From the NCBI GenBank assembly GCA_013141505.1, contig JABFQX010000010.1, positions 62,001 through 126,000 of the forward strand: DNA of 64,000 nt, written 5' to 3'. The first letter of the stretch is position 1; each line of letters opens with the position of its first letter. The stretch is from Methyloglobulus sp. (GTDB lineage: Bacteria > Pseudomonadota > Gammaproteobacteria > Methylococcales > Methylomonadaceae). The notes below the pieces were generated by a model. That model was not told the DNA's origin. It saw only the letters and a program-made list of their open reading frames with translations, and searched no databases. This document shows, piece after piece, positions 1 to 64,000 of this stretch. A program made the translations under genes and the position numbers.

Positions 1-517
1 CAAAAGCCTCAACGTCGACAATTTTGGTTTTTAAACCGGCTTTGGTGAGTGCTTCTACACGATTATTGACATTCTCTTTTCTCGAAGCCACCAACAATAC
101 ATCGAGCATTTGCGGGTTTGTCTCGTTGACGCGTTGGACTTCAAAATCAAGACTGACCTCATCCAGGGTATAAGGCACGTACTGAGCGGCCTCATCGAGA
201 ACCTGATCTTCTATCTCTTCTTCAGCCAACGAGACGGGAACGGTAATGACTTTTGACATAACTGTCGAACCGGAAACAGCGACGCAGGCTTGCCTTAACT
301 TTGTGCCTGATTGCTTGACTGCCAATCGTATCGCCTCAGCAATCATATCGATATTGGCAATATTTTTATCGACAAAAGCCTCTTGAAGCAATGGAACCAC
401 GGTATAACTTTCCACCCGGTAGCGAGTACCGAGTTTGCTTAATTCCAGTAACTTAACAGCGGCAGTGCTAATATCCAAGCCAAGCACAGCATTCTGTTTC
501 TGATTAAACCAGCTCAT
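1..517 (-). CDS. pilM: Type IV pilus assembly protein PilM (C-terminus outside window)
   Basis: PilM is an actin-like cytoplasmic ATPase that binds the N-terminus of PilN and links the type IV pilus inner-membrane platform to the motor. The reading frame starts at ATG 517 and stays open to position 1, so about 172 N-terminal residues are visible. The protein begins MSWFNQK, followed by the phosphate-1 type motif LGLDISTAAVKLLEL expected of the PilM/FtsA actin fold, and later VSGSTVMSKVITVP. It diverges from mrcA across about 250 bp. This pilM/ponA divergent arrangement is common in gammaproteobacteria, where pilNOPQ follow pilM, so those genes probably lie just outside the left edge. Confidence 0.93.
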   Translation of the reverse strand, partial: MSWFNQKQNAVLGLDISTAAVKLLELSKLGTRYRVESYTVVPLLQEAFVDKNIANIDMIAEAIRLAVKQSGTKLRQACVAVSGSTVMSKVITVPVSLAEEEIEDQVLDEAAQYVPYTLDEVSLDFEVQRVNETNPQMLDVLLVASRKENVNNRVEALTKAGLKTKIVDVEAF

Positions 518-769
518 TAAACGCCCTTAATTTGTTATATTGTCCTGAATTGCGTGAATGTCGCAGATGCTGTTGAGCATCTAAAGTTTTCATTTACAAA
601 AGTATAGTAGCCTTTTGTATTTTCATACTAAAAATATTCAATTTATTTGTTTGTTAGGTTGCTCTATACTCGCAACCTGACTTTATAAGTGTCCTGTAAA
701 CCAACTTACACTACACACGCTTCGAATGAGCACGAATTTGAAAAACATTAAAACCCACCTGGACTATTT

Positions 770-3079
770 GTGCCTATAAAACAACAAAATGGCGGCATAT
801 TAATATGGGTTGCTAGTTTTTTTGCAATCATCCTACTTGGCTTGTTAGCTTTTGGCTACTTGGTTTACAACCGCCTCTCCAGCGACTTGCCGAACGTAAA
901 AGCCTTGCACAATGTCAGCTATGAAATGCCCCTGACTATCGTGAGCAAAGACAATCAACTCATGGCGCAATTTGGCGGCAATAAGCGTATACCCGTCAAA
1001 ATAGAGGCCATCCCTAAACAGTTGGTCAATGCCTTTATTGCCGCCGAGGACGACAGCTTTTACGAACACCCAGGAGTTGATTACAAAGGCTTGCTAAGAG
1101 CCGGCCTGCAACTTGCGCTGACTGGCAAAAAAAAGCAGGGCGGAAGTACTATCACCATGCAGGTAACCCGTAACTTCCTGCTGACCAGTGAAAAAACATT
1201 TACCCGAAAACTGAAGGAAATCATTCTTGCCTTAAAAATCGAGCGTGAATATTCAAAGGATAAAATCCTTGAACTTTACCTCAACCAAATTTACATGGGT
1301 CACAGCGCTTATGGCGTTGAAGCCGCCGCACAAACCTATTACGGAAAATCACTAAAAGACCTGACACTTGCAGAACATGCGATGATTGCGGGCCTGCCTA
1401 AAGGGCCGTCAATTTACAATCCGATAACCGATGAAGCCAGGGCAATTGAACGACGAAATTATGTATTGCAGCGAATGCTCGAACTTAATTATATCTCGCT
1501 TCAAGAGCATGAAGCCGCTATCAGGCAACCTTCAACGGCAAAACTGCAATATCATTCTTCCGATGTTTCGGCGCCTTTCGTCGCTGAAATGGTCAGGCAG
1601 TATATTTTTAACAAATACGGGGACGCTGCTTATACGCTGGGTTTAAAGGTAACGACAACCATCGACCCGGAGCTGCAAAAAGCCGCCGACAGATCGCTCA
1701 GGAACGCCTTGCATACTTATGATGACCGTCATGGCTATCGCTTTCCGGCAGAAGCGACTGGCAAAAACAATTCTAGCGAGATTATTCCGGTTATAGGCGA
1801 TACCTTGGCAGCAACCGTATTAAGCGTAAAAAACCAAGGCATTAATGCCAAACTTTATGACAACAAGCCAATAGAAATCTCCTGGGACAATGTTAAGTGG
1901 ACTGGCAGTAAATTTAAAAAGTTCTTAAAACCAGGCACTTTAATACGGGTACGACAAAACAAGAAAAACAACTGGAGCATCACCCAAGTACCTGATGTCG
2001 AAGGCGCTTTTGTATCATTGAACCCTTCTGATGGCGCAATCTTAACCTTGTCAGGCGGGTTCGAATTTAACCAGAATAAGTTTAATCGCGCCATACAGGC
2101 GAAAAGACAACCCGGCTCAGGCTTTAAACCCATTATCTACACCACGGCATTAGAACAAGGCTATACCGCCGCCAGTATTTTAAATGATGCGCCAATCTCG
2201 GTGTTCGACCCTAGTGAAGGAAAAAACTGGAAGCCAGAAAACTCCACCAAGAAATTTTATGGTCCGACCAGCCTTCGGAAAGCGCTGACTTTTTCAAGAA
2301 ACATCATTGCAATTCAGTTACTCAAAGATATGGGCTTAGCCAAAGGTATCGCCACAGGCATACGATTTGGCTTTACCAAAGAGCAACTTCCTGATGGCTT
2401 ATCACTGGCGTTGGGTAGCGGCTATGCATCACCGCTGCAAATGGCAAGGATGTATGCGGTATTTGCAAATGGAGGTTTTTTGATTGATCCCTACATCATA
2501 GAACGTATTGAATCCAACGAAGGCAAAATCTTATATCAAGCCAAACCCAAAACGGCCTGTTCACATTGCAAAGACTCCAAAGATGCCCCCGACAACCCTG
2601 CACCCAGAATAATAACCCCTGGCATTAACTTCATCATGAACTCATTGATGCGAGACGTGATAAAACTCGGCACAGCCACCGATGCCAGGGTACTTGGCCG
2701 CAGTGATATAGCCGGAAAAACGGGCACCACAAACGACCAGCGTGATGCCTGGTTTAATGGTTTCACACCTACACTTGTCGCGTCCGCCTGGGTAGGTTTC
2801 GATAACTACAAACCCCTTGGACATTATGAAACAGGTGGGGTAGCGGCATTGCCGATGTGGATAGAATACATGCGTAGCGCATTGAAAAATACCCCGGTCG
2901 CGGCTTTTAACCCACCGAACGATGTCACTAAAAAGCAAATTGACGGAACCTGGGAATATATCCAAAAAGGTGTTGTCCTTAAAAAAATTCCTCCCATTAA
3001 AGTTGCAAAAAAGGCGGGGACGGAAAGCAAGGAAACCAAGAAACTGATCAAGGAAAAACCAGTGGAGGCTTTGTTTTAA
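770..3079 (+). CDS. mrcA: Penicillin-binding protein 1A (bifunctional glycosyltransferase/transpeptidase)
   Basis: Class A PBP that polymerises lipid II glycan strands and cross-links the peptides in the periplasm. A cytoplasmic stub and one membrane anchor (about residues 10-33) precede a GT51 domain. That domain carries EDDSFYEHPG (catalytic Glu about 93), GGSTITMQ (about 124-131) and the ELYLNQIYMG motif. The transpeptidase domain has SGFK with nucleophile Ser about 450, SRN about 509-511 and KTG about 650-652. An OB-like insert lies between them, and the C-terminal tail is Lys-rich. At 769 aa it is slightly short for the family. The start is GTG 770, because an in-frame stop lies just upstream and no other start is available. 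All catalytic residues are present. Confidence 0.96.
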   Translation: MPIKQQNGGILIWVASFFAIILLGLLAFGYLVYNRLSSDLPNVKALHNVSYEMPLTIVSKDNQLMAQFGGNKRIPVKIEAIPKQLVNAFIAAEDDSFYEHPGVDYKGLLRAGLQLALTGKKKQGGSTITMQVTRNFLLTSEKTFTRKLKEIILALKIEREYSKDKILELYLNQIYMGHSAYGVEAAAQTYYGKSLKDLTLAEHAMIAGLPKGPSIYNPITDEARAIERRNYVLQRMLELNYISLQEHEAAIRQPSTAKLQYHSSDVSAPFVAEMVRQYIFNKYGDAAYTLGLKVTTTIDPELQKAADRSLRNALHTYDDRHGYRFPAEATGKNNSSEIIPVIGDTLAATVLSVKNQGINAKLYDNKPIEISWDNVKWTGSKFKKFLKPGTLIRVRQNKKNNWSITQVPDVEGAFVSLNPSDGAILTLSGGFEFNQNKFNRAIQAKRQPGSGFKPIIYTTALEQGYTAASILNDAPISVFDPSEGKNWKPENSTKKFYGPTSLRKALTFSRNIIAIQLLKDMGLAKGIATGIRFGFTKEQLPDGLSLALGSGYASPLQMARMYAVFANGGFLIDPYIIERIESNEGKILYQAKPKTACSHCKDSKDAPDNPAPRIITPGINFIMNSLMRDVIKLGTATDARVLGRSDIAGKTGTTNDQRDAWFNGFTPTLVASAWVGFDNYKPLGHYETGGVAALPMWIEYMRSALKNTPVAAFNPPNDVTKKQIDGTWEYIQKGVVLKKIPPIKVAKKAGTESKETKKLIKEKPVEALF

Positions 3080-3095
3080 CTATAACAAGCAGCTC

Positions 3096-4235
3096 ATGGG
3101 CGACATCAACAATAGCTTAAAAAATCAACCCTTGCTGGAGACTATTAAGCAGGATGATGGTCTTTTTCAAATTCGCCTGTCCGGCGATTGGACTCTAAAC
3201 AACTTGGTTGCAATGCCAGAACTGATTAAGGGTATCAAACAATCCGTCAACAATAATTCATCAAAATGGGATTTGAGTTCCATCAACATCCTTGATACTG
3301 CCAGCGCATTATTGCTTTGGCAAGCTTGGGGGCAGAAAACTCCCGCCAACCTCGACATTAAACCCGAACATCTGCGCCTTTTTGCCCTTTGGCCGAAACA
3401 GGCCTTGCCTGATATGGAAACGCCCGGTTTTTCTGTTCAAAGCATCCTAACTTACCTGTCAGGCGAACTTACAAGCGCCACTAGCCAACTGCTGACCTTC
3501 ATTACAATTCTTGGGCAACTGCTTCTGGATACCGGCCACCTATTACGATATCCACGTGATGTTCCCTGGTCGGAAATCTCCATTACCATTTATGATGCGG
3601 GGGTTCGGGCTTTAGGCATCACCGCGCTAGTGGGTTTTTTGATTGGTATCGTATTAAGTTATCTTTCCGCACTACAATTAAAACTATTCGGAGCGGAAAT
3701 TTATATTATTGATATTCTGGGCTTAAGTGTTATTCGTGAATTGGGTCCGTTGCTAGCTGCTATTCTGGTCGCAGGTCGTTCTGGTTCGGCGATGACGGCG
3801 CAAATCGGCATTATGCGAGTCACTGAGGAGCTAGATGCGCTGTCGGCAATGGGCATTTCGCATTCCTTGCGGCTGGTTTTACCTAAAGTGATCGCATTGA
3901 CGGTCTCACTGCCATTGCTGAGTGTATGGACTAGCGTGGCGGCATTGATCGGCGGAATGTTTTCAGCGCAGAATACCCTGGATATTAGCTATCAACAATT
4001 TCTTCTGAAACTGCCAGATGCCGTGCCCTTGCTTAATGTCTTCATCGGCCTGGGCAAAAGCGCCGTATTCGGCCTAATGATTGCCTTGATAGCCTGTCAT
4101 TTTGGTTTTCGTATCAAGCCCAATACCGAAAGCCTGGGTAATGAGACGACCAATTCCGTGGTGGCAGCGATCACCGTCGTCATTATGGTCGATGCCGTCT
4201 TTGCTATTTTATTTATGGATGTGGGAATGCCGTGA
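3096..4235 (+). CDS. MlaE-family ABC permease with N-terminal STAS domain
   Basis: Inner-membrane permease of an MCE lipid transporter, which moves phospholipids or other hydrophobic molecules between the membranes. Residues about 1-110 form a soluble STAS-like domain (DLSSINILDTASALLLW); in the classical Mla system this role is played by a separate protein, MlaB. The remainder is a MlaE permease with about five helices and the conserved IRELGPLLAAILVAGRSGSAMTAQ region, split here as RELGPLLAAIL and AGRSGSAMTAQIG. It starts 16 bp after mrcA and ends in a GTGA overlap with the ATPase gene. Membership of a four-gene transporter operon is clear. The substrate is not known from sequence. Confidence 0.9.
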   Translation: MGDINNSLKNQPLLETIKQDDGLFQIRLSGDWTLNNLVAMPELIKGIKQSVNNNSSKWDLSSINILDTASALLLWQAWGQKTPANLDIKPEHLRLFALWPKQALPDMETPGFSVQSILTYLSGELTSATSQLLTFITILGQLLLDTGHLLRYPRDVPWSEISITIYDAGVRALGITALVGFLIGIVLSYLSALQLKLFGAEIYIIDILGLSVIRELGPLLAAILVAGRSGSAMTAQIGIMRVTEELDALSAMGISHSLRLVLPKVIALTVSLPLLSVWTSVAALIGGMFSAQNTLDISYQQFLLKLPDAVPLLNVFIGLGKSAVFGLMIALIACHFGFRIKPNTESLGNETTNSVVAAITVVIMVDAVFAILFMDVGMP

Positions 4236-5035
4236 GTGAGCCTTTTGCCATACGGCTGGAACACATCTGGACAAGTTTCGGGGACAAAGTTGTTCACAAA
4301 GATATTAGCCTTGCCCTGCCAAAAGGTGAAATACTAGGGCTAGTGGGGGCTTCTGGCTGCGGCAAGACTGTGTTATTACGGGAAATTATTGGCTTGCAAA
4401 TTCCCAACAAGGGCGAGATATTTGTGATGGGCGAATCATTGAAGACCCTATCAAGCAGCCACGGCAAGCGATTACGTAATCATTGCGGCGTCCTGTTCCA
4501 AAAGGGCGCATTATTCAGCGTGCTTAACGTTTTCGAGAATATTGCCTTTCCCTTGCGCGAACTGGGTATTAAAGATGAGGAATTCATTAAGCGACTGGTG
4601 TTTATGAATCTTGAAAACGTCGGCTTGTTAGCCAAAGATGCGTGGCTAAAACCGGCGGATTTGTCGGGTGGAATGACCAAGCGCGTTGCCCTTGCCCGCA
4701 CTCTAATTTTGGAGCCTAGCTTGCTATTACTCGATGAACCGACCTCAGGACTTGACCCCATTTCCAGTCAGGATTTTGTCGATTTGCTATCCAGTCTACA
4801 TCGAGACCTTAAATTTACGGTGATTTTAGTGACGCACGATTTAGATATATTACGGGATTTGTGTACTCAGATAGCGGTACTGGCAGACCAGCAGTTGGTG
4901 GCTTTTGGCACATTGGCTAATGTATTGGCTTGCAAACATCCGTTCGTTCAACGCTATTTTCATAACCAGCGTGCCCAGCGTGTGTTCAGCTATCAAGCCC
5001 AACCCAGGACTCAACAAGGACAGCTAAATGGGTAG
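4232..5035 (+). CDS. MlaF-like ABC transporter ATP-binding protein of the MCE system
   Basis: Cytoplasmic ATPase that powers the MCE transporter encoded by its neighbours. At 267 aa it is a normal single nucleotide-binding domain. Walker A is GASGCGKT (39-46), the Q-loop is around FQ at 89-90, the signature is LSGGMTKR (144-151, the GGM form typical of MlaF-type proteins rather than GGQ), Walker B is LLLLDEP (164-170) and the switch His lies in VTHD. The start is GTG 4232, overlapping the stop of the permease gene. The last eight bases overlap the MCE gene, implying translational coupling. Confidence 0.93.
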   Translation: MSEPFAIRLEHIWTSFGDKVVHKDISLALPKGEILGLVGASGCGKTVLLREIIGLQIPNKGEIFVMGESLKTLSSSHGKRLRNHCGVLFQKGALFSVLNVFENIAFPLRELGIKDEEFIKRLVFMNLENVGLLAKDAWLKPADLSGGMTKRVALARTLILEPSLLLLDEPTSGLDPISSQDFVDLLSSLHRDLKFTVILVTHDLDILRDLCTQIAVLADQQLVAFGTLANVLACKHPFVQRYFHNQRAQRVFSYQAQPRTQQGQLNG

Positions 5036-5945
5036 AAATAATCGCGCCTTGCTTACCGGCTTGTTTTTGGTCATCCTGTTAACTTCGACTATCGGTGTCA
5101 TTTATTGGCTGGGCAATCTGGAGCGCGAACGCGATATTTATACTGTTTCGACCCAGGCTTCCGTATCCGGCCTGAATCCTGAGTCCACGGTATTTTATCG
5201 CGGCATTGCCGTGGGCAAGGTACTGGATATCCGGTTCGACCCTAAAAATATGGGCGTGATTCTCATCGGTATCGAAATCGATAAAAATATCGTTCTCAGC
5301 AAAGGTGTTTATGCCACCCTGCATTTAAAAGGCGTGACCGGCCTGACCCAACTGGAACTGGAAGATACTGGAAAAATCACCGATAAACTGCCATCAGGCG
5401 ATGACAATATTGCCAACCGTATCCCCTTAATGCAATCTGTTACCGATAGACTGCTTAACTCTGGTGATGATCTGCTAAAAAAAGCCGACCACCTCATGCT
5501 CCGTTTAAGCAGCTTGCTGAATGAAGAAAATGAAAAGAATATTGTTGGCATACTCGCCAACTTGAAAACCTTGAGCGGCAAACTGGAATCTTTGCAAAAA
5601 AGCGTTGATAACGCGCTGGTTGGAATTCCGGCATTAACTAAAGACGCAAGTAAAACCCTTAAGCATATTGATACTCTGGCTGGCGATTTGCAAAGCCTGA
5701 GTAAAGAGGCAAAGAACCTCAGTAAAAAGGTAAGTACGATTGCCGATACCGGCAATGTTGCTGGTAGCCAGTTTGTACAAACCACTTTACCTAAAGTAAA
5801 CCATTTACTAGCTGACTTACAGGCGACAACAGAACAAGTAAAGCGTATCGCCACAACCCTGGAAAACAACCCGCAATCAGTATTGCTAGGTCCCGAACAG
5901 CAAGAACCCGGCCCTGGCGAACCGGGCTATGAGGAGCCAAAATGA
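5028..5945 (+). CDS. MlaD-family MCE-domain periplasmic protein
   Basis: Membrane-anchored periplasmic component of the lipid transporter. One N-terminal transmembrane anchor (about residues 8-29) precedes a single MCE domain with the typical VSGLNPESTVFYRGIAVGKV stretch (about 45-64). A long helical C-terminus (about 130-280), rich in Leu/Lys/Asp heptads, resembles the needle-forming region of elongated MCE proteins such as PqiB or YebT, though with only one MCE domain. The tail is Pro/Gly/Glu-rich. The gene overlaps its upstream neighbour by 8 bp and the downstream lipoprotein gene by 4 bp (ATGA). At 305 aa it is much longer than E. coli MlaD. Confidence 0.92.
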   Translation: MGRNNRALLTGLFLVILLTSTIGVIYWLGNLERERDIYTVSTQASVSGLNPESTVFYRGIAVGKVLDIRFDPKNMGVILIGIEIDKNIVLSKGVYATLHLKGVTGLTQLELEDTGKITDKLPSGDDNIANRIPLMQSVTDRLLNSGDDLLKKADHLMLRLSSLLNEENEKNIVGILANLKTLSGKLESLQKSVDNALVGIPALTKDASKTLKHIDTLAGDLQSLSKEAKNLSKKVSTIADTGNVAGSQFVQTTLPKVNHLLADLQATTEQVKRIATTLENNPQSVLLGPEQQEPGPGEPGYEEPK

Positions 5946-6511
5946 AAACATTAATGACCCATTTATCTCTCCTAATTTGCTTGATAGTTGCCTTAAGCAA
6001 TTGCAGTATCCTGCCCAAAGCGCAGCCATCGGCAGTGCATGATTTAGGCTACTCTAATTCGGATGCGCCCTCACTCATCAAGGTTCCTAGCCAACAAGCA
6101 CCAATTACTGTCGAAGCATCTAAATGGCTTTTAGATAACCGCATCCGCTATCGGCTGCTGTATGCCGACCCCACCGAGGTGAGATTTTATTCGCTGGATC
6201 GCTGGATCGCTCCACCGCCCGAGCTTTTTGAGCAATTACTCAATGCCAGCGGTAAGCACTGGACTAAAGCACTAACCATTAATCTGCATGTTTTTGAACA
6301 GCAATTCACGATGGCAAAGCAAGCGAAAGTAGTCATGTACTTTACGGCAACGACAACTCACGCCCATGTGGATAAGGTTATTAAGCAGGATTTCCATCTA
6401 CATCTCCCCTGCCCCACGCCCGATGCAAAAGGTGCTGTTAGCGGCTTTACCTTGTTGACCAGACAGGCGATAGATAAGATTCAGGCTTGGCTTGAGGAAA
6501 CACGCGAATAA
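5942..6511 (+). CDS. ABC-type transport auxiliary lipoprotein (PqiC-like)
   Basis: Predicted outer-membrane lipoprotein that completes the MCE transport operon. Proteins of this family (DUF330/ABC_trans_aux, as PqiC) are thought to receive the MCE needle at the outer membrane. The N-terminus is a signal peptide ending VALSNC, so Cys 21 or so is the probable lipidation site; Asn before the Cys is unusual for a lipobox and lowers certainty of lipidation. The fold region includes RIRYRLLYADPTEVRFYSLDRW, given here only as RYRLLYADPTEVRFY, typical of this family. It overlaps the MCE gene by ATGA and is the last gene of the operon. A 150-bp gap to trkA follows. Confidence 0.82.
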   Translation: MKTLMTHLSLLICLIVALSNCSILPKAQPSAVHDLGYSNSDAPSLIKVPSQQAPITVEASKWLLDNRIRYRLLYADPTEVRFYSLDRWIAPPPELFEQLLNASGKHWTKALTINLHVFEQQFTMAKQAKVVMYFTATTTHAHVDKVIKQDFHLHLPCPTPDAKGAVSGFTLLTRQAIDKIQAWLEETRE

Positions 6512-6661
6512 ATTGATGAACAAACTCACCATGCCCACCGGGGAAGCCATCTGTTACCGGAATGACATTTTAAGTTAATCGTCATTTATTCATATAGTAT
6601 TTATCAATCATAATCAGTAAAATACGCCACCCCTGATTTTAATGGTGGTTAGAAGGATTTA

Positions 6662-8026
6662 ATGAAAATACTCATTCTTGGTGCCGGTGTCACCGGTTCC
6701 GCAGTTGCCGCCGCTTTAGCCAGCGAAGAAAACGACATTATGGTCGTTGACTTCAAGCCGCTACTGCTGGATGCGTTAAAAGAACGCTTCGATATAGCCA
6801 CGGTTGCAGGCAATGCTGCCCATCCCAGCGTTTTAGAACAAGCCGGCATCCACAATACCGATATCGTGATTGCCGTTACAGACAGCGATGAAACCAATAT
6901 GCTGGCCTGTATTATCATTAAATCCTTATACAAAGTACCTAAAACCATCGCCCGGGTACGTGCGATTGATTACCTCAAACATCCTCATTTGTTTGATTAC
7001 AGGGGCATTCCTATCGATCATGTCATCAGTCCTGAAATGATTGTGATGGAATCCATCCGCAATTTGATTGACTTTCCCGGCGTGTTGCACATTTCCGATT
7101 TTGCCGGTGGCCTAGTCCGGTTGTTTTCCGTAAAAGTCAAAGATCACGGCTTTTTAACCGGTAAAAAAATAAAAGATTTAGGCGACCGCTTAGCCAATAA
7201 CAAAATTCGAGTCGTGGCAATTTTCCGCCAAGGCAAACCGTTGTTAGTAAATGGACAAGCCTTTATTGAAACCGACGATGAAGTTTTTTTTGTTGCCCCC
7301 CGAAATGAAGTTCGAAGAGTCTTAAAAGAACTGCACCGCTTGGAAGCGCCTTTAAAGCGAATAATTATTGCTGGCGGTGGTCATATCGGAAAACGCCTCG
7401 GCTTAGCGCTTGAAAATGACCATCAAGTCAAAATCATTGAAAAAGATCCACGGCGGGCAAAGAAAATCTCTAACGAACTACTCAAGACTATTATCTTAAA
7501 AGGCGATTGTGCCGATGAGACCTTATTGCTTGATGAATCCATCGACACCACCGATCTGTTTTGTGCGATTACTGAAAATGACGGGGTCAATATTATTTCG
7601 GCCTCGTTGGCAAAAAGCCTAGGCGCACGTAAAGCCATTTGCCTCCTCAATCATACGTCCTACACTAAATTGTTGCCGGGTACCGGTATCGACGTTGCCG
7701 TACTGCCTAATCAAGAAACCCTGGGCAGCATCTTAAAACATGTCCGCAAGGGCGATGTCGCCCAGGTTAGCTCATTGTGCGGCGGCACAGCTGAGGCTAT
7801 CGAAGCCATTGCCCATCAAAATAGTTCCCATTCGGTAGTGGGCAAACGGGTAGATGGCATTCATTTTCCACCTGGCATTGTGCTGGGCGCACTAATCCGC
7901 AACCAAGATGTTATTGAAATCCATCATGACACGGTATTTGAAGAAAATGACCATGTGGTCATGTTTGCCATGGAGAAAAAATTGGTCGTCAACATCGAGA
8001 AAAATTTTCAACCGCTGGAAAAATGA
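6662..8026 (+). CDS. trkA: Trk system potassium uptake protein TrkA
   Basis: Peripheral cytoplasmic NAD(H)-binding subunit that gates the TrkH potassium channel. At 454 aa it has the expected duplicated layout of two RCK_N Rossmann halves, each followed by an RCK_C domain. The first nucleotide-binding loop is GAGVTGSA near residue 7, with acidic VVD at the end of the second strand. The second is GGGHIGKRLG near residue 236. ATG 6662 is preceded by AGAAGGA (6652-6658). trkH follows 105 bp downstream on the same strand, making a simple trkA-trkH unit. Confidence 0.96.
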   Translation: MKILILGAGVTGSAVAAALASEENDIMVVDFKPLLLDALKERFDIATVAGNAAHPSVLEQAGIHNTDIVIAVTDSDETNMLACIIIKSLYKVPKTIARVRAIDYLKHPHLFDYRGIPIDHVISPEMIVMESIRNLIDFPGVLHISDFAGGLVRLFSVKVKDHGFLTGKKIKDLGDRLANNKIRVVAIFRQGKPLLVNGQAFIETDDEVFFVAPRNEVRRVLKELHRLEAPLKRIIIAGGGHIGKRLGLALENDHQVKIIEKDPRRAKKISNELLKTIILKGDCADETLLLDESIDTTDLFCAITENDGVNIISASLAKSLGARKAICLLNHTSYTKLLPGTGIDVAVLPNQETLGSILKHVRKGDVAQVSSLCGGTAEAIEAIAHQNSSHSVVGKRVDGIHFPPGIVLGALIRNQDVIEIHHDTVFEENDHVVMFAMEKKLVVNIEKNFQPLEK

Positions 8027-8131
8027 CCGCAGTTTTCGCGTTATGCCTTACCCCACCCTTACCGTTGGCAAAATGGCTATATCAATGCCATCTAATCTTG
8101 CCATGACTTGCAATTTCATCAAGTACATATC

Positions 8132-9589
8132 ATGACTGTCTTATTGACCATCATCCACGTCTTCGGGTTAATCACGATGGGTTGTGGCGGCTTGATGTCC
8201 ACCAGCCTGCTGACTTCGATAATCGCTAAAGATGGTGCAACAGATGCCTTTCTTGGCGGCACGTTAGTCACCTTATTCGTGGGCGCATTGATGTTTTTCC
8301 CCACCTTCCGCGCCACCAAAAAGGTCACGCGACAAACCGGCTTTTTGCTGGTTGCCATTACTTGGTCAGTAACGCCGGTATTCAGCGCCATCCCGTTGCT
8401 GCTTTATTTTCCCTCCCTGGGTTTTATTGATGGGTATTTCGAGGCCGTTTCCGGCTTGACCACCACGGGTGCGACCATATTCAGCGGCATCGACAATTTG
8501 CCCATGTCAATCAATCTCTGGCGGCACGAATTAAACTGGATAGCCGGAATGGGGATTATTATTTTCGCCGTTGCGATCTTGCCTATTTTAGGTATTGGCG
8601 GTATGCAGTTGTACATGGCAGAAGCGCCAGGATCGGTGAAAGAATCCGACTTGCCGCCCCGTATTGCCCAAACTGCCAAAGCCTTGTGGCTGGTCTATGC
8701 GGGCATAACCATAGTTTGCATTATTTCGTTGAAACTGGCAGGAATGAACTGGTTCGATGCGGTTTGCCATGCCTTTGCCGCCATGAGCCTGGGCGGTTTT
8801 TCTACGCATGATGCCAGTGTCGGCTTCTTTAATTCTTTGCCAATTGAAGTGGTATTGACGATTTTTCAATTGCTGGCAGCGATTAATTTCGCCACCCATT
8901 TTGTCGCCATCCGCAAACGATCTCTACGGCCTTATCGGGAAGACATGGAAATGCGGGCTTTCCTGACCCTGGTTTTAGGTAGCTGTGTGCTGGCAGCCTA
9001 TGTGTTGTGGGATAACGGCACTTATCCCGATTTCCTGACCGCATTGCGCCATGCCACTTTTAACTTGGTTACTATCGCTACTGATTGCGGCTTCGCCAGC
9101 CAGGATTTTAATCAGTGGCCCATTTTCGTGCCCATGTGGATGTTGTTTTTAAGCTGCTTATCCGCATCTTCGGGTTCTACCGGCGGCGGTATCCGCATGA
9201 TCAGGACGATCATCCTGCTCAAACAAACACGACTCGAATTGTTTAAGTTCATTCATCCCTACGCCGTCAAGTCATTAAGGATTGGTGATCAAGTTATCGA
9301 CAACAATATCGTGACTTCTGTCACCGGATTCATTTTTCTGTATTTTATGTGTGTGGTAATTTTGGTATTCGCACTGTTGCTCACCGGCCTTGATTTCATC
9401 ACCGCACTCTCAGCCATCATCGCCTGCTTCAATAACGCAGGCCCCGGTTTAAACCAAGTGGGTCCAGCCACCAATTATGCGAGCTTAAATGATTTACAAA
9501 CGATGATTTGTGCGTTTGCCATGATCCTGGGGCGGGTGCAAATTTTTTCCATCATCATCCTGTTTGTGCCGGAATTTTGGCGGAAATAG
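8132..9589 (+). CDS. trkH: Trk system potassium uptake protein TrkH
   Basis: Inner-membrane potassium channel subunit of the SKT superfamily, gated by TrkA. The protein is polytopic, with four selectivity-filter-like P-loops: GLTTTGATIFSG, SLGGFSTHD, ATDCGFASQD and NNAGPGLNQVGP. I chose ATG 8132 (485 aa, close to the usual 483). An in-frame TTG at 8108 would add eight residues and cannot be excluded, since neither start has a strong ribosome-binding site. It ends about 170 bp before the next gene. Confidence 0.94.
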   Translation: MTVLLTIIHVFGLITMGCGGLMSTSLLTSIIAKDGATDAFLGGTLVTLFVGALMFFPTFRATKKVTRQTGFLLVAITWSVTPVFSAIPLLLYFPSLGFIDGYFEAVSGLTTTGATIFSGIDNLPMSINLWRHELNWIAGMGIIIFAVAILPILGIGGMQLYMAEAPGSVKESDLPPRIAQTAKALWLVYAGITIVCIISLKLAGMNWFDAVCHAFAAMSLGGFSTHDASVGFFNSLPIEVVLTIFQLLAAINFATHFVAIRKRSLRPYREDMEMRAFLTLVLGSCVLAAYVLWDNGTYPDFLTALRHATFNLVTIATDCGFASQDFNQWPIFVPMWMLFLSCLSASSGSTGGGIRMIRTIILLKQTRLELFKFIHPYAVKSLRIGDQVIDNNIVTSVTGFIFLYFMCVVILVFALLLTGLDFITALSAIIACFNNAGPGLNQVGPATNYASLNDLQTMICAFAMILGRVQIFSIIILFVPEFWRK

Positions 9590-9756
9590 CATTGTCTAGT
9601 TTTTTGATTATCTTTAGTAAGCAATAAATTTAATTGAACTTAGTTAGCGTTTCAAACGCTGTTGCAAAGAGAGTAATATTTTATTGCATGGCCAATGCCA
9701 TGCGGTTAGGCAGAACAACAACGCCTAATTTGTAGCTAATCATTGGAGAGAAAATC

Positions 9757-10425
9757 ATGAAAATTAATTGCTTCAAAATTACAATATTCATATTGTCGGC
9801 AGTGCTATTGCCGTTGGTAGGCCAAGCGGCAACACCCAGCATCATGCTGGAAAAAAGCGCCAGCTATGCCTTGAAAAATTCCGTCTACGCATTTACCGTG
9901 CCGACGACCGACAGCACAGGCAAGGTCAAATACTTTGATGTCATCATTGACCTTAACGTCAATGCGGCCGGTATTATCAGCCCGACCGCCAATGTAACGG
10001 CGACACCTTTTGTGCCTGTTGCCACACGGGTACTCGTGCCGGGCAAATATCAGGTGAGCGGCAGTACCGATACCTGTGACGTATCCAATTTAACCTTAAC
10101 CAATGGCCGTATCCAGAGTATTTTTAAATGTACCCACGGTACAGCAGTGAATGGCTTGTCCGTCGTTAACGGCACCATTTCCGCAGGACATCCTTTCCTT
10201 GCCGAATTGCTGGCCAAAAAAGTCAACTTGCAAAGCGATGTCGCCACCCAAACCTGGGGCTTGACGGATGGCACGACCTTTGCGATTGGTAGTTGTGCTT
10301 ATTATTATGCGGGCTATGCGGTTGGTGCCAAGACGAACGGCAACCAGATCATCCTGTCAACCTACTCTACAGGCGTAGCGCCTCACACGTACCGTTGCGG
10401 CAATACCTTAACCAAGTTGCCTTAA
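9757..10425 (+). CDS. Secreted protein of unknown function
   Basis: I do not recognise a family. The 222-aa product has a clear Sec signal peptide, with a basic start, a hydrophobic core and probable cleavage after GQA near residue 24. The mature part is rich in Thr, Val, Gly and Asn and looks like an all-beta secreted domain. Four cysteines (CDVSN, FKCTHG, GSCAYY, YRCGN) suggest two disulfides. ATG 9757 has a strong GGAGAG ribosome-binding site at 9744-9749. It lies alone between trkH and a convergent permease gene. A short hairpin (TTAGGC at 9705 and GCCTAA near 9722) precedes it. Confidence 0.7.
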   Translation: MKINCFKITIFILSAVLLPLVGQAATPSIMLEKSASYALKNSVYAFTVPTTDSTGKVKYFDVIIDLNVNAAGIISPTANVTATPFVPVATRVLVPGKYQVSGSTDTCDVSNLTLTNGRIQSIFKCTHGTAVNGLSVVNGTISAGHPFLAELLAKKVNLQSDVATQTWGLTDGTTFAIGSCAYYYAGYAVGAKTNGNQIILSTYSTGVAPHTYRCGNTLTKLP

Positions 10426-10597
10426 GATACGATATAAAAAAACCCAAGGTTGGAAAGTTTGTGCCAAAAAAGGAGAAATTTGTAGCGTGTAAGCTGGATT
10501 CGCTGCGCCGCAATCCACCATAAAACAGGGCTGGCTGACCAGAATTATCCGAGGTTGCTTGGTTGGAGTATAAATGCCCAGCCGATCCGCCAGCCCT

Positions 10598-11740
10598 TCA
10601 CGCGCTGGGCAAATGGCTTGACCCTGCCGACGAGATTTGGGTTGGCGATGTGGAGGGAGCGTCGATCTGCGGCCAGGCCGTCAACACAGCTTTGACGACC
10701 GTCGCTAGTGGAATTGCCAAAAACACGCCCCAAAAGCCCCATATCCCGCCAAAGAACAGGATGGCGATGATGATCGCGATGGCATGTAAATTGACGGCCT
10801 CGGAAAACAACACTGGCACCAACAACACGCCATCCAGAGCCTGAATGATTGAATAGGCAATCACGACATACATAAAGTTGTCGCCATCCAAACCCCATTG
10901 AAAATAAGCGACCAACAAAACCGGGAATGTCACCAGGGTTGCGCCGATATAGGGGATAATCACCGACAAACCCATCAACACAGACAAGAGCATGGAATAA
11001 TTTAACCCCATGGTTTCATAGGTTACGTAACTGACCACCCAGAGTATAAACACTTCGGCGAATTTGCCACGTACGTAATTGCCGATTTGCATATCGACCT
11101 CTTCCCACACCCTGACGCTTAAATGCCGATCCCTGGGCAGGTACTGCAATACCCAATCGACCAATACCTGTTTATCTTTCAGAAAGAAAAACACCATCAT
11201 CGGCACTAAAAATAAATACACCATAGCACTCACCAGACTCACCACCGATGCCGCCGATACACTGAGCACACTTTGCCCGTAAATCAGCAATTCCTTCTGG
11301 ATTGTGAACATGATTTCCTGAATTTTATTTTCGGTAATAAATTGCGGGTACTTCTCCGGCAACCGCATGATCTGCACCTGCATACGGCTGATAAAAGCCG
11401 GGATATGCTGGACAAGTTCCACCGCTTGCTGGGTAATGATGGGCATTAGAAAGAACAGCAGATAAACCAAAGCCGCCATAAAAATTGAAAACACCAGACA
11501 AACGGCGACCAAGCGCGGTAACTTGAGGCTTTCGAGCTTATCCACCAGTTCCTCAAGGAAATAGGCCAGGACGACAGAAACATAGACGGGTTTCAATAAA
11601 TCGGACAGGAAATAAATCAGGCCAAAACTGACCAGGACAATGATAGCCAATGAAAACGCCTGCGAATTTGGCAAAAAACGATTGAATCGTTCTCGTAAAA
11701 ACCGCGTACTGACAAAGTAGGGGTCGGTATTCATTGGCAC
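10598..11740 (-). CDS. AI-2E family / PerM-like permease
   Basis: Polytopic inner-membrane protein of the AI-2E transporter (PerM/YdiK) family. Members are variously linked to autoinducer export and Na+/H+ antiport; the substrate here is unknown. The 380 aa show paired N-terminal helices, a large helical central loop (about 75-150), then the C-terminal helices with GLSVIIPYIGATLVTFP and FFGGIWGFWGVFLAIPLA that mark the family. The start is GTG 11740 with GAG upstream; an in-frame ATG lies at 11734. It is transcribed divergently from ubiG. Confidence 0.87.
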   Translation of the reverse strand: MPMNTDPYFVSTRFLRERFNRFLPNSQAFSLAIIVLVSFGLIYFLSDLLKPVYVSVVLAYFLEELVDKLESLKLPRLVAVCLVFSIFMAALVYLLFFLMPIITQQAVELVQHIPAFISRMQVQIMRLPEKYPQFITENKIQEIMFTIQKELLIYGQSVLSVSAASVVSLVSAMVYLFLVPMMVFFFLKDKQVLVDWVLQYLPRDRHLSVRVWEEVDMQIGNYVRGKFAEVFILWVVSYVTYETMGLNYSMLLSVLMGLSVIIPYIGATLVTFPVLLVAYFQWGLDGDNFMYVVIAYSIIQALDGVLLVPVLFSEAVNLHAIAIIIAILFFGGIWGFWGVFLAIPLATVVKAVLTAWPQIDAPSTSPTQISSAGSSHLPSA

Positions 11741-11911
11741 ATTACTACTCAGTGATTAAATATTTACATACTGGCATTCTAACCCCAATCGGCAACATCC
11801 ACCTATGAAATTGATAGGGTATTACATACTTGGTTTTGCCTGACAGCCCGGCATCTTGCATGGCTAATAGCTGCGTAATAGAGTAGACTATGACAGTTAT
11901 TTTTATGACTA

Positions 11912-12625
11912 ATGACCATGACATCCAGCAACAACGTTAACCCGGACGAAATAAATAAATTTGGCGCAATGGCGGAACGCTGGTGGGATCCGCAAGGCGA
12001 ATTTAAAACTTTGCACGACATCAATCCACTGCGTTTGGAATTTATCCAACGCTTCATTCCCATCCATGAACAACGGATAGTTGATGTCGGTTGTGGCGGC
12101 GGAATATTGACCGAAGCACTGGCAAAGCACGGCGCTGATGCCACCGGGATTGATCTCAGCGAAGACCTGATTGATGTCGCTGACCTGCATGGGCTTGAGT
12201 CAGGCATTCATGTCAACTATCAAAAAATCAGCGCGGAAGATTTGGCAAGCGAGCAACCTGCGAGCTTCGATCAGGTCACGTGCATGGAAATGCTTGAACA
12301 TGTCCCGGATCCAGGTTCAATCATTGATGCCTGCGCTACACTGGTGAAACCGGGCGGGATGGTGTTTTTTTCCACCCTCAACAGGAAACCCAAAGCCTAC
12401 GTATTGGCAATAGTCGCTGCAGAACATCTACTTAAGATGCTGCCTAAAGGCACACACGATTATAAAACTTTTATTAAACCATCAGAATTGTGCCAATCAG
12501 CGCGTACCGCAGGCCTTGCCTTGCAAGGTATGGTCGGCATTGAATACAACCCGTTTAACCAACAATTCAGCCTCAGCAAAGACATTGACGTCAATTATAT
12601 TGCCGCTTTTAGGCGTGAAGGCTAA
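11912..12625 (+). CDS. ubiG: Ubiquinone biosynthesis O-methyltransferase UbiG
   Basis: SAM-dependent class I methyltransferase that performs both O-methylations of ubiquinone synthesis. The 237 aa match E. coli UbiG (240). The N-terminus has the family hallmark FGAMAERWWDPQGEFK, motif I is VDVGCGGGILTEAL near residue 54, and GMVFFSTLNRKPKAY is also typical. An in-frame second ATG lies at 11918. Many gammaproteobacteria have ubiG-gph-yciK; here the phosphatase gene gph is absent and the SDR gene follows after 48 bp. Confidence 0.95.
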   Translation: MTMTSSNNVNPDEINKFGAMAERWWDPQGEFKTLHDINPLRLEFIQRFIPIHEQRIVDVGCGGGILTEALAKHGADATGIDLSEDLIDVADLHGLESGIHVNYQKISAEDLASEQPASFDQVTCMEMLEHVPDPGSIIDACATLVKPGGMVFFSTLNRKPKAYVLAIVAAEHLLKMLPKGTHDYKTFIKPSELCQSARTAGLALQGMVGIEYNPFNQQFSLSKDIDVNYIAAFRREG

Positions 12626-12673
12626 ATTCACCCACCCAACTATGTTTTCCAATCACCTGATCAGCGCAAGGTT

Positions 12674-13402
12674 ATGCCTTTAACTAACCAAGTCATATTA
12701 ATCACTGGCGCAGGTGGCGGGCTGGGCGGCACTGCGGCATTGGCTTTAGCCAAACAAGGTGCTCGCGTCATATTGCTGGATAAAAGTATTCCTAAACTGG
12801 AAAAAGTTTACGACCGGATTAAGGCGGAAAACGCCCCTGAACCCATCATGTACCCTTTCGACTTGGCTGGCGCTAACGAAGACCAGTATCAGGAACTAGC
12901 CGATGCCATTGCTGAAAAATATGGTTCTCTGCAAGGTTTGCTGCATTGTGCCGTAGAGTTCAGTAATTTCACCCCCTTGTCTTCACAAAGCACTAAAGAA
13001 TGGGGACATACCTTAAACGTCAACCTGAATGCGCCATTTTTGTTAAGCCGGGTTTTACTGCCTGTCCTGCAAAAAAGCGAGACTGCCAGCATCGTATTTA
13101 CTTCCGACTCTTCGGCACGATCTGCCAGCGCATACTCTGGTGCTTACGGCGTGTCTAAAATAGCCTTGGAAGGCTTGGCTAAAATTCTTGCCGAAGAACT
13201 GGAATCATTCAAAAAAATACGGGTCAACGTCTTGATACCGGGGCCAGTCGATTCACCATTGAGAAAACGTGCATTTCCAGCAGAAGATAAAACCAAATTA
13301 CCGCCCATGTCGTCGCTAAATGCTGTCTATGGTTATTTATTTGGCTCGCAAAGCATTGGTCTAACTGGCGAAACAATTGATGCCAGAACTTTTCATTTAT
13401 AA
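12674..13402 (+). CDS. yciK: YciK-like short-chain dehydrogenase/reductase
   Basis: Classical SDR oxidoreductase of the YciK group, whose physiological substrate is not established. The 242 aa contain the cofactor loop TGAGGGLGG near residue 11, NLNAPF, the catalytic Ser in FTSDSS and the YxxxK motif YGVSK. It is downstream of ubiG and 9 bp upstream of sufT, so the three are probably cotranscribed. The product is annotated by family and by its ubiG linkage. The start at ATG 12674 gives the normal N-terminus directly ahead of the first beta strand. Confidence 0.85.
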   Translation: MPLTNQVILITGAGGGLGGTAALALAKQGARVILLDKSIPKLEKVYDRIKAENAPEPIMYPFDLAGANEDQYQELADAIAEKYGSLQGLLHCAVEFSNFTPLSSQSTKEWGHTLNVNLNAPFLLSRVLLPVLQKSETASIVFTSDSSARSASAYSGAYGVSKIALEGLAKILAEELESFKKIRVNVLIPGPVDSPLRKRAFPAEDKTKLPPMSSLNAVYGYLFGSQSIGLTGETIDARTFHL

Positions 13403-13411
13403 CTTAACTGT

Positions 13412-13966
13412 ATGGCAGAAAGAGAAGACGTAGTTTTAACCCGTGATGTCAATGTCATCACAGTGCCAGACGGCAACACAACCACCCTGAATAAAGGTGA
13501 AATTGTGACCATCCACCAAGCACTGGGCAATAGCTACACGGTTGTTACCGAACACGGCAGTATGGTTCGCATTGCCAACACCGATGCCGATGCCTTGGGC
13601 AAAGAGCATCACGAACTTCATACGTTGGTGTCTGAAACCAATTCCGAAGCGGTCGAGAACAACTGCTGGGAAGTGATGAAAACGGTTTATGACCCGGAAA
13701 TTCCGGTTAATATCGTCGATCTCGGCCTAGTTTATTATTGCAACGTGCGCCCGTCGAGCGCAAATCCAGACTCGAACGATGTGCATGTGATCATGACCTT
13801 GACTGCGCCGGGCTGCGGAATGGGGCCTGTTATACAAGGGGATGTTGAAAAATGTATTCTTGCTTTGCCGGGTGTAAACCGTGTTGAAGTGGAAGTGGTT
13901 TTGGATCCACCTTGGTCACGCGAGATGATGTCTGAGGTTGCCCAATTACAACTAGGTTTGTATTAA
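13412..13966 (+). CDS. sufT: Putative Fe-S cluster assembly protein SufT
   Basis: Cytosolic DUF59/MIP18-family protein involved in iron-sulfur protein maturation. The N-terminal extension (about residues 1-75), with VLTRDVNVITVPDG, is typical of SufT. The DUF59 domain follows with VYDPEIPVNIVDLGLVY and the conserved Cys in LTAPGCGMGP. At 184 aa it has the normal SufT length. It starts 9 bp after yciK. Here it sits outside any suf operon, which is common for this gene in gammaproteobacteria. Confidence 0.9.
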   Translation: MAEREDVVLTRDVNVITVPDGNTTTLNKGEIVTIHQALGNSYTVVTEHGSMVRIANTDADALGKEHHELHTLVSETNSEAVENNCWEVMKTVYDPEIPVNIVDLGLVYYCNVRPSSANPDSNDVHVIMTLTAPGCGMGPVIQGDVEKCILALPGVNRVEVEVVLDPPWSREMMSEVAQLQLGLY

Positions 13967-13970
13967 GGCT

Positions 13971-14100
13971 TAAGGGAATCTCTAAAAATTGCACTTCAAT
14001 AAGCTCAGTAACGAACGGTGGCTTATTTTAAATCAGTAATTTATCCGTTCGCGCTGAGATTGTCGAAACATCAACGGATAGTTTTTTAGAGACTCCCTTA
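13971..14100. repeat. 130-bp inverted-repeat element (MITE-like)
   Basis: The ends are near-perfect inverted repeats: 13971-13988 reads TAAGGGAATCTCTAAAAA, and its complement at 14083-14100 matches at 17 of 18 positions. Inside is a second hairpin, TATCCGTT (14042-14049) with AACGGATA (14073-14080), around a CGCTGAGATTGTCGAAA core. There is no coding capacity. It sits between sufT and a convergent gene, where it could also act as a bidirectional terminator. It resembles dispersed non-autonomous elements; copy number cannot be judged from one window. Confidence 0.6.
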
Positions 14101-14162
14101 AATCACCAGCCCTTTGGCAAGAGCTGGCGCACTTTGAATTTTTGAATCTAATTAAGGATAGC

Positions 14163-14549
14163 TTAGATCAGAGGCTTCAAGTCTTCGAAGGCTTTTGCAG
14201 CGGGTGGCAGGAATTCTGCGGCAGTTTTCAAGTCGCCATTTTTGGCTGCGGTACGAGATTTTTTCAGGATGTCGTTAGCTTTAGCACGCGCTCTGTCAAC
14301 AACATCATTTGCATTAACTTCTTTACTGTAATCCATCCCTTGTTTGATGATTTTGTAGACATCATCAGCAGATTTGCCTTCGGTAATGGCTGCTTGTGCT
14401 TTTTTAATTTCTCCCAGAACCATATCAATAGCATCTCCTGGTGAATAAGCAATTCTGCCTTCACTGGCTTCTGCCATAGCAACTGATGAAAATGATCCCA
14501 TAGCCAGAGCAACCAGGGAAGAAAGTACGATTGTTTTTAAGGTTTTCAT
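14163..14549 (-). CDS. Small secreted helical protein, unknown function
   Basis: A 128-aa product with a textbook Sec signal peptide (MKTLKTIVLSSLVALAMG, cleavage after SVAMA near residue 26). The mature part is almost entirely alpha-helical and rich in Ala, Lys and Asp, with no Cys. This suggests a small periplasmic four-helix-like bundle. I do not recognise a named family. It diverges from the HupE-TonB receptor gene across 310 bp, so shared regulation is possible but not shown. Its upstream sequence carries an AGGA ribosome-binding site. Confidence 0.75.
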   Translation of the reverse strand: MKTLKTIVLSSLVALAMGSFSSVAMAEASEGRIAYSPGDAIDMVLGEIKKAQAAITEGKSADDVYKIIKQGMDYSKEVNANDVVDRARAKANDILKKSRTAAKNGDLKTAAEFLPPAAKAFEDLKPLI

Positions 14550-14859
14550 AGTGGACTAATCCTCATGTTATGTTTGTGTTGTCTTGGTCAATTCTCATTA
14601 CCGGGCGCGATTCTAACACGTTTTAATAAATTTCAACCAGCCGAAAAAAAAAATTCCCCCATCCCCGCCCCCCTTGCTGAACTGCAATGACAACACAAGC
14701 TCTTCCAAAAACTTGAAATTGATTTGGGAGCAACCTTCAGACCCAAAGACATATCCCCAAAAAGCCATTGCGCGGCGAAGTTTTTTTGTTATGATTCCGA
14801 ACCATAGCTTTTTTATGATGCAACAATTTAAAATAACTACAACACACTGAGAAAAAAAG
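14550..14859. promoter_or_regulatory. Divergent intergenic region with candidate sigma-70 promoter for the receptor gene
   Basis: This 310-bp gap separates two divergently transcribed exported-protein genes. For the rightward gene I see a candidate promoter: TTGCGC at 14768-14773 and TATGAT at 14790-14795, with a 16-bp spacer. Homopolymer runs of A and C occur near 14643-14660. I could not find a convincing Fur box, B12 riboswitch or CsoR-type palindrome by eye, so the regulator of the metal cluster is unknown. Confidence 0.3.
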
Positions 14860-17676
14860 ATGCCTAATAAAAGTAATATTGCATCCGTGTTATCCAGGCC
14901 CAATCCACAGAAGCTTATGATTTCCCTGGTTGTATTGGTATTTTTGTCCTTGTCGATGACAAAAATTTGGACGCTTTTTATTTCCGCCAACAGTGACTGG
15001 AGCCACGGCTTTAGCCATCCTCTGGAAGGCTGGGATCATATCGTCACCATGATTGCTGTCGGCATTTGGGCGGCGCAGCTACGCGGAGTCGCCATCTGGA
15101 TGTTGCCCGTGACTTTCGTTAGTGTGATGAGCTTGGGTGGGCTTGCTGGCGCAGCCAGTTTTGCTTTGCCTAGCGCAGAAATTATCATCCTGCTGTCCGG
15201 CTTGGTATTCAGTGTACTGATAGCCCGTAGGGTGCGCTTCAACATCCGTATCAATGTATTGATAGTCGCTTTCTTTGCTTTCTTTCATGGCTATGCCCAC
15301 GGCCAGGAAATATCGGCTTCCGCGAGCTTAATCTCCTACACCGTTGGTTTTGTTTTGGCTACCTTGCTATTACATGGCGCGGGCATATTGGCGGCAAGGT
15401 TGGCGATATTGTCATTCGCATTCTTTATCGGCAGCAACGTCAATGCCCAAGAAAAAGAAAGCACAACGACTGATGTCTCTGAAACCACCGTGACCGCTGA
15501 AGCAAAAAATTCAACGCGCGACAAGAAAGGTTCAGTAGAGCTTGAAGAGATGATTATCACCGAACGCGCTGATTCCCAAGTGGGTATTGCCGACAGTGCA
15601 TCACAGGGTAATATCGGGCAAGCGCAGTTAAAATACCGCCCCATATCGCGACCGGCAGAAATCCTGGAAACCGTACCAGGGCTGATCGCCACCCAGCACA
15701 GCGGTGAAGGCAAAGCTAACCAATATTTCTTGCGAGGCTTTAACCTCGACCACGGCACTGACTTCCTTACTCAAATTGAAGGTGTGCCGGTTAATGAATT
15801 ATCGCATTCGCACGGACAGGGTTGGACAGACACCAACTTCCTGATCCCAGAGCTGGTAGAAACGCTCGACTATAAAAAAGGCAACAATTATGCGGAGAAT
15901 GGTGACTTCTCCAGTACCGGTTCGGCAAACATCCGTTATTTTAAAGAACTACCGCAGAATATTTTTAAATTTACTGGCGGCAGCTATGATTATTTTCGCG
16001 GCTTGGCGGCAGGATCGCATAAGCTCGGTGATGGCAATGTGTTAGGCGCTTTTGAAACCGTACACAACAACGGCCCCTGGACGGTCGGCAACGACTACAT
16101 GAAGTTTAACGGCATACTGCGCTACAGTGAAGAACATCAAGACCACGGCTGGAGCATCACTGGGATGGCATCAAAAGCCGATTGGCGTTCAACCGACCAA
16201 GTACCGTTGGCCGCAGTCAATAACGGTTTAATAGGCCGATTTGATGCATTAGACCCCACCGATGGCGGCAGTAGCCAACGCTACAGCTTGACCGGTGAAT
16301 GGCATCGTCAGGATGCGGAAAGCGAAACCACGTTGATGGCTTATGGTATTTATAACAAGCTGACTTTATTCTCAAACTTTACCTTCTTGTTGGATGATCC
16401 AAACCTTAAAGATCCTGCCACAGGTAGTTACCTTAACGACATCAACCCAACTCAGTTTGGTAGAAATGGCTGTTCGGGCTTGAATACAATGGTCGGCAAA
16501 GGCCAATTCAATCCCTCTATCTTCAACACCTGCGGTGATCAGTTTGGCCAACCGGACGACCGCTGGACAACCGGCTTCAAGGGAACGCACACATTCTTCC
16601 ATAAAATCGGTGATGCCGATTCGGAAACCACTGTCGGGCTGCAAATCCGTAACGACAATATCCAAAACGGCTTGACTAAAACCCACGCCCAAAAAGAATA
16701 CAACATTACCCGCCAGGACAACATCTGGGTCACTAGCATCAGCCCCTACGCAGAAAATAAGACCCGTTGGAATGACTGGTTGCGTACCACTGTAGGCGTT
16801 CGTTTTGATGGCTTCCGCTTTGATGTTAGCAACAGCTCCGGCTTTGATTATAAGAAACGTCCCGAAAATGACGGTGAACGCTACGATGGTTTAGTCAGCC
16901 CCAAACTGGGCATTGTGTTTGGCCCTTGGGCGGACACTGAATTTTATTTAAACGGCGGCTTGGGCTACCACAGCAACGATGCCCGCGGCGTGCTCGCAAC
17001 GGTTGATCCGTCAGATCCAACCGGACAAACTAAAGTTGATCGCGCCACGCCACTTGTTCGCACTTACAGCGCTGAAATCGGTGCGCGTACCACTTGGGTG
17101 AAAGGCTTGCAAAGCACCTTGGCTATTTGGTGGCTGGATATTGATTCAGAACTGATTTTCGTCGGCGATGCTGGCAGTACTGAAGCAGGCCGTCCTAGCC
17201 GCCGCTACGGCCTGGAACTTGCCAACTATTATTCACCAACTGATTGGTTGACTTTCGATGCGGATTTCAGCTTCTCCAAAGCCCGTTTCCGCAATAACGA
17301 AGCTGGCGTAGGCAACCATATACCCGGCTCCGTGGAAACGGTGATTGCTGCAGGTGCCACTTTTCATGACGTATTTGGTGGATTCTACGGTGGCCCTCGG
17401 CTTCGTTATTTTGGCCCTCGTGACTTGGAAGAATCCGGCGATTTTCGTTCGACCGATACCTTGCTGATCTCAGGTACATTAGGCTACGAGATCAACAAAA
17501 ACTTTAGCGTACAAGGCGAAGTTTACAATATCCTGAATCGTGAAGATGACGGCATCACTTATTATTACGATTCCAGATACCCTAACAACAATGGCGGCAT
17601 GACCAGCGGCGGTGATTACCACTTCCACCCCGTTGAACCCGTCAGTTTCCGCTTAGGTTTTACGGCAAAGTTTTAA
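14860..17676 (+). CDS. HupE/UreJ membrane domain fused to a TonB-dependent outer-membrane receptor
   Basis: A 938-aa fusion. Residues about 20-190 are a polytopic HupE/UreJ-type metal permease domain with its conserved motifs: HPLEGWDH (53-60) and HGYAHGQE (143-150). It also has the ending VGFVLATLLLHGAG. The last helix runs into GSNVNAQ, which looks exactly like a signal peptidase site near residue 196. After a Thr/Glu linker comes a full TonB-dependent receptor: a plug (about 225-350) and then a barrel ending in Phe (TAKF). HupE/UreJ proteins move Ni, Co or Cu across the inner membrane, whereas TonB receptors sit in the outer membrane, so the fusion is topologically odd. Processing at the internal site, or a TTG start inside the last helix (near 15393), could release the receptor. 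It begins the metal cluster and ends in a strong terminator. Confidence 0.88.
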   Translation: MPNKSNIASVLSRPNPQKLMISLVVLVFLSLSMTKIWTLFISANSDWSHGFSHPLEGWDHIVTMIAVGIWAAQLRGVAIWMLPVTFVSVMSLGGLAGAASFALPSAEIIILLSGLVFSVLIARRVRFNIRINVLIVAFFAFFHGYAHGQEISASASLISYTVGFVLATLLLHGAGILAARLAILSFAFFIGSNVNAQEKESTTTDVSETTVTAEAKNSTRDKKGSVELEEMIITERADSQVGIADSASQGNIGQAQLKYRPISRPAEILETVPGLIATQHSGEGKANQYFLRGFNLDHGTDFLTQIEGVPVNELSHSHGQGWTDTNFLIPELVETLDYKKGNNYAENGDFSSTGSANIRYFKELPQNIFKFTGGSYDYFRGLAAGSHKLGDGNVLGAFETVHNNGPWTVGNDYMKFNGILRYSEEHQDHGWSITGMASKADWRSTDQVPLAAVNNGLIGRFDALDPTDGGSSQRYSLTGEWHRQDAESETTLMAYGIYNKLTLFSNFTFLLDDPNLKDPATGSYLNDINPTQFGRNGCSGLNTMVGKGQFNPSIFNTCGDQFGQPDDRWTTGFKGTHTFFHKIGDADSETTVGLQIRNDNIQNGLTKTHAQKEYNITRQDNIWVTSISPYAENKTRWNDWLRTTVGVRFDGFRFDVSNSSGFDYKKRPENDGERYDGLVSPKLGIVFGPWADTEFYLNGGLGYHSNDARGVLATVDPSDPTGQTKVDRATPLVRTYSAEIGARTTWVKGLQSTLAIWWLDIDSELIFVGDAGSTEAGRPSRRYGLELANYYSPTDWLTFDADFSFSKARFRNNEAGVGNHIPGSVETVIAAGATFHDVFGGFYGGPRLRYFGPRDLEESGDFRSTDTLLISGTLGYEINKNFSVQGEVYNILNREDDGITYYYDSRYPNNNGGMTSGGDYHFHPVEPVSFRLGFTAKF

Positions 17677-17691
17677 CTCATTCATCATGCT

Positions 17692-17732
17692 AACGGGTGT
17701 CCTCCCCAATAGGGGGATACCCGTTTTTTTTT
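17692..17732 (+). terminator. Rho-independent terminator after the receptor gene
   Basis: AACGGGT (17692-17698) pairs with ACCCGTT (17719-17725). A C-rich/G-rich inner stem and an AATA loop lie between them, and a run of T follows immediately to 17732. It lies 16 bp after the receptor stop, so the following tlpA-like gene probably has its own promoter or depends on read-through. Confidence 0.85.
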
Positions 17733-17854
17733 ACCTCCGAAATCATCTTTAACGCCTTCCAACTTCTAAAGCCTTTGCTTTACCGGTTATCAAAAGTAAA
17801 CTAAAGCCTGTTTCTTATATCCAATGCTATTTAAAGGTTTACAGAGTGACTATC

Positions 17855-18346
17855 ATGCCCAAACAATTAGCGATTGCCTGTTTTTTCTTGCTGTCATGCC
17901 TGATAGCTTTACCTAGCCAAGCTGAGCCAGCCGCCTTGAAACCTTTTGTTTCTGGAAGTTATCAACAACTACTGGACAGCAACGCCGACAAACCGTTTAT
18001 GTTGGTGATCTGGTCGATTACCTGTTCGTCCTGTCTGAAAGATATGGCTTTATTGAACAAAATGCACAAAACTAATCCCAAGATTAATATGGTTATGTTA
18101 GCAACGGATGACGTGTCTGCAACTGACGACATTCAAAAAATACTCGCGAAAAATGAACTGACCGATCTCGAAAACTGGCTTTTCGCCGACGAAAATCCGC
18201 AAAAATTACGCTATGAGATTGATCCTAAGTGGTACGGAGAACAGCCGCGCACTTATTTTTTCAACAAAAAGCATGAACGGGAAGGAATCAGTGGTGTATT
18301 GTCGCAAGAAGATTATGAAGCCTACTTCAAGAAAATCCTCAATTGA
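17855..18346 (+). CDS. TlpA-like periplasmic thioredoxin-fold protein
   Basis: Small exported thioredoxin-fold protein. A signal peptide (MPKQLAIACFFLLSC, cleavage after SQA) precedes a domain with the redox motif CSSC in WSITCSSCLKDM, about 55 residues from the start. The cis-Pro region appears near EQPRTYFF. Such proteins reduce disulfides or keep metal-binding cysteines reduced in the periplasm. That fits the Cys-rich neighbour encoded next, whose start lies inside the end of this gene. ATG 17855 gives a standard signal peptide; GTG 17846 is the alternative. About 163 aa. Confidence 0.8.
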   Translation: MPKQLAIACFFLLSCLIALPSQAEPAALKPFVSGSYQQLLDSNADKPFMLVIWSITCSSCLKDMALLNKMHKTNPKINMVMLATDDVSATDDIQKILAKNELTDLENWLFADENPQKLRYEIDPKWYGEQPRTYFFNKKHEREGISGVLSQEDYEAYFKKILN

Positions 18347-19634
18347 ATCGCCATGTTCCGAGCAACTTCCACATTTTCAAAATGTGGGCGGACTCGACCA
18401 AAGGCTGGCCTTTTTGTCCGTTATTGCCTGTTGGCTATTCGTCTCAACGCTCCCTGGCTGTTCGTCAGAACCGCTGTTAGGTATCGTCAAGCCTTCGCAA
18501 TTAAAAACCAACACCCCCACCCTTAAGCCTTACTCAATCTCTACTTTGGGTCTGTCCAGTGTTTCTACATTTGATGTCACTGTGGACAATGACATTATTC
18601 ATATAATCGCTGGCGGCAAAATGTCAGCTGATGATAAGCAAGTTAAACTCCATTACACGCGTTCTGATGATGGTGGTCGTCATTGGAACGAGCCTATCGC
18701 CCTTGGGGATCATTTTCCATCAACCATCGCCAGCCGTGGCAATGATATTCAGCTTGCCGCCAAAGACGGACATCTGTTAGCAATATGGCAAACGAAAGGC
18801 GAACTGCCCGGTATGGGGCCAATGGTCAGTGCATATTCCGATGATAATGGCACAACCTGGCAACAAGGCATCAACCCTGCGGCAAACAATACGGGCGACC
18901 AATCGCACCTCGACCTGATTGCCGACAAAAAAAGCCAATTTCATGCCGTCTGGCTTGAAGACCCGGAAGAAAGCGGCTATCAAAGCCTGCGTTATGCGAA
19001 GTCCTCAGATGGCGGCAAACACTGGGACAAACCAACTACACTCGATAACTCAACCTGCTCCTGTTGCTGGAATACCTTTGCCTTATCGCCTGAAAACGAG
19101 CTGAATATTCTCTACCGCAATATGAAACCCCGCGATATGTCGCTTTTGCAATCGACCAATGGCGGTAAAACCTGGCGACCTGCCAGCACGGTTGGTGAAT
19201 TTCATTGGCAGTTTGACGGCTGTCCGCATGTCGGGGGCAATTTAACTTATGCGGGAAAGCACCGGTTACATAGCTTGGTATGGACAGGCGTGGAACAATC
19301 GGCTGGTTTGTATTACCTGTATTCCAAGGACAATGGCGCACACTGGTCAAGCCCTAAAAAAATGGGCAACACGGCTATTCATTCCGATATTGCAGCGCTG
19401 GATGAAAGCCATATCGCAGCGATATGGGATGAGATGGAAGCCGAAGGCACCAGCATTTTTTACGCAAAATCCAACGATAATGGCACAAGCTGGCTAACAC
19501 CGATTCGGTTGACAGCCGCGAGTGCCGCTGCAACCCATCCCAGGTTAATTGCCACAAAACACGGATTTCTGGCATTGTGGACTGAAAAACCCGGTAAGCA
19601 ACCCAGCCAGCTGGCATGGCGGATCCTCAATTAA
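18315..19634 (+). CDS. Asp-box (BNR/sialidase-like) beta-propeller lipoprotein with Cys cluster
   Basis: The product is about 439 aa and overlaps the tlpA-like gene by 32 bp. ATG 18315 has AAGAAG just upstream; the frame extends further 5' but only through the neighbouring gene. A signal segment ends LPGC, a good lipobox. The body contains six Asp-box repeats of the S-x-D-x-G-x-x-W type (SDDGGRHW, SDDNGTTW, SSDGGKHW, STNGGKTW, SKDNGAHW, SNDNGTSW), implying a six-bladed propeller. A CSCCW motif and DGCPH supply four cysteines and a His in mid-protein, unusual for a sialidase and suggestive of metal binding. No evidence for true sialidase activity is seen. The metal-cluster context supports a metal-related role. 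Confidence 0.82.
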   Translation: MKPTSRKSSIESPCSEQLPHFQNVGGLDQRLAFLSVIACWLFVSTLPGCSSEPLLGIVKPSQLKTNTPTLKPYSISTLGLSSVSTFDVTVDNDIIHIIAGGKMSADDKQVKLHYTRSDDGGRHWNEPIALGDHFPSTIASRGNDIQLAAKDGHLLAIWQTKGELPGMGPMVSAYSDDNGTTWQQGINPAANNTGDQSHLDLIADKKSQFHAVWLEDPEESGYQSLRYAKSSDGGKHWDKPTTLDNSTCSCCWNTFALSPENELNILYRNMKPRDMSLLQSTNGGKTWRPASTVGEFHWQFDGCPHVGGNLTYAGKHRLHSLVWTGVEQSAGLYYLYSKDNGAHWSSPKKMGNTAIHSDIAALDESHIAAIWDEMEAEGTSIFYAKSNDNGTSWLTPIRLTAASAAATHPRLIATKHGFLALWTEKPGKQPSQLAWRILN

Positions 19635-19762
19635 TGCTGACATTGCACTCATTGCCGCAACTCTTGATGTAGCCACCAAGTTTTACTGCGACACCCTTGC
19701 TATCAGATATATAATGCTGACAATAAAATTAACCACATAACAGCTTTTCAGGTGCAGACTCG

Positions 19763-20146
19763 ATGACCCTACCCAACGTTACATTTATAGTTAAAGCGCT
19801 ACCCGGCTTAGTGCTAATATCCAGTTTTGCTTTGCCCTTACCGGTGTTTGCCCATGCGATCATGGTTAAATCCCAACCAGTCGGTGACAGCACCGTTGCC
19901 GAATCACCCAAGCAAATAGATGTCTGGTTTAACGACAAAGTGGGCAGCGAATATAAAGCACTGGCGGTCATTGACAGCGCCGGAAAGCGGGTCGATAACA
20001 AAGATATTGGCCAGGAAACCTTTGACCAATCGCATATTTATGTGACCGTTCCGCAACTTACGCCGGGCACTTATACGGTACGGTATCGGGTTGTTTCTTT
20101 AGATACCCATATTGTGACCGGCAAATACAAATTCACCTTAAAATAG
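19763..20146 (+). CDS. copC: CopC-family periplasmic copper-binding protein
   Basis: 127-aa CopC-domain protein, the usual length. The signal peptide probably ends before the His in FAHAIMVKSQP, so the mature N-terminus would start with His, the first ligand of the CopC Cu(II) site. The second conserved cluster is DTHIV, with Asp and His as the other Cu(II) ligands. The beta-barrel core includes VWFNDKV and TPGTYTVRYRVVS. The Met-rich Cu(I) site of PcoC is lacking. This is the strongest indication that the surrounding cluster handles copper. No CopD permease is adjacent; the HupE-type protein downstream may take that place. Confidence 0.9.
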   Translation: MTLPNVTFIVKALPGLVLISSFALPLPVFAHAIMVKSQPVGDSTVAESPKQIDVWFNDKVGSEYKALAVIDSAGKRVDNKDIGQETFDQSHIYVTVPQLTPGTYTVRYRVVSLDTHIVTGKYKFTLK

Positions 20147-20196
20147 CCCGGACACACTCCCAATAATAAATTGCCCACCACGAGGCGCAACACGAT

Positions 20197-20850
20197 ATGA
20201 AATCACTCAGCCCAACACTCTTACTCATTAGCGCACTGTTACTGACCGCGTGTAGCAACCCAGGCTATAACGATAACCCTTCGCAGCAGATGACCAAGGC
20301 AACTGTAGGCTGTCTGGTCGGCACTGATTTCTTTGCCGTGTATTTTAGCGCTTATATCAAGCCGTCGGATGACGCTGCTAAAGCAACAATAGCAAAAGAT
20401 AAAAAAGCATTATTCCGTTCTTATTGCAAAGATATTCCCACCACTGGAACCGCTTTCTTTACGGCTGACCTGGTCGGCAAAGAGCTGCGGGAAACCCCCA
20501 TTAGCATCCGCATAGTGGAACAGGAACTCACCGGGGGTGATGACAGCAAGGCGGAAAACTTCAAAGATATCCGTACCTTGGCAGAAATCCCGGCAAAATT
20601 GTATCCACGTGGGGCAGTAGAAGCACAAGCACAACTCGACAAAAACGGCTATTACGCCTTGTATTTGATGGTAGGCGGCGATGACGCCATCGCTGATGAT
20701 GACAGGATCAGGATTCCTCTGCATGTTGGCGTTGATCCCGATGCAAAACCGATTGGCACCTACATGGCTATGGGCATTGGCGGCATTCTAGGTATTGCTT
20801 TGATTGTTTTCGTGGCCATTCGCTTTATGAGTAGGCGCAACAAGCAGTGA
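20197..20850 (+). CDS. Lipoprotein with C-terminal membrane anchor, unknown function
   Basis: 217 aa. The N-terminal signal ends LLLTAC, a canonical lipobox with Cys at about 19. The C-terminus has a transmembrane helix (GIGGILGIALIVFVAIRF) followed by a basic RRNKQ tail. A lipidated N-terminus plus a C-terminal inner-membrane helix would place the central domain in the periplasm, tethered at both ends. I do not recognise the central domain. It lies 50 bp after copC and 39 bp before the second HupE-type gene, so it is probably part of the metal cluster. Confidence 0.75.
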   Translation: MKSLSPTLLLISALLLTACSNPGYNDNPSQQMTKATVGCLVGTDFFAVYFSAYIKPSDDAAKATIAKDKKALFRSYCKDIPTTGTAFFTADLVGKELRETPISIRIVEQELTGGDDSKAENFKDIRTLAEIPAKLYPRGAVEAQAQLDKNGYYALYLMVGGDDAIADDDRIRIPLHVGVDPDAKPIGTYMAMGIGGILGIALIVFVAIRFMSRRNKQ

Positions 20851-20889
20851 TTTTGCAAATTTTGTTAAGGAAAGACAGGTAATGATGGC

Positions 20890-21996
20890 ATGGCTAAAAA
20901 ACTAATCGGCTTTATTTTTCTGCTTGCACAGATACAAATCGGCCTTGCCCATCCGCCCGGCCTCAGCTCTGCTGACATTACGGTCAAGCCGGAAAGTGTA
21001 GACGCTAAAATAACTTTTGCCGTACAGGATATTGAAGCCTTTGTACCCATGGACAGCGACCAAGACGCTGAAGTGACCACCGCCGAGCGGGATGCTGCAA
21101 AACCCGGAATTTCCACTTACGTCGCTAACGAATTAAAATTCCAGCTTGATGGGGTCGAAACTAAAGCCATAGCCCCCGGCACAGTCAACTTCGACAACCA
21201 AAATAATGCCACGGTTGATTTTCAATTTGCGGGCGCACCCGCTACCTCAATTGGCATTGAGTCCAAGTTCTTGAACAAACTGCCGCCAGGTCACAAACAG
21301 TATGTCACGATCAAAGACGCTAGCGGTCGTGAATTAGGCAAAAAGATGCTGACCCAACAGGCCAACGCCCTTGAAGTCAACCTGAAAACCAGCGCCGAAC
21401 CCGTATCCGCTGAAACCGAAAAGCATTCTACGTCAACTTTCACCGATTTTCTCAAACTGGGCATCGAACATATCCTGACCGGCTACGACCATTTGCTGTT
21501 TCTGTTTTCCCTATTGGTTGTCACTCGAAATGTTTGGCCCGCCATCAAAATTATCACCTTTTTCACCATCGCGCATTCGATCACGTTGGCCTTGGCGGGA
21601 TTGAATATTGTCGATATTCCCAGCACCATTGTTGAACCGCTAATTGCCGCCAGCATCGTTTATGTTGGCCTGGAAAACATTATTCGTGGCGATAAGGTAT
21701 CTACCAAGTCGCGTTGCATTTTGACCTTCTTCTTCGGGTTGATCCACGGCTTTGGCTTTGCTGGCGTACTTCGAGAAATGGGCATTTCGTCTATCGAAAC
21801 CGGAATTCTGGTGCCGCTGTTTTCTTTCAACCTGGGCGTGGAATTGGGACAAATCACCGTCGCATCTATCGTCCTGCCGTTAATCTGGTGGTTACATAAA
21901 AAAGAAGGGGCAAGGCGCTATTTGGTGCCAACCGGATCCACCCTGACTTGCATAGCTGGAACGTATTGGCTACTGGAACGAACAATATTAAGCTAA
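20890..21996 (+). CDS. HupE/UreJ-2 family membrane protein with N-terminal extracytoplasmic domain
   Basis: 368 aa. A signal peptide precedes an exported domain (about 20-180) that includes an EF-hand-like loop, DSDQDAEVTTAE near residues 54-65. The C-terminal half is a polytopic HupE/UreJ_2 domain with GIEHILTGYDHLLFLF, FTIAHSITLALA, FGLIHGFGFA and FNLGVELGQ. The His and Asp residues in these helices are the conserved presumed metal ligands. It is the last gene of the cluster and provides an inner-membrane permease separate from the one fused to the TonB receptor. The substrate is inferred to be a transition metal; copper is favoured by adjacent copC. Confidence 0.87.
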   Translation: MAKKLIGFIFLLAQIQIGLAHPPGLSSADITVKPESVDAKITFAVQDIEAFVPMDSDQDAEVTTAERDAAKPGISTYVANELKFQLDGVETKAIAPGTVNFDNQNNATVDFQFAGAPATSIGIESKFLNKLPPGHKQYVTIKDASGRELGKKMLTQQANALEVNLKTSAEPVSAETEKHSTSTFTDFLKLGIEHILTGYDHLLFLFSLLVVTRNVWPAIKIITFFTIAHSITLALAGLNIVDIPSTIVEPLIAASIVYVGLENIIRGDKVSTKSRCILTFFFGLIHGFGFAGVLREMGISSIETGILVPLFSFNLGVELGQITVASIVLPLIWWLHKKEGARRYLVPTGSTLTCIAGTYWLLERTILS

Positions 21997-22346
21997 AGCC
22001 ACAATGTAAATAGTGGAGTACATGATCGCGTATTTCTTCATGCAATTGTCGTCGTTCGGTGTAAATCATTATTGCGGCAATCTAAAACTTCGGTATTTAC
22101 CGACCATCTTGTTTCACGCAGGACAGGGTCAAGTTTTCTAAGCTATTTTGTTCATTGACCGGCTTTGTTGGCACTACAAACAGGGCACACGCCCTCGCCT
22201 CTGTTTGTGCGTTATGAATCATTAGTTTATACTCAACGGCATCAATAACATTAGTCTTATAATTTACTTATTAGACTGCGGTACAAAAGTTGTTTTCTTT
22301 TGTTAAAGACTGTTATCTTTTATCTTAGATTAACTTCCTGTAAAAA
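21997..22346. other. Intergenic region without recognised content
   Basis: A 350-bp AT-rich spacer between the metal cluster and an acyltransferase gene on the same strand. I see no RNA gene, no strong terminator and no open frame with coding character. The promoter of the acyltransferase gene is presumably in its last 100 bp. Confidence 0.5.
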
Positions 22347-23417
22347 ATGCTTGGCTTATTTCGCACAACATTAGCACTGATGGTGATGGCATATCACTTA
22401 TTCGCTGAACTCAAGCCTCTGGGTACCTATTCCGTTTATGGGTTTTACATAATCAGTGGTTATCTAATGACGTTAATAATGCACGAAAGCTACGGCTACA
22501 CCTTGTTTGGTCGATTTTCGTTTGCATTAAACAGATTTTTAAGGCTTTATCCGCAATATTGGGTCGCTTCGATTTTTTCGGCTGGCCTTGTTTTCTATCT
22601 GGGTGCGGAAACAACCACTCACTATTTCAAAAGTATTTATATGCCCACGTCGGCACGTGAATATTTTTCAAATATCGCCATGATATTCCCATCATGGTAT
22701 CCGAATCAGGTCAACCCTCGGTTGGTGCCACCAGCATGGGCTTTGACGGTGGAACTCTTTTTTTATGTGTTGATCTGTCTTGGCTTGTCAAAACACTATA
22801 CTGTGATTAAGGTTTGGTTGCTATTGTCCGTAGCCTATGTTGTCGCTACATTTGCTTTTGGTTCCTGGTCTGACCGCTACTTTCCCGTTGCGGCAGCATC
22901 ATTGCCGTTTTCGATCGGTTCGGCGATATACTTCATATCCAAGGATGAGGGAATTCATAAACGTTTTTTGACGCTTGGGCTTTCCACCAAAACCCTGTTT
23001 ATTCTAATGTTGGCCAATTGTTTTGCTTGGTCAGCTATTTCCCTATTAACAACAGGTGCTTTAGTCGAAATCGGCTTTTACTTGAATTTATTGATTTGCG
23101 CCCTGCTTGTATACAGCATCACCAAGTGCGGAAAAATAGTGGATATAAGTAAGGCACATGATACTTATATCGGTGATTTTTCCTATCCGATTTACTTGCT
23201 TCATTGGCAAACGGGCATATTGGTTTCTTTTGTCATTTACGGCGAGGCAGTGCACGGTTTTTCCACTAAAGGCGGTGTTAGCTACATAGTTTCATTGTTG
23301 GTCATTTCTCTATTGGCGGTTGTTTTTATGGCAATAATAGACAGGCCCATTCAACGCATCAGGTCGATAATCAAGGCCAACAAGGCACTTGCTAAAACGC
23401 GTGCAACTGCCAACTAA
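22347..23417 (+). CDS. Acyltransferase family 3 (OafA-like) membrane protein
   Basis: A 356-aa polytopic inner-membrane O-acyltransferase. The family His is in MAYHLFAELKP and the conserved Arg in NRFLRLYPQYW. About ten hydrophobic helices follow, with the usual FSYPIYLLHW segment. Members acylate sugars of O-antigen, exopolysaccharide or other envelope glycans; the acceptor here cannot be told. The gene is monocistronic by context, facing a convergent gene 50 bp downstream. It is slightly less like its neighbours in style, with many rare-looking AT-rich codons, but transfer is not demonstrable. Confidence 0.88.
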   Translation: MLGLFRTTLALMVMAYHLFAELKPLGTYSVYGFYIISGYLMTLIMHESYGYTLFGRFSFALNRFLRLYPQYWVASIFSAGLVFYLGAETTTHYFKSIYMPTSAREYFSNIAMIFPSWYPNQVNPRLVPPAWALTVELFFYVLICLGLSKHYTVIKVWLLLSVAYVVATFAFGSWSDRYFPVAAASLPFSIGSAIYFISKDEGIHKRFLTLGLSTKTLFILMLANCFAWSAISLLTTGALVEIGFYLNLLICALLVYSITKCGKIVDISKAHDTYIGDFSYPIYLLHWQTGILVSFVIYGEAVHGFSTKGGVSYIVSLLVISLLAVVFMAIIDRPIQRIRSIIKANKALAKTRATAN

Positions 23418-23467
23418 AGGCTGTAAGTTTTTATAGCGAAGGACTTGTTCAGGTGTTTAGTAAGTTA

Positions 23468-24337
23468 TTACAGATAAAACGCCATTCTCTCAAGCTGCTT
23501 TTCCAGTAACCGCAATAATTCTTTGCCGTTTTGGGCCGTTGCATCGTCGAATTCAAGGCTATCTCGCCCTTTTACCAAAGCCCGGCGGGACAGTAGCTTT
23601 TTCAATTGGATTTTTTCAGTAGCGGAGAAATGGTAGCAACTCACTAGGCTATTAAACTCAGGTAATTCCGGCGAGCTCAATAATCCGGCCAGCTTGGTTA
23701 ATTCAGCCAATATACATTCAATTGTGTGTAGCTGTGCGCCAATAAGTCTTGTTACCCATTGGGGGCTAATATTCTGGGCAAGCGATGTTTCATTGTCGGA
23801 GACAACTTTTAAGCATTGGATCAATTCGCCCGTCGAAAACCGTATGGCGGTTTCGTAAAAAGCGGACGCTTCCATATCGCAAAGATGGGTCGGATGATAG
23901 CGAGTTTGTGGCTTTGCGTGGGTTTGCAAGCCACGCGTAGGACAAGGCGAGGTAAATATTAATGGCGGGTAAAATCGGCGGCCTGTGTCGCAATCTTCAA
24001 GCTTATCAATTAACAACAGGTTACCAATCTCCTCACTTCTATGACCGGCAATACCTACATTCAGCATGACTGGCTGTTGAGCAGATGCAAATAACGCCTG
24101 CGTGTAAGCGACACCCGCCGCCATCGCTATTTTGCCAACGCCGGTGATGGTCAAGCATATGTCGTCATTCACATAAACGGCAAAGCAAGCGATGGATTGG
24201 TCTTTTTTTAAGCGAAAATATTCGATGAAGGGCTTTGCTTCGCAAGCAAGTGCGACATAAACAAAAGCGCTTGGCTTGATTTTGCAGGTAGGCAAATTGT
24301 TATTGATAGCCTGTGTATTAAGTGGTCGTGACGGCAC
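23468..24337 (-). CDS. Nucleoside phosphorylase-like protein
   Basis: 289-aa protein of the PNP/UDP phosphorylase superfamily. The first about 210 residues have TGVGKIAMAAGVAY, NVGIAGH, the CDMEASAFYE motif and KVVSDNE, matching the MTA/SAH nucleosidase and hopanoid-type phosphorylase branch. A C-terminal helical extension of about 75 residues has no match that I recognise. Related genes occur in hopanoid loci, but no hopanoid genes are nearby. The substrate is uncertain. Confidence 0.72.
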   Translation of the reverse strand: MPSRPLNTQAINNNLPTCKIKPSAFVYVALACEAKPFIEYFRLKKDQSIACFAVYVNDDICLTITGVGKIAMAAGVAYTQALFASAQQPVMLNVGIAGHRSEEIGNLLLIDKLEDCDTGRRFYPPLIFTSPCPTRGLQTHAKPQTRYHPTHLCDMEASAFYETAIRFSTGELIQCLKVVSDNETSLAQNISPQWVTRLIGAQLHTIECILAELTKLAGLLSSPELPEFNSLVSCYHFSATEKIQLKKLLSRRALVKGRDSLEFDDATAQNGKELLRLLEKQLERMAFYL

Positions 24338-24386
24338 TGATTAATCGCCGCCACGCCGAATGAAGGTTACCTCAAGAAATTACATT

Positions 24387-25094
24387 TCAAGGAATCTGCA
24401 AAACCTGACCCGGTTTAATCAAATCTGGATTACTGATTTGGTCGCGATTGGCATCATATATTTTCGACCAGTCATTGGCATTGCCGTAAAAATGTTTGGC
24501 AATTTTGGATAAGCTATCGCCGCCGACGACTGTGTAGGTTTGTGCTTGCGGTGCGGCAGGTGCTGGCGCGGCTTCTGGTGCAGCCATTCCGGCATCCGCA
24601 GTGACCAGTTCGGAATCGTCTTCTTCATTATTCTTATTGAAGTGTCCGGCTACCGCCTTTGCCGCCATGGTCGCCCCGGCAACGCCTAGACCACCCAGGA
24701 TAACTTTCGACAACGTGCCCAAGTGGTGTTCTTCTGGAATCTCTCCATCTGGTGTCAATTTATCGACGACGGTAGGCAATACTTGGGAAAGCACTTCAGC
24801 ACCTTTTTCTTTCGGAATACCGGCTTGTTCGGCAAGTTCCGCCACTTTATCGGCACCTAAGGCTTCTTCCAATTGTTGCGGTGTAACCGGTTGGTTTTCA
24901 CCTTTACCTACCCATGAAGCAGCGATATCACCTAATCCTGATTGTTTAAACTTATCAACCAGACCTGAAATACCACCCGGATTGTTAGTCAACATGCTAA
25001 CTGCACCTTTGACTATATTTTGCGTCAGGGTGGGTGAATTGCCGCCAAGAGCGCTTTGGAGGGCGGTTTGTACTAAACTATCAAAAAGACTCAT
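24387..25094 (-). CDS. YidB/DUF937-family protein with C-terminal LysM domain
   Basis: 235 aa. Residues 1-130 match the YidB-like DUF937 family (MSLFDSLVQTALQ, SGLGDIAASWVG, AGIPKEKGAEVLSQVLP). A short hydrophobic segment (about 128-145), an Ala/Pro-rich linker and a LysM domain (about 185-235, TYTVVGGDSLSKIAKHFYG) follow. There is no signal peptide. LysM in otherwise cytoplasm-like YidB proteins is common in proteobacteria and resembles YgaU/Kbp. The role is unknown; a K+-binding or peptidoglycan-binding role has been proposed for relatives. Confidence 0.85.
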   Translation of the reverse strand: MSLFDSLVQTALQSALGGNSPTLTQNIVKGAVSMLTNNPGGISGLVDKFKQSGLGDIAASWVGKGENQPVTPQQLEEALGADKVAELAEQAGIPKEKGAEVLSQVLPTVVDKLTPDGEIPEEHHLGTLSKVILGGLGVAGATMAAKAVAGHFNKNNEEDDSELVTADAGMAAPEAAPAPAAPQAQTYTVVGGDSLSKIAKHFYGNANDWSKIYDANRDQISNPDLIKPGQVLQIP

Positions 25095-25350
25095 CGTTTT
25101 TCCTTATTCAGTTAGTTAACAATAATCGCAGGGTGAAACGTTGTGCAATCTCCCCAACTTCCAGATTGTAACAGTCAGGTTTTATCAGTTCAAATAATAA
25201 AAATCTTAAGTTCATTCAATTATTTATTGTAATCTGGTTGAATTAGACTCACATTTTGTCACCATTGTTTTCAGCTAAATCTGATTTAGCTAATAATTGT
25301 GCGATAATTCCAGCCCTTAAATTTTCTACCTTTACAATCGGGAGTATAAG

Positions 25351-25848
25351 ATGACAGCATTGGTTGGCATCATCATGGGATCGGCCTCTGACTGGGAAAC
25401 CATGCAGTTTGCTGTAGAAACGCTGGACACGCTGGGAATTCCCCACGAAGTCGAGATTGTGTCTGCACACCGTACCCCGGATAAATTGTTTGCGTATGCC
25501 GAAGCTGCCGAATCCAAAGGCCTGGAAGTAATTATTGCGGGCGCAGGTGGTGCCGCACATTTACCTGGGATGACGGCAGCAAAAACGATCATCCCAGTGT
25601 TGGGTGTGCCTATTCAATCCAAGGCCTTGAACGGCATGGATTCTTTGCTTTCTATCGCACAGATGCCAGCCGGTATTCCGGTAGGGACGCTGGCAATCGG
25701 CAAGGCGGGAGCGGTCAATGCTGCGCTGCTTGCTGTGGCGATAATTGCCAACAAACATGAAAAATATCGACCTGTGCTAAACCAATATCGCAAAGAACAA
25801 ACTGATTCCGTCCTCGAAAACGCTGACCCAAGGCTGTCTAAACTATGA
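25351..25848 (+). CDS. purE: N5-carboxyaminoimidazole ribonucleotide mutase PurE
   Basis: Class I PurE of purine synthesis, converting N5-CAIR to CAIR. The 165 aa show the N-terminal GSASDWETM loop, SAHRTPDKL with the catalytic His, and the [12 protein letters not shown] loop. GGGAGT (25341-25346 region) serves as the ribosome-binding site. The gene ends in an ATGA overlap with purK, giving the classical purEK operon. Confidence 0.97.
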
Positions 25849-26939
25849 AAATTGGAATATTGGGAGCCGGGCAATTAGCCAGGATGATTGCCTTGGCAGG
25901 ATACCCACTGGGTTTGGACTTTATCTTCCTTGATCCATCTGTTGATGCCTGTGCCAATCAATTAGGTGAGCATCTACATGGCGACTATAACGATCCCGTT
26001 TTGCTAGAAGAATTGGCTAAACGCGCCGATGTGGTGACGTACGAATTTGAAAACGTACCCGCGCCCGTCGCCAAGTATTTATCTGAACATACGCGCGTGT
26101 ATCCGCCACCCAAAGCCTTGCAGGTGGCGCAAGATCGCTGGGTGGAGAAAAACTTTTTCCTTGAACTCGGCATTCCAACACCTAAGTTTGCACTGGTGGA
26201 TAACCTTGATGATTTGACCCAAGCTATGTCAACATTAGGCTATCCGGCGATATTAAAAACCCGCAGCCAAGGTTATGACGGTAAGGGGCAATCCATTCTC
26301 AAATCAGCAGCAGACTTACAAGTGGCATGGGACTTGGTGCAAGGTCTTCCATCTATCGTTGAGGCGTTTGTGCCGTTTAGCCGCGAAGTGTCCATTATCG
26401 CTGTCCGCAGTGTGTCAGGTGCAGTTGCATTCTATCCGCTGTCTGAAAACCTGCATAAAGGCGGCATTTTACGTATTGCCGAAAGTCGCGCCAACGACGT
26501 AATGCAAGCCCAAGCCGAAGGTTATGTTTCACGATTGCTGCAAGCATTGGATTATGTCGGCGTAATAGCCTTGGAGCTATTTGAGGTAGATGGTCAGTTG
26601 ATTGCCAATGAATTTGCGCCAAGGGTACATAACTCCGGTCATTGGACGATAGAAGGCGCAGAAACCAGCCAGTTTGAAAACCACCTGCGGGCGATTTTGG
26701 ATTTACCCTTGGGTTCGACAGCAGCAGTGGGCAAAGCGGCGATGGTGAATTTTATTGGCGGCTTGCCCGAAACCGCAGATGTCTTGGCAATTGAGAGCGC
26801 ACATCTGCATCTTTATGGGAAAAGCCCGCGTAAGGGGCGGAAGGTGGCGCATGTGACGGTACGTGCTGCAAATACCGATAGTTATCGAAATGCGTTAGAT
26901 AGCCTAGAACGGCTGGCAAATCAAGTGGATGATTCATAG
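25845..26939 (+). CDS. purK: N5-carboxyaminoimidazole ribonucleotide synthase PurK
   Basis: ATP-grasp enzyme that carboxylates AIR to N5-CAIR using bicarbonate. The 364 aa begin [14 protein letters not shown]-grasp features include [24 protein letters not shown] and [13 protein letters not shown], which is diagnostic for PurK. It overlaps purE by 4 bp. Confidence 0.97.
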
Positions 26940-26955
26940 CCTAATGAACTAAACG

Positions 26956-26986
26956 CAGCATCGTTCCCATGCTCCGGCGTGGGAAT
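26956..26986. repeat. REP-like palindromic repeat, left of the toxin-antitoxin pair
   Basis: The segment contains CAGCATCGTTCCCATGCT and a complementary arm GGCGTGGGAA, forming a short hairpin. The same 31-bp unit recurs at 27767-27797 with one visible difference, and a related palindrome is at 27849-27870. These copies bracket the toxin-antitoxin genes. Confidence 0.75.
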
Positions 26987-27054
26987 TCGATATACTTCAA
27001 GTTACGATGCTGCTTTTTATGGTTATCCCCGCGCAAATGAATTTTCAGTTTGCT

Positions 27055-27076
27055 AATAGTGAATATATTCACTATT
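27055..27076. promoter_or_regulatory. Perfect 22-bp palindrome, likely toxin-antitoxin operator
   Basis: The top strand, AATAGTGAATA followed by TATTCACTATT, is an exact palindrome of 22 bp, 34 bp upstream of the antitoxin start. The half-site ATATTCAC occurs again at 27103-27110, directly abutting the ATG. Palindromes like this are the usual binding sites through which antitoxins autoregulate their operons. Confidence 0.75.
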
Positions 27077-27110
27077 ATATAGCACTGCAAAGATCACGCA
27101 AAATATTCAC

Positions 27111-27344
27111 ATGCCAAGAAACATCACTCTCAACGCCGACGACAAAGCCATCGAAACAGCCAGAGCGCTCATGAAGGCTGAAGGCACCTCGCTTAACGAA
27201 CAATTCAAACTTTGGTTGGATGCCTACATTGCCGAACACCGCCGTAAACAACAAGTTGAAGCAGCCTTAACCACATTGGACGCGATGGCCGGAAAACTTA
27301 AAGTTGGCAGGAAGCTGACGCGCGAAGAAATGAATGAACGCTAA
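27111..27344 (+). CDS. Antitoxin of a PIN-domain toxin-antitoxin module
   Basis: 77 aa. The N-terminus (MPRNITLNADDKAIETAR) has a short beta strand then helices, consistent with a ribbon-helix-helix DNA-binding domain. The C-terminus is charged and would bind the toxin. It overlaps the toxin gene by 11 bp. An upstream perfect palindrome fits autorepression. It belongs to no antitoxin family that I can name with certainty. Identification rests on size, fold, overlap and partner. Confidence 0.82.
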   Translation: MPRNITLNADDKAIETARALMKAEGTSLNEQFKLWLDAYIAEHRRKQQVEAALTTLDAMAGKLKVGRKLTREEMNER

Positions 27345-27762
27345 TTATTTTTTAGACACCAATATTTTTATATACCAGTTGGAGAAGCTCGACGCGGACA
27401 AGTATACGAAAGCGCACCGCCTGATTGCCGAAGGTTTGGTCGCCCAATCGGCAGTTGTCAGCTTTCAAGTAGTGCAGGAGTGCATTAATATTTCGCTCAA
27501 AAAAGCAGAAATAACACTAAGTCACCAAGACATTAAAACCTATATGGAAAATGTTTTGATGCCGCTCTGCCAAGTGTTACCAAGTAAGATGCTTTATGGC
27601 AAAGCCATTGATCTGCAAGCCCGCTACAAGTATGGATTTTACGATTCCCTTATCGTTGCCGCCGCCCTGGAAGCCGATTGTAACGTGCTGTACAGCGAAG
27701 ATTTGCAGGACGGGCAGGTTATTGATGGGTTGACGATTAAAAACCCATTTGCCTTGGCGTGA
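27334..27762 (+). CDS. PIN-domain ribonuclease toxin (VapC-like)
   Basis: 142-aa PIN-domain protein. The acidic active-site residues are in place: Asp8 in FLDTNIFIY, Glu49 in VVQECI, Asp104 in YGFYDSLIVAAA and Asp123 in SEDLQDG. VapC toxins cleave tRNA or rRNA in an Mg-dependent manner and are silenced by the cognate antitoxin encoded just upstream. The start codon lies inside the antitoxin gene. The RNA target is not predictable. Confidence 0.88.
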   Translation: MNANYFLDTNIFIYQLEKLDADKYTKAHRLIAEGLVAQSAVVSFQVVQECINISLKKAEITLSHQDIKTYMENVLMPLCQVLPSKMLYGKAIDLQARYKYGFYDSLIVAAALEADCNVLYSEDLQDGQVIDGLTIKNPFALA

Positions 27763-27766
27763 GGAT

Positions 27767-27870
27767 CAGCATCGTTCCCACGCTCCGGCGTGGGAATGCA
27801 GTTTGTGACGCTCTAGCGTCATGCAACGCAGGAGCATTGCGGTATGAATTCCCACGCTGGAGCGTGGGAA
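27767..27870. repeat. REP-like palindromes, right of the toxin-antitoxin pair
   Basis: Two inverted units. 27767-27797 repeats the CAGCATCGTTCCCACGCT unit found at 26956. 27849-27870 carries TTCCCACGCTGGAGCGTGGG, itself a hairpin. Between them is GACGCTCTAGCGTC, another short palindrome. The cluster starts 4 bp after the toxin stop and could act as its terminator or as a transposition target. Confidence 0.72.
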
Positions 27871-27924
27871 CTATAGAAGTTATGTTCTTGTGGAGTTTAT
27901 TTCTTGGTCAATAACGAGGGCTTT

Positions 27925-28236
27925 ATGGGACACTTTATCGCAGAAAGAAGTCTGTTATATTCCCAGAAAGGGAGTTCTAACAGATATGAACTTAATGTTC
28001 GGATCAATGAGCCTAGGTTGGTCAATCAAGGTGAAGTAAATTTTGAATTTTCACCTGGAACTGCTGCCTGCAAAATTGAATTCAACGGCCTACCTGAAAG
28101 CCTTGTAGAAGAAGTATTCGGTGCCGATTCGATTCAGGCCCTTAGTTTGGCAACAAACATAGACCCCTATCTAAAAAGGTTGCAAAAAGAATATGACTTG
28201 TATTGGATCGATGGTGAGCCTTATTTTGAGGAATGA
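27925..28236 (+). CDS. Hypothetical protein, cytoplasmic
   Basis: 103 aa from ATG 27925, chosen because GAGGG lies 5 bp upstream; the in-frame TTG at 27904 has no ribosome-binding site. The sequence alternates beta-rich (YELNVRINEPR, GEVNFEFSPG) and short helical parts and is acidic. No signal peptide and no family that I recognise. It lies alone between repeat clusters. It may be an accessory gene of the same repeat-rich island as the toxin-antitoxin pair. Confidence 0.55.
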   Translation: MGHFIAERSLLYSQKGSSNRYELNVRINEPRLVNQGEVNFEFSPGTAACKIEFNGLPESLVEEVFGADSIQALSLATNIDPYLKRLQKEYDLYWIDGEPYFEE

Positions 28237-28249
28237 CGAAGCCAAGTAG

Positions 28250-28277
28250 GTCAGGTTGCGCCTGAGCGCTACCTGAC
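28250..28277. repeat. Short palindrome (GTCAGGT/ACCTGAC)
   Basis: GTCAGGT at 28250-28256 pairs with ACCTGAC at 28271-28277; the loop contains complementary GCGC stretches. It starts 13 bp after the preceding stop codon and may act as a terminator-like hairpin or a REP unit. Confidence 0.55.
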
Positions 28278-28350
28278 AATTGGGATACCCTAATGTCACA
28301 TAACCGCTATCGTGGCAATGTGACCTACATCAACCATTATTGAAAGTCTT

Positions 28351-28406
28351 GTAGGGTGCGTTCTATGCACGATTTACCGTTGAAAGGTGCGCCGAGCGCA
28401 CCCTAC
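28351..28406. repeat. 56-bp inverted-repeat unit (GTAGGGTGCG ends)
   Basis: Perfect 10-bp inverted ends, GTAGGGTGCG (28351-28360) and CGCACCCTAC (28397-28406). Units with GTAGGGTGCG ends are widespread dispersed repeats in proteobacterial genomes. This copy ends 17 bp before the thiolase gene, so it may influence that gene's leader. Confidence 0.7.
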
Positions 28407-28423
28407 GAAATAGAAATTTATCA

Positions 28424-29467
28424 ATGAAACAACAAAGAAAAGCCATCGCCCTCATCTCTGGCGGCCTTGATTCCATGCTGGCGGCTAAAACCATTATGGA
28501 GCAAGGCATCCATGTCGAAGGCATCAATTTTTTTACTGGCTTCTGTGTGGAAGGCCATACCCATGCCATTCGTGAAAAGGATAAGGCTAAACCGAAACGG
28601 AATAACTCTTTGTGGGTTGCCGAGCAATTGGGTATCAAGCTGCATATCGTCGATGTTATTGAAGAATATAAAAAAGTCCTGATTAACCCCAAACACGGCT
28701 ACGGCGCAAACATGAACCCGTGCCTGGATTGCAAAATCTTCATGGTCAATAAGGCCAAGCAATGGCTGGTTGAAAACAATTTCGATTTCATTATCACTGG
28801 TGAGGTCATCGGGCAAAGGCCGATGTCCCAGCGTAAATGGACAATGCCTATCATATCTGAGCAATCAGGTGCTGATGATTTGCTGCTACGTCCTCTGTGT
28901 GCACTTAATTTACCCGCAACTTTGCCCGAACGGGAAGGTTGGATTGACAGGGAAAAGTTGCATTCCATAACAGGACGTTCGCGCAAGCCGCAAATAAGCA
29001 TGGCTAAACAATTCGGCTTTGATGAGTATTCTCAACCAGCCGGAGGTTGCTGTTTTTTGACCGATAAATATTATTCGGCAAAACTCGTCGATCTCTGGAA
29101 AGCGCGGGATAGCAGGGATTACGAGCTGGATGATGTTATGTTGCTGAAAGTCGGTAGACACATTCGCCCCAAACCACATTTTAAAATGATTGTTGCCAGG
29201 GAAGAAGGTGAAGGTCGCTTTATGCAAGGCTACAAGCGCGATTACATCAGTATGTACTGCACCAGCCATACAGGGCCGTTAGTGCTGCTGGACGGTTCGC
29301 CTTCCGCAGAAGATTTGTATCTTGCGGCAAGCATTACCGCCCGTTACGGACAAGGCCGCGATGCCGAACAAGTCGACATGGCGATCATGGAGAAAGATGG
29401 CTCAGAGCGGACTATTAAGGTCAAGCCCTTAGCCGGGGAAAAACTACCCGAGGAATGGGTGATATGA
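28424..29467 (+). CDS. PP-loop tRNA thiolation-type enzyme (MnmA/ThiI-related)
   Basis: 347 aa. The N-terminus has the ATP pyrophosphatase loop SGGLDSMLA (about 13-21), used by sulfur-inserting and adenylating enzymes such as MnmA and ThiI. A CLDCK motif (about 100-104) and an AGGCC pair (about 208) supply candidate catalytic cysteines. The C-terminal about 120 residues resemble an NFACT-R-type nucleic-acid-binding region (KVGRHIRPKPHFKMIV). It overlaps a TusA-like sulfur carrier gene, supporting sulfur transfer to RNA. Databases usually call such proteins tRNA 2- or 4-thiouridylases; the actual substrate is unproven. Confidence 0.78.
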   Translation: MKQQRKAIALISGGLDSMLAAKTIMEQGIHVEGINFFTGFCVEGHTHAIREKDKAKPKRNNSLWVAEQLGIKLHIVDVIEEYKKVLINPKHGYGANMNPCLDCKIFMVNKAKQWLVENNFDFIITGEVIGQRPMSQRKWTMPIISEQSGADDLLLRPLCALNLPATLPEREGWIDREKLHSITGRSRKPQISMAKQFGFDEYSQPAGGCCFLTDKYYSAKLVDLWKARDSRDYELDDVMLLKVGRHIRPKPHFKMIVAREEGEGRFMQGYKRDYISMYCTSHTGPLVLLDGSPSAEDLYLAASITARYGQGRDAEQVDMAIMEKDGSERTIKVKPLAGEKLPEEWVI

Positions 29468-29691
29468 CCAGGGAAGTGCTGAATGTACGGCGTTTGTTAT
29501 GCCCGTTGCCTGTGATCCGCACCCAAGATAAAGTCAAACAAATGCACCCAGGCGATCAATTAGAAGTCATCTGCACCGATCCCGGCGTAATGCAGGATAT
29601 TCCCGCGTGGTGTCGTATCAATGGGCATAAGGTGTTGGAAAGCAGTTCTGGCGACCATGAATATATTATCTTGCTCGAAGTGGGTAGCTAG
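29464..29691 (+). CDS. TusA-family sulfurtransferase
   Basis: 75 aa from ATG 29464. This start is chosen over ATG 29455 because GAGGA at 29450-29454 is properly spaced only from the later ATG. The TusA signature is RRLLCPLPVIRT, with the persulfide-carrying Cys13 in the CPxP motif. The gene start lies inside the thiolase gene, so the two are translationally coupled. The likely role is delivering sulfur to the PP-loop enzyme. Confidence 0.88.
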   Translation: MTREVLNVRRLLCPLPVIRTQDKVKQMHPGDQLEVICTDPGVMQDIPAWCRINGHKVLESSSGDHEYIILLEVGS

Positions 29692-29741
29692 CTTACGATT
29701 AATCCGCAGCAGACTTACATTTTTCAAAGAGAAATCATCAC

Positions 29742-30956
29742 ATGGCAGTAGGACAAACCCAGTTTCCCAACATGCCGGAAATCCCCGGCATTAAATTAGG
29801 CACAACCAATGCCGGTATCAAACAAACCGTTAGAGACGATTTGTTACTGATAGATATGGTAGAAGGTTCAACCTGCGCCGCCGTATTCACACGCAACGCT
29901 TTTTGTGCCGCTCCGGTGCATGTAGCGAAATCCCATCTTTCGCAGCAACCGCGCTGGTTGCTGATCAATTCCGGCAATGCCAATGCGGGGACGGGACTGC
30001 AAGGTTACGAAGATGCCAAGACCACATGCCAAGATGTCGCTGTAGAAACCGGTGGCAAAGCCAATCAGGTTTTACCTTTTTCCACCGGCGTAATTGGGCA
30101 ACCTTTGCGTGTTGATAAGATTAGGGCGGCGATACCGTCAGCTTATCAGGCATTAAATCAGTTGGGTTGGGACAAAGCCGCCCGCGCCATCATGACCACG
30201 GACACGTTTCCCAAGGGCGTATCAAAAGCGATAACTCTGGGCGGACATAACATCACCATCAACGGCATTTCCAAAGGTGCAGGGATGATCCAACCGGATA
30301 TGGCGACGATGCTGGCGTTTATCGCTACCGATGCAAAAATTGCCCAGCCTTTGCTGCAAAGCTGTTTGGATACAGCGGTTGAACAATCTTTCAATCGAAT
30401 AACTGTCGATGGCGACACTTCCACCAACGATGCTTGTGTGTTGATGGCGAGTGGTTGTAGTTCCGCGCCGGAAATAACTGTGGGCAGTGAGTCTTACCAA
30501 GTCTTTGCCGATGCCATCATGGCGGTATCTAAACAGCTGGCGGAGTTAATAATCCGCGACGGCGAAGGTGCGACCAAGTTGATGCGTATCGTCGTCGAAC
30601 AAGCCCTTACCGATGAAGAAGCCGTGCGCGTAGGTAAAACTATCGCCCATTCGCCTTTAGTCAAGACCGCATTCTTTGCCAGTGATCCCAATTGGGGGCG
30701 GATACTGGCGGCGGTTGGGCGTGCCGGAGTCGAAAACATGGTGCTAGAAGATGTACAGCTTTTTTTGGATGATGTCTGCATCGTCAGGAATGGCTGCTGC
30801 GCCGACGATTACACTGAGGCCGCCGGGCAGCGGGTAATGGCTCAAGAAGAAATTACCATCACCGTCAAACTGAGACGAGGGCAAGCGATCCAGGAAGTGT
30901 TGACCTGCGATTTTTCTTATGATTATGTGAAAATTAATGCGGAATACCGGACTTGA
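29742..30956 (+). CDS. argJ: Bifunctional ornithine acetyltransferase/N-acetylglutamate synthase ArgJ
   Basis: Arginine biosynthesis enzyme that recycles the acetyl group from N-acetylornithine to glutamate. The 404 aa include the self-cleavage site KGAGMIQPDMATML, where Thr189 becomes the catalytic N-terminus of the beta chain. NSGNANAGTG and the C-terminal region ending CDFSYDYVKINAEYRT (shown as YDYVKINAEYRT) are standard. It is separated from the thiolase pair by 50 bp. Confidence 0.96.
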   Translation: MAVGQTQFPNMPEIPGIKLGTTNAGIKQTVRDDLLLIDMVEGSTCAAVFTRNAFCAAPVHVAKSHLSQQPRWLLINSGNANAGTGLQGYEDAKTTCQDVAVETGGKANQVLPFSTGVIGQPLRVDKIRAAIPSAYQALNQLGWDKAARAIMTTDTFPKGVSKAITLGGHNITINGISKGAGMIQPDMATMLAFIATDAKIAQPLLQSCLDTAVEQSFNRITVDGDTSTNDACVLMASGCSSAPEITVGSESYQVFADAIMAVSKQLAELIIRDGEGATKLMRIVVEQALTDEEAVRVGKTIAHSPLVKTAFFASDPNWGRILAAVGRAGVENMVLEDVQLFLDDVCIVRNGCCADDYTEAAGQRVMAQEEITITVKLRRGQAIQEVLTCDFSYDYVKINAEYRT

Positions 30957-31099
30957 GGTTTTGTGCGCGTTCAATCAGCGGATGATTAGTTCATAATAAC
31001 TAGCTAACGCAGTCTAAAATTCAAAACAATACGACGAAATGACTAGGCTGGGTTACGATGTATTCATTGCCGCTATCATGACTTACGCAAACAGCCTCA

Positions 31100-31840
31100 A
31101 TGTCTACTGAATTACCTTTCGCTTACCATATTCGCCGCAGCCAGCGCGCTTCCAGGGCTCGTATTGTGGTCAAACCCGGTCAGGTGGAAATTGTTGCGCC
31201 CTTTCAGGTACCCGAACATAAGCTGCATCAATTTGTTCAGGCAAAACAGCAGTGGATCACCCAGGCATTAAACAAAATGGCAGCTGCGAGCCCGCAGCAG
31301 ACTGATTTCGTTCCTGCCCAATATAAAACGGGCGCTGAGATGACTTATCTGGGCAACCATTACCCGTTAATGCTTAAGCCGTCAAAACTGAAAAGGGTTA
31401 AAGTCGAGTTTGCTGATGGTTATACCATTCACGTACCCGATGCGATGAAGCCTGATGATTGTCAACCTGCCATCAGAGAAGCAATGATCCGCTGGATGAA
31501 AAAGCAAACCAAACAGCATGTTGAACAGATGGTAGAAATACATGCCAGTAAACAACAATTATTTCCACGAGCCATTACGATTAAGACGCAAAAAAGCCGA
31601 TGGGGCAGTTGTGGTATCCATAATGACATAAATATCAATTGGCTACTGATTATGGCACCCAAAGAGGTGTTGGAGTACGTCGTCGTGCATGAGCTTTGTC
31701 ACATCAAAGTTAAAAATCATTCTAGTAAATTTTGGTCACTGGTTGCCGAACACATGCCGGATTACCAAAATCGGCGAAACTGGCTGAAAAAACAGGGGCG
31801 AAGTTTGATGTTGGCGTTTTCAGATCAACCTGACCGATGA
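31100..31840 (+). CDS. YgjP-like (SprT/M48-type) zinc metallopeptidase-domain protein
   Basis: 246 aa of the YgjP/DUF45 family. The zinc motif is HELCH (197-201) with a third ligand His207 in KNHSSKFW, and the family block KSRWGSCG precedes it. There is no signal peptide, so the protein is cytoplasmic. It overlaps radA by 4 bp (ATGA), implying translational coupling. Physiological substrates of this family are not known. Confidence 0.88.
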   Translation: MSTELPFAYHIRRSQRASRARIVVKPGQVEIVAPFQVPEHKLHQFVQAKQQWITQALNKMAAASPQQTDFVPAQYKTGAEMTYLGNHYPLMLKPSKLKRVKVEFADGYTIHVPDAMKPDDCQPAIREAMIRWMKKQTKQHVEQMVEIHASKQQLFPRAITIKTQKSRWGSCGIHNDININWLLIMAPKEVLEYVVVHELCHIKVKNHSSKFWSLVAEHMPDYQNRRNWLKKQGRSLMLAFSDQPDR

Positions 31841-33213
31841 GTAAGAAAAATAAAATCGCTTTCGTTTGCCAAGAATGCGGCGCAGATTATCCGCGTTGGG
31901 GTGGGCAGTGCACGAGTTGCGGCGAATGGAATAGCATAAAAGAAGTCAGGTTAGGCACAGCTGGAAACGAACGTAACAGCCGTTCTTTAGGCTACGCGGG
32001 CAGTGTTTCAGAAGTGAAGTTGCTGTCCGATGTCAGTTTGGTAAACGCTGAACGCATTGCCACCGGCATGTCAGAATTTGATCGAGTGCTGGGCGGCGGA
32101 ATTGTGACAGGTAGTGTGGTGTTGATCGGCGGCGCGCCGGGGGCAGGCAAAAGTACGATTTTGTTGCAAGCGATAGCCAATATCGCCGTACAGGGAATTT
32201 CTGTCTTGTATGTTTCCGGCGAGGAATCTTTGCAGCAAATCGCCGAACGGGCGCACCGCTTAAATCTGCCAGCCGACAAAATTATGATGTTGGCAGAAAC
32301 CTCAGTGCAACGAATTTGTGATGTGCTAGATGAGATAAAGCCGAAGATTTTGGTGATCGACTCCATCCAGGTCGTGTACACCCAAGATGTCGAGTCCGCG
32401 CCGGGGTCTGTCTCGCAGGTCAGGGAATCGGCCAGTTACCTGACCCAATATGCAAAAAAGCACCATATTTCCATCTTTATGGTTGGGCATGTCACCAAAG
32501 ACCAATCCCTTGCAGGGCCGATGACCTTAAGCCATATCGTCGATACTCAGGTTATGCTCTCGTCTACGGATGATGCCCGTTTCAGGGTACTAAGGGCTGA
32601 TAAAAACCGCTTTGGTAGTGTCGGTGAACTAGGTTTTTTTGCCATGGACAGCACGGGTCTTAAAGAAGTTAAAAATCCCTCGGCGATGTTCCTAAACAGG
32701 CCGGACAAACCCTCTCCAGGCAGCGTGGTGACTGTGTTATGGGAAGGTACTCGACCCTTGCTGGTGGAAATTCAGGCGCTGGTAACCGAATGTCAGTACG
32801 GCAATCCACGCAGGCTTGCCGTCGGTTTCGACCAAAACCGTCTCGCTATGTTATTGGCGGTATTGACCCGTCATGGTGGCCTAGTTACCGCCAATGATGA
32901 GATCTATGCCAATGTGGTCGGCGGCATCAAGGTTACTGAAACCAGCTCCGATTTGGCGATTATCGTTGGCATCGTCTCAAGTTTCAGGGATAAAATAATT
33001 CCGCACGACGCATTCTTTTTCGGGGAAATCGGTTTAAGTGGTGAAATCAGACCGGTGGCGAATGGTCAAGCACGATTAAATGATGCTGCCAAACATGGCT
33101 TTAAAAAAGCCGTGATCCCGAAAGCCAACGCACCTAAAAAACGAATTGAGGATTTAGAAATATACCCGGTTGCGACACTTTCGGAAGCGTTGGATGTGAT
33201 AGCGACACTTTAA
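31837..33213 (+). CDS. radA: DNA repair protein RadA (Sms)
   Basis: Branch-migration helicase in recombinational repair. The 458 aa carry an N-terminal C4 zinc finger (Cys 11, 14, 25, 28), a RecA-like core with Walker A GGAPGAGKST (98-107), the RadA-specific KNRFG motif (256-260) and a C-terminal Lon-like domain. All diagnostic elements are intact. Confidence 0.97.
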   Translation: MSKKNKIAFVCQECGADYPRWGGQCTSCGEWNSIKEVRLGTAGNERNSRSLGYAGSVSEVKLLSDVSLVNAERIATGMSEFDRVLGGGIVTGSVVLIGGAPGAGKSTILLQAIANIAVQGISVLYVSGEESLQQIAERAHRLNLPADKIMMLAETSVQRICDVLDEIKPKILVIDSIQVVYTQDVESAPGSVSQVRESASYLTQYAKKHHISIFMVGHVTKDQSLAGPMTLSHIVDTQVMLSSTDDARFRVLRADKNRFGSVGELGFFAMDSTGLKEVKNPSAMFLNRPDKPSPGSVVTVLWEGTRPLLVEIQALVTECQYGNPRRLAVGFDQNRLAMLLAVLTRHGGLVTANDEIYANVVGGIKVTETSSDLAIIVGIVSSFRDKIIPHDAFFFGEIGLSGEIRPVANGQARLNDAAKHGFKKAVIPKANAPKKRIEDLEIYPVATLSEALDVIATL

Positions 33214-33232
33214 AAAGAGACTGCTACAACAC

Positions 33233-34234
33233 ATGCCAAACGAATCACTATTTAAACCAGCCTGGTGGCTCAGTAATTGCCATTTACAGACCATTTATCC
33301 GGCATTATTAAGGCAAGTACCCAATCCACCCGATTACTTCCGGGAAAGGCTGACTACACCCGACCATGACTTTATCGACGTAGATTTCTGCGGAACTGGC
33401 GCTAAACCTTTGGTAATCTTATTGCATGGTCTAACCGGAAGTTCACAATCAGGCTATATCAAAGGATTGCAACAGGCTTTGTTCAAGTATGGAATGCGAA
33501 GTGCCGCACTCAATTTCCGTGGCTGTAGCGGCCAATCCAATAACAGAGCGCGTAGCTACCATTCGGGCGAAACTGAAGACATTCATTTTCTCTACCAAAC
33601 ATTACGCCAACGCGAACCCGACACACCCATAGCCGCTGTCGGTTTTTCATTAGGTGGCAATGTATTACTAAAATGGCTGGGGGAACAAGGGCAAAACCTA
33701 GATCTTTTCGCCGCCGTTGCGGTTTCTGTACCTTTGTTGTTGGGGCTGTGTGCAACCAAGCTGGATAAGGGATTATCAAAACTATATCGTGGTAATTTGC
33801 TGAAAGATTTAAAGAGCTACATGCGCAGCAAACATCAACATTTGGAAAACAGTGGTTACACACAAGACGCCCAGGCCATTCAAGAGTTAGGCGATCTTTC
33901 CGAAATTGCCTCATTTTGGCAATATGATGATTGCGTAGTCGCCAGATTGCATGGCTTTGCGGATGTGCATGATTACTACAACCGATCTAGCTCCAGGCAG
34001 TTTCTAAAATCTATCAACGTGCCGACGCTATTAATTCAATCAGTTGACGATCCTTTTATGACAGCGGAAGTCTTGCCCGAAGCCGCTGAAATATCGCCTT
34101 TTGTCGAACTGGAATTGACTACACACGGCGGTCATGTCGGTTTTATATCCGGACATATTCCCTTCAGACCACAATACTGGCTGGAACAACGGATACCGAA
34201 ACATCTTCTCAAACACATCAATATCCAGGCTTAA
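33233..34234 (+). CDS. yheT: YheT-family alpha/beta hydrolase
   Basis: 333 aa. The N-terminal KPAWWLSNCHLQTIYP is diagnostic of the YheT/AB_hydrolase_4 family. LLHGLTG forms the oxyanion region, the nucleophile elbow is GFSLGGN (Ser about 142), and the C-terminal THGGHVGF supplies the His. It starts 19 bp after radA. The family hydrolyses acyl esters, but the native substrate is unknown. Confidence 0.9.
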   Translation: MPNESLFKPAWWLSNCHLQTIYPALLRQVPNPPDYFRERLTTPDHDFIDVDFCGTGAKPLVILLHGLTGSSQSGYIKGLQQALFKYGMRSAALNFRGCSGQSNNRARSYHSGETEDIHFLYQTLRQREPDTPIAAVGFSLGGNVLLKWLGEQGQNLDLFAAVAVSVPLLLGLCATKLDKGLSKLYRGNLLKDLKSYMRSKHQHLENSGYTQDAQAIQELGDLSEIASFWQYDDCVVARLHGFADVHDYYNRSSSRQFLKSINVPTLLIQSVDDPFMTAEVLPEAAEISPFVELELTTHGGHVGFISGHIPFRPQYWLEQRIPKHLLKHINIQA

Positions 34235-34278
34235 CATAAGCCTCGAATAACGTATCATCACAACACATATATTCGCTT

Positions 34279-34728
34279 ATGGACATAACCATCTGGGTTG
34301 ATGCCGATGCCTGCCCTAATGTCATCAAGGATATTTTATTCCGGGCGGCAGAACGTAGGCAGATTCCTACGATATTAGTAGCCAATCGCTCTATAGCCGC
34401 GCCACCGTCCCGCTTTATTTCATCCGTAAGAGTCGCCGGTGGCTTTGATGTCGCTGACAACCACATCGTCCAACAGTGCAAAACCAATGACCTGGTGATT
34501 ACCGCCGACATTCCCCTCGCAGCCGAAGTGGTCGCCAAGCAAGCCTACGCGCTAAACCCCAGAGGCGAGTTGTACACCCGCGAAAACATCAAAGAACACC
34601 TTGCCATGCGCGACTTCATGACCGAACTGCACGATACCGGGCAAACTTCAGGTGGCCCTTCCGCCTTTAATCAGCGCGATAAACAGGCTTTTGCCAATGC
34701 CTTGGATAAATTTTTGGCTAAATATTAG
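34279..34728 (+). CDS. yaiI: YaiI/YqxD family protein (DUF188)
   Basis: 149 aa. The family motif [13 protein letters not shown] starts at residue 7, and VANRSI and [12 protein letters not shown] follow, a PIN-like nuclease fold. The C-terminus ends exactly where the left end of an IS remnant begins (stop TAG 34726-34728), so the insertion lies immediately downstream and may have altered the last codons. The function of the family is unknown. Confidence 0.9.
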
Positions 34729-35270
34729 AAGCTGTTTGGTTAAAGCTACCGTTATTTATCATATAATTACCATTTTAATCAAAGTTAATTTGTTAAATCT
34801 ATGTACGATAGTGATGTTACGCAAGGAGAATGGGGGCTTATTGAGGCCTATTTCCAGTCGGCGGACAAGCGGGGCGCGGTGGCAAAGCACGACAAGCGCA
34901 CCATCGTGAACGCCATTTTTTAACCCGGACAAGGCGGGTTGCGGCGTGCTGAAGGCGGCGACGGACAAGCACGCCTCCTTGGGGGCGTTTTCGGGCGATG
35001 CGGGCTACCGCGGCACCGCCGTCGAATTTGTCGAGACGGCGTTGAAGCCCAAGCTGCACATTTCGCACTTGTGCCCTTTGGGTAGAAGATCAAGGACGCT
35101 TTCGCCGTCCTGCCCACGCGCTGGATCGTGGGACGGACGTTTGCTTGGCTGGGCAATTACCGGCTGTCCAAGGATTTTGAAATATTGGCCCAGTCCGCTG
35201 AAAATATGGTTAGGGTAGCGATGATACAAATCACTTTGGCAAAATGTGTATGATTTTAACCAAACAGCTT
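34729..35270. mobile_element. Internally deleted IS5-type insertion sequence
   Basis: Inverted ends are perfect: AAGCTGTTTGGTTAAA at 34729-34744 and its complement at 35255-35270. Inside, reading frames resemble two separated parts of an IS5-family transposase with the middle missing. The element spans about 540 bp, roughly half of a functional copy. Because both ends survive, it could still be mobilised by a related transposase elsewhere. Confidence 0.85.
34801..35253 (+). pseudogene. Fragmentary IS5-family transposase
   Basis: The N-terminal portion begins at ATG 34801 (MYDSDVTQGEWGLIEAYF) and breaks off near 34920 after TIVNAIF. A C-terminal portion follows in pieces: FSGDAGYRGTAVEFV near 34990, then [14 protein letters not shown]-like sequence near 35105-35150 ([19 protein letters not shown]) and a stop at 35251. 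The central part is gone and at least one frameshift separates the pieces, so no functional enzyme is made. Confidence 0.85.
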
Positions 35271-35525
35271 CTTATTTTTTTGCCATCGGCAATTTCTTGT
35301 TGGTCGCCCATTCTTTTTGAACGAATATTTGTGCTTATGTCGCAGTCAGAACCCCTCCCATGCCGGATAGGTTTCTCAAATTAGCTGAAGCTTATGGGTA
35401 ATCAGGAAAAACTATGGACTTAAGTCTTAACGGCAACAGGGAATTATTATTTGTAACGTATAGATTCATAGCAGGGGAACTCGCTGGAACGGATATGTGT
35501 TCACAACAAAGCGGATTAAATCAGT

Positions 35526-36470
35526 TCAATATCTAACGCAGTTTCGACCATCTTGTTTAGCCTGATACAGCATGGCATCGGCACTATCAATTAGCGATTT
35601 TGGAGTTGAGTCAGAAGTGTTTGTCACCAACCCAATGGAGATGGTGACACTCGGTAAAAAAGTGCCATCCAGGCAATCAACCACCTTATTTTCTATATCA
35701 TGCCGAATACGCTCCGCTACTTTTACCGCTTCTTCTTTTGTGGTGTTAGGCAGTAGAATCAGGAATTCTTCACCGCCAAACCGGGTAGCAAAATCGCAAG
35801 AACGCATTGTTGTTTTCAGACAGTTACCGATAATAATCAGCGCTTGATCACCTGCCAAATGCCCGAAAGTATCATTGTATTGTTTAAAATGATCCACATC
35901 GATCAGCAACACGCACAGGGGATGCCCGGTTTCGTTCGCCTGTACTAAAAAACGGGTAAATGCATTATTTAGCCAGCGCCGATTGTACAGGCCGGTCAAA
36001 ACATCGGTGGTCGCGTGGTTAGTTAGCTCGCCTATCCTTGAACGATCCCGCACGATACACTCTGTACTGGCTTTAATCCACTGAGTCAAAATCTTAAGCA
36101 AATTACAGACAAAAGGATTGGATTCTGAAATGAGTTCGTGAAACAAGTCGCGATGAATAGGGAATACTTTCGCAGGTTCTCGAACTACAACATAAGCGGA
36201 AGGTAAGGCATTATCAAGTATGGACATTTCACCAACAGAACAGCCTTTTTCAAGCACTCGTTCATCTATTTCATCTGTCGTATCAAAATGCACAGAGAGG
36301 CTTCCTGATAACAATAGATAAATGTAATCATTTTCATGATCGGGTGACAACAATACCTCACCTGAGGCCAATTCTATTGGCCTGGCCTGTGCGTGTATCC
36401 TCTCAATGACTGCTGCAGATACGTCTTTAAGCAGTCGAGTTTCTGCCAATTCCTGGATAAGGCTACCCAT
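35526..36470 (-). CDS. Cyclic-nucleotide-binding-domain diguanylate cyclase
   Basis: 314 aa. Residues about 15-115 form a Crp-like cNMP-binding domain (YLLLSGSLSV, GCSVGEMS). A helical linker leads to a GGDEF domain (about 155-314) with the active-site GGEEF (232-236). A product-inhibition site RSCD (223-226) lies five residues before it, as in feedback-controlled cyclases. It probably makes c-di-GMP in response to a bound nucleotide or other ligand. There is no DNA-binding or membrane segment. Confidence 0.9.
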   Translation of the reverse strand: MGSLIQELAETRLLKDVSAAVIERIHAQARPIELASGEVLLSPDHENDYIYLLLSGSLSVHFDTTDEIDERVLEKGCSVGEMSILDNALPSAYVVVREPAKVFPIHRDLFHELISESNPFVCNLLKILTQWIKASTECIVRDRSRIGELTNHATTDVLTGLYNRRWLNNAFTRFLVQANETGHPLCVLLIDVDHFKQYNDTFGHLAGDQALIIIGNCLKTTMRSCDFATRFGGEEFLILLPNTTKEEAVKVAERIRHDIENKVVDCLDGTFLPSVTISIGLVTNTSDSTPKSLIDSADAMLYQAKQDGRNCVRY

Positions 36471-36888
36471 TAATTTCCTGTGTTCTGGACAATAAAACGG
36501 GAATTGCCCACGTCTTAATTGTTTGGTTGTTGAGTGCCTCTAGTCGTTTATGAAAAGTAGAGTGTATAAGTATTTCAATGCTAATTATTAGCCAAAACCA
36601 CGAGTAAACTGCATTAAAGAGCCTGAAAAAACTTAAGGCCCCGAACGATAATTTTACTAACAGCACAGAATCCGTACGCCACCACAAAACATCCCCGATT
36701 CTGCCTTTAAATATAGTGCAATTAGCTTAAAGATGTCTTAATTATATATTTCGCAAAATGCTGTTTTTTTTACCCCTTGCCTTAACATATAAAATGATCC
36801 GCCTAGATGAGACGACAACCTGTCCGTCGAGCGATTTTTAATCCGCTCGGATATCACACTTTTCGCGCACGTTACCTTAAAAATACTG
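36471..36888. other. Intergenic region without recognised gene
   Basis: A 418-bp AT-rich gap upstream of the diguanylate cyclase gene and downstream of the SRPBCC gene, both minus strand. A 74-codon minus-strand frame (36463-36687) overlaps the cyclase start but shows no coding signature. The cyclase promoter is expected here. Confidence 0.5.
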
Positions 36889-37422
36889 TTAATCGCCTGC
36901 TTCCACCACCGTTTTCAGCGTCGCCAAACCTTGCTCAAACTGACCACCAACCATTTTGTCGCAGTTCATCATTAAGCCCATCACTTTAGCCATGAAATTA
37001 TTATTGCCCGTCATAAGCCATGTGACTGCCGTTTGGTCGCCGTCTGGCTTAAAGCTGAATTCCGCGACATTCGTGGCGGTCATGGGCTTGAGGAAATCCA
37101 GTCTGAACCGGATAACATCAAAGGGGCGACTTTCGGTGATGGTCATGCTGCCGACCCCGACTTTATTGTTACCCGCCCAGCTCAATTTTGCACCAACGCC
37201 TTCTTCCGGCCCTTCAAAGGCATTTTTGGCATTAGGGTCAAGTTTTGCCCACGGTGACCACGCGTCCCATTGCCGCAAATTATTGACGTGCGGAAAAATG
37301 GCCGATGCAGGTGCTGTTATAATCGCTGTTCTATTAATGCTGAATTCACTGGGTTGCATGGCAGCAACGACAAGTAAACCCAAGATAGCAAGAACCACTA
37401 AGATAAGGATGATATTAATCAT
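36889..37422 (-). CDS. SRPBCC (START-like) family protein with N-terminal membrane anchor
   Basis: 177 aa. An N-terminal transmembrane segment (about 3-22, ILILVVLAILGLLVVAAMQ) is followed by a polyketide-cyclase/SRPBCC domain with ITAPASAIFPHVNNLRQW and WDAWSPWAKLDP. Such domains bind hydrophobic ligands. It is divergent from ssb across about 110 bp. A specific ligand cannot be assigned. Confidence 0.85.
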   Translation of the reverse strand: MINIILILVVLAILGLLVVAAMQPSEFSINRTAIITAPASAIFPHVNNLRQWDAWSPWAKLDPNAKNAFEGPEEGVGAKLSWAGNNKVGVGSMTITESRPFDVIRFRLDFLKPMTATNVAEFSFKPDGDQTAVTWLMTGNNNFMAKVMGLMMNCDKMVGGQFEQGLATLKTVVEAGD

Positions 37423-37533
37423 GGCACATTCCTCTACTTAAAAAATAAATCCCATTAAAAAGCATTCAACTGCATCAAAAAATGGCAGTTGCCATGATAA
37501 TATCGCTTTATTAACCAACTATCGAGAACAATA

Positions 37534-37959
37534 ATGAGTAATGTGTTCAGTTTTACCGGGACAATCGGCAGAGATGCGGAAGTGCGCTATACCGCTTCAG
37601 GCATGGCGGTATTAAGTGTAACGGTCGCCAACAATATTGGCTTTGGCGACAAGCAGCAAACTTTGTGGATACGGGTGGCATTGTTTGGTAAACGCGCGGA
37701 AGGTTCACTGCAAAATTATCTGAAAAAAGGCCAGCAAGTGTTTGTTTCCGGCGAATTGACCCAAAACGAATACAAAGCCAACGACGGTACAATGAAAACC
37801 AGCCTGGAATTAACAGCCAATATTATTGATCTACTTGGTAAACGAACAGAAACCAGTCAACCCCAACAACCTTACCCATCATCAGGCAAGCAACAATCTG
37901 CGCCACAAGGTAGCCAAGATAATTTTGATGCCCCTTACGATGACGATATTCCGTTCTAA
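37534..37959 (+). CDS. ssb: Single-stranded DNA-binding protein
   Basis: 141-aa OB-fold SSB. The core runs from FSFTGTIGRDAEVRY to ANIIDLLG, a Gln/Pro/Ser-rich linker follows, and the acidic tip is DDDIPF, the docking peptide for partner proteins. At about 140 aa it is shorter than chromosomal E. coli SSB (178). Its core is somewhat divergent, so it could be a second SSB rather than the main one. Confidence 0.93.
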   Translation: MSNVFSFTGTIGRDAEVRYTASGMAVLSVTVANNIGFGDKQQTLWIRVALFGKRAEGSLQNYLKKGQQVFVSGELTQNEYKANDGTMKTSLELTANIIDLLGKRTETSQPQQPYPSSGKQQSAPQGSQDNFDAPYDDDIPF

Positions 37960-38059
37960 CCACATCCAAGACACCTTAATTACAGTCATCATAATATGTG
38001 CAATCCAATCGGATTGGACTGATTCATATTGAAAATATTATTTTTATCGTTTCAACCAA

Positions 38060-39268
38060 ATGACTACTCAACCCCGATTGACCGGAATGAAACCTATTTT
38101 TGCTTGCTTGATTTGTTTAATGCTTTTGCCGCCTCTAGCTAGCCATGCTGGTGATGCGCTAACGTCATTTTCCAGACTCAACAAGGCCGGACTCATGTTA
38201 GTGGATTCTAATGGCCGCACAATCCTGGCAAAACAAGCCGATATGCCATTAATGCCCGCTTCCACTACCAAATTGGCGACGGCCTGGATGGCACTAACCC
38301 ATTGGGGCGAAGCATATCGTTTTCGCACTCATTTTTATTTCGACCAAGCAACCCAAACTCTTTGGGTAAAAGGCAGCGGCGACCCTTATCTGGTTTCCGA
38401 AGAATTGGATGTTGTTGCCAAAAACCTTAAACAAAAAGGCTTAAAACACGTTAAAGCAATCGGTATTGATACGTCTTTATTTCAGCAGAACTTGTTGCTA
38501 CCGGGTACAGGGACAAGCGATAACCCGTATGATGCCGTTCCCACCGCCGTAGCTGCTAATTTCAATACCATCGCCACTAGGAAAAGCGGCGGGCAAGTTC
38601 TATCTGCGGAAGCGAACACACCATTAACCGCTTATGCGGAAAGATTGGCGAATTCGGTAAGAAGTGGTGAGTTACGGGTCAATACCGGCTCAAATCCACG
38701 CAATGCAGAACGCTATTTCGCCGAATTGCTGGCGGCTTTTTTGCAGAAAAATGGCATTGCCGTTGATACCAAGATAGTTTTTGCTCAGGTTCCTGACCTG
38801 ACGGTTTTTTATACACACGAAAACAGCAAAACATTGGCCGAAATCGTGCGCTCGATGCTGAAATACTCCACCAATTTTGTCGCCAACCAATTGATTTTGA
38901 TGCTAAGTGCGGAAAATTACAAGCGACCTGCCAATGCCGCCGACGTGCAACGCTTTATGGAGGAAACGCTTTCCCGTGGCTTTGGTTGGAAGCACTTTTC
39001 ATTGGCGGACGGCGCTGGACTGTCACGCAATAATCGCCTATCGCCGCAGCAATTAACGGAACTACTGCTCGCCTTTCGCGATTGGAAACATTTGTTACCG
39101 GAAATCGAACCCGGCATTTACGCAAAATCTGGAACCTTGAACGGAGTCAGCGCACTGGCAGGTTATCTCGTAAACCATAACGACTGGCAACCTTTTGCCG
39201 TCGTCATGAACGAAAATGTCCCTTATCAGTTAAGGAACCGAATCGCCCATGAATTGGCGGGACAGTAA
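38060..39268 (+). CDS. dacB: D-alanyl-D-alanine carboxypeptidase/endopeptidase (S13, PBP4-type)
   Basis: Periplasmic low-molecular-mass PBP that trims or cleaves peptidoglycan cross-links. The 402 aa start with a signal peptide (cleavage near SHA, residue 30). The active-site motifs are STTK (68-71), STN (270-272) and KSG (356-358). It is shorter than E. coli PBP4 (477 aa), consistent with a smaller insertion domain. Confidence 0.92.
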   Translation: MTTQPRLTGMKPIFACLICLMLLPPLASHAGDALTSFSRLNKAGLMLVDSNGRTILAKQADMPLMPASTTKLATAWMALTHWGEAYRFRTHFYFDQATQTLWVKGSGDPYLVSEELDVVAKNLKQKGLKHVKAIGIDTSLFQQNLLLPGTGTSDNPYDAVPTAVAANFNTIATRKSGGQVLSAEANTPLTAYAERLANSVRSGELRVNTGSNPRNAERYFAELLAAFLQKNGIAVDTKIVFAQVPDLTVFYTHENSKTLAEIVRSMLKYSTNFVANQLILMLSAENYKRPANAADVQRFMEETLSRGFGWKHFSLADGAGLSRNNRLSPQQLTELLLAFRDWKHLLPEIEPGIYAKSGTLNGVSALAGYLVNHNDWQPFAVVMNENVPYQLRNRIAHELAGQ

Positions 39269-39428
39269 TCAATAAACCCATTGATGCCAAGACAAACCAA
39301 AGGCGAACCCAAAAACTTAGCCCATCAATCACGACCTTCCATTAATTTCATTTTTTGCACGACACCAAAAAAAGCGGCGTTCTCAACGTAAAGACACAAA
39401 ATGCTCACACTACGTCCAAACCAGACAT

Positions 39429-40217
39429 TCATAATTCCTCAGCCCCAGATGTACTAATTGGACTGGACATCAACCGCAAGCGCAAATTATTCGCCCTGCA
39501 ACCCATACATATTGCGAAAATCCGATAGACCGCAGTTGCCGCAATGGCAATAATGAACATAATGGTTTTCAGCGTTAATTCCGCCGCTGTTATGAAAGGC
39601 ATTACCAACATTCCGGTGAAACACAATTCAAAGTATATGATCAAAAACGAAGGGATAGGTATGAAATAAGTCGGTGCAAAGGCAAAAAGCCAGAGGAAAC
39701 ACCATCTTCCGATTTTTTCTGTATTGCCACCGTCGATGATCGGCAGTGATACCGAAATAATAATAAGGAAAATGAGTGCTGTTTGCGTAAAAATCGACTC
39801 CGCACGCTCTTTAAGATGGTTGATTTCCGCTTCTAACTGCACCCGTCCCATTGGATAACTAAACGATTTGTCCCTGAAATCGCCGTTCTCTAGCATTATG
39901 GCTTGAGTAATAGGCGCTGTTTCAACACTGTTTAATACATCATAGGGATACTCCCATTGATGAGCATCAGCGATGTGGCTTAATCGAACCGAGCGTTGCC
40001 GCATAAATATGCAACAGGCAAGTAGGAACATGGCAATAATTAACAGTAACTTAGCGACAACTGAAATAAAGTCATTGTCTCCCGCCGCAGCCGCACAGAG
40101 CCCTACTATCAATAAGGCATAGCTCCATGTGAGCAATATGTTGGTTTCATCCCTAAACATGTCGATGTCCTGCCTACATTGCTCCCATTGACGGGACATC
40201 TCCTCCTGCACAGTCAT
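39429..40217 (-). CDS. Membrane protein of the TelA operon, unknown
   Basis: 262 aa from ATG 40217 (GTG 40220 is the alternative); GGAGG lies upstream. About five hydrophobic helices are arranged as a pair near the N-terminus (ILLTWSYALLIVGL, AKLLLIIAMFLLACC), a cytoplasmic middle region, and three more at the C-terminus. No family recognised. It is the last gene of the five-gene operon; its start overlaps the telA stop (TGATG). It may anchor the TelA complex in the membrane. Confidence 0.7.
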   Translation of the reverse strand: MTVQEEMSRQWEQCRQDIDMFRDETNILLTWSYALLIVGLCAAAAGDNDFISVVAKLLLIIAMFLLACCIFMRQRSVRLSHIADAHQWEYPYDVLNSVETAPITQAIMLENGDFRDKSFSYPMGRVQLEAEINHLKERAESIFTQTALIFLIIISVSLPIIDGGNTEKIGRWCFLWLFAFAPTYFIPIPSFLIIYFELCFTGMLVMPFITAAELTLKTIMFIIAIAATAVYRIFAICMGCRANNLRLRLMSSPISTSGAEEL

Positions 40218-41347
40218 CACTTAATCCTCCGAAGGCTGCTCTTGGCTATCTGCTTGGTCTTAAGTTCGCCGCGCAAATTGTGTAATTTTACTTCTGCCGC
40301 CTTGCGAGCACGGATACCTTCATCCTGAATGCGGATCACTTGCTGTACGGTTTCAATCATCATGGCTTGCACTTTTTCCAGCGTCTCCACATCAATGACC
40401 AACCGCTGGTTGCCGGCAGTCGTTTCTTTGGCGTTTTTTGCCAGCAATTGTGCATTACGCATCAAGAAGCGGTTCGTGGCGTTGTCGATATTTTGCGACA
40501 GATTGAGGGTTTGGGTTTGTTCGTACAATGCCAGCACCAGCAGAAAATGCCGTTTCCAGGAGGGTATCGTCAGCTCTTGAATGGTATGCAGCTTTTCCGA
40601 CAACATACGGTTGTTGGCCTGGATCATGCGGATCATCGGCAAAGACTGAAGCGCGGAATGTTGCAACACTTGGAAGTCTGCCACCCGTTTATCCAGATAA
40701 GCAATGACTTGTTCCAAGTCAGCAATCGCAAGCGTGCGTTCTTGAGTCAATTTTTCGCCCCGCAATAAAATGATTTGCTGACGTAAGGACTCCAATTTCA
40801 ACTTGCCTGCGGCCGTGTGCAAGCCCAGTAGTCGATATTCTTCCATGACCGACAAAAACATATTCTCCAATGCACCAATGCGTTCGATAAGGCCGTTACG
40901 GGAAAACTCCACTTCTTGTAACAGTTTGTCGATTTGTACCTTGGTGCTGTCGAATTGCTGCACCAACCGTTCTTTGGTCAATTTGGCCCGGTCAAGATAG
41001 CGGCCAATAATGGGGATTTTGGAACTTTGGTCGGAAAAAGGCGTTAAATTTATTTTCTTGGCAGACACCACCAGTAGCGAAAGTTGTTCACCCAAATCTT
41101 CAAGCTCGGTGTTTTTTACCTGCTCCAACAGTTCATCGGTATAGTTTGCCGTGTGTTCCCCAACATCATGCCCAAACTCCATAATACTCATCGGGTTACG
41201 TTCGTCTATCTTATCTGCCAGCACTTGCACCGCCTGCTGGTCATCGATTGAAAGCCCACATGCTTCTAAGTCCAGATCGGTCAACGTACTCGGTGTTTCA
41301 ATGTCTAAGATGGGATCGTCATTGGCTATCACTTGTTGGTTGTTCAT
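40217..41347 (-). CDS. telA: TelA family protein (toxic anion resistance)
   Basis: 376 aa from ATG 41347, which has GGAGA upstream; the frame extends 13 codons further without a ribosome-binding site. The protein is all-helical and shows TelA/KlaA hallmarks: FGHDVGEHTANYTDELL, LEDLGEQLSLLVVSAKKIN, IPIIGRYLDRAK and HTIQELTIPSWKRHF (each fragment intact). TelA proteins were named for plasmid tellurite resistance, but chromosomal copies often travel with membrane-stress or Ter-type genes and their real function is unclear. The stop overlaps the next gene. No tellurite-specific terC/terD genes are nearby. Confidence 0.86.
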   Translation of the reverse strand: MNNQQVIANDDPILDIETPSTLTDLDLEACGLSIDDQQAVQVLADKIDERNPMSIMEFGHDVGEHTANYTDELLEQVKNTELEDLGEQLSLLVVSAKKINLTPFSDQSSKIPIIGRYLDRAKLTKERLVQQFDSTKVQIDKLLQEVEFSRNGLIERIGALENMFLSVMEEYRLLGLHTAAGKLKLESLRQQIILLRGEKLTQERTLAIADLEQVIAYLDKRVADFQVLQHSALQSLPMIRMIQANNRMLSEKLHTIQELTIPSWKRHFLLVLALYEQTQTLNLSQNIDNATNRFLMRNAQLLAKNAKETTAGNQRLVIDVETLEKVQAMMIETVQQVIRIQDEGIRARKAAEVKLHNLRGELKTKQIAKSSLRRIK

Positions 41348-41378
41348 AATATTCTCCAAATTTATGGATAAAAAGCAC

Positions 41379-42167
41379 TTAAGCAATTTCAGACAGCTTG
41401 TTTGTCAACCTAAGATGGGCTTGCCGAGCCAGGTTTACCTGCATCGGATGGTTTCCCCCGTTCAGTGCCAAGCCCAGCGAGTGTTCTCGCCAAATGGGCA
41501 GCAGGACATGGCAGCTTTCATAATAGTTGGCGAGCAAATCTGCCATGTGTGCATACGCCATATCAAGCTGCACGGTGGTCATTTCATGAGATGCCAACAA
41601 AGCCGCAAGGTTAGTGATTCGGCGGGCGAAACGCTCTTGTGGTTTATCAAACGCGTCAGGTTCAGTGTTGGATTCGGGCAGACGGATACTACGCGCCATA
41701 TACAAACGACCTGCCGCGATGTGCACACGCAAATCGCGTATCTCAGTACGTAAATAGCGACCCTGTTTATCAACCTCGACAAACAGGACTTCAAGCTGCT
41801 GGGCGGCAGCTTCTGCTTCCTTCAGTAAGCCATCAATACGTAACCTGGCTTCCAGATAGTCAAGCGAAATCTCCAGATATTTACCGGTCACTTTTTCTAG
41901 CCAGTTGGGTTGCCTGGACATCTTCACCGGATCTGCGTCAGATAAGCACTTGAGCAACTCAGTGATCAAGGTTGCCAAACGGTCAGCCAACGACTCTTCC
42001 AGAAATCCAGCCAAATCTTCAAAATTTTGGTCAAAAGTATCCCCTTGCCTAAACCCGAAGCTATGATTAATTTGCTTTGGATTGATAGCCGCCAACAGGG
42101 TTTCTATTTGCGTGACTTCATCATCGGAAAAGTCACCCATATTGAGGTTTTGTAGCTGTTCCTTCAT
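41379..42167 (-). CDS. Helical partner protein of TelA, unknown
   Basis: 262 aa, predominantly alpha-helical, with coiled-coil-like stretches (LEARLRIDGLLKEAEAAAQQ, LVHIAAGRLYMA-like). It ends 31 bp before telA, and its predicted helical content and size make it a plausible TelA-complex subunit. I do not recognise a family. A distant relationship to TelA itself is possible but I cannot demonstrate it by eye. There is no signal peptide or membrane helix. A strong GGAGGAT-like site precedes ATG 42167. Confidence 0.7.
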   Translation of the reverse strand: MKEQLQNLNMGDFSDDEVTQIETLLAAINPKQINHSFGFRQGDTFDQNFEDLAGFLEESLADRLATLITELLKCLSDADPVKMSRQPNWLEKVTGKYLEISLDYLEARLRIDGLLKEAEAAAQQLEVLFVEVDKQGRYLRTEIRDLRVHIAAGRLYMARSIRLPESNTEPDAFDKPQERFARRITNLAALLASHEMTTVQLDMAYAHMADLLANYYESCHVLLPIWREHSLGLALNGGNHPMQVNLARQAHLRLTNKLSEIA

Positions 42168-42215
42168 AGTAATCCTCCCTTCGTAGACACGAAAAGCGTT
42201 TAGTTTGATTGCAAA

Positions 42216-43076
42216 TCAGGTCTTAGGAAGTCGGCCTCGAGCGATGCCTTCATGCTGATAAGATGCGGTAAACCAGCAAGATTGGTGAGCGTTAAACAAG
42301 GTCAGACCGTAATCTCCATCTAGGTTTCTGGCAGACAACGTAAGAAAAGCGCCAGTATCTACGCACACATGCGATAAACTTTGGCAAGGCGCGGGTTGCG
42401 GGGTATGCCCGCAAAAGGTAGTGGAAAGACCGTTTTGAGCACGCCCGAATGAGCCGCTTTTGTGCATCAATTTACGCCCCCATAACAGCCGTTCGCGAGT
42501 TCCTTCCGGCACAGTTCCCTCGGCAAGCCATTGGTCTATGTCACTATTCAACCATACTAGCTGATCACTGGTCAGGGAGCCAGGTTTGACCAGTTCCGCA
42601 TGGACAATATGAAAGCGGCTGTCGCCTTCCCCTACTACTAAGATTAAAGGCAACGCTAATACCCGACGTAATGCACGGTTAAACTCGTCAGCCATGACTT
42701 CTTGTTCAGACAGGTAATAGTCCACTATCCAGCTACCGCCATACTGGGGCAAACCGGTGTTGTTGACATCCTTCAGACTGGCTAGTTTTCCGGTACCCAA
42801 GTAAGGTTGGAAAAAATCCATGAGCATTGCTTCGTGATTACCTTGCACCGCATAAAACCAAGGTTCTGCCAATAGTTCCAGACAAAGCAAAGGGTCAGGC
42901 CCGCGGTCAGCCAGGTCACCTACGGAAAACAGGCGGTCATTGGCTTCGTCAAAAGCAACTTCAGTCAATAACCGCTCAAGCAAGTTAAAACAACCATGTA
43001 AATCACCGATGACATAATCCTTGCCCGATGTGTTGGAAGGTAGTTTTTGGATAAGGGCTTGCAAGTTTTTTTTCAT
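42216..43076 (-). CDS. Serine/threonine (PPP-type) metallophosphatase
   Basis: 286 aa. It has the three conserved metallophosphatase blocks: GDLHGC (about 24-29), GDLADRGPD (about 51-59) and GNHE (about 78-81). The later His is in CGHTPQP, and a VDTGA motif follows. This layout is that of PrpA/PphA-type bacterial protein phosphatases. It overlaps the gene upstream by ATGA and precedes the TelA partner, so it may reverse phosphorylation of that complex. No kinase gene is adjacent. Confidence 0.87.
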   Translation of the reverse strand: MKKNLQALIQKLPSNTSGKDYVIGDLHGCFNLLERLLTEVAFDEANDRLFSVGDLADRGPDPLLCLELLAEPWFYAVQGNHEAMLMDFFQPYLGTGKLASLKDVNNTGLPQYGGSWIVDYYLSEQEVMADEFNRALRRVLALPLILVVGEGDSRFHIVHAELVKPGSLTSDQLVWLNSDIDQWLAEGTVPEGTRERLLWGRKLMHKSGSFGRAQNGLSTTFCGHTPQPAPCQSLSHVCVDTGAFLTLSARNLDGDYGLTLFNAHQSCWFTASYQHEGIARGRLPKT

Positions 43077-43564
43077 AGATGGCCTGCATAAATAGTATAA
43101 GTAAAAATTATAAATTCAACGAAAAAGATAAGGTAGGCAAAGGTAAAACCGAAAACTTCGCTGGGATTTCTAATGGCACACTTCATTGGAATCTTCTCGT
43201 TGTATAACAACCTGACCTCACTACCCATCCGAAATAATCCTAACGATGAATCACTAGGTAGTAATGTCGATACGTAAACATTTTCATTAACAAGGTACTC
43301 GACTTCGATCCATTCAAAATCATTTTCCCCAGGGACAAGGGGCCCCACTTTAACAACTCGCCCGTGTACATTTTTCCAGTTGTTCAATATATGAATAGAC
43401 CTGATAATGAAACAAGCCATATCGAACAAAAAGATCTTTAGAATCCATGCGAACCAGCATATAAAAAATATGTCGAACATGACGGTATCCCATGTACGAT
43501 TAGTTAGGTAATCGGAAGCAAAACTAAAAATTAATTCCGATTGGCCTTTTCTTAACGCATCCAT
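43073..43564 (-). CDS. DUF3592-like membrane protein
   Basis: 163 aa. One hydrophobic helix near residues 30-55 (FFICWFAWILKIFLFDMAC) and another at the C-terminus flank a beta-rich middle part (VHGRVVKVGPL, VEYLVNENVY, GSEVRLLYNEK). This is the layout of DUF3592 proteins. First gene of the TelA operon, overlapping the phosphatase gene by 4 bp. Function unknown. Confidence 0.72.
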   Translation of the reverse strand: MDALRKGQSELIFSFASDYLTNRTWDTVMFDIFFICWFAWILKIFLFDMACFIIRSIHILNNWKNVHGRVVKVGPLVPGENDFEWIEVEYLVNENVYVSTLLPSDSSLGLFRMGSEVRLLYNEKIPMKCAIRNPSEVFGFTFAYLIFFVEFIIFTYTIYAGHL

Positions 43565-43723
43565 TATTTATCCCAGTTCCCTGCCGCTCTTAATTTTTTA
43601 CGCTGCACTAAATCGCTATCTATAAAAAACGGCATTGATGGTGGTTGCCTTCGCATCAACCCACTCGGACAACCACCATCCATTACCTAACTGAATGCCA
43701 ACGCAAGTTCTGTCAAAATCCTG

Positions 43724-45442
43724 TTAGCCTGTAATCTTAAACATGACTTTTGCGCTGTCATATATTTTGATACCTGCTACAGCCGATACTTGCCAAGAAT
43801 AGGTCTGCCCTCTAACCATGGCTGTCGTTGGCTTTAATGTGCAAATACTATTTGCTTTAGTGCAACCGGCATCTGTGGGTGATGCGTACCGTACATAAAC
43901 CATGTTGCCGTTCTGGTCATAAAGCCAGACGAGATACCAAGACGTATTGGGCAGCATACCCCAGCGGTAAGTCGGTGTTGTCGTATTGATGTTGCCTGAA
44001 GGGGCTACCTGCGTCAAAGGCCCTGGAGGTGGTGGCGGCCCTGGTGGGGTTGAACCTGACAAAGCGTCCAAGGCTGCATCTATGCGGATACGGGGTCTTA
44101 CCAGCCCGTTATAATAATCCGTAATGGGCGTGCCGGTGCGTGTCAATGCTGCTAGGACTGTATCAACACTCGCATTAGGATTCTTTGACTTGAGTACCGC
44201 CCAGGCACCGGCAACATGGGGTGCAGCCATGGAAGTGCCGTTAAAGCTATCAAATATCCCACCCGGGACAGACGAAACGATGTCCACCCCAGGCGCAAGC
44301 AATTTCAGTTGCGGGCCGCTGTTGGAAAAATAGGCGACGAAATCATTTTTGGTTGTGGCACCGACGCTGACAACATTGGAGAGACAGGCTGGGCGTGGAA
44401 GACCTGCCTTACGACTAAAATTGCCGGATGCCACCACGGTGGCAATTCCAGCGGACTTAAGATGTTCCGCTGCAAGACGGATAGGCTCAATAGTTGGATC
44501 GCCATCGCAGATTCCTGTGTACCAAAAGTCATCACCCAAACTGAGATTGACGGAGGCAATTTTGAATTTATTGCGCTGGCTGTACACATACTCCATGCCT
44601 TTGGCAATGTCGCTTTCAAACGCAGTCGTACAGGGTGTGATTAAACCGCAATACGCCCAAGACGTTGCAAGTGTAAACACCTGGACAGAAATAATTTTGG
44701 CATCCTTGGCTACGCCTTTCTTGCCTGCGGCGATACCGGCGACATGAGTGCCGTGTTTACAATCCTCAGCCGAACAATTGACGCCTGCCCCAAGGCCCAC
44801 TTGTGATTGCTGTTTATTGGGGCAAGCGGAAGTAAAGAACGTGCCAAATTCATTGGTTGAATAACACGCTTCCGCGACAACTTTACCGGCCAAGAACGGG
44901 TGGGTCTTGTCCACGCCGGTATCAAGGATAGCTACCGTTTGCCCTGCGCCCGAATAGCCTTTAGCCCAGGCATTCGACCCGCCAACCAACGGGACGCTTT
45001 CCGTTAAGTTTGCCCGCAACATCAGGTCTTCGGTCACGCCCGCCACATCTGGGGATGACTTAAGTTGCGCCAGTGTGTCCGCGTCAACTTCCATCGCAAG
45101 GTAAGGGATATGTTTAAACCGCTTCACGCTTTTGGGGTGCGCTGCAATCATTCCGTTTAATACCCGATTTTGGCTTTGTGCGATGGCTGTTTGTTGGCCA
45201 CGCACCCCTTCGGCAGAAAGCATACCAGCAGGATGTGTCGGCACTTTCATCCGCACTATGACTCGGACAGTGCCGTTTTTTTGCACTTTTTCTGTTAGCG
45301 CTTGCATGTGGGCGGCATAAGCAGGTTTTTGGCTGCTGCCGTCATCAGGCGCAGGCGGTGTGGCTGCAAAGCCAAACTCCGCCAACAGCCCTAATGCAAC
45401 TAAAATAAAACGTACTGCATTGTTATTGTTGTTAATATTCAT
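43724..45442 (-). CDS. Secreted subtilisin-like serine peptidase (S8) with I9 propeptide
   Basis: 572 aa from ATG 45442, which has GGAGA 8 bp upstream; the frame extends eight codons further. A signal peptide (cleavage near FAA, residue 27) is followed by an I9-type propeptide (about 55-142, VRVIVRMKVP). The S8 catalytic domain has Asp174 (ILDTGVDKTHP), His230 (KHGTHVAGIAAG) and Ser404 (GTSMAAPHVAG), with Asn in ASGNF. A Pro-rich linker leads to a C-terminal beta domain of about 95 residues with two Cys. Probably secreted and self-processed. Several extra cysteines in the catalytic domain suggest disulfides. Confidence 0.93.
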   Translation of the reverse strand: MNINNNNNAVRFILVALGLLAEFGFAATPPAPDDGSSQKPAYAAHMQALTEKVQKNGTVRVIVRMKVPTHPAGMLSAEGVRGQQTAIAQSQNRVLNGMIAAHPKSVKRFKHIPYLAMEVDADTLAQLKSSPDVAGVTEDLMLRANLTESVPLVGGSNAWAKGYSGAGQTVAILDTGVDKTHPFLAGKVVAEACYSTNEFGTFFTSACPNKQQSQVGLGAGVNCSAEDCKHGTHVAGIAAGKKGVAKDAKIISVQVFTLATSWAYCGLITPCTTAFESDIAKGMEYVYSQRNKFKIASVNLSLGDDFWYTGICDGDPTIEPIRLAAEHLKSAGIATVVASGNFSRKAGLPRPACLSNVVSVGATTKNDFVAYFSNSGPQLKLLAPGVDIVSSVPGGIFDSFNGTSMAAPHVAGAWAVLKSKNPNASVDTVLAALTRTGTPITDYYNGLVRPRIRIDAALDALSGSTPPGPPPPPGPLTQVAPSGNINTTTPTYRWGMLPNTSWYLVWLYDQNGNMVYVRYASPTDAGCTKANSICTLKPTTAMVRGQTYSWQVSAVAGIKIYDSAKVMFKITG

Positions 45443-45911
45443 GATACAGTTCTCCAATAATGTCATGCGGAGCTAGTTCCGATGCTTACATGAACGGTAG
45501 ACATTGATACAAACGCGTTTCATTTTTCCGAAAGCGCAAGGCGATTGGAGCATACGGAAAAAACGTTAACAAGTGAGCTAAGGCGAATGACCTAATAGCG
45601 AGGGTGAACGGCGGTTTTCGTGGCGCTAAATTTAGGAAGTACAGTATTTTTTTGATTTCGACCGGGATGGGCCTATCTAGCTTTGAGCGAAACTACCGTA
45701 TTCAAGGCTTCCATACTGACAAGGCTATATGCCGTTAGTTTTTGTGCGTTTTTCTAAACGGGTTAAGCTGATCAAGCCATCCAATTGTAGGGTCAAACCA
45801 ATAGCCATTTTATGACGGTGAACGACATTCTTTTCGGGCTAAATGACTTTGCTAAACGCCGTTGAACCGTGCAATATAATGACCAGCCTATAGTCGATGA
45901 TGGGATATGTT
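45443..45911. other. Intergenic region upstream of the subtilase, degenerate
   Basis: Noncoding on both strands as far as I can see. The right end precedes a relic copy of the LytS-like kinase gene start. It shows faint, scattered similarity to the region upstream of the intact kinase (for example GTAGGGTAAA-like and CTTTTCGGG-like words), so this may be a decayed duplicate of that upstream region. Confidence 0.4.
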
Positions 45912-46033
45912 ATGGATTTTCCTAAGTTACCGCTTTTTGCTCCATCGGTTTTATGAGATGAGCAATTAGTGCAACGGTCTCTTATCGTCGTAATCAGCGC
46001 GTTTATTGTCGTCCGTTTTGAATGGGTAAATTG
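45912..46033 (+). pseudogene. Truncated relic of the LytS-like kinase gene
   Basis: From ATG 45912 the DNA matches the start of the intact kinase gene at 50055 almost exactly for 26 bp (MDFPKLPLF versus MDFPELPLL). It then hits a stop after 14 codons. In another frame the similarity resumes: LIVVISAFIVVRFEW resembles FIVVVAALIAVRFER of the intact protein. It then ends at the start of a TPR gene. It is a frameshifted stump of a paralogue. Confidence 0.8.
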
Positions 46034-46053
46034 AAATGCTTAGAAGGCTAGAT

Positions 46054-46908
46054 ATGAATGAAGATGAAATTCGCCAATATATCGGAAAAATGGAACAGCG
46101 AGGTGCATTGACTGATCCCAGTGATTATTACAACTTGGGTGTAGCCTATAACGCACTGGGCTACAAAGAAAAGGCCATCGCTGCCTATCGTTCGGCAATT
46201 GACATCAATTCAGACTACGCAGAAGCCCATTATAATTTAGGGTGTACGTTGTTCGAATCTGGATCGCCACAAGAAGCCAAAACCGAGTTTGAACTCGTCA
46301 CCAGAATCAAGCCGGACATTGCCCTAGGCTTCTTTATGTTGGGCACGACTTACGGGGCGCTGGGGCTTGGGGCGCAACTCATTGAAGCGACCCAACGTGG
46401 GCTGAAAATCGACCCCGACTCCGCTGATGCTTATTACAATCTTGGATATGCTTACAATAAACTGGGTAACTTCACTAAATCGGTTGAAGCCCTCAGCCAA
46501 GCTGTCGCCCTTGATCGGCAACAGGCAAAAGCTTATTTTGAGTTGGGAAAAGCCTATCGTGGGCTTGGCAGGTATCGGGCAGAATACCAAGCGTATCTCT
46601 ATGCCCTTAGCATTCGCAATGATCACGTTGATGCCCAACTTTACCTTGGTGCCGCATACCTTAAGGATAAACGGAAAGATGAGGAGGCTGTCGCCTACTT
46701 GGAGACCCAAGGCAGAAAATTCCTTCAGGACAATCCAGAATACTTGTTTTATTTTGCCTTGGGCGCACTTGCCCTGAGGCTTGTAGACCAAGCAAAGACA
46801 ATTCTCCCAATTTTACAAAATATAGGCCCGCAATTGGCCGAAGAACTTCAACTTTACGTCAAATGGGAGGCCGAAAATCTTGCCCCAACGTCCAAGACAT
46901 TTCACTAA
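46054..46908 (+). CDS. Tetratricopeptide-repeat protein
   Basis: 284 aa from ATG 46054, chosen for the AGAAGG site 6 bp upstream (ATG 46036 is in frame). It contains at least five TPR units, with repeating YYNLGVAYNALGYKEKAI, AHYNLGCTLFESG, AYYNLGYAYNKLGNF and AYFELGKAYRGLGRY. No signal peptide or membrane helix is seen, so it is probably a cytoplasmic scaffold protein. Its reading frame follows the kinase relic by 20 bp. The likely binding partner is unknown. Confidence 0.88.
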   Translation: MNEDEIRQYIGKMEQRGALTDPSDYYNLGVAYNALGYKEKAIAAYRSAIDINSDYAEAHYNLGCTLFESGSPQEAKTEFELVTRIKPDIALGFFMLGTTYGALGLGAQLIEATQRGLKIDPDSADAYYNLGYAYNKLGNFTKSVEALSQAVALDRQQAKAYFELGKAYRGLGRYRAEYQAYLYALSIRNDHVDAQLYLGAAYLKDKRKDEEAVAYLETQGRKFLQDNPEYLFYFALGALALRLVDQAKTILPILQNIGPQLAEELQLYVKWEAENLAPTSKTFH

Positions 46909-47099
46909 GTAACGCGCTTTTATGTTATTAGCACCCTAACTGAGCCAGCCTGTTGTGGCTAAACGCGCCAACAGAATCCATAGTGTGCAGAGTACCCGAA
47001 CAGTCCACCACACTCCTGCCAGCGAACGATGCCGCCCCATGCGTTAATACGCCAAATAAGGCGTAGGATTTTGGGTGTGGACTTCGCTAATGCCCTACC
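46909..47099. other. Intergenic spacer before the attC-like site
   Basis: A 190-bp noncoding stretch downstream of the TPR gene containing several degenerate palindromes (for example GCGTTAATACGC at 47041). It leads into the attC-like site. No RNA gene recognised. Confidence 0.4.
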
Positions 47100-47187
47100 A
47101 CCTAACAGGGTGTTCAACCGGAGTGCGGTTATATGGGTTTTATGTTTTCGCTCTCCGCGCTTCGCCTAGTTAGCTTTACGTTAGGCA
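47100..47187 (+). other. Probable attC (integron cassette recombination) site
   Basis: The left end has the inverse core ACCTAAC (47100-47106, RYYYAAC) followed by GTTCAACCGGA, a typical L-box region. The right end has AGTTAGCTTTAC, then the core GTTAGGC (47180-47186). Between them, GTGCGG and CCGCGC can pair, giving the long imperfect hairpin expected of a single-stranded attC. The size of about 88 bp is normal. No integron integrase is visible in the window. An isolated attC, or a cluster of attC sites lacking an integrase, is the closest category. Confidence 0.62.
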
Positions 47188-47218
47188 AAACACATTTTGA
47201 ATTACCAAAGGAAATACC

Positions 47219-47641
47219 ATGAGCTTGATCTCCATGCTGGCACGTATCCTCGGTTTCGCTAAAACCCATCAAAGTTCCATGAAAAAGCATCACACGGAGA
47301 CTATGGGTAAGAAGGCACATGCAACATTCGATGAGCCTCAACCACGGCGAGTTTCGGTCATACCGGAGACGCGAGAGATAGTTTCAGGCGCACTGGTTAA
47401 GGATATGGCTAATTTAGCAGGCAATTCAATCATGTCTGGTTACGATGTCTTTGATGTCTTGCACACTACAGAACAGGTTATTGAGTCACATCCTAGCTAC
47501 CAGCTAATTGAAGTCACACAGCAGATTCAGTGTTACAGCTGGGTGGGAGCAGACTTGGACGGCTGTTGGGGAGGAGGACTTCTTGAAACTTACGGCCCAG
47601 ATACCAATACTTACATCGTGAAGGAATCCACAACATACTGA
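47219..47641 (+). CDS. Hypothetical protein downstream of the attC-like site
   Basis: 140 aa with no recognised family. ATG 47219 has AAAGGAAA upstream. It starts 32 bp after the attC core, where a captured cassette gene would begin. The N-terminus is basic and helical. The C-terminus is Trp/Gly/Cys-containing (CYSWVGADLDGCWGGG). There is no clear signal peptide. I found no second attC after the stop codon, so cassette status is not proven. Confidence 0.6.
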   Translation: MSLISMLARILGFAKTHQSSMKKHHTETMGKKAHATFDEPQPRRVSVIPETREIVSGALVKDMANLAGNSIMSGYDVFDVLHTTEQVIESHPSYQLIEVTQQIQCYSWVGADLDGCWGGGLLETYGPDTNTYIVKESTTY

Positions 47642-47755
47642 TATGTATAAGCAAGGCAGACTGGATGGAGCTTGCGTACGGGCTACCTTGCTACAACACC
47701 CGATACTTACCCGCGATGCAACTGACTGGCAAGTATCGGCTTGATGAATGCAGAT

Positions 47756-49519
47756 TTATATAAGTGGCACAAGTGCTTCGCGTGGTCGCGCAGTTTTCTG
47801 TGCCGGATCCACTATTTCAGCCCTGAACACGGGGACAGCTTGGTTATCGATGATTTGGTAGCCGACACTCTCGCTGTTTGGGGCAATCTGTAAGTTTTGG
47901 CCGCCCCTCATCAAAGCACCGCCCTGGTTGGAAAACAAACCCAAGGCTGTTTTCCGTGCATCGTCTATTGATAGACGAGAAGAACCTCGTGCATTAACGA
48001 ATGCCCTGGCTACGGGTTGTAGATTCTGTAAAGTGCTACGGACACCGTTGACCTTGCCGGAACTCGCATCAAAACTAATTTCCAAATGCCCGGCATTAGG
48101 GTCGATAAAAGGCACGCCATGAATCACTTGATCCAAAATCACTGTTTTCTTGACAACTTTTACACCGGTTTTGGTATTTTTAGAGCCACCGGCTTCAAGT
48201 TCATTCCGAACTAAACTAGCTTGCAAATCAAACCCTTGAGTAAAGCTTAATTGCCTTGCCAACTGTTTAGCTTTGTTTAGCAAAATGCCGTCGGTCATTG
48301 CGCTTTTTCCTGGGCTAGTCAGCGCGTTTTTTAATTGCAGCTCGAAGCTGCCGTTGGGTTCAACAGTCAACGTACCCGCTTTTGTCTCTACCGCTTTAAG
48401 GGAAAAAGACCTGTTTTGGATTTCCTGGGGCTGTTTGATTTGAATGCCAAACTCTTCAGCAATGCGAGATACCTCTATAGGTTGGTTATTGCCCTTGACC
48501 AAGGCAAAGGCTTGCGGATTTGAGTTTTCAAAATTCGCAAACACTGTGGTTCTTGGTGAAAGCGCAACGCTCCTTACATTAGTCCACCGCCATTGTCCCC
48601 AGGCATTACTTGAAGCGGAACTGGTCATTAATCGTTCATTAAATAGAATTGATTTAACCGCCGCCTGGGTTGCACCAAAAGCCACTACAGCAGGACTTTG
48701 TTTGGGACTTATGCGTGCGCTTGCATCAAGGAATGCCTGTGACAAGGACTTACCTTTATTCCATTCCTCCCAAAAGTATTTTCCGTAATAAGGGCTGTCG
48801 ATTGAAGTGGTTTCGTAACCGAATACCATGCGGACACCTTTTGCCCGGGTTCCCCATGTGGTATAAGGACTGTTGCCACCGCTGATCATGACGCTGTTGC
48901 AGGTATCCCAAAACATATAGCGGAGGCGTTCATCACCGTTCCACCAGTAGTTGCCGCCTAAGCTCATCTGGTTGGAGTATGCGTACCACCCCCTGTTTGA
49001 CCAATTTGCGCCCATTGCCGCAATATAGACATTAGGCCTCACCATGCCACCGTGCCCTGAATGCCAGGCCGTACGCACCGCATCAATGCCATAATCTATC
49101 CCTGCAGAGCTCCAGAGATCAAGGTTATCACCAAGCGCAGAATCATGGTAAAGCCAAACGGATACATCCTTGTCCTGTCTAGCGAAGTTAGGACGGTACC
49201 ATTTGGTGAGGTAATTCCTAAAACCAGCGGCTGATTCGTGAGTAAAATTGAGATTGTTCAGTGTCCCTTGAAAATTCTCTACGCTCATCGTCCCGACAAA
49301 GTCAGAAACTCCACTGGTTGAACGGCTCGCCAACAATACGCTTTGATCCTTCAGCATGGGATCAGAAACAAAGCCAGACCTAGACACTAATGGTTTAAGG
49401 CTTTCAGGATTATTACCAAGGATATTTGCGCTGGCACTATTTAAAGCCAATGCTTCGTTAGTAATCCCGTTGACCATCGTAGCGGCTAAAGCAACGCTTA
49501 ACGCCATTGATGTTTTCAT
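47756..49519 (-). CDS. Secreted DUF6345-like protein with clan CD-type His/Cys pair
   Basis: 587 aa. A signal peptide (cleavage after EALA, residue 25 or so) is followed by a catalytic-looking domain (about 85-300). That domain contains AWHSGHGGM (His156 followed by GG) and FWDTCNSV (Cys207 after Asp-Thr). A hydrophobic strand ending in His-Gly, then Asp-x-Cys after the next strand, is the layout of clan CD cysteine peptidases (caspase, gingipain, C13). The C-terminal part (about 430-587) resembles PepSY/FTP-type propeptide modules. Related proteins are annotated DUF6345, without known activity. The enzyme assignment is an inference. Confidence 0.7.
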   Translation of the reverse strand: MKTSMALSVALAATMVNGITNEALALNSASANILGNNPESLKPLVSRSGFVSDPMLKDQSVLLASRSTSGVSDFVGTMSVENFQGTLNNLNFTHESAAGFRNYLTKWYRPNFARQDKDVSVWLYHDSALGDNLDLWSSAGIDYGIDAVRTAWHSGHGGMVRPNVYIAAMGANWSNRGWYAYSNQMSLGGNYWWNGDERLRYMFWDTCNSVMISGGNSPYTTWGTRAKGVRMVFGYETTSIDSPYYGKYFWEEWNKGKSLSQAFLDASARISPKQSPAVVAFGATQAAVKSILFNERLMTSSASSNAWGQWRWTNVRSVALSPRTTVFANFENSNPQAFALVKGNNQPIEVSRIAEEFGIQIKQPQEIQNRSFSLKAVETKAGTLTVEPNGSFELQLKNALTSPGKSAMTDGILLNKAKQLARQLSFTQGFDLQASLVRNELEAGGSKNTKTGVKVVKKTVILDQVIHGVPFIDPNAGHLEISFDASSGKVNGVRSTLQNLQPVARAFVNARGSSRLSIDDARKTALGLFSNQGGALMRGGQNLQIAPNSESVGYQIIDNQAVPVFRAEIVDPAQKTARPREALVPLI

Positions 49520-50054
49520 GTTTATCTCCTGTTTAGGACTAAAAAATAATGTCAGTTTGGATAAAACATTGGTAATCCAATCAACCTACTTTTCATCAAT
49601 ACTGACATAAAAGAGTTTTATCACTCCTGGTGCTTTTCACTTCTCCGAAAAACACGCCAACAGGCTAACAGGAAAGCCAAGGGCTATGTTTGAGGCAGGG
49701 GTAAACAGCCCATTTTTCCCGATGAACGACAAGTTTTTACCTATTTCCGGGTTGAAATGGCAAAGACGCGTTGTTATCTTTTCTGGGCTTGCCACACTTT
49801 TGAGAGCATAGGCGCTCCACATCAATCCTTAAAACGATTGATAACCCCAGTTAAGAACAACAGGCTAAATTTAAGGTAAGCGACGTTTAAGCGGTCACGG
49901 TAGGGTAAAGTAACGTCGAGTTTTCTGAATTGACATTGGCCCAGGTGCTGAAAAGTCGGGTGAAATACCTTTTTTCCGGGGTAAAAGCCACTTCAGGACA
50001 TGTTTTTTACATGTTACGATGACGGACGTTATTTACTTATTAGCGAGATAAGTT
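49520..50054. other. Intergenic region upstream of the LytS-like kinase, with a direct repeat
   Basis: 535 bp divergent region between the DUF6345-like gene and the kinase gene. No coding frame. Near its right end, ACATGTT occurs at 49998-50004 and again at 50009-50015, an 11-bp periodic direct repeat 40 bp before the kinase start. LytTR regulators usually bind direct repeats spaced by about one helical turn, so this could be an autoregulatory site. Confidence 0.4.
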
Positions 50055-51398
50055 ATGGATTTTCCTGAGTTACCGCTTTTGATGCATTGGCTTTATGACT
50101 CGTTACATCTGTTAGAGCGTTTCTTTATTGTCGTTGTTGCTGCACTTATTGCCGTACGCTTTGAAAGGCTGCGTCAGGCCGGACATAATTCAGAATTAAA
50201 ATGGCGGCATCAATTTTTAGCAGTAATAATATTCGCCATCCTGGCGATAATAGGGACTCACAATGGCATAATCTATGAAGTTCGAGGAGGATGGCGCTCA
50301 ATTAATTTATCGACAGGCTGGCCGACAAAGCTTGAAGAAAAGCAGGCGATTATCGGTTTGCGCGATACCATCACCTTAATTTCCGGCTTGATTGGCGGCC
50401 CTTTTGTGGGTCTTGGCACTGGATTGTTAGCGGGTGCCGACCGCTGGTATCTTGGCGGGCTTGCTAGTTTTCCAAGTTTTATCGCAACTACGGTATTGGG
50501 TCTACTTACAGGCGGTGTTCGTTACTTTAAGCCAAATTGGCTAAAATCGGTAAAAATAGTGTTTTGGGTAGCGCTCGCTGGAACTGTTTTGCATAGGGTC
50601 ATACTGTTATTTTTGATACGACCATTTGATGACGCTGTGTCATTAACGACGGGTGTATTAGCGCCCGTCGCCATTGCAAATACAGCCGGCTGTAGCTTTT
50701 TAATTTTTTGGGTGATAAAACAACTTGACCGTGACCGCCTAGAGAAAGAAGCCAGCTTGCAAAGAATGCAAGCAGAAATTCGCGCTTTTCAGGCGCAAAC
50801 GGAACCACATTTTTTGAAAGGAACAATTGCAAGCATTAAAGGGATGATCCGTGAAAACCCTGAAAACGCCAGTGATCTATTGGCTGAATTAAGTGATTTT
50901 TTTGCCGATATATTAGCCTTTTCAGGCAAGGAAACCATTACGCTAGAAGATGAACTAGAACAATTGGAACGTTTTATAACTTTTAAGAATTTGGAGTTCA
51001 ACGGCTTGTTACAGTATAACTTGAACATCACCGATGAATTGTTGTGTTACCAAGTTGCGCCAATCAGCTTGCTAACATTGGTGGAGAACGCCATAAACCA
51101 TGGCTTATTTGGCCGTCCACCACCTTATATATTATCGGTCAGTGTAAAAGCTGACGGCGAATACTTGGTGCAACAAGTAACCAATAATGGCCACACCATA
51201 AATCCGGACATGTTGCCAAAACTCGGCAAACAGCCGGTGGCATCAAAAAACAGGGGGGGCGGTGTAGGCTTGTACCAGATGATGCAGAGTTTACAGTTGG
51301 TGTTTGGTGAAAGTGTTGAATTAAACTTTCAAAGCGATATGGATAACGGCACCGTGGCAATATTACGACACCCAAAAAGAGTGAACCCAGTTGAGTAA
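50055..51398 (+). CDS. LytS-type sensor histidine kinase (5TM-LYT)
   Basis: 447 aa. About six transmembrane helices (residues 15-225) contain the 5TMR-LYT signature around GLIGGPFVGLGTGLLAGADR and LGGLASFPSFIA. The cytoplasmic His-kinase region has EPHFLKG with His252 as probable phosphoacceptor. The usual PHFLFNxLN continuation is altered to PHFLKGTIA, so autophosphorylation may be abnormal. The ATPase has an N-box VENAINHG (343-350) and a G-box GGGVGL (401-406). Two receiver genes follow. Relatives sense extracellular peptides, pyruvate or cell-wall state; the ligand here is unknown. Confidence 0.88.
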   Translation: MDFPELPLLMHWLYDSLHLLERFFIVVVAALIAVRFERLRQAGHNSELKWRHQFLAVIIFAILAIIGTHNGIIYEVRGGWRSINLSTGWPTKLEEKQAIIGLRDTITLISGLIGGPFVGLGTGLLAGADRWYLGGLASFPSFIATTVLGLLTGGVRYFKPNWLKSVKIVFWVALAGTVLHRVILLFLIRPFDDAVSLTTGVLAPVAIANTAGCSFLIFWVIKQLDRDRLEKEASLQRMQAEIRAFQAQTEPHFLKGTIASIKGMIRENPENASDLLAELSDFFADILAFSGKETITLEDELEQLERFITFKNLEFNGLLQYNLNITDELLCYQVAPISLLTLVENAINHGLFGRPPPYILSVSVKADGEYLVQQVTNNGHTINPDMLPKLGKQPVASKNRGGGVGLYQMMQSLQLVFGESVELNFQSDMDNGTVAILRHPKRVNPVE

Positions 51399-51399
51399 A

Positions 51400-51774
51400 A
51401 TGCGAATCGTCATTGTTGAGGACAACTTTAACCATAGAAACAAATTGATCGACCTGCTTTCTTTGCATCCGGATGTGGAACTCGTCGGTGCTTTTGCGGA
51501 TACGGCGAGCGCTTGGCCAGTGATTACAGCAGGCAACATTGACGGTGCTTTTCTTGATATTGAGATCCTAACTGAAGGTAAACAAGCTGGTCTCGATTTA
51601 GCACTACGTATAAACAAATTATCTTTACCTACAACATGGATAGCGTTTACCTCTGCACTTCCTGAGAAATCGGTTTTAACGGGTCGTAAAATTGGGTACA
51701 TAGGGTATTTAGAGAAGCCTTTAAACGAAAATCAAGTAGCCCAGATACTGAATAAAGCACGAAAACTGGGCTGA
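51400..51774 (+). CDS. Stand-alone receiver-domain response regulator
   Basis: 124 aa from ATG 51400 (TTG 51391 overlaps the kinase stop). The receiver has the acidic pocket VIVEDN, the phospho-Asp in GAFLDIEIL (Asp about 53) and the Lys in LEKPL. There is no output domain. It is clearly paralogous to the N-terminus of the next gene; long identical words such as LLSLHPDVE and AFADTASAWP versus AFEDTASAWP are shared. It may be a phosphate sink or a competitor for the kinase. Confidence 0.86.
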   Translation: MRIVIVEDNFNHRNKLIDLLSLHPDVELVGAFADTASAWPVITAGNIDGAFLDIEILTEGKQAGLDLALRINKLSLPTTWIAFTSALPEKSVLTGRKIGYIGYLEKPLNENQVAQILNKARKLG

Positions 51775-51834
51775 AAATGTTTAAAACAGTGACCGAAAAC
51801 CCTGAAATCAAGGCAATCAAAAAAGGAGCAATGT

Positions 51835-52692
51835 ATGATAAATAAAATGCGGGTGATTATTGTTGAGGATCAAAACCATCAGCGTGAAGCATTGAACCAC
51901 CTACTTTCTTTGCACCCCGACGTTGAAGTTGTCGGTGCCTTTGAAGATACCGCAAGCGCTTGGCCATTGATTGAAGCGGGGGACGTTGACGGCGCGTTTC
52001 TTGATATTGAGATACTCTCTGAAGGTAAAGAAGCTGGCCTTAATTTGGCGCGTAAAATTGACAATTTGCGTTTGCATAAACCCTGGGTTGTATTCACGAC
52101 AGATTTTGAGAAATATGCTCGTCCTGCAATAGATGTGCGGCCCTTTGGTTATTACGATAAGCCCGTCTCTAACCTCAAAGTGACTGATGCACTTAATAAA
52201 ATTCGGAATGCAATCCCTAGCACTGAAAGTAAACAAAAAATTGAAGTTAGACATAGAACTGTTGATCGCGGTGAAATGAGTTTGTGCACCAAGTATCTAG
52301 CCCAAAAGGATATTATCTATGTTCAAAGCAACAACGAGGGTAACACGACTAAAAAGGAAATGCTTAATAAGACCAAAGCACAACTCATTAACAATGACAG
52401 TGTCGATGGAATCATAAACAAAACATTAGAACAATGGCTAAGTGAAACCTCAAAATCATGGGTGGACGAAAAAGGGGAACCCATTATCATGCGAATTTAT
52501 ACAAGCTATTTAGTTAACCTGAATTATGTTAATGGCTATAAACCAGATCTTGATAGGGAGGGCTGTTACCTTGTGACTTTTCAGGTCTGTAAAGACGAAT
52601 TACCTATTGGTAGAAAATATTTTAACGACCTACGTGACGCACTGAATAAAAGAGGATTGAAGGTAAATGACGATGATTCGACCAATGCATGA
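51835..52692 (+). CDS. LytTR-type response regulator
   Basis: 285 aa. The receiver (1-125) has VIIVEDQ, Asp57 in DGAFLDIEIL and YDKPV. The C-terminal region (about 150-275) resembles a divergent LytTR DNA-binding domain: DIIYVQSNNEGNTT, then YTSYLVNLNYVNGY and LPIGRKYFNDLRDAL. It has an unusual insertion in the middle. AAGGAG precedes ATG 51835. It is the probable output of the preceding kinase, with targets perhaps including the kinase promoter. Confidence 0.82.
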   Translation: MINKMRVIIVEDQNHQREALNHLLSLHPDVEVVGAFEDTASAWPLIEAGDVDGAFLDIEILSEGKEAGLNLARKIDNLRLHKPWVVFTTDFEKYARPAIDVRPFGYYDKPVSNLKVTDALNKIRNAIPSTESKQKIEVRHRTVDRGEMSLCTKYLAQKDIIYVQSNNEGNTTKKEMLNKTKAQLINNDSVDGIINKTLEQWLSETSKSWVDEKGEPIIMRIYTSYLVNLNYVNGYKPDLDREGCYLVTFQVCKDELPIGRKYFNDLRDALNKRGLKVNDDDSTNA

Positions 52693-52807
52693 ATTGTAGC
52701 AATAGGAAAAAACGACAATATGATTGCCTATTTTTTAGCGGTAAATTTTTAATAGGTAGTCGCAAACATGTTTTGTAATAAAAAACTAAAAATAGGAGCG
52801 ATACCCC

Positions 52808-53257
52808 ATGTTAAAACTAACTAAAACACTGCTGGTTTATATTTTTCTGTTATCTGACATTACCTTAAGCGGCTGTGCCAGCTTGAATGATGTGGTGCGC
52901 GCAAAAGAGGCTGGCACGGAAGGCATCACCAAAACTTACCCAGTCACGCAGGAACAAGCGTGGGACATCGCCAAAACTGTGTTTCGCTGGGAAGGTGCGG
53001 ATGCCATTGAAGAACACAAGGACGAAGGTTACATGCTGACCAGCAGCGGCATGAATTTTTATTCTTACGGCACCGTGATGGGCGCTTGGCTTAAGCCGCT
53101 TGCCAAAGAAAGCACAGAAGTGACTGTTATTACCAAGCGGCGGATCAAGACCGAGATGTTTACCACGCTGACCGAAGGCACATTCCATAAACGCTTTGCC
53201 CAAGCTGCGGGAATAGTGAAATCGGGTTCACCGCTACCCAGTGCAGCACCAGATTAA
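52808..53257 (+). CDS. Lipoprotein, unknown function
   Basis: 149 aa. A signal peptide ends ITLSGC, a good lipobox. The mature protein has a mixed alpha/beta fold (YPVTQEQAWDIAKTVF, EVTVITKRRIKTEMF) that reminds me of DUF3568-type small lipoproteins, but I am not certain. It is separated from the regulator by 115 bp. A hairpin (53264-53301) follows the stop codon. Confidence 0.75.
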   Translation: MLKLTKTLLVYIFLLSDITLSGCASLNDVVRAKEAGTEGITKTYPVTQEQAWDIAKTVFRWEGADAIEEHKDEGYMLTSSGMNFYSYGTVMGAWLKPLAKESTEVTVITKRRIKTEMFTTLTEGTFHKRFAQAAGIVKSGSPLPSAAPD

Positions 53258-53263
53258 TTGATT

Positions 53264-53301
53264 CTTGGTGAGGCAAGCTTGGTTAGGCTTACCTCACCAA
53301 G
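53264..53301. terminator. Long palindromic hairpin after the lipoprotein gene
   Basis: CTTGGTGAGGCAAGC (53264-53278) pairs with GCTTACCTCACCAAG (53287-53301), with one mismatch in the stem and an 8-nt loop. Only a weak T-run (TTTT at 53306 on) follows. It is likely a terminator or an RNA-stabilising stem between two lipoprotein genes. Confidence 0.65.
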
Positions 53302-53337
53302 AAGGTTTTACAAAAATACGAAATGGGGTGAAGCTAT

Positions 53338-54099
53338 ATGGATGCAAAAAATCGTCGTCTTTTGAGTAAGGTTTGTCTCATTGCCTTGTTCAATTTGGTT
53401 TGGCTATTCGCGGGTTGTTCCGGCATTACTACAAAATTGACTAATCCCCTGCCTATCAAAGACTTTGGTGCAATAAGCAAAGATGCCATCGGATTATACA
53501 TACCCGATGCATCGAAGCAGTACATTTGGAAGGGAAATATAAATGTAGTGCCATACAACGTAGAATTTGGCAACGCGCTTGAGCCGAATGCCAAGCACGC
53601 ATTATCAAAGGCATTCCGAGAGGTGACTGTAATCGACCACATGCCTCAAGTGACAACTGCAACTAGCGGGTTCTCTCGGATAGTCTCGGTAGAAATCGAA
53701 GATGCCGACGTATCTCCTGGGGCGCTTAATGGTATGTCAACGTCGGCTGATATTCGCCTTAAGGCGATCATCACAGAAAGCGGCGATGTCGTTGGAAAAC
53801 CCATTTCGGTTCAGGGACATGCTGATTCTGCGTCTACATCTGATACGGTTGGTACAAATCCTCGAAAATTTGAATATGACTACAATACACACTCCCCCAT
53901 TGATGGTATTGACCCACCTATTGATGATGTCGCCGCAGGCTTACGCGCAGGTGAAGCAGCTATCAATCTTGTTCAAAGTGGCCTTAAAACCGATGCCGAC
54001 TATTATTTAGCCCTTCAACAAGCTTCTGAAAAAGCCATGTCATCTGCACTTGAGCAATTAGTTGAGGCTGTTATAAAACAAAGCAAGACGACAAGATAA
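53338..54099 (+). CDS. Lipoprotein, unknown function
   Basis: 253 aa. A signal peptide ends LFAGC, a lipobox. The mature part is beta-rich in the middle (IVSVEIEDADVS, ADIRLKAIITES) with a helical C-terminus (ALQQASEKAMSSALEQLVEAV), reminiscent of outer-membrane-associated lipoproteins. No family recognised. The following decayed PEGA gene begins right after its stop, suggesting one transcript. Confidence 0.72.
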   Translation: MDAKNRRLLSKVCLIALFNLVWLFAGCSGITTKLTNPLPIKDFGAISKDAIGLYIPDASKQYIWKGNINVVPYNVEFGNALEPNAKHALSKAFREVTVIDHMPQVTTATSGFSRIVSVEIEDADVSPGALNGMSTSADIRLKAIITESGDVVGKPISVQGHADSASTSDTVGTNPRKFEYDYNTHSPIDGIDPPIDDVAAGLRAGEAAINLVQSGLKTDADYYLALQQASEKAMSSALEQLVEAVIKQSKTTR

Positions 54100-54118
54100 A
54101 AAATTATACAAAATCATC

Positions 54119-54467
54119 TTGACGGCTGGTTTTTCGATGCTTGTGGGCTGTAGCACCAATGCTACGCTGGTTCGGTCAACGCCACCAAATGCATCCATCT
54201 TCATAGAGGGGAGTCTTGTCGGCGTTACTCCGTTATCGTTAGGTCAACTTAAAATGGAAACCCACAAAATCCACCTGGAAAAGAAAGGTTACGTTCCCGT
54301 TGATGACTATGTAAACGTAGAACATCGCCATGACCGCACTGCCAAGCTACTGGTCATCTTCCGATGGCAGATACAGATTTAAACCTGTTTATGAATTTAC
54401 ATTGCAGCCTGTTAAACATAATTTAGAACCGGTAAATCCGAAGGCCTCTACTAATATCAATAAGTAG
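54119..54467 (+). pseudogene. PEGA-domain lipoprotein gene lacking a start codon and frameshifted
   Basis: The sequence reads as a PEGA lipoprotein: a lipobox MLVGC, then STPPNASIFIEGSLVGVTPL and HKIHLEKKGY. An in-frame stop precedes the TTG at 54119. A good signal peptide (KKLYKIILTAGF) reads in the same frame from about 54098, but its expected ATG is replaced by GAT. The open frame stops at 54382, yet the +1 frame from about 54351 reads on as SSSDGRYRFKPVYEFTLQP to a stop at 54465-54467. That resembles the normal ending of such proteins, so at least two lesions, or sequence errors, are present. Confidence 0.7.
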
Positions 54468-54527
54468 ATAGTTAGGCATTAGACAGAGCCATAAAAAGCA
54501 TAAGCAGCTTTTTACAGAGAGAAATTT

Positions 54528-55451
54528 ATGAGAACAGTGTTTTACAGCCATCCGGATTTTCTGTTGCACGATACCGGTCAAGGACATCCTGAATGTGCGG
54601 ATCGACTAAGGGCTATCAACAATGCCCTTGCTCAGCCAACGTTTGCGAATTTAATCAGGCTGTCACCGCCAATGGGTACAGAGCAGCAAATCCGCCTAAT
54701 TCACCCGCCTGAACATATTCAACGCATTCACGATGCCTTGCCCACAGACGGTTTTCATTATCTCGATGCCGATACGGTATTGTCGCCTGGTTCCGAAAAA
54801 GCGGCTTACTTGGCAGTGGGTGCGGTGTGCGATGCAGTTGACCAGATCCTGACAGATAAGGCGGACAATGCTTTTTGCGCGGTACGCCCTCCTGGACATC
54901 ACGCCGAACCGAATCAAGCGATGGGCTTCTGCCTGTTTAATACTGTTGCCATTGCTGCTGAATATGCCCGACAACACCATCATTTAGAACACATAGCCAT
55001 TGTCGATTTTGATGTGCATCATGGCAATGGCACACAGGCGGCTTTTTACCATCAACCAAAAGTGCTTTACGCATCCAGCCACGAGATGCCGAACTACCCC
55101 GGCACGGGTGATCCATCAGAAACTGGCGTTGGTAATATCGTTAACGTAGCACTGACCGCGGGCGATACCGGCGTTGAATTCAGGGAAAAATACGAACGTG
55201 TTATCTTACCAGCATTGCATCGCTTCAATCCCGACTTGCTGCTGATTTCAGCCGGTTTTGATGCCCACAAAAACGATCCTTTAGCTTCGATCAAATTGGT
55301 GAAGGAAGATTATCGCTGGGTCACCCAAGCCTTAATGGATATTGCCGACCGTTATTGCAAAGGCCGGATTATTTCGGTTTTGGAAGGTGGCTATAAACTA
55401 AAGGCTCTCGCGGATAGCGTGGCTGTGCATGTCGAAACTTTGCTGCAATAG
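54528..55451 (+). CDS. Histone deacetylase/acetoin-utilization family amidohydrolase
   Basis: 307 aa. The zinc enzyme fold of the HDAC/AcuC/APAH superfamily is clear: HPECADRLRAI, RPPGHHAEPNQAMGFC with the catalytic His pair, DFDVHHGNGTQ with zinc ligands Asp and His, and GFDAHKNDPL with the second Asp. Bacterial members deacetylate small molecules, polyamines or proteins; substrate unknown. It stands alone, convergent with the L,D-transpeptidase gene. Confidence 0.92.
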   Translation: MRTVFYSHPDFLLHDTGQGHPECADRLRAINNALAQPTFANLIRLSPPMGTEQQIRLIHPPEHIQRIHDALPTDGFHYLDADTVLSPGSEKAAYLAVGAVCDAVDQILTDKADNAFCAVRPPGHHAEPNQAMGFCLFNTVAIAAEYARQHHHLEHIAIVDFDVHHGNGTQAAFYHQPKVLYASSHEMPNYPGTGDPSETGVGNIVNVALTAGDTGVEFREKYERVILPALHRFNPDLLLISAGFDAHKNDPLASIKLVKEDYRWVTQALMDIADRYCKGRIISVLEGGYKLKALADSVAVHVETLLQ

Positions 55452-55491
55452 GATTGGGATTGCCGCAGGTATACTTAATGAGACCCTGAAA

Positions 55492-56823
55492 TCAACTTCT
55501 GGTAAGGTTGAGTTTCGGTTTTAACAACTTGGTTTCAATCTCGAAGTCAAAACGGATACGCCCTGCTGCTTCGTTAGCCTGCTTCTTGTTTTTGAACGGC
55601 CCGGCTACAACTTGGTAAGTGTTGGCGTTTTGCACTTTCCGGGCAGGAATGGGCGGCCCTTGGTGGTTCAACATGGCTGCCAGTTTTTGGGCATCATTTT
55701 CATTGTTGAATGAAGCCACCAACATCGCCCAGTCGCTGTCGTTTAATGTTTCGACGACAGGTTGACCGTACAATCTGGTCGGATGCGCCAACTGCACCGC
55801 TTTACTGGAAAGTTCCGCTACGTCCGAACTGTTTGCCAAGATGGGTGTTGGAATGCCATCTGCACGGTCAATAACACGGTCAACCTTATTCCAATCTACG
55901 TCCGCATGGTGTTGTTTAGCCAATTTACCCAATTCTTTTATCACCTGCTTTTTAAGCTGGCGCTTAGACAATAACCATTTTTCCAAAGGTTCATTGGCTT
56001 CAAGATACAGCATATTGTTATGCCAGGCGGTTAGATAAGGGTCATGTACAACACGCACGGGTGTGCCTACGGATACCTTTTTGAATAAGACTTCGATATC
56101 TTCAGGATACATCTGGATACAGCCGTGGCTGATCTGCATACCGATACCAAAAGGTTTGTTGGTGCCATGGATCAAGTAACTGCCAATCGCCAGCCGCATC
56201 GCATAATAACCCAAGGGATTATCAGGCCCGGAACGCACGACACTAGGCAAATAATGGCCCTTTGCCGCGTGTTCACGATGGATGGATGGCGGCACATGCC
56301 AGTCTGGATTCGGGGTTTTGACCGCCACGCTGGTCATGCCGGTTGGCGTATTCCAGCCGTCACGACCGATACCAACCGGATAGGTGTAGACTTTATTGGG
56401 GTCTTTTTTCGGGTAGTAAAACATCCGCATATTGGCAACATTGAGGACAATGCCTTTATGGGGCGCATCCGGCAAAATAAATTGCAAAGGCAATAAAACG
56501 CGGCTATTCGCGGCGGGAGTCCAAGGCGAAACAGTCGTGTTTGCGGCAGTAATATCGTTATAACCCAAGCCAAAATGACGGGCAATGTCCGGTAGGGTGT
56601 CGCGTTCTTGGGTATCGACGGCAGCCAACTCGCCAATCAAGGCTTGATCACCTGACAGGTCAAACTCATGTTTGGTCACATCCGCTTGCAATGGCACTCT
56701 TAATCCGCCTGCGTCGGCGCGACCTCCAAAGTCAAAGTAGTTTGACATCGATTGGCAACCACTCAGCAATATAACCATTGCAAATAAGCTGATGAATGAA
56801 AATGTTTTTTTAACAATCAACAT
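55492..56823 (-). CDS. L,D-transpeptidase with LysM and SPOR domains
   Basis: 443 aa lipoprotein: signal peptide ending LLSGC, a LysM-like region (about 70-113, TLPDIARHFGLGYNDI), and a YkuD catalytic domain (about 125-260). The catalytic motif is SHGCIQMYPEDI with Cys235, and upstream His219 in SYLIHGTN. A SPOR domain (about 360-440) targets denuded glycan at the division site. Such enzymes attach lipoproteins to peptidoglycan or make 3-3 cross-links. The lipobox suggests outer-membrane location. Confidence 0.92.
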   Translation of the reverse strand: MLIVKKTFSFISLFAMVILLSGCQSMSNYFDFGGRADAGGLRVPLQADVTKHEFDLSGDQALIGELAAVDTQERDTLPDIARHFGLGYNDITAANTTVSPWTPAANSRVLLPLQFILPDAPHKGIVLNVANMRMFYYPKKDPNKVYTYPVGIGRDGWNTPTGMTSVAVKTPNPDWHVPPSIHREHAAKGHYLPSVVRSGPDNPLGYYAMRLAIGSYLIHGTNKPFGIGMQISHGCIQMYPEDIEVLFKKVSVGTPVRVVHDPYLTAWHNNMLYLEANEPLEKWLLSKRQLKKQVIKELGKLAKQHHADVDWNKVDRVIDRADGIPTPILANSSDVAELSSKAVQLAHPTRLYGQPVVETLNDSDWAMLVASFNNENDAQKLAAMLNHQGPPIPARKVQNANTYQVVAGPFKNKKQANEAAGRIRFDFEIETKLLKPKLNLTRS

Positions 56824-56994
56824 GAGGTATTTATATGCCTAAATAAGAGTTTTTACCTGAACAACCACTGCAATTTTTACAACTTAAAGATTGGGCTACC
56901 AACTTTGCAAGTGTAGTATATTTGCGATTAAGAAAACATTAAACCTTGTTTTTCAATTTCAAATCTATCGCTATCAACAATAGGAAACTATTTT

Positions 56995-57570
56995 ATGGGC
57001 AAATGTCTGTGGGCGCTTAATAGCCCTAAAGAGGAACATTACCACGATCATGAATGGGGCGTTCCTGTGCATGACGACCAGCTGCTATTTGAATTTCTGG
57101 TGCTGGAAGGCGCACAGGCTGGGCTTAGTTGGTCGACCATCCTGAACAAACGCGAAGGCTACCGCAAAGCCTTCGACAATTTTGCCGTGGAAAAAGTCGC
57201 GCGTTATAACGAAAGTAAAGTGAACGAATTACTGGCGAACCCCGACATTATCCGCAACAAACTGAAAGTTAATTCCGCCATTTCCAACGCCCAAGCCTTT
57301 ATTAAAGTACAAGATGAATTCGGCAGTTTTGATGAGTACATTTGGCGCTTTGTGGATGGCAAACCCATCCAGAATAGCTGGCAACATCATCATGAACTGC
57401 CCGCGTCTACCCGCCTGTCTGAACTGGTAAGCCGCGATTTAAAAAAGCGTGGTTTCAAATTTGTCGGCAGCGTTATCTGCTATGCCCACATGCAAGCGAC
57501 GGGCATGGTCAATGACCATACTGTCGATTGTTTTCGTTATCCGCAAATAATGGCGTTGATTGAAACTTAA
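56995..57570 (+). CDS. tag: DNA-3-methyladenine glycosylase I (Tag)
   Basis: Base-excision repair enzyme removing 3-methyladenine. The 191 aa begin with CLWALNSP; zinc-snap residues are Cys4, His17 in HYHDHEWG, and the pair in NDHTVDC near the C-terminus. FEFLVLEGAQAGLSW is the family helix-hairpin-helix start. Length matches E. coli Tag (187). Confidence 0.95.
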   Translation: MGKCLWALNSPKEEHYHDHEWGVPVHDDQLLFEFLVLEGAQAGLSWSTILNKREGYRKAFDNFAVEKVARYNESKVNELLANPDIIRNKLKVNSAISNAQAFIKVQDEFGSFDEYIWRFVDGKPIQNSWQHHHELPASTRLSELVSRDLKKRGFKFVGSVICYAHMQATGMVNDHTVDCFRYPQIMALIET

Positions 57571-57640
57571 CGGTATTGAACAATGGCACTAACAGAGGTA
57601 TTTAAAATACTCAACTACATATTACTTACTTTACATATGA

Positions 57641-58063
57641 TCAAAATTTTCCCGTCACCCGGTCAAAATCGCCCAGCCCTGAATAACCATGGGTCGAATT
57701 GTTGAACACAACTTTACCATGGTGCGCCACGTTCACCGCCGGCACAGTGTCTAGTTTGTCCAGGTAAATCCATATCTGCGTGCCAACGCTCAGATTAACT
57801 GTGACCACACAGGTTGAAGATACCGCATAAGTGCCGGAACCTGATGCCGCTTGAGAAACTCCGTCCGTAACGGCAATCCCCGCTAAAGTCGCCTTCCCGG
57901 CACCGTCAAAACCAAGCCTTCCAGCGCCGTAAACGGCGGAACCGCTAACAATCGAAGCCGCTTCGTAGGCATAAGCCCCCGTTACCGTCTTGGCGTTGCA
58001 TACCCCAGCATGGGTGTTAATAGCTGGCAACAAGGCAATGGCAGCAATCATAAGTCTTTTCAT
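57641..58063 (-). CDS. Small secreted protein, unknown function
   Basis: 140 aa with a signal peptide (cleavage after THA, residue 19). The mature part is beta-rich and Gly/Ala/Val-heavy, with two cysteines (GVCNAK and SSTCVV) that could form a disulfide. No family recognised; it has the same general style as the secreted protein at 9757 but no detectable sequence similarity. Convergent with tag. Confidence 0.7.
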   Translation of the reverse strand: MKRLMIAAIALLPAINTHAGVCNAKTVTGAYAYEAASIVSGSAVYGAGRLGFDGAGKATLAGIAVTDGVSQAASGSGTYAVSSTCVVTVNLSVGTQIWIYLDKLDTVPAVNVAHHGKVVFNNSTHGYSGLGDFDRVTGKF

Positions 58064-58262
58064 TCAAATCTATCCATGTTGGGTTAATGTCGCGGCAAAG
58101 TATGGCAGGATATGCACCTTAGTAAATACGTAGGTTCAGATATTGCTGGGAAGTTCACAAAATTATTTTTATCTTTGCTGACATTGACCTCAGTAGACCA
58201 GAAACCAGAACAGCGTCCCCTATCTCTACTTTCTGCGCCCCCTACCTGTATGTGTACCTAGA

Positions 58263-58463
58263 TTAACAACACCGCTTAACACCATCCCACAAACCATCCT
58301 GCCAACGCTTGAAAAACTCGGCTTTCGTCAATGGCGGTTCCTTGTTGCCTTGATGATGGTTCGCATAATGCCGCAAATAACGCTCGTAAGCATCATCGCC
58401 CGATAATTGCCGGACCGCCCGCCAAACACGCTTTAATCGTAGCACCATCAATCCTGTAACCAA
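58263..58463 (-). CDS. YbdD/YjiX family small protein
   Basis: 66 aa. The conserved core is SGDDAYERYLRHYANHH, followed by PLTKAEFFKRWQ, the signature of the YbdD/YjiX family that is nearly always encoded after cstA. Its start lies inside the last codons of cstA (16-bp overlap), so translation is coupled. Confidence 0.93.
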   Translation of the reverse strand: MVTGLMVLRLKRVWRAVRQLSGDDAYERYLRHYANHHQGNKEPPLTKAEFFKRWQDGLWDGVKRCC

Positions 58464-60517
58464 TCTTCCACCAATCGGCTAGGACTATGCGCGGTTTCGG
58501 TAGTGGGCAAGACGGGTTTGCCGATCAGATAACGAACCACAACCCGCACCATATCTAATACAATCAACCATAATAAAGCGATAAAAAAAATGGTGATAAC
58601 GCCATCCAGATGGAAGTTAAAAATTAATTGCGGGGCAACCAAGGCTTTTTCTGGCGGCAATAGGTTTGCCGCCAATTTATCGGACAAATCATTGGCGGCG
58701 GCAAAAAAGCCGATACGAATGTCGTCACTGGTTATTTTCTGCCATGCCGCCGTACTGGTGATGGTAATCAGCCAAAGCAAGGGTAATGCCGTCACCCAGG
58801 CATAACGCAGTTTACCGGATTTAACCAAAATTCCTGTTGCGACAGATAAGGCAATGGCGGCGAGCATTTGATTGGCAATGCCAAACAACGGCCACAGTAT
58901 ATTTACGCCGCCATTGGGATCTATGACACCGATATACAAAAAGTACCCCCACGCCGCCACGACCAACGCACTGCTAGAAACAACCGAAGGTGTCCATGAC
59001 GTTTCGCCCATTTTCGGCCAGATATTGCCCAGCATATCTTGCAACATAAAGCGCCCAACCCGGGTTCCGGCATCGAGCGTGGTCAAAATAAAAATAGCTT
59101 CGAACATGATCGCGAAGTGATACCACATCGCCAACAAACTATCCCCGAAGGCGCTGCCAAAAATGCTCGCCATACCCACCGCCAAGGACGGTGCGCCACC
59201 CGTGCGGGCAAATAAGGTGACCTCCCCCATTTGCTGCGCTAATGTTTGCATTTGCTCGACCGTCACCGGAAAACCCCATGCGGTTATGGTCTGCACCGCT
59301 TTTGCGGCATCAGTACCCACGATACCAGCAGAACTGTTGATGGCAAAAAACACACCTGGATCAAGTACGGTTGCCGCTATCATCGCCATGACCGCCACGA
59401 ACGATTCCAACAACATGCCGCCATAGCCGATCATGCGAATATCACCTTCGTTTGCCAATAATTTAGGTGTCGTACCCGATGAAATCAGCGCATGAAAACC
59501 GGAAATAGCGCCGCAAGCAATGGTGATAAATACAAACGGGAATAATTTGCCGCCGAAAATAGGCCCAGTACCATCGATAAATTGAGTGATTGCGGGCATT
59601 TTTACATCAGGACGCAAAAAAATTATCGCGACCGCCAATAAGGTAATCGTGCCTAGCTTCATGTACGTAGACAAGTAATCACGCGGTGCCAGCAGCAACC
59701 AAACCGGCAAAATGGCTGCGGCGAAACCGTAGACCATTATGCACCAGGCCAACGTCAAGCCTTCATGGTCAAACCAAACTCTCAGTGATTCCTGATGATC
59801 CACCCAGCCACCTAAAGCAACTGACGACAATAACAAAAATACGCCCAATACCGTGGCTTCCAGCACCTGCCCGGGGCGTAAATGGCGCATATACACGCCG
59901 ACAATAATCGCAATGGGGATGGTTGCGGACACCGTAAATGTCGCCCAGGGGCTGTGCTTCATGGCATTTACCACAACCAAACCCAGCACGGCAATCAAGA
60001 TAATCATGATGGCGAAGGTGGCAATCAACGCCGCTGTGCCGCCCAACACACCCAGCTCGTCACGCGCCATTTGCCCCAGACTTTTCGCATCACGTCGGGT
60101 CGATAAAAACAAGATCGTCATATCCTGTACACAACCACCCAACACTGCACCAAACAATATCCAGAGCGTACCCGGCAAATAACCAAACTGAGCCGCCAAA
60201 GTAGGCCCAACTAACGGCCCAGGGCCGGCGATTGCAGCAAAATGGTGACCAAACACAATCCACTTATTGGTTGGCACAAAATCATGGCCGTTATCCAAAC
60301 GCTCTGCGGGCGTGGCACGGGTGTCGTCAACCGCCAACACTGTCAAGGCAATCCATTTTGCATAAAAGCGATAGGCAATCGCGTACACACACAAGGCCGC
60401 CGCAATAAACCACAAGGCATTGATGTTTTCTCCGCGATTCAGCGCAATACCGCCAACGGCAGATGCACCCAGTAAGGCAATCAACATCCAGATCAATTTT
60501 TCAGCTATTTTGTTCAT
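58448..60517 (-). CDS. cstA: Carbon starvation protein CstA (pyruvate/peptide transporter)
   Basis: 689-aa polytopic inner-membrane transporter of the CstA/BtsT family, which imports pyruvate and peptides. Family blocks are HFAAIAGPGPLVGP, LGGCVQDM, FHALISSGTTPK and TTLDAGTRVGRFML. At least 15 hydrophobic helices. It forms the usual cstA-ybdD pair. CstA relatives can be controlled by LytS/LytTR-type systems (BtsS/BtsR), and such a system lies about 8 kb away; a link is speculative. Confidence 0.95.
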   Translation of the reverse strand: MNKIAEKLIWMLIALLGASAVGGIALNRGENINALWFIAAALCVYAIAYRFYAKWIALTVLAVDDTRATPAERLDNGHDFVPTNKWIVFGHHFAAIAGPGPLVGPTLAAQFGYLPGTLWILFGAVLGGCVQDMTILFLSTRRDAKSLGQMARDELGVLGGTAALIATFAIMIILIAVLGLVVVNAMKHSPWATFTVSATIPIAIIVGVYMRHLRPGQVLEATVLGVFLLLSSVALGGWVDHQESLRVWFDHEGLTLAWCIMVYGFAAAILPVWLLLAPRDYLSTYMKLGTITLLAVAIIFLRPDVKMPAITQFIDGTGPIFGGKLFPFVFITIACGAISGFHALISSGTTPKLLANEGDIRMIGYGGMLLESFVAVMAMIAATVLDPGVFFAINSSAGIVGTDAAKAVQTITAWGFPVTVEQMQTLAQQMGEVTLFARTGGAPSLAVGMASIFGSAFGDSLLAMWYHFAIMFEAIFILTTLDAGTRVGRFMLQDMLGNIWPKMGETSWTPSVVSSSALVVAAWGYFLYIGVIDPNGGVNILWPLFGIANQMLAAIALSVATGILVKSGKLRYAWVTALPLLWLITITSTAAWQKITSDDIRIGFFAAANDLSDKLAANLLPPEKALVAPQLIFNFHLDGVITIFFIALLWLIVLDMVRVVVRYLIGKPVLPTTETAHSPSRLVEDWLQD

Positions 60518-60787
60518 GTCTTTTAATATTGCAAATTTAGGAATTTCCAGTGCTGTTTACAATTCATCCCCTGACCTTGTTGCCCCTGCTTAAACATATC
60601 AGTTAGATAATTGAGTTTTAATCAAACCGTTGCCGTTAATGTCAACCATACCGTTTTTGCATCGACAATATGATAGCCCAATGGTCAACAACCAGATTTT
60701 TACCGTGAATCCTGGGTTTTCGCCCTTAAAAGACGGATTGCCCAATCAGATGGTAATATGGAAAAGAGCATACTACATAACGAAGAC

Positions 60788-61519
60788 ATGAGAAAAAATA
60801 TCCTAATCACCGGCGCAGCCAAACGCATAGGCGCGACCTGTGCACGACTGTTGCATGAGCAAGGTTGTAACATACTGGTGCATTTTAATACCTCGCGTGT
60901 CGAAGCGGAGTCGCTTTGTGCTGAACTCAACCAAAAACGCCCCGATTCCGCAGCGCTATTTCAGTGTGACCTGCTAAATATGCAAGCCCTAGAAACACTT
61001 GCCGAAACCGCCGCCGAGCACTGGGGCGGGGTTGATACGCTTATAAATAATGCCTCGGCATTTTATCCAACGCCCTTTGCCGACGTGACCGAACAACACT
61101 GGGAAGACTTATTGGGCAGCAACCTGAAAACACCTTTTTTTCTATCTAAGGCATTGGCAGATAAGCTGAAGTTACGCCAAGGTTGCATCATCAATATCGT
61201 TGACATCCACGCCGAACGCGGCTTGCCCGGTCACTCTGTGTATAGCATTGCCAAAGCCGGATTGGTCGCGATGACTAAAATTTTGGCAAAAGAATTAGGC
61301 CCAGAAATCCGCGTCAATGCCGTTGCGCCAGGCGCTATGCTATGGCCTGAAAAAGGCTTATCAGATCATGAAAAAACTGAAATCCTGCAACGCGTGCCGC
61401 TGGGTCGGTGTGGCTCTCCTGATGATATTGCCAAAGCCGTTCTGTATCTGATTAAGGATGCGGATTATGTGACCGGACAAGTCATCACGGTAGATGGTGG
61501 TCGTACTTTGTTTTATTGA
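60788..61519 (+). CDS. Pteridine reductase-like short-chain dehydrogenase
   Basis: 243 aa from ATG 60788, which gives the usual start immediately before the first strand and has GAAG upstream; ATG 60758 is in frame. The cofactor loop TGAAKRIGA, with Arg after the Lys, is typical of pteridine reductases (FolM-like). NNASAFYP, the catalytic YSIAKAG and DGGRTLFY end the SDR. Probably reduces dihydrobiopterin or dihydrofolate. NADPH preference is suggested by the Arg/Ser pair in FNTSRVEAE. Confidence 0.85.
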   Translation: MRKNILITGAAKRIGATCARLLHEQGCNILVHFNTSRVEAESLCAELNQKRPDSAALFQCDLLNMQALETLAETAAEHWGGVDTLINNASAFYPTPFADVTEQHWEDLLGSNLKTPFFLSKALADKLKLRQGCIINIVDIHAERGLPGHSVYSIAKAGLVAMTKILAKELGPEIRVNAVAPGAMLWPEKGLSDHEKTEILQRVPLGRCGSPDDIAKAVLYLIKDADYVTGQVITVDGGRTLFY

Positions 61520-61841
61520 AACGGCGTTTTACCTGAAATATCATAGCTACGATAAGTTTTTTCCGCTCTGGGCGTTAGGTCGCTACCGTAATGAGCAGCT
61601 TGCTGCATTATGAAAAACTTATAGATCGTACGTTTCCGGTATTATCGGCATTGAGTTAAGCCGTTCATGGTTAGTCATTTGGCTGCGTTGAAACAAACAT
61701 GTCAGGTATGCCAAATAGATCACAGCTTTTTAGGTAAAACTTTCCTAAAGTGCCAAACCGTTCACAACATTTTTGCTCACCACCAAATAAAATATCAGTG
61801 AATTAAAAAACACTCTATTTTATTTCTTGGGAACTTTGTCG
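61520..61841. other. Intergenic region with a short inverted repeat
   Basis: 322-bp gap before the glycosidase gene. ATAAGTTTTTT (61552-61562) is complementary to AAAAACTTAT (61613-61622), making a hairpin around a 50-nt loop. It could be a small repeat element or a terminator for the upstream gene. No coding frame recognised. Confidence 0.4.
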
Positions 61842-62168
61842 ATGAACGCAATTAAGGGAGCTACCTTTGGCCGTAAGTTATTGTCAAAGATTGCTTTAAC
61901 TGTCCTGTTAAGCCTTTTTGGAATAGCCGTTTTCGCCGCTCAAAATATACCTCCTAAAATAAGTGGCATCCCTGTTAAAAGCATCAATGTCGGCAAGGCT
62001 TACCGATTTGTTCCTGTAGCTAGTGACCCAAATAAAGATAAGTTAACATTCACAATTGCAAACAAACCTACATGGGCTAGTTTTAATATAACAACTGGCG
62101 CTTTGACGGGCATACCTACGGCAGCAAAAGTGGGTATTACCAAAGCAATAACGATTATTGCGTCCTAG
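61842..62168 (+). CDS. N-terminal part of a secreted glycosidase (frameshifted)
   Basis: About 108 aa from ATG 61842 (TTG 61827 is in frame). A signal peptide (LSKIALTVLLSLFGIAVFA, cleavage before AQN) is followed by the first He_PIG cadherin-like repeat (KPTWASFNITTGALTGIP). The frame stops at TAG 62166-62168. The second repeat continues in the +2-shifted frame, where the sequence stays open to the window end. Comparison with the parallel position of the next repeat indicates a net gain of two bases (or loss of one) near 62150-62165. Confidence 0.8.
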   Translation: MNAIKGATFGRKLLSKIALTVLLSLFGIAVFAAQNIPPKISGIPVKSINVGKAYRFVPVASDPNKDKLTFTIANKPTWASFNITTGALTGIPTAAKVGITKAITIIAS

Positions 62169-64000
62169 ACAGCAAAGGCGGCATTGCCCGCCTCGCCGCA
62201 TTCAACCTGACCGTCATACAACCAAACCGTATTCCGGTAATAAACGGTACACCATTAACCACAATCAATGTCGGAAAGGCATACAATTTTACCCCTGCTG
62301 CGAGTGATTTAGATAAAAATCCCTTAACATTTAGTATTTCCAATAAACCTGCCTGGGCTAGTTTTAATATCAAAACTGGCGCACTGACGGGAACACCGAC
62401 AACAGCGAATGTCGGCATCACCAAAGCTATCGGCATCAGTGTCAGCGATGGCAAGGGCGGCATTGCCCGTCTTGCGGCATTCAACCTGACCGTCACGCAA
62501 CCTAACCGTGCACCGGTGATTAGCGGCATACCAACACCCAATGTCTCAACCGGTGTAGGCTACAGCTTTACGCCAACTGCCAGCGATGCGGACAATGACA
62601 CCCTAACCTACAGCATCACCAATAAGCCTGTATGGGCGACTTTCAATAGCGCAACCGGAGAGCTGAGCGGTACGCCCAGTTTGGCGAATATCGGCAAGAC
62701 AAAAGCCATCAACGTCAGCGTTTCTGATGGCAAGTCAGCCCTAGTAAGTTTGCCAACTTTTGACCTGACGGTTGCAATAGATCCGCTGACTTATCAAGCA
62801 GGCCTAGGGGTCGGTATTGATGTCGATTGGGCAAATACCAACCCAGGCATTAATGCCTACAAGACCGACATGGTAAGAGCATTTGTTGCTCGCGGCATTA
62901 AGCACGTCCGTATTCGCGTTCAATTTGATCTTACTCAGCCAGCATCGCCACAATCAACAATTACTCTGTTGCAACACCTTGATAAGGTTGTTCAGGACTG
63001 CTTGGATAACGGTCTTGTCCCAGTTATTGCCTACTATGCCACTGTAATTAAGCAATGTCCTGTGGAGGGTACGAATTGTACTCAAGCTCAAGCTGATGAA
63101 AACCGGACAGCGCTTATCAGTTGGTGGCGGACGGTAGCTGAGCATTTTAAAGATTTTTCCCCCAAACTCAGCTTTAACTTAATCGTTGAGACTACCGATG
63201 CGCTTGGCAAACTGCCCGATGTATTAAACAGTCTTTACGCGGAAGTAATCCCTGTCATCCGAGCAACCAACCCAACTCGACTCATAATGGCAGCGCCCAT
63301 TAAAATCTCTGACCCAGTTGAATTGCCCCAATTACAACTACCACCCAATGACCCTTACCTGATGGCGGAATGGCATTTTTATGCTGCCGGCCCTCAAAAA
63401 GACAATGTCCGCAAGCAGTGGACAATTGGCAGCACAGACGAACAAAAATTAATTACTGATGCCATAACAGCGGCCAAGTCCTGGCAAACTAATCATATCC
63501 CGACTTGGGTTGGCGCCTGGATGGCCAATAATTTCAATGATCTATTCAATAACTCTGGCGGGGATTATAGTGTTCCTGAACAGGCTATTTTTGCCAGTTT
63601 CATGTCTTATCAACTGGAAAAAGCAGGCATCCCTTTCGCAGTAAACTCGGACACCAAGTTTTATGATCGGGACAAGCTGGAATGGATAAAAGCACAAGAG
63701 CCGGTACTCGATGAAATTTTGCGGAAAAAATCTTTTGTGCCAAATACCCCGCCGGTAATCGCTGGAGTGCCTGCTACCTTAGCCGAGGTTGGCAAGCCTT
63801 ACCTCTTTAAGCCAACAGTAAGTGATACCGAAGACAGCATTTTCCTGTTTGCGGTACTTAATAAGCCAACATGGATGGTCTTCAATGCTGCCACAGGGGA
63901 ATTAAGTGGAACGCCGACGGCGAACGATATTCTTATTGTTAATAATGTGCAGATTATTGTCAGTGACCGCAAAGACGGTATCAGTGCCTTACCGGCATTC
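62168..64000 (+). CDS. GH5-like secreted glycosidase with He_PIG repeats (runs off the window)
   Basis: This frame has no stop from 62168 to 64000, giving about 611 residues; it lacks its own start and is joined to the upstream piece by a frameshift. In order: the rest of repeat 1, He_PIG repeats 2 and 3 (to about 62775), a TIM-barrel-like catalytic domain (about 62790-63720) and a fourth repeat (63745 on). The catalytic part has VDWANTNPG, HVRIRVQFD, LIVETTDALG, AEWHFYAAGP and IPTWVGAWM, resembling a GH5-type domain. The classic NEP and GE motifs are not obvious, so activity is uncertain. The Ig-like repeats probably bind carbohydrate or extend the enzyme. Confidence 0.75.

Follow-up and report, generated by a model that had tools for sequence, protein, structure and literature searches.

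How can one gene encode proteins that belong in two different membranes? This question is raised by a fusion gene in a 64,000-nucleotide stretch of Methyloglobulus sp. DNA (the window), in which a HupE/UreJ metal permease and a complete TonB-dependent receptor (TBDT) share one reading frame (Table 1). The frame begins with ATG and contains no internal stop. The initial annotation, made from the sequence, had described an uninterrupted permease-plug-barrel frame, and this is borne out: all three domains exceed their Pfam cut-offs, the two permease motifs lie where that annotation placed them, and the frame stays open throughout, with no stop or frameshift near the junction. Five residues of the first motif (H53, P54, G57, D59, and H60) and five of the second (H143, G144, H147, G148, and E150) are invariant in 20 aligned fusions, so the permease half is not decayed. 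A passage of PMC7689651 names HPxxGxDH as the HupE signature. Searched by sequence, the solved structures held nothing that matched the permease half or the receptor half. By fold, the best solved match of the receptor part is PqqU (Table 1).

Table 1. Features of the fusion gene and its downstream neighbours (window positions; residues are those of the fusion protein).
Feature	Position	Strand	Basis
Fusion gene, HupE/UreJ permease + TBDT	14860..17676	+	938-aa ORF; Pfam; 42 loci
N-terminal hydrophobic helix, residues 16-41, in place of HupE signal peptide	14905..14982	+	Hydropathy; AF2 helix 16-41
HupE/UreJ domain PF04955, residues 46-182	14995..15405	+	Pfam, 140.7 bits (cut-off 23)
HupE signature HPLEGWDH, residues 53-60 (HPxxGxDH)	15016..15039	+	Sequence; alignment of fusions
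Second HupE motif HGYAHGQE, residues 143-150	15286..15309	+	Alignment of fusions
In-frame TTG, residue 177; probably the internal start of the initial annotation; not conserved	15388..15390	+	Fusion comparison
Last HupE helix, read as internal signal peptide ending NVNA/Q, residues 180-196	15397..15447	+	Junction comparison; loop charges
Linker and predicted mature receptor N-terminus	15448..15609	+	Alignment of fusions; AF2 pLDDT < 50 at residues 184-237
TBDT plug PF07715, residues 251-354	15610..15921	+	Pfam, 43.2 bits (cut-off 23.9)
TBDT beta-barrel; PF00593 match 471-891, barrel to residue 938	16270..17673	+	Pfam, 70.8 bits (cut-off 27); AF2 strands; PqqU 9c4o TMt 0.82
Thioredoxin-like protein, weak PF13905 below cut-off	17846..18346	+	Pfam; same order in relatives of genus
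BNR-repeat protein	18213..19634	+	Pfam
CopC-domain protein PF04234	19763..20146	+	Pfam
217-aa protein, unmatched in Pfam, NCBIfam, PHROGs	20197..20850	+	Conserved in downstream gene set
HupE_UreJ_2 protein PF13795, second unfused permease-like protein	20890..21996	+	Pfam

The same fusion is found at 42 distinct loci (34 + 4 + 4), which shows that it is not a chance event and excludes the reading that the two domains are always separate genes in related genomes. At least 34 of these loci lie in the family of the window (33 of 237 genomes, among the matches listed), and carriers include Methylotuvimicrobium buryatense 5G and Methylomicrobium sp. RS1 and wino1. Outside the family, the fusion occurs in metagenome-assembled genomes labelled Nitrosomonas, Gammaproteobacteria, and Verrucomicrobiota. 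The counts of 38 and 42 used here omit second copies of loci (L053-L067, L121, L123, L125-L130, and L135), and they include L009 and L070, which are cut by contig ends, L105, whose receptor is truncated, and L081 and L082, whose HupE N-terminus is shortened in frame. Separate HupE and TBDT genes adjoin each other in some relatives, as an assembly error that joined two neighbouring genes might lead one to expect. However, such an artefact is already refuted by the recurrence: the 42 distinct loci share the spacing and the site, and some belong to genomes assembled into one or two contigs; its probability is practically nil. The long HupE frames at L115, L116, L119, L120, and L211-L213 are ordinary HupE genes with chance extensions and were rejected as fusions. 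Further HupE frames of 449-458 aa are present at L117 and L118. A separate M56-NicO-TBDT fusion also exists, and the family search for its relatives covered one genome, its own.

Both halves of the fusion are under purifying selection, as Ka/Ks is 0.03-0.19 for HupE and 0.06-0.14 for plug and barrel (pairs with a computable Ks, the pair L073/L075 not included; some ratios are rough because Ks is above 1). Constraint is weaker at the 24-codon junction than in the domains, with Ka/Ks from 0 to 0.54.

The junction itself suggests how the two halves may be separated. Of the 179 positions of the HupE profile, 21-157 are matched and the C-terminal part is unmatched. In the window, the last helix (TM6) runs into NVNAQ (residues 193-197), with a predicted cut after Ala196, between nucleotides 15447 and 15448. 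The initial annotation had pointed to this signal-peptidase-like site, and comparison bears it out. By a fixed rule, the last helix closes with a site resembling those of signal peptidase I (SPase-I) in 41 of 42 fusions vs. 2 of 17 standalone HupEs, the latter being controls that were picked by pattern from the collected loci rather than at random, with only HupE ends shorter than 60 residues admitted and the atypical L042 and L091 included. The exception, L122, has Ile at -3, while L124, with Leu at -3 of its presumed site, satisfies the rule only if a neighbouring position is taken. Ala occupies -1 in 37 of 38 fusions. In column counts over 37 fusions (L009 left out), Arg precedes the hydrophobic stretch in 34, Gly is at -6 in 30, Val or Ala at -3 in 34, and Ala at -1 in 36. 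The distance from the 'ATLLLH' anchor of HupE to the cleavage point is 24 residues in 36 of 38 fusions, the window's among them. Among the 17 standalone HupEs, the C-terminus lies 32-40 residues from the anchor in 16 and 22 residues from it in one. In the fusion, what takes the place of the end of a normal HupE is a shorter helix that resembles a signal peptide. Fusions are not alone in having the site, since unfused HupEs with a tail carry such sites as well (23 of 23 by a looser rule; that rule is satisfied by every fusion and tailed HupE tested, and the fixed rule with its controls is the stricter basis).

A signal-peptide-like helix could also mean that the receptor is translated alone from an internal start near 15388-15400, with the long product being minor and the last HupE helix acting as an ordinary signal peptide. 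The window has in-frame TTG codons at -31, -28, -20, -16, and -13 from the cut, initiation at 15388 would put a plausible signal peptide of 20 residues in front of the receptor, and an unfused TBDT in genome G004 (L037) begins with a signal peptide that resembles the fusion junction. The TTG at 15388 may serve as a start in the window's copy. Internal initiation, which the initial annotation had offered as its alternative, lacks support as a general mechanism. No start-codon position is common to all 38 fusions, L084 has no start-like codon between -46 and -9, and matches resembling Shine-Dalgarno sequences are sporadic among the 38. HupE is moreover kept in frame and under purifying selection, and we regard receptor synthesis by this route as improbable.

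The topology of the permease favours a precursor that is cut. The mean number of Lys and Arg per loop alternates along HupE (2.59, 0.05, 1.19, 0.05, 2.89, 0.0, and 0.92), a pattern that fits six transmembrane helices behind an N-terminal signal helix and places TM6 N-in/C-out. The profile match, however, stops at position 157 of 179, and in the AF2 model TM6 is a continuation of TM5 (residues 157-199) and not a packed sixth helix. Taking the fixed rule and the topology together, the junction has internal n-, h-, and c-regions and small residues at -3 and -1, and it lies on the periplasmic side. We infer from these features that the gene would yield one precursor and, from it, two proteins in two membranes. 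HupE would insert into the inner membrane, where TM6 would run from cytoplasm to periplasm and at the same time serve the downstream receptor as its signal peptide. Sec would translocate the receptor, signal peptidase I would cut after Ala196, and HupE would stay in the inner membrane. The 742-residue receptor, beginning at Gln197, would then fold into the outer membrane, its TonB box remaining free. The sequence EEMIIT (residues 229-234, 15544-15561), with similar residues in the other aligned fusions, is what we take to resemble this box. Together the two parts would move a metal, most likely nickel, over both membranes at a fixed ratio of synthesis. We consider a precursor of this kind quite probable: the distribution of the site (41 of 42 vs. 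2 of 17), the N-in/C-out orientation of TM6, and purifying selection all support it. The initial annotation had proposed such a cut, with the permease left in the inner membrane and the barrel sent to the outer one, and the comparative evidence agrees. In other genomes the neighbours of the fused gene look unrelated by eye, so the gene can act alone.

One could also suppose that the fusion stays uncut, as a single protein that spans the periplasm and tethers the receptor to the permease. The linker of ~35-55 residues between TM6 and the plug would be the tether, and cleavage is itself deduced from sequence. But a conserved signal-peptidase-like site would then be purposeless, and a linker of that length would hardly cross the periplasm. 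Insertion of an outer-membrane barrel also requires a free precursor. We hold the uncut form to be very unlikely.

Both trees of the fusion partners come from quick searches, and 4 of the 42 fusions are in neither. In the receptor tree (128 rows, 37 of them fused) the label 'fused' needs at least eight changes, five of them forced by starred branches. In the HupE tree (71 rows, L009 omitted; among the ten rows labelled 'standalone', L038_S duplicates the tailed HupE of its own locus) 'fused' and the rest are separated by three changes, and only 12 of 63 inner branches are starred. The trees therefore do not fix how often the two halves were fused or split. Comparison of the two trees suggests that receptors have been swapped.

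Nickel is the likeliest cargo, as judged from gene neighbourhoods, because unfused relatives of the receptor adjoin nikR or hyp genes or lie near hoxN. One is 4.4 kb from hoxN on Cupriavidus necator pHG1, another adjoins nikR near hypD, hypE, and hypB on A. carboxidovorans pHCG3, and a third directly follows nikR on a Methylomagnum plasmid. Within the family of the window, L038 has the gene order nikR, tailed HupE, TBDT. In total, nikR was found in 12 of 65 named distant loci of unfused relatives, one of the 12 being a 26-residue match. The window's genome also has urease. Less favourable to nickel, the nikR-linked unfused receptors are only ~39-48% identical to the receptor part of the window's gene, and in the stretches examined around the fused loci nikR is found at 0 of 38. 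NikR_C has a match anywhere in the genome in 3 of 33 fused genomes of the family, one of them weak. NiFe hydrogenase was not found in any of eight genomes of the window's genus, and it is present in 15 of 33 fused genomes vs. 80 of 237 genomes of the family, so it has no strong link to the fusion.

The same kind of precursor could instead carry copper or cobalt, which we think unlikely, if less so than the uncut or internally initiated products. The CopC gene downstream in the window's genus points to copper, and it is accompanied there by the second permease HupE_UreJ_2. Neither NikR (NikR_C) nor NiFe hydrogenase is matched in the window's genome. Passages of PMC4284471 and PMC7689651 describe Synechocystis HupE as an importer of cobalt. 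Set against this, the receptor family repeatedly lies near nikR, hyp, or hoxN, the fused gene elsewhere lacks the CopC gene set in the stretch examined, and a Rfam search gave no matches in the window and hence no B12 riboswitch. None of the downstream proteins that were run against PHROGs (two window proteins) or NCBIfam (four) was assigned to a family, and the true start of the BNR-repeat protein is probably 3' of 18213, as its frame overlaps the preceding gene. No shared upstream regulatory site was seen when 12 fusions were compared by eye. LanA and LutH, lanthanide receptors according to a portion of PMC12482762, were considered by description only.

The components of the fusion are known, and the literature searched held no description of the HupE-TBDT arrangement, in line with the initial annotation, for which one gene encoding both membrane steps of metal uptake would be new. 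Like other HupE/UreJ permeases (PF04955), the fusion has the domain, the HPxxGxDH signature, a helix resembling a signal peptide at the N-terminus, and successive helices whose charges follow the expected pattern. Standalone HupEs in this set end soon after the last helix, whereas TM6 of the fusion is shorter, ends in the signal-peptidase-like site, and runs into the receptor. TBDTs linked to nickel genes share the plug and barrel but are encoded by separate genes; in the fusion the last helix of the permease takes the place of the receptor signal peptide. Among solved structures, the fold of the receptor part comes closest to PqqU/YncD (PDB 9c4o and 6v81; TMt 0.82 and 0.80), which has 17% and 16% identity, no permease, and another cargo. 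FbcH of Bradyrhizobium is a cytochrome b/c1 precursor in which a membrane protein and an exported protein are separated at an internal signal-peptidase site. The fusion resembles it in this respect, with cleavage predicted, but the products of FbcH share one membrane complex and those of the fusion would reach two membranes.

On balance, we lean towards a two-membrane polyprotein in which TM6 is the signal peptide of the receptor, which is kept in at least two phyla, in which a second receptor subfamily has come to stand at least twice behind the same kind of permease, and which would fix the ratio of both metal-import steps. If this is true, a single gene provides for import across both membranes by way of a cut precursor, and an outer-membrane barrel can be exported on a signal that is also a transmembrane helix of a permease. 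Annotation and localisation methods that assume one compartment per protein would misplace such genes. The fusion allows a clean test of how signal peptidase works within a polytopic protein. It also draws attention to what is probably a family of nickel receptors, present in methanotrophs and other bacteria.

The unbroken frame reported by the initial annotation, in which a HupE/UreJ permease is joined to a TonB-dependent receptor (TBDT), is borne out by the window sequence and by three Pfam domains that score above their curated cut-offs in its 938-residue product (see the table below). No RNA families were found in the window. PMC4284471 and PMC7689651 describe HupE/UreJ proteins as permeases for nickel or cobalt that are made in a precursor form and have six helices when mature.

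Coordinates of the fusion gene, its surroundings and features at other loci
Feature	Location	Strand	Remarks
Fusion gene	window 14860-17676	+	uninterrupted open reading frame
HupE_UreJ	residues 46-182 of the product		Pfam
TonB plug	residues 251-354 of the product		Pfam
Receptor barrel	residues 471-891 of the product		Pfam
Genes 3' of the fusion		+	in order: thioredoxin-like, BNR-repeat, CopC-domain, 217-residue protein of no known family, HupE_UreJ_2 (Pfam)
Recurring gene set	window 17846-21996		all or some of its genes recur next to receptors, both fused and unfused
Truncated fusion	L105 (G002) 4906-6324		receptor stops after about 225 residues; thioredoxin-like gene next
Partial receptor	L036:3006-3776	-	second receptor at this locus, 256 aa, covering just the end of the barrel; the intact receptor is about 6 kb away
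Three-part frame	L192:1985-5926	+	Vicinamibacterales MAG JAMQPK010000043.1; 1314 residues, M56 peptidase-like, NicO-like nickel permease and TBDT

Searches with the fusion protein covered 61 relatives and, after these, 237 genomes of the window's family, from which loci of interest were taken. Among the matches listed for the 237 family genomes, both domains lie in a single frame at at least 34 loci in at least 33 genomes. A scan of named genomes added four fusions, found in two MAGs labelled Nitrosomonas (L122 and L124), a gammaproteobacterial MAG (L132) and a Verrucomicrobiia MAG (L134), while 196 genomes from the order of the last yielded five, four of them new. In all, the arrangement that the initial annotation had singled out is present at 42 distinct loci. 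Named strains with the fusion are Methylotuvimicrobium buryatense 5G, Methylomicrobium sp. RS1 and Methylomicrobium sp. wino1. The downstream gene set of the two Nitrosomonas-labelled MAGs is the same as in the window's genus. The HupE part starts late, in frame, in L081 (G195, Methylomicrobium sp. wino1; the same copy as L126) and L082 (G113), so that the N-terminal helix may be missing or disrupted there. The truncated fusion L105 is either a copy in decay or the result of a gap in the assembly. The fusion is rare. In a phylum sample of 398 genomes, a full-length match was found in the window's own genome only, and others match the receptor or HupE alone. In a PF04955 search of 369 genomes of the class, frames longer than 600 residues came from the genome of the window, from one member of the family and from G461; the G461 frame was ruled out as a fusion because it is a chance frame.

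At the junction between the two halves, position -1 relative to the predicted cut holds Ala in 37 of 38 fusions and Gly in the remaining one, position -3 holds Ala (19), Val (17), Ile (1) or Leu (1), and 24 residues separate the conserved ATLLLH-like anchor of HupE from the cut in 36, with single cases of 23 and 25. A fixed site rule (A/V at -3, A/G at -1, a preceding hydrophobic stretch, 19-32 residues past the anchor) picks out 41 of the 42 fusions versus 2 of 17 standalone HupEs. L122 falls outside it, with Ile at -3, and L124 matches only two residues beyond its presumed site. Of 37 aligned fusions, 34 have Arg ahead of the hydrophobic stretch, 30 have Gly at -6 and 26 have Gln at +1. N-terminal Gln after signal peptidase I cleavage is reported as a feature of Bacteroidetes (PMC5837995). 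The mean number of Lys plus Arg residues per HupE loop alternates (2.59, 0.05, 1.19, 0.05, 2.89, 0.0, 0.92) and therefore, by the positive-inside rule, the last HupE helix (TM6) runs from cytoplasm to periplasm. This is the orientation of a signal peptide.

It had also been suggested that a second start makes the receptor alone. ATG, GTG and TTG codons ahead of the site differ among fusions and are absent from one (L084), and Shine-Dalgarno-like matches in this zone are sporadic, so internal initiation is not a conserved route. It may still operate in single genes; the window's own fusion has five TTGs in the zone. Computable Ka/Ks values, some with Ks above 1, are 0.03-0.19 for HupE and 0.06-0.14 for plug plus barrel. 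The linker is less tightly constrained, at 0.07-0.55, and the 24-codon junction spans 0 to 0.54, again with Ks above 1 for some values. The signature residues of HupE do not vary among 20 aligned fusions. Judged from the sequences, both halves are maintained.

In other family members, HupE and the receptor are adjacent separate genes and this HupE carries a non-membrane tail of about 130-300 residues. Within the window's genus, a tailed HupE lies directly upstream of the fusion in G007 (L033). In G004 (L037) the tailed HupE precedes an unfused receptor, and the resemblance of that receptor's signal peptide to the fusion junction suggests that a fused ancestor lost its permease part. The tails are poorly conserved apart from a short motif, L[ST]NGVGxTSPP or a near variant, found in 15 of 24 (L035, L036, L037, L040, L041, L090-L097, L100 and L102), twice in some, with looser variants in L033, L034 and L038. 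Its codons differ between genomes, and it therefore looks selected as protein. A receptor tree (128 rows) requires at least eight changes of the fused label. In six loci the fused receptor belongs to a second subfamily (about 41% identical). The HupE tree (71 rows) sets fused and tailed HupEs apart from nine true standalone HupEs (support 89, on a branch not marked as supported), and places the permeases of five second-subfamily fusions in a supported group holding the window's genus, with the sixth, L087, elsewhere. With modest HupE-tree support, we infer that second-subfamily receptors were placed behind such a permease at least twice. The frame at L192 is possibly an independent fusion with another permease family. 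Its NicO-like part scores 24.5 bits, below the cut-off of 27.7 (E 2e-05), and a STSAGAQ-like site precedes its receptor, which is of the same TBDT family as the window's; the search for its relatives covered its own genome only.

An AlphaFold2 model of the fusion (27 sequences, mean pLDDT 76.7) has a helical HupE part, a plug and a barrel, with pLDDT below 50 at residues 184-237. In a model of HupE alone (17 sequences, pLDDT 83.1), which does not confirm six HupE helices, residues 157-199 form one helix; this may fit a TM6 unpacked from the bundle or be a modelling artefact. Among the best 50 matches listed, at 11-17% identity, PqqU/YncD lead the solved folds, Fiu, FhuE and FecA follow, and the copper receptor OprC ranks lower.

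Links of the receptor family to nickel come from its unfused members. Such relatives lie 4.4 kb from hoxN on Cupriavidus necator pHG1, beside nikR and near hypD, hypE and hypB on Afipia carboxidovorans pHCG3, and directly 3' of nikR on a Methylomagnum plasmid. nikR occurs at 12 of 65 named distant receptor loci, one of them (L149) only a 26-residue match, and the order at family locus L038 is nikR, tailed HupE, receptor, HupE_UreJ_2. Read by eye, translations of genes near the unfused receptor of L157 resemble NiFe hydrogenase subunits, and one near that of L189 resembles a hydrogenase small subunit. The nickel-linked relatives share only about 39-48% identity with the window's receptor. Within the stretch examined per locus, nikR is found at none of 38 fused loci. 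NikR_C matches among the 33 fused family genomes are confined to G006, G123 and, weakly, G007, and there is none anywhere in the window's genome. NiFe hydrogenase was found in 0 of 8 genomes of the window's genus, and in 15 of 33 fused genomes versus 80 of 237 family genomes, hence no strong link with the fusion. A urease is encoded in the window's genome, with a standalone HupE about 1.6 kb away, so nickel has a use there. Copper may instead be the cargo, given the CopC gene within the downstream set; CopC and HupE_UreJ_2 may also form a copper system of their own.

We infer cleavage, localisation and transport of the fusion products as follows. HupE would be inserted first, TM6 would expose the cleavage site on the periplasmic side, the precursor would be cut there by signal peptidase I after Ala196, and the receptor would move on to the outer membrane. 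No description of the HupE/UreJ-TBDT arrangement was found in the open literature on HupE/UreJ with TonB-dependent receptors, TonB-receptor fusions or polyproteins, nickel receptors and internal signal peptides, a coverage outside which most subscription-journal papers lie. The cytochrome b/c1 precursor FbcH is a precedent, but both of its products stay in one membrane, whereas here the receptor is proposed for the outer membrane and HupE for the inner. At nine other fused loci the fused gene sits, by eye, mostly amid unrelated-looking genes (L048 has an adjacent HupE_UreJ_2 gene), and the precursor can therefore be a self-contained uptake unit.
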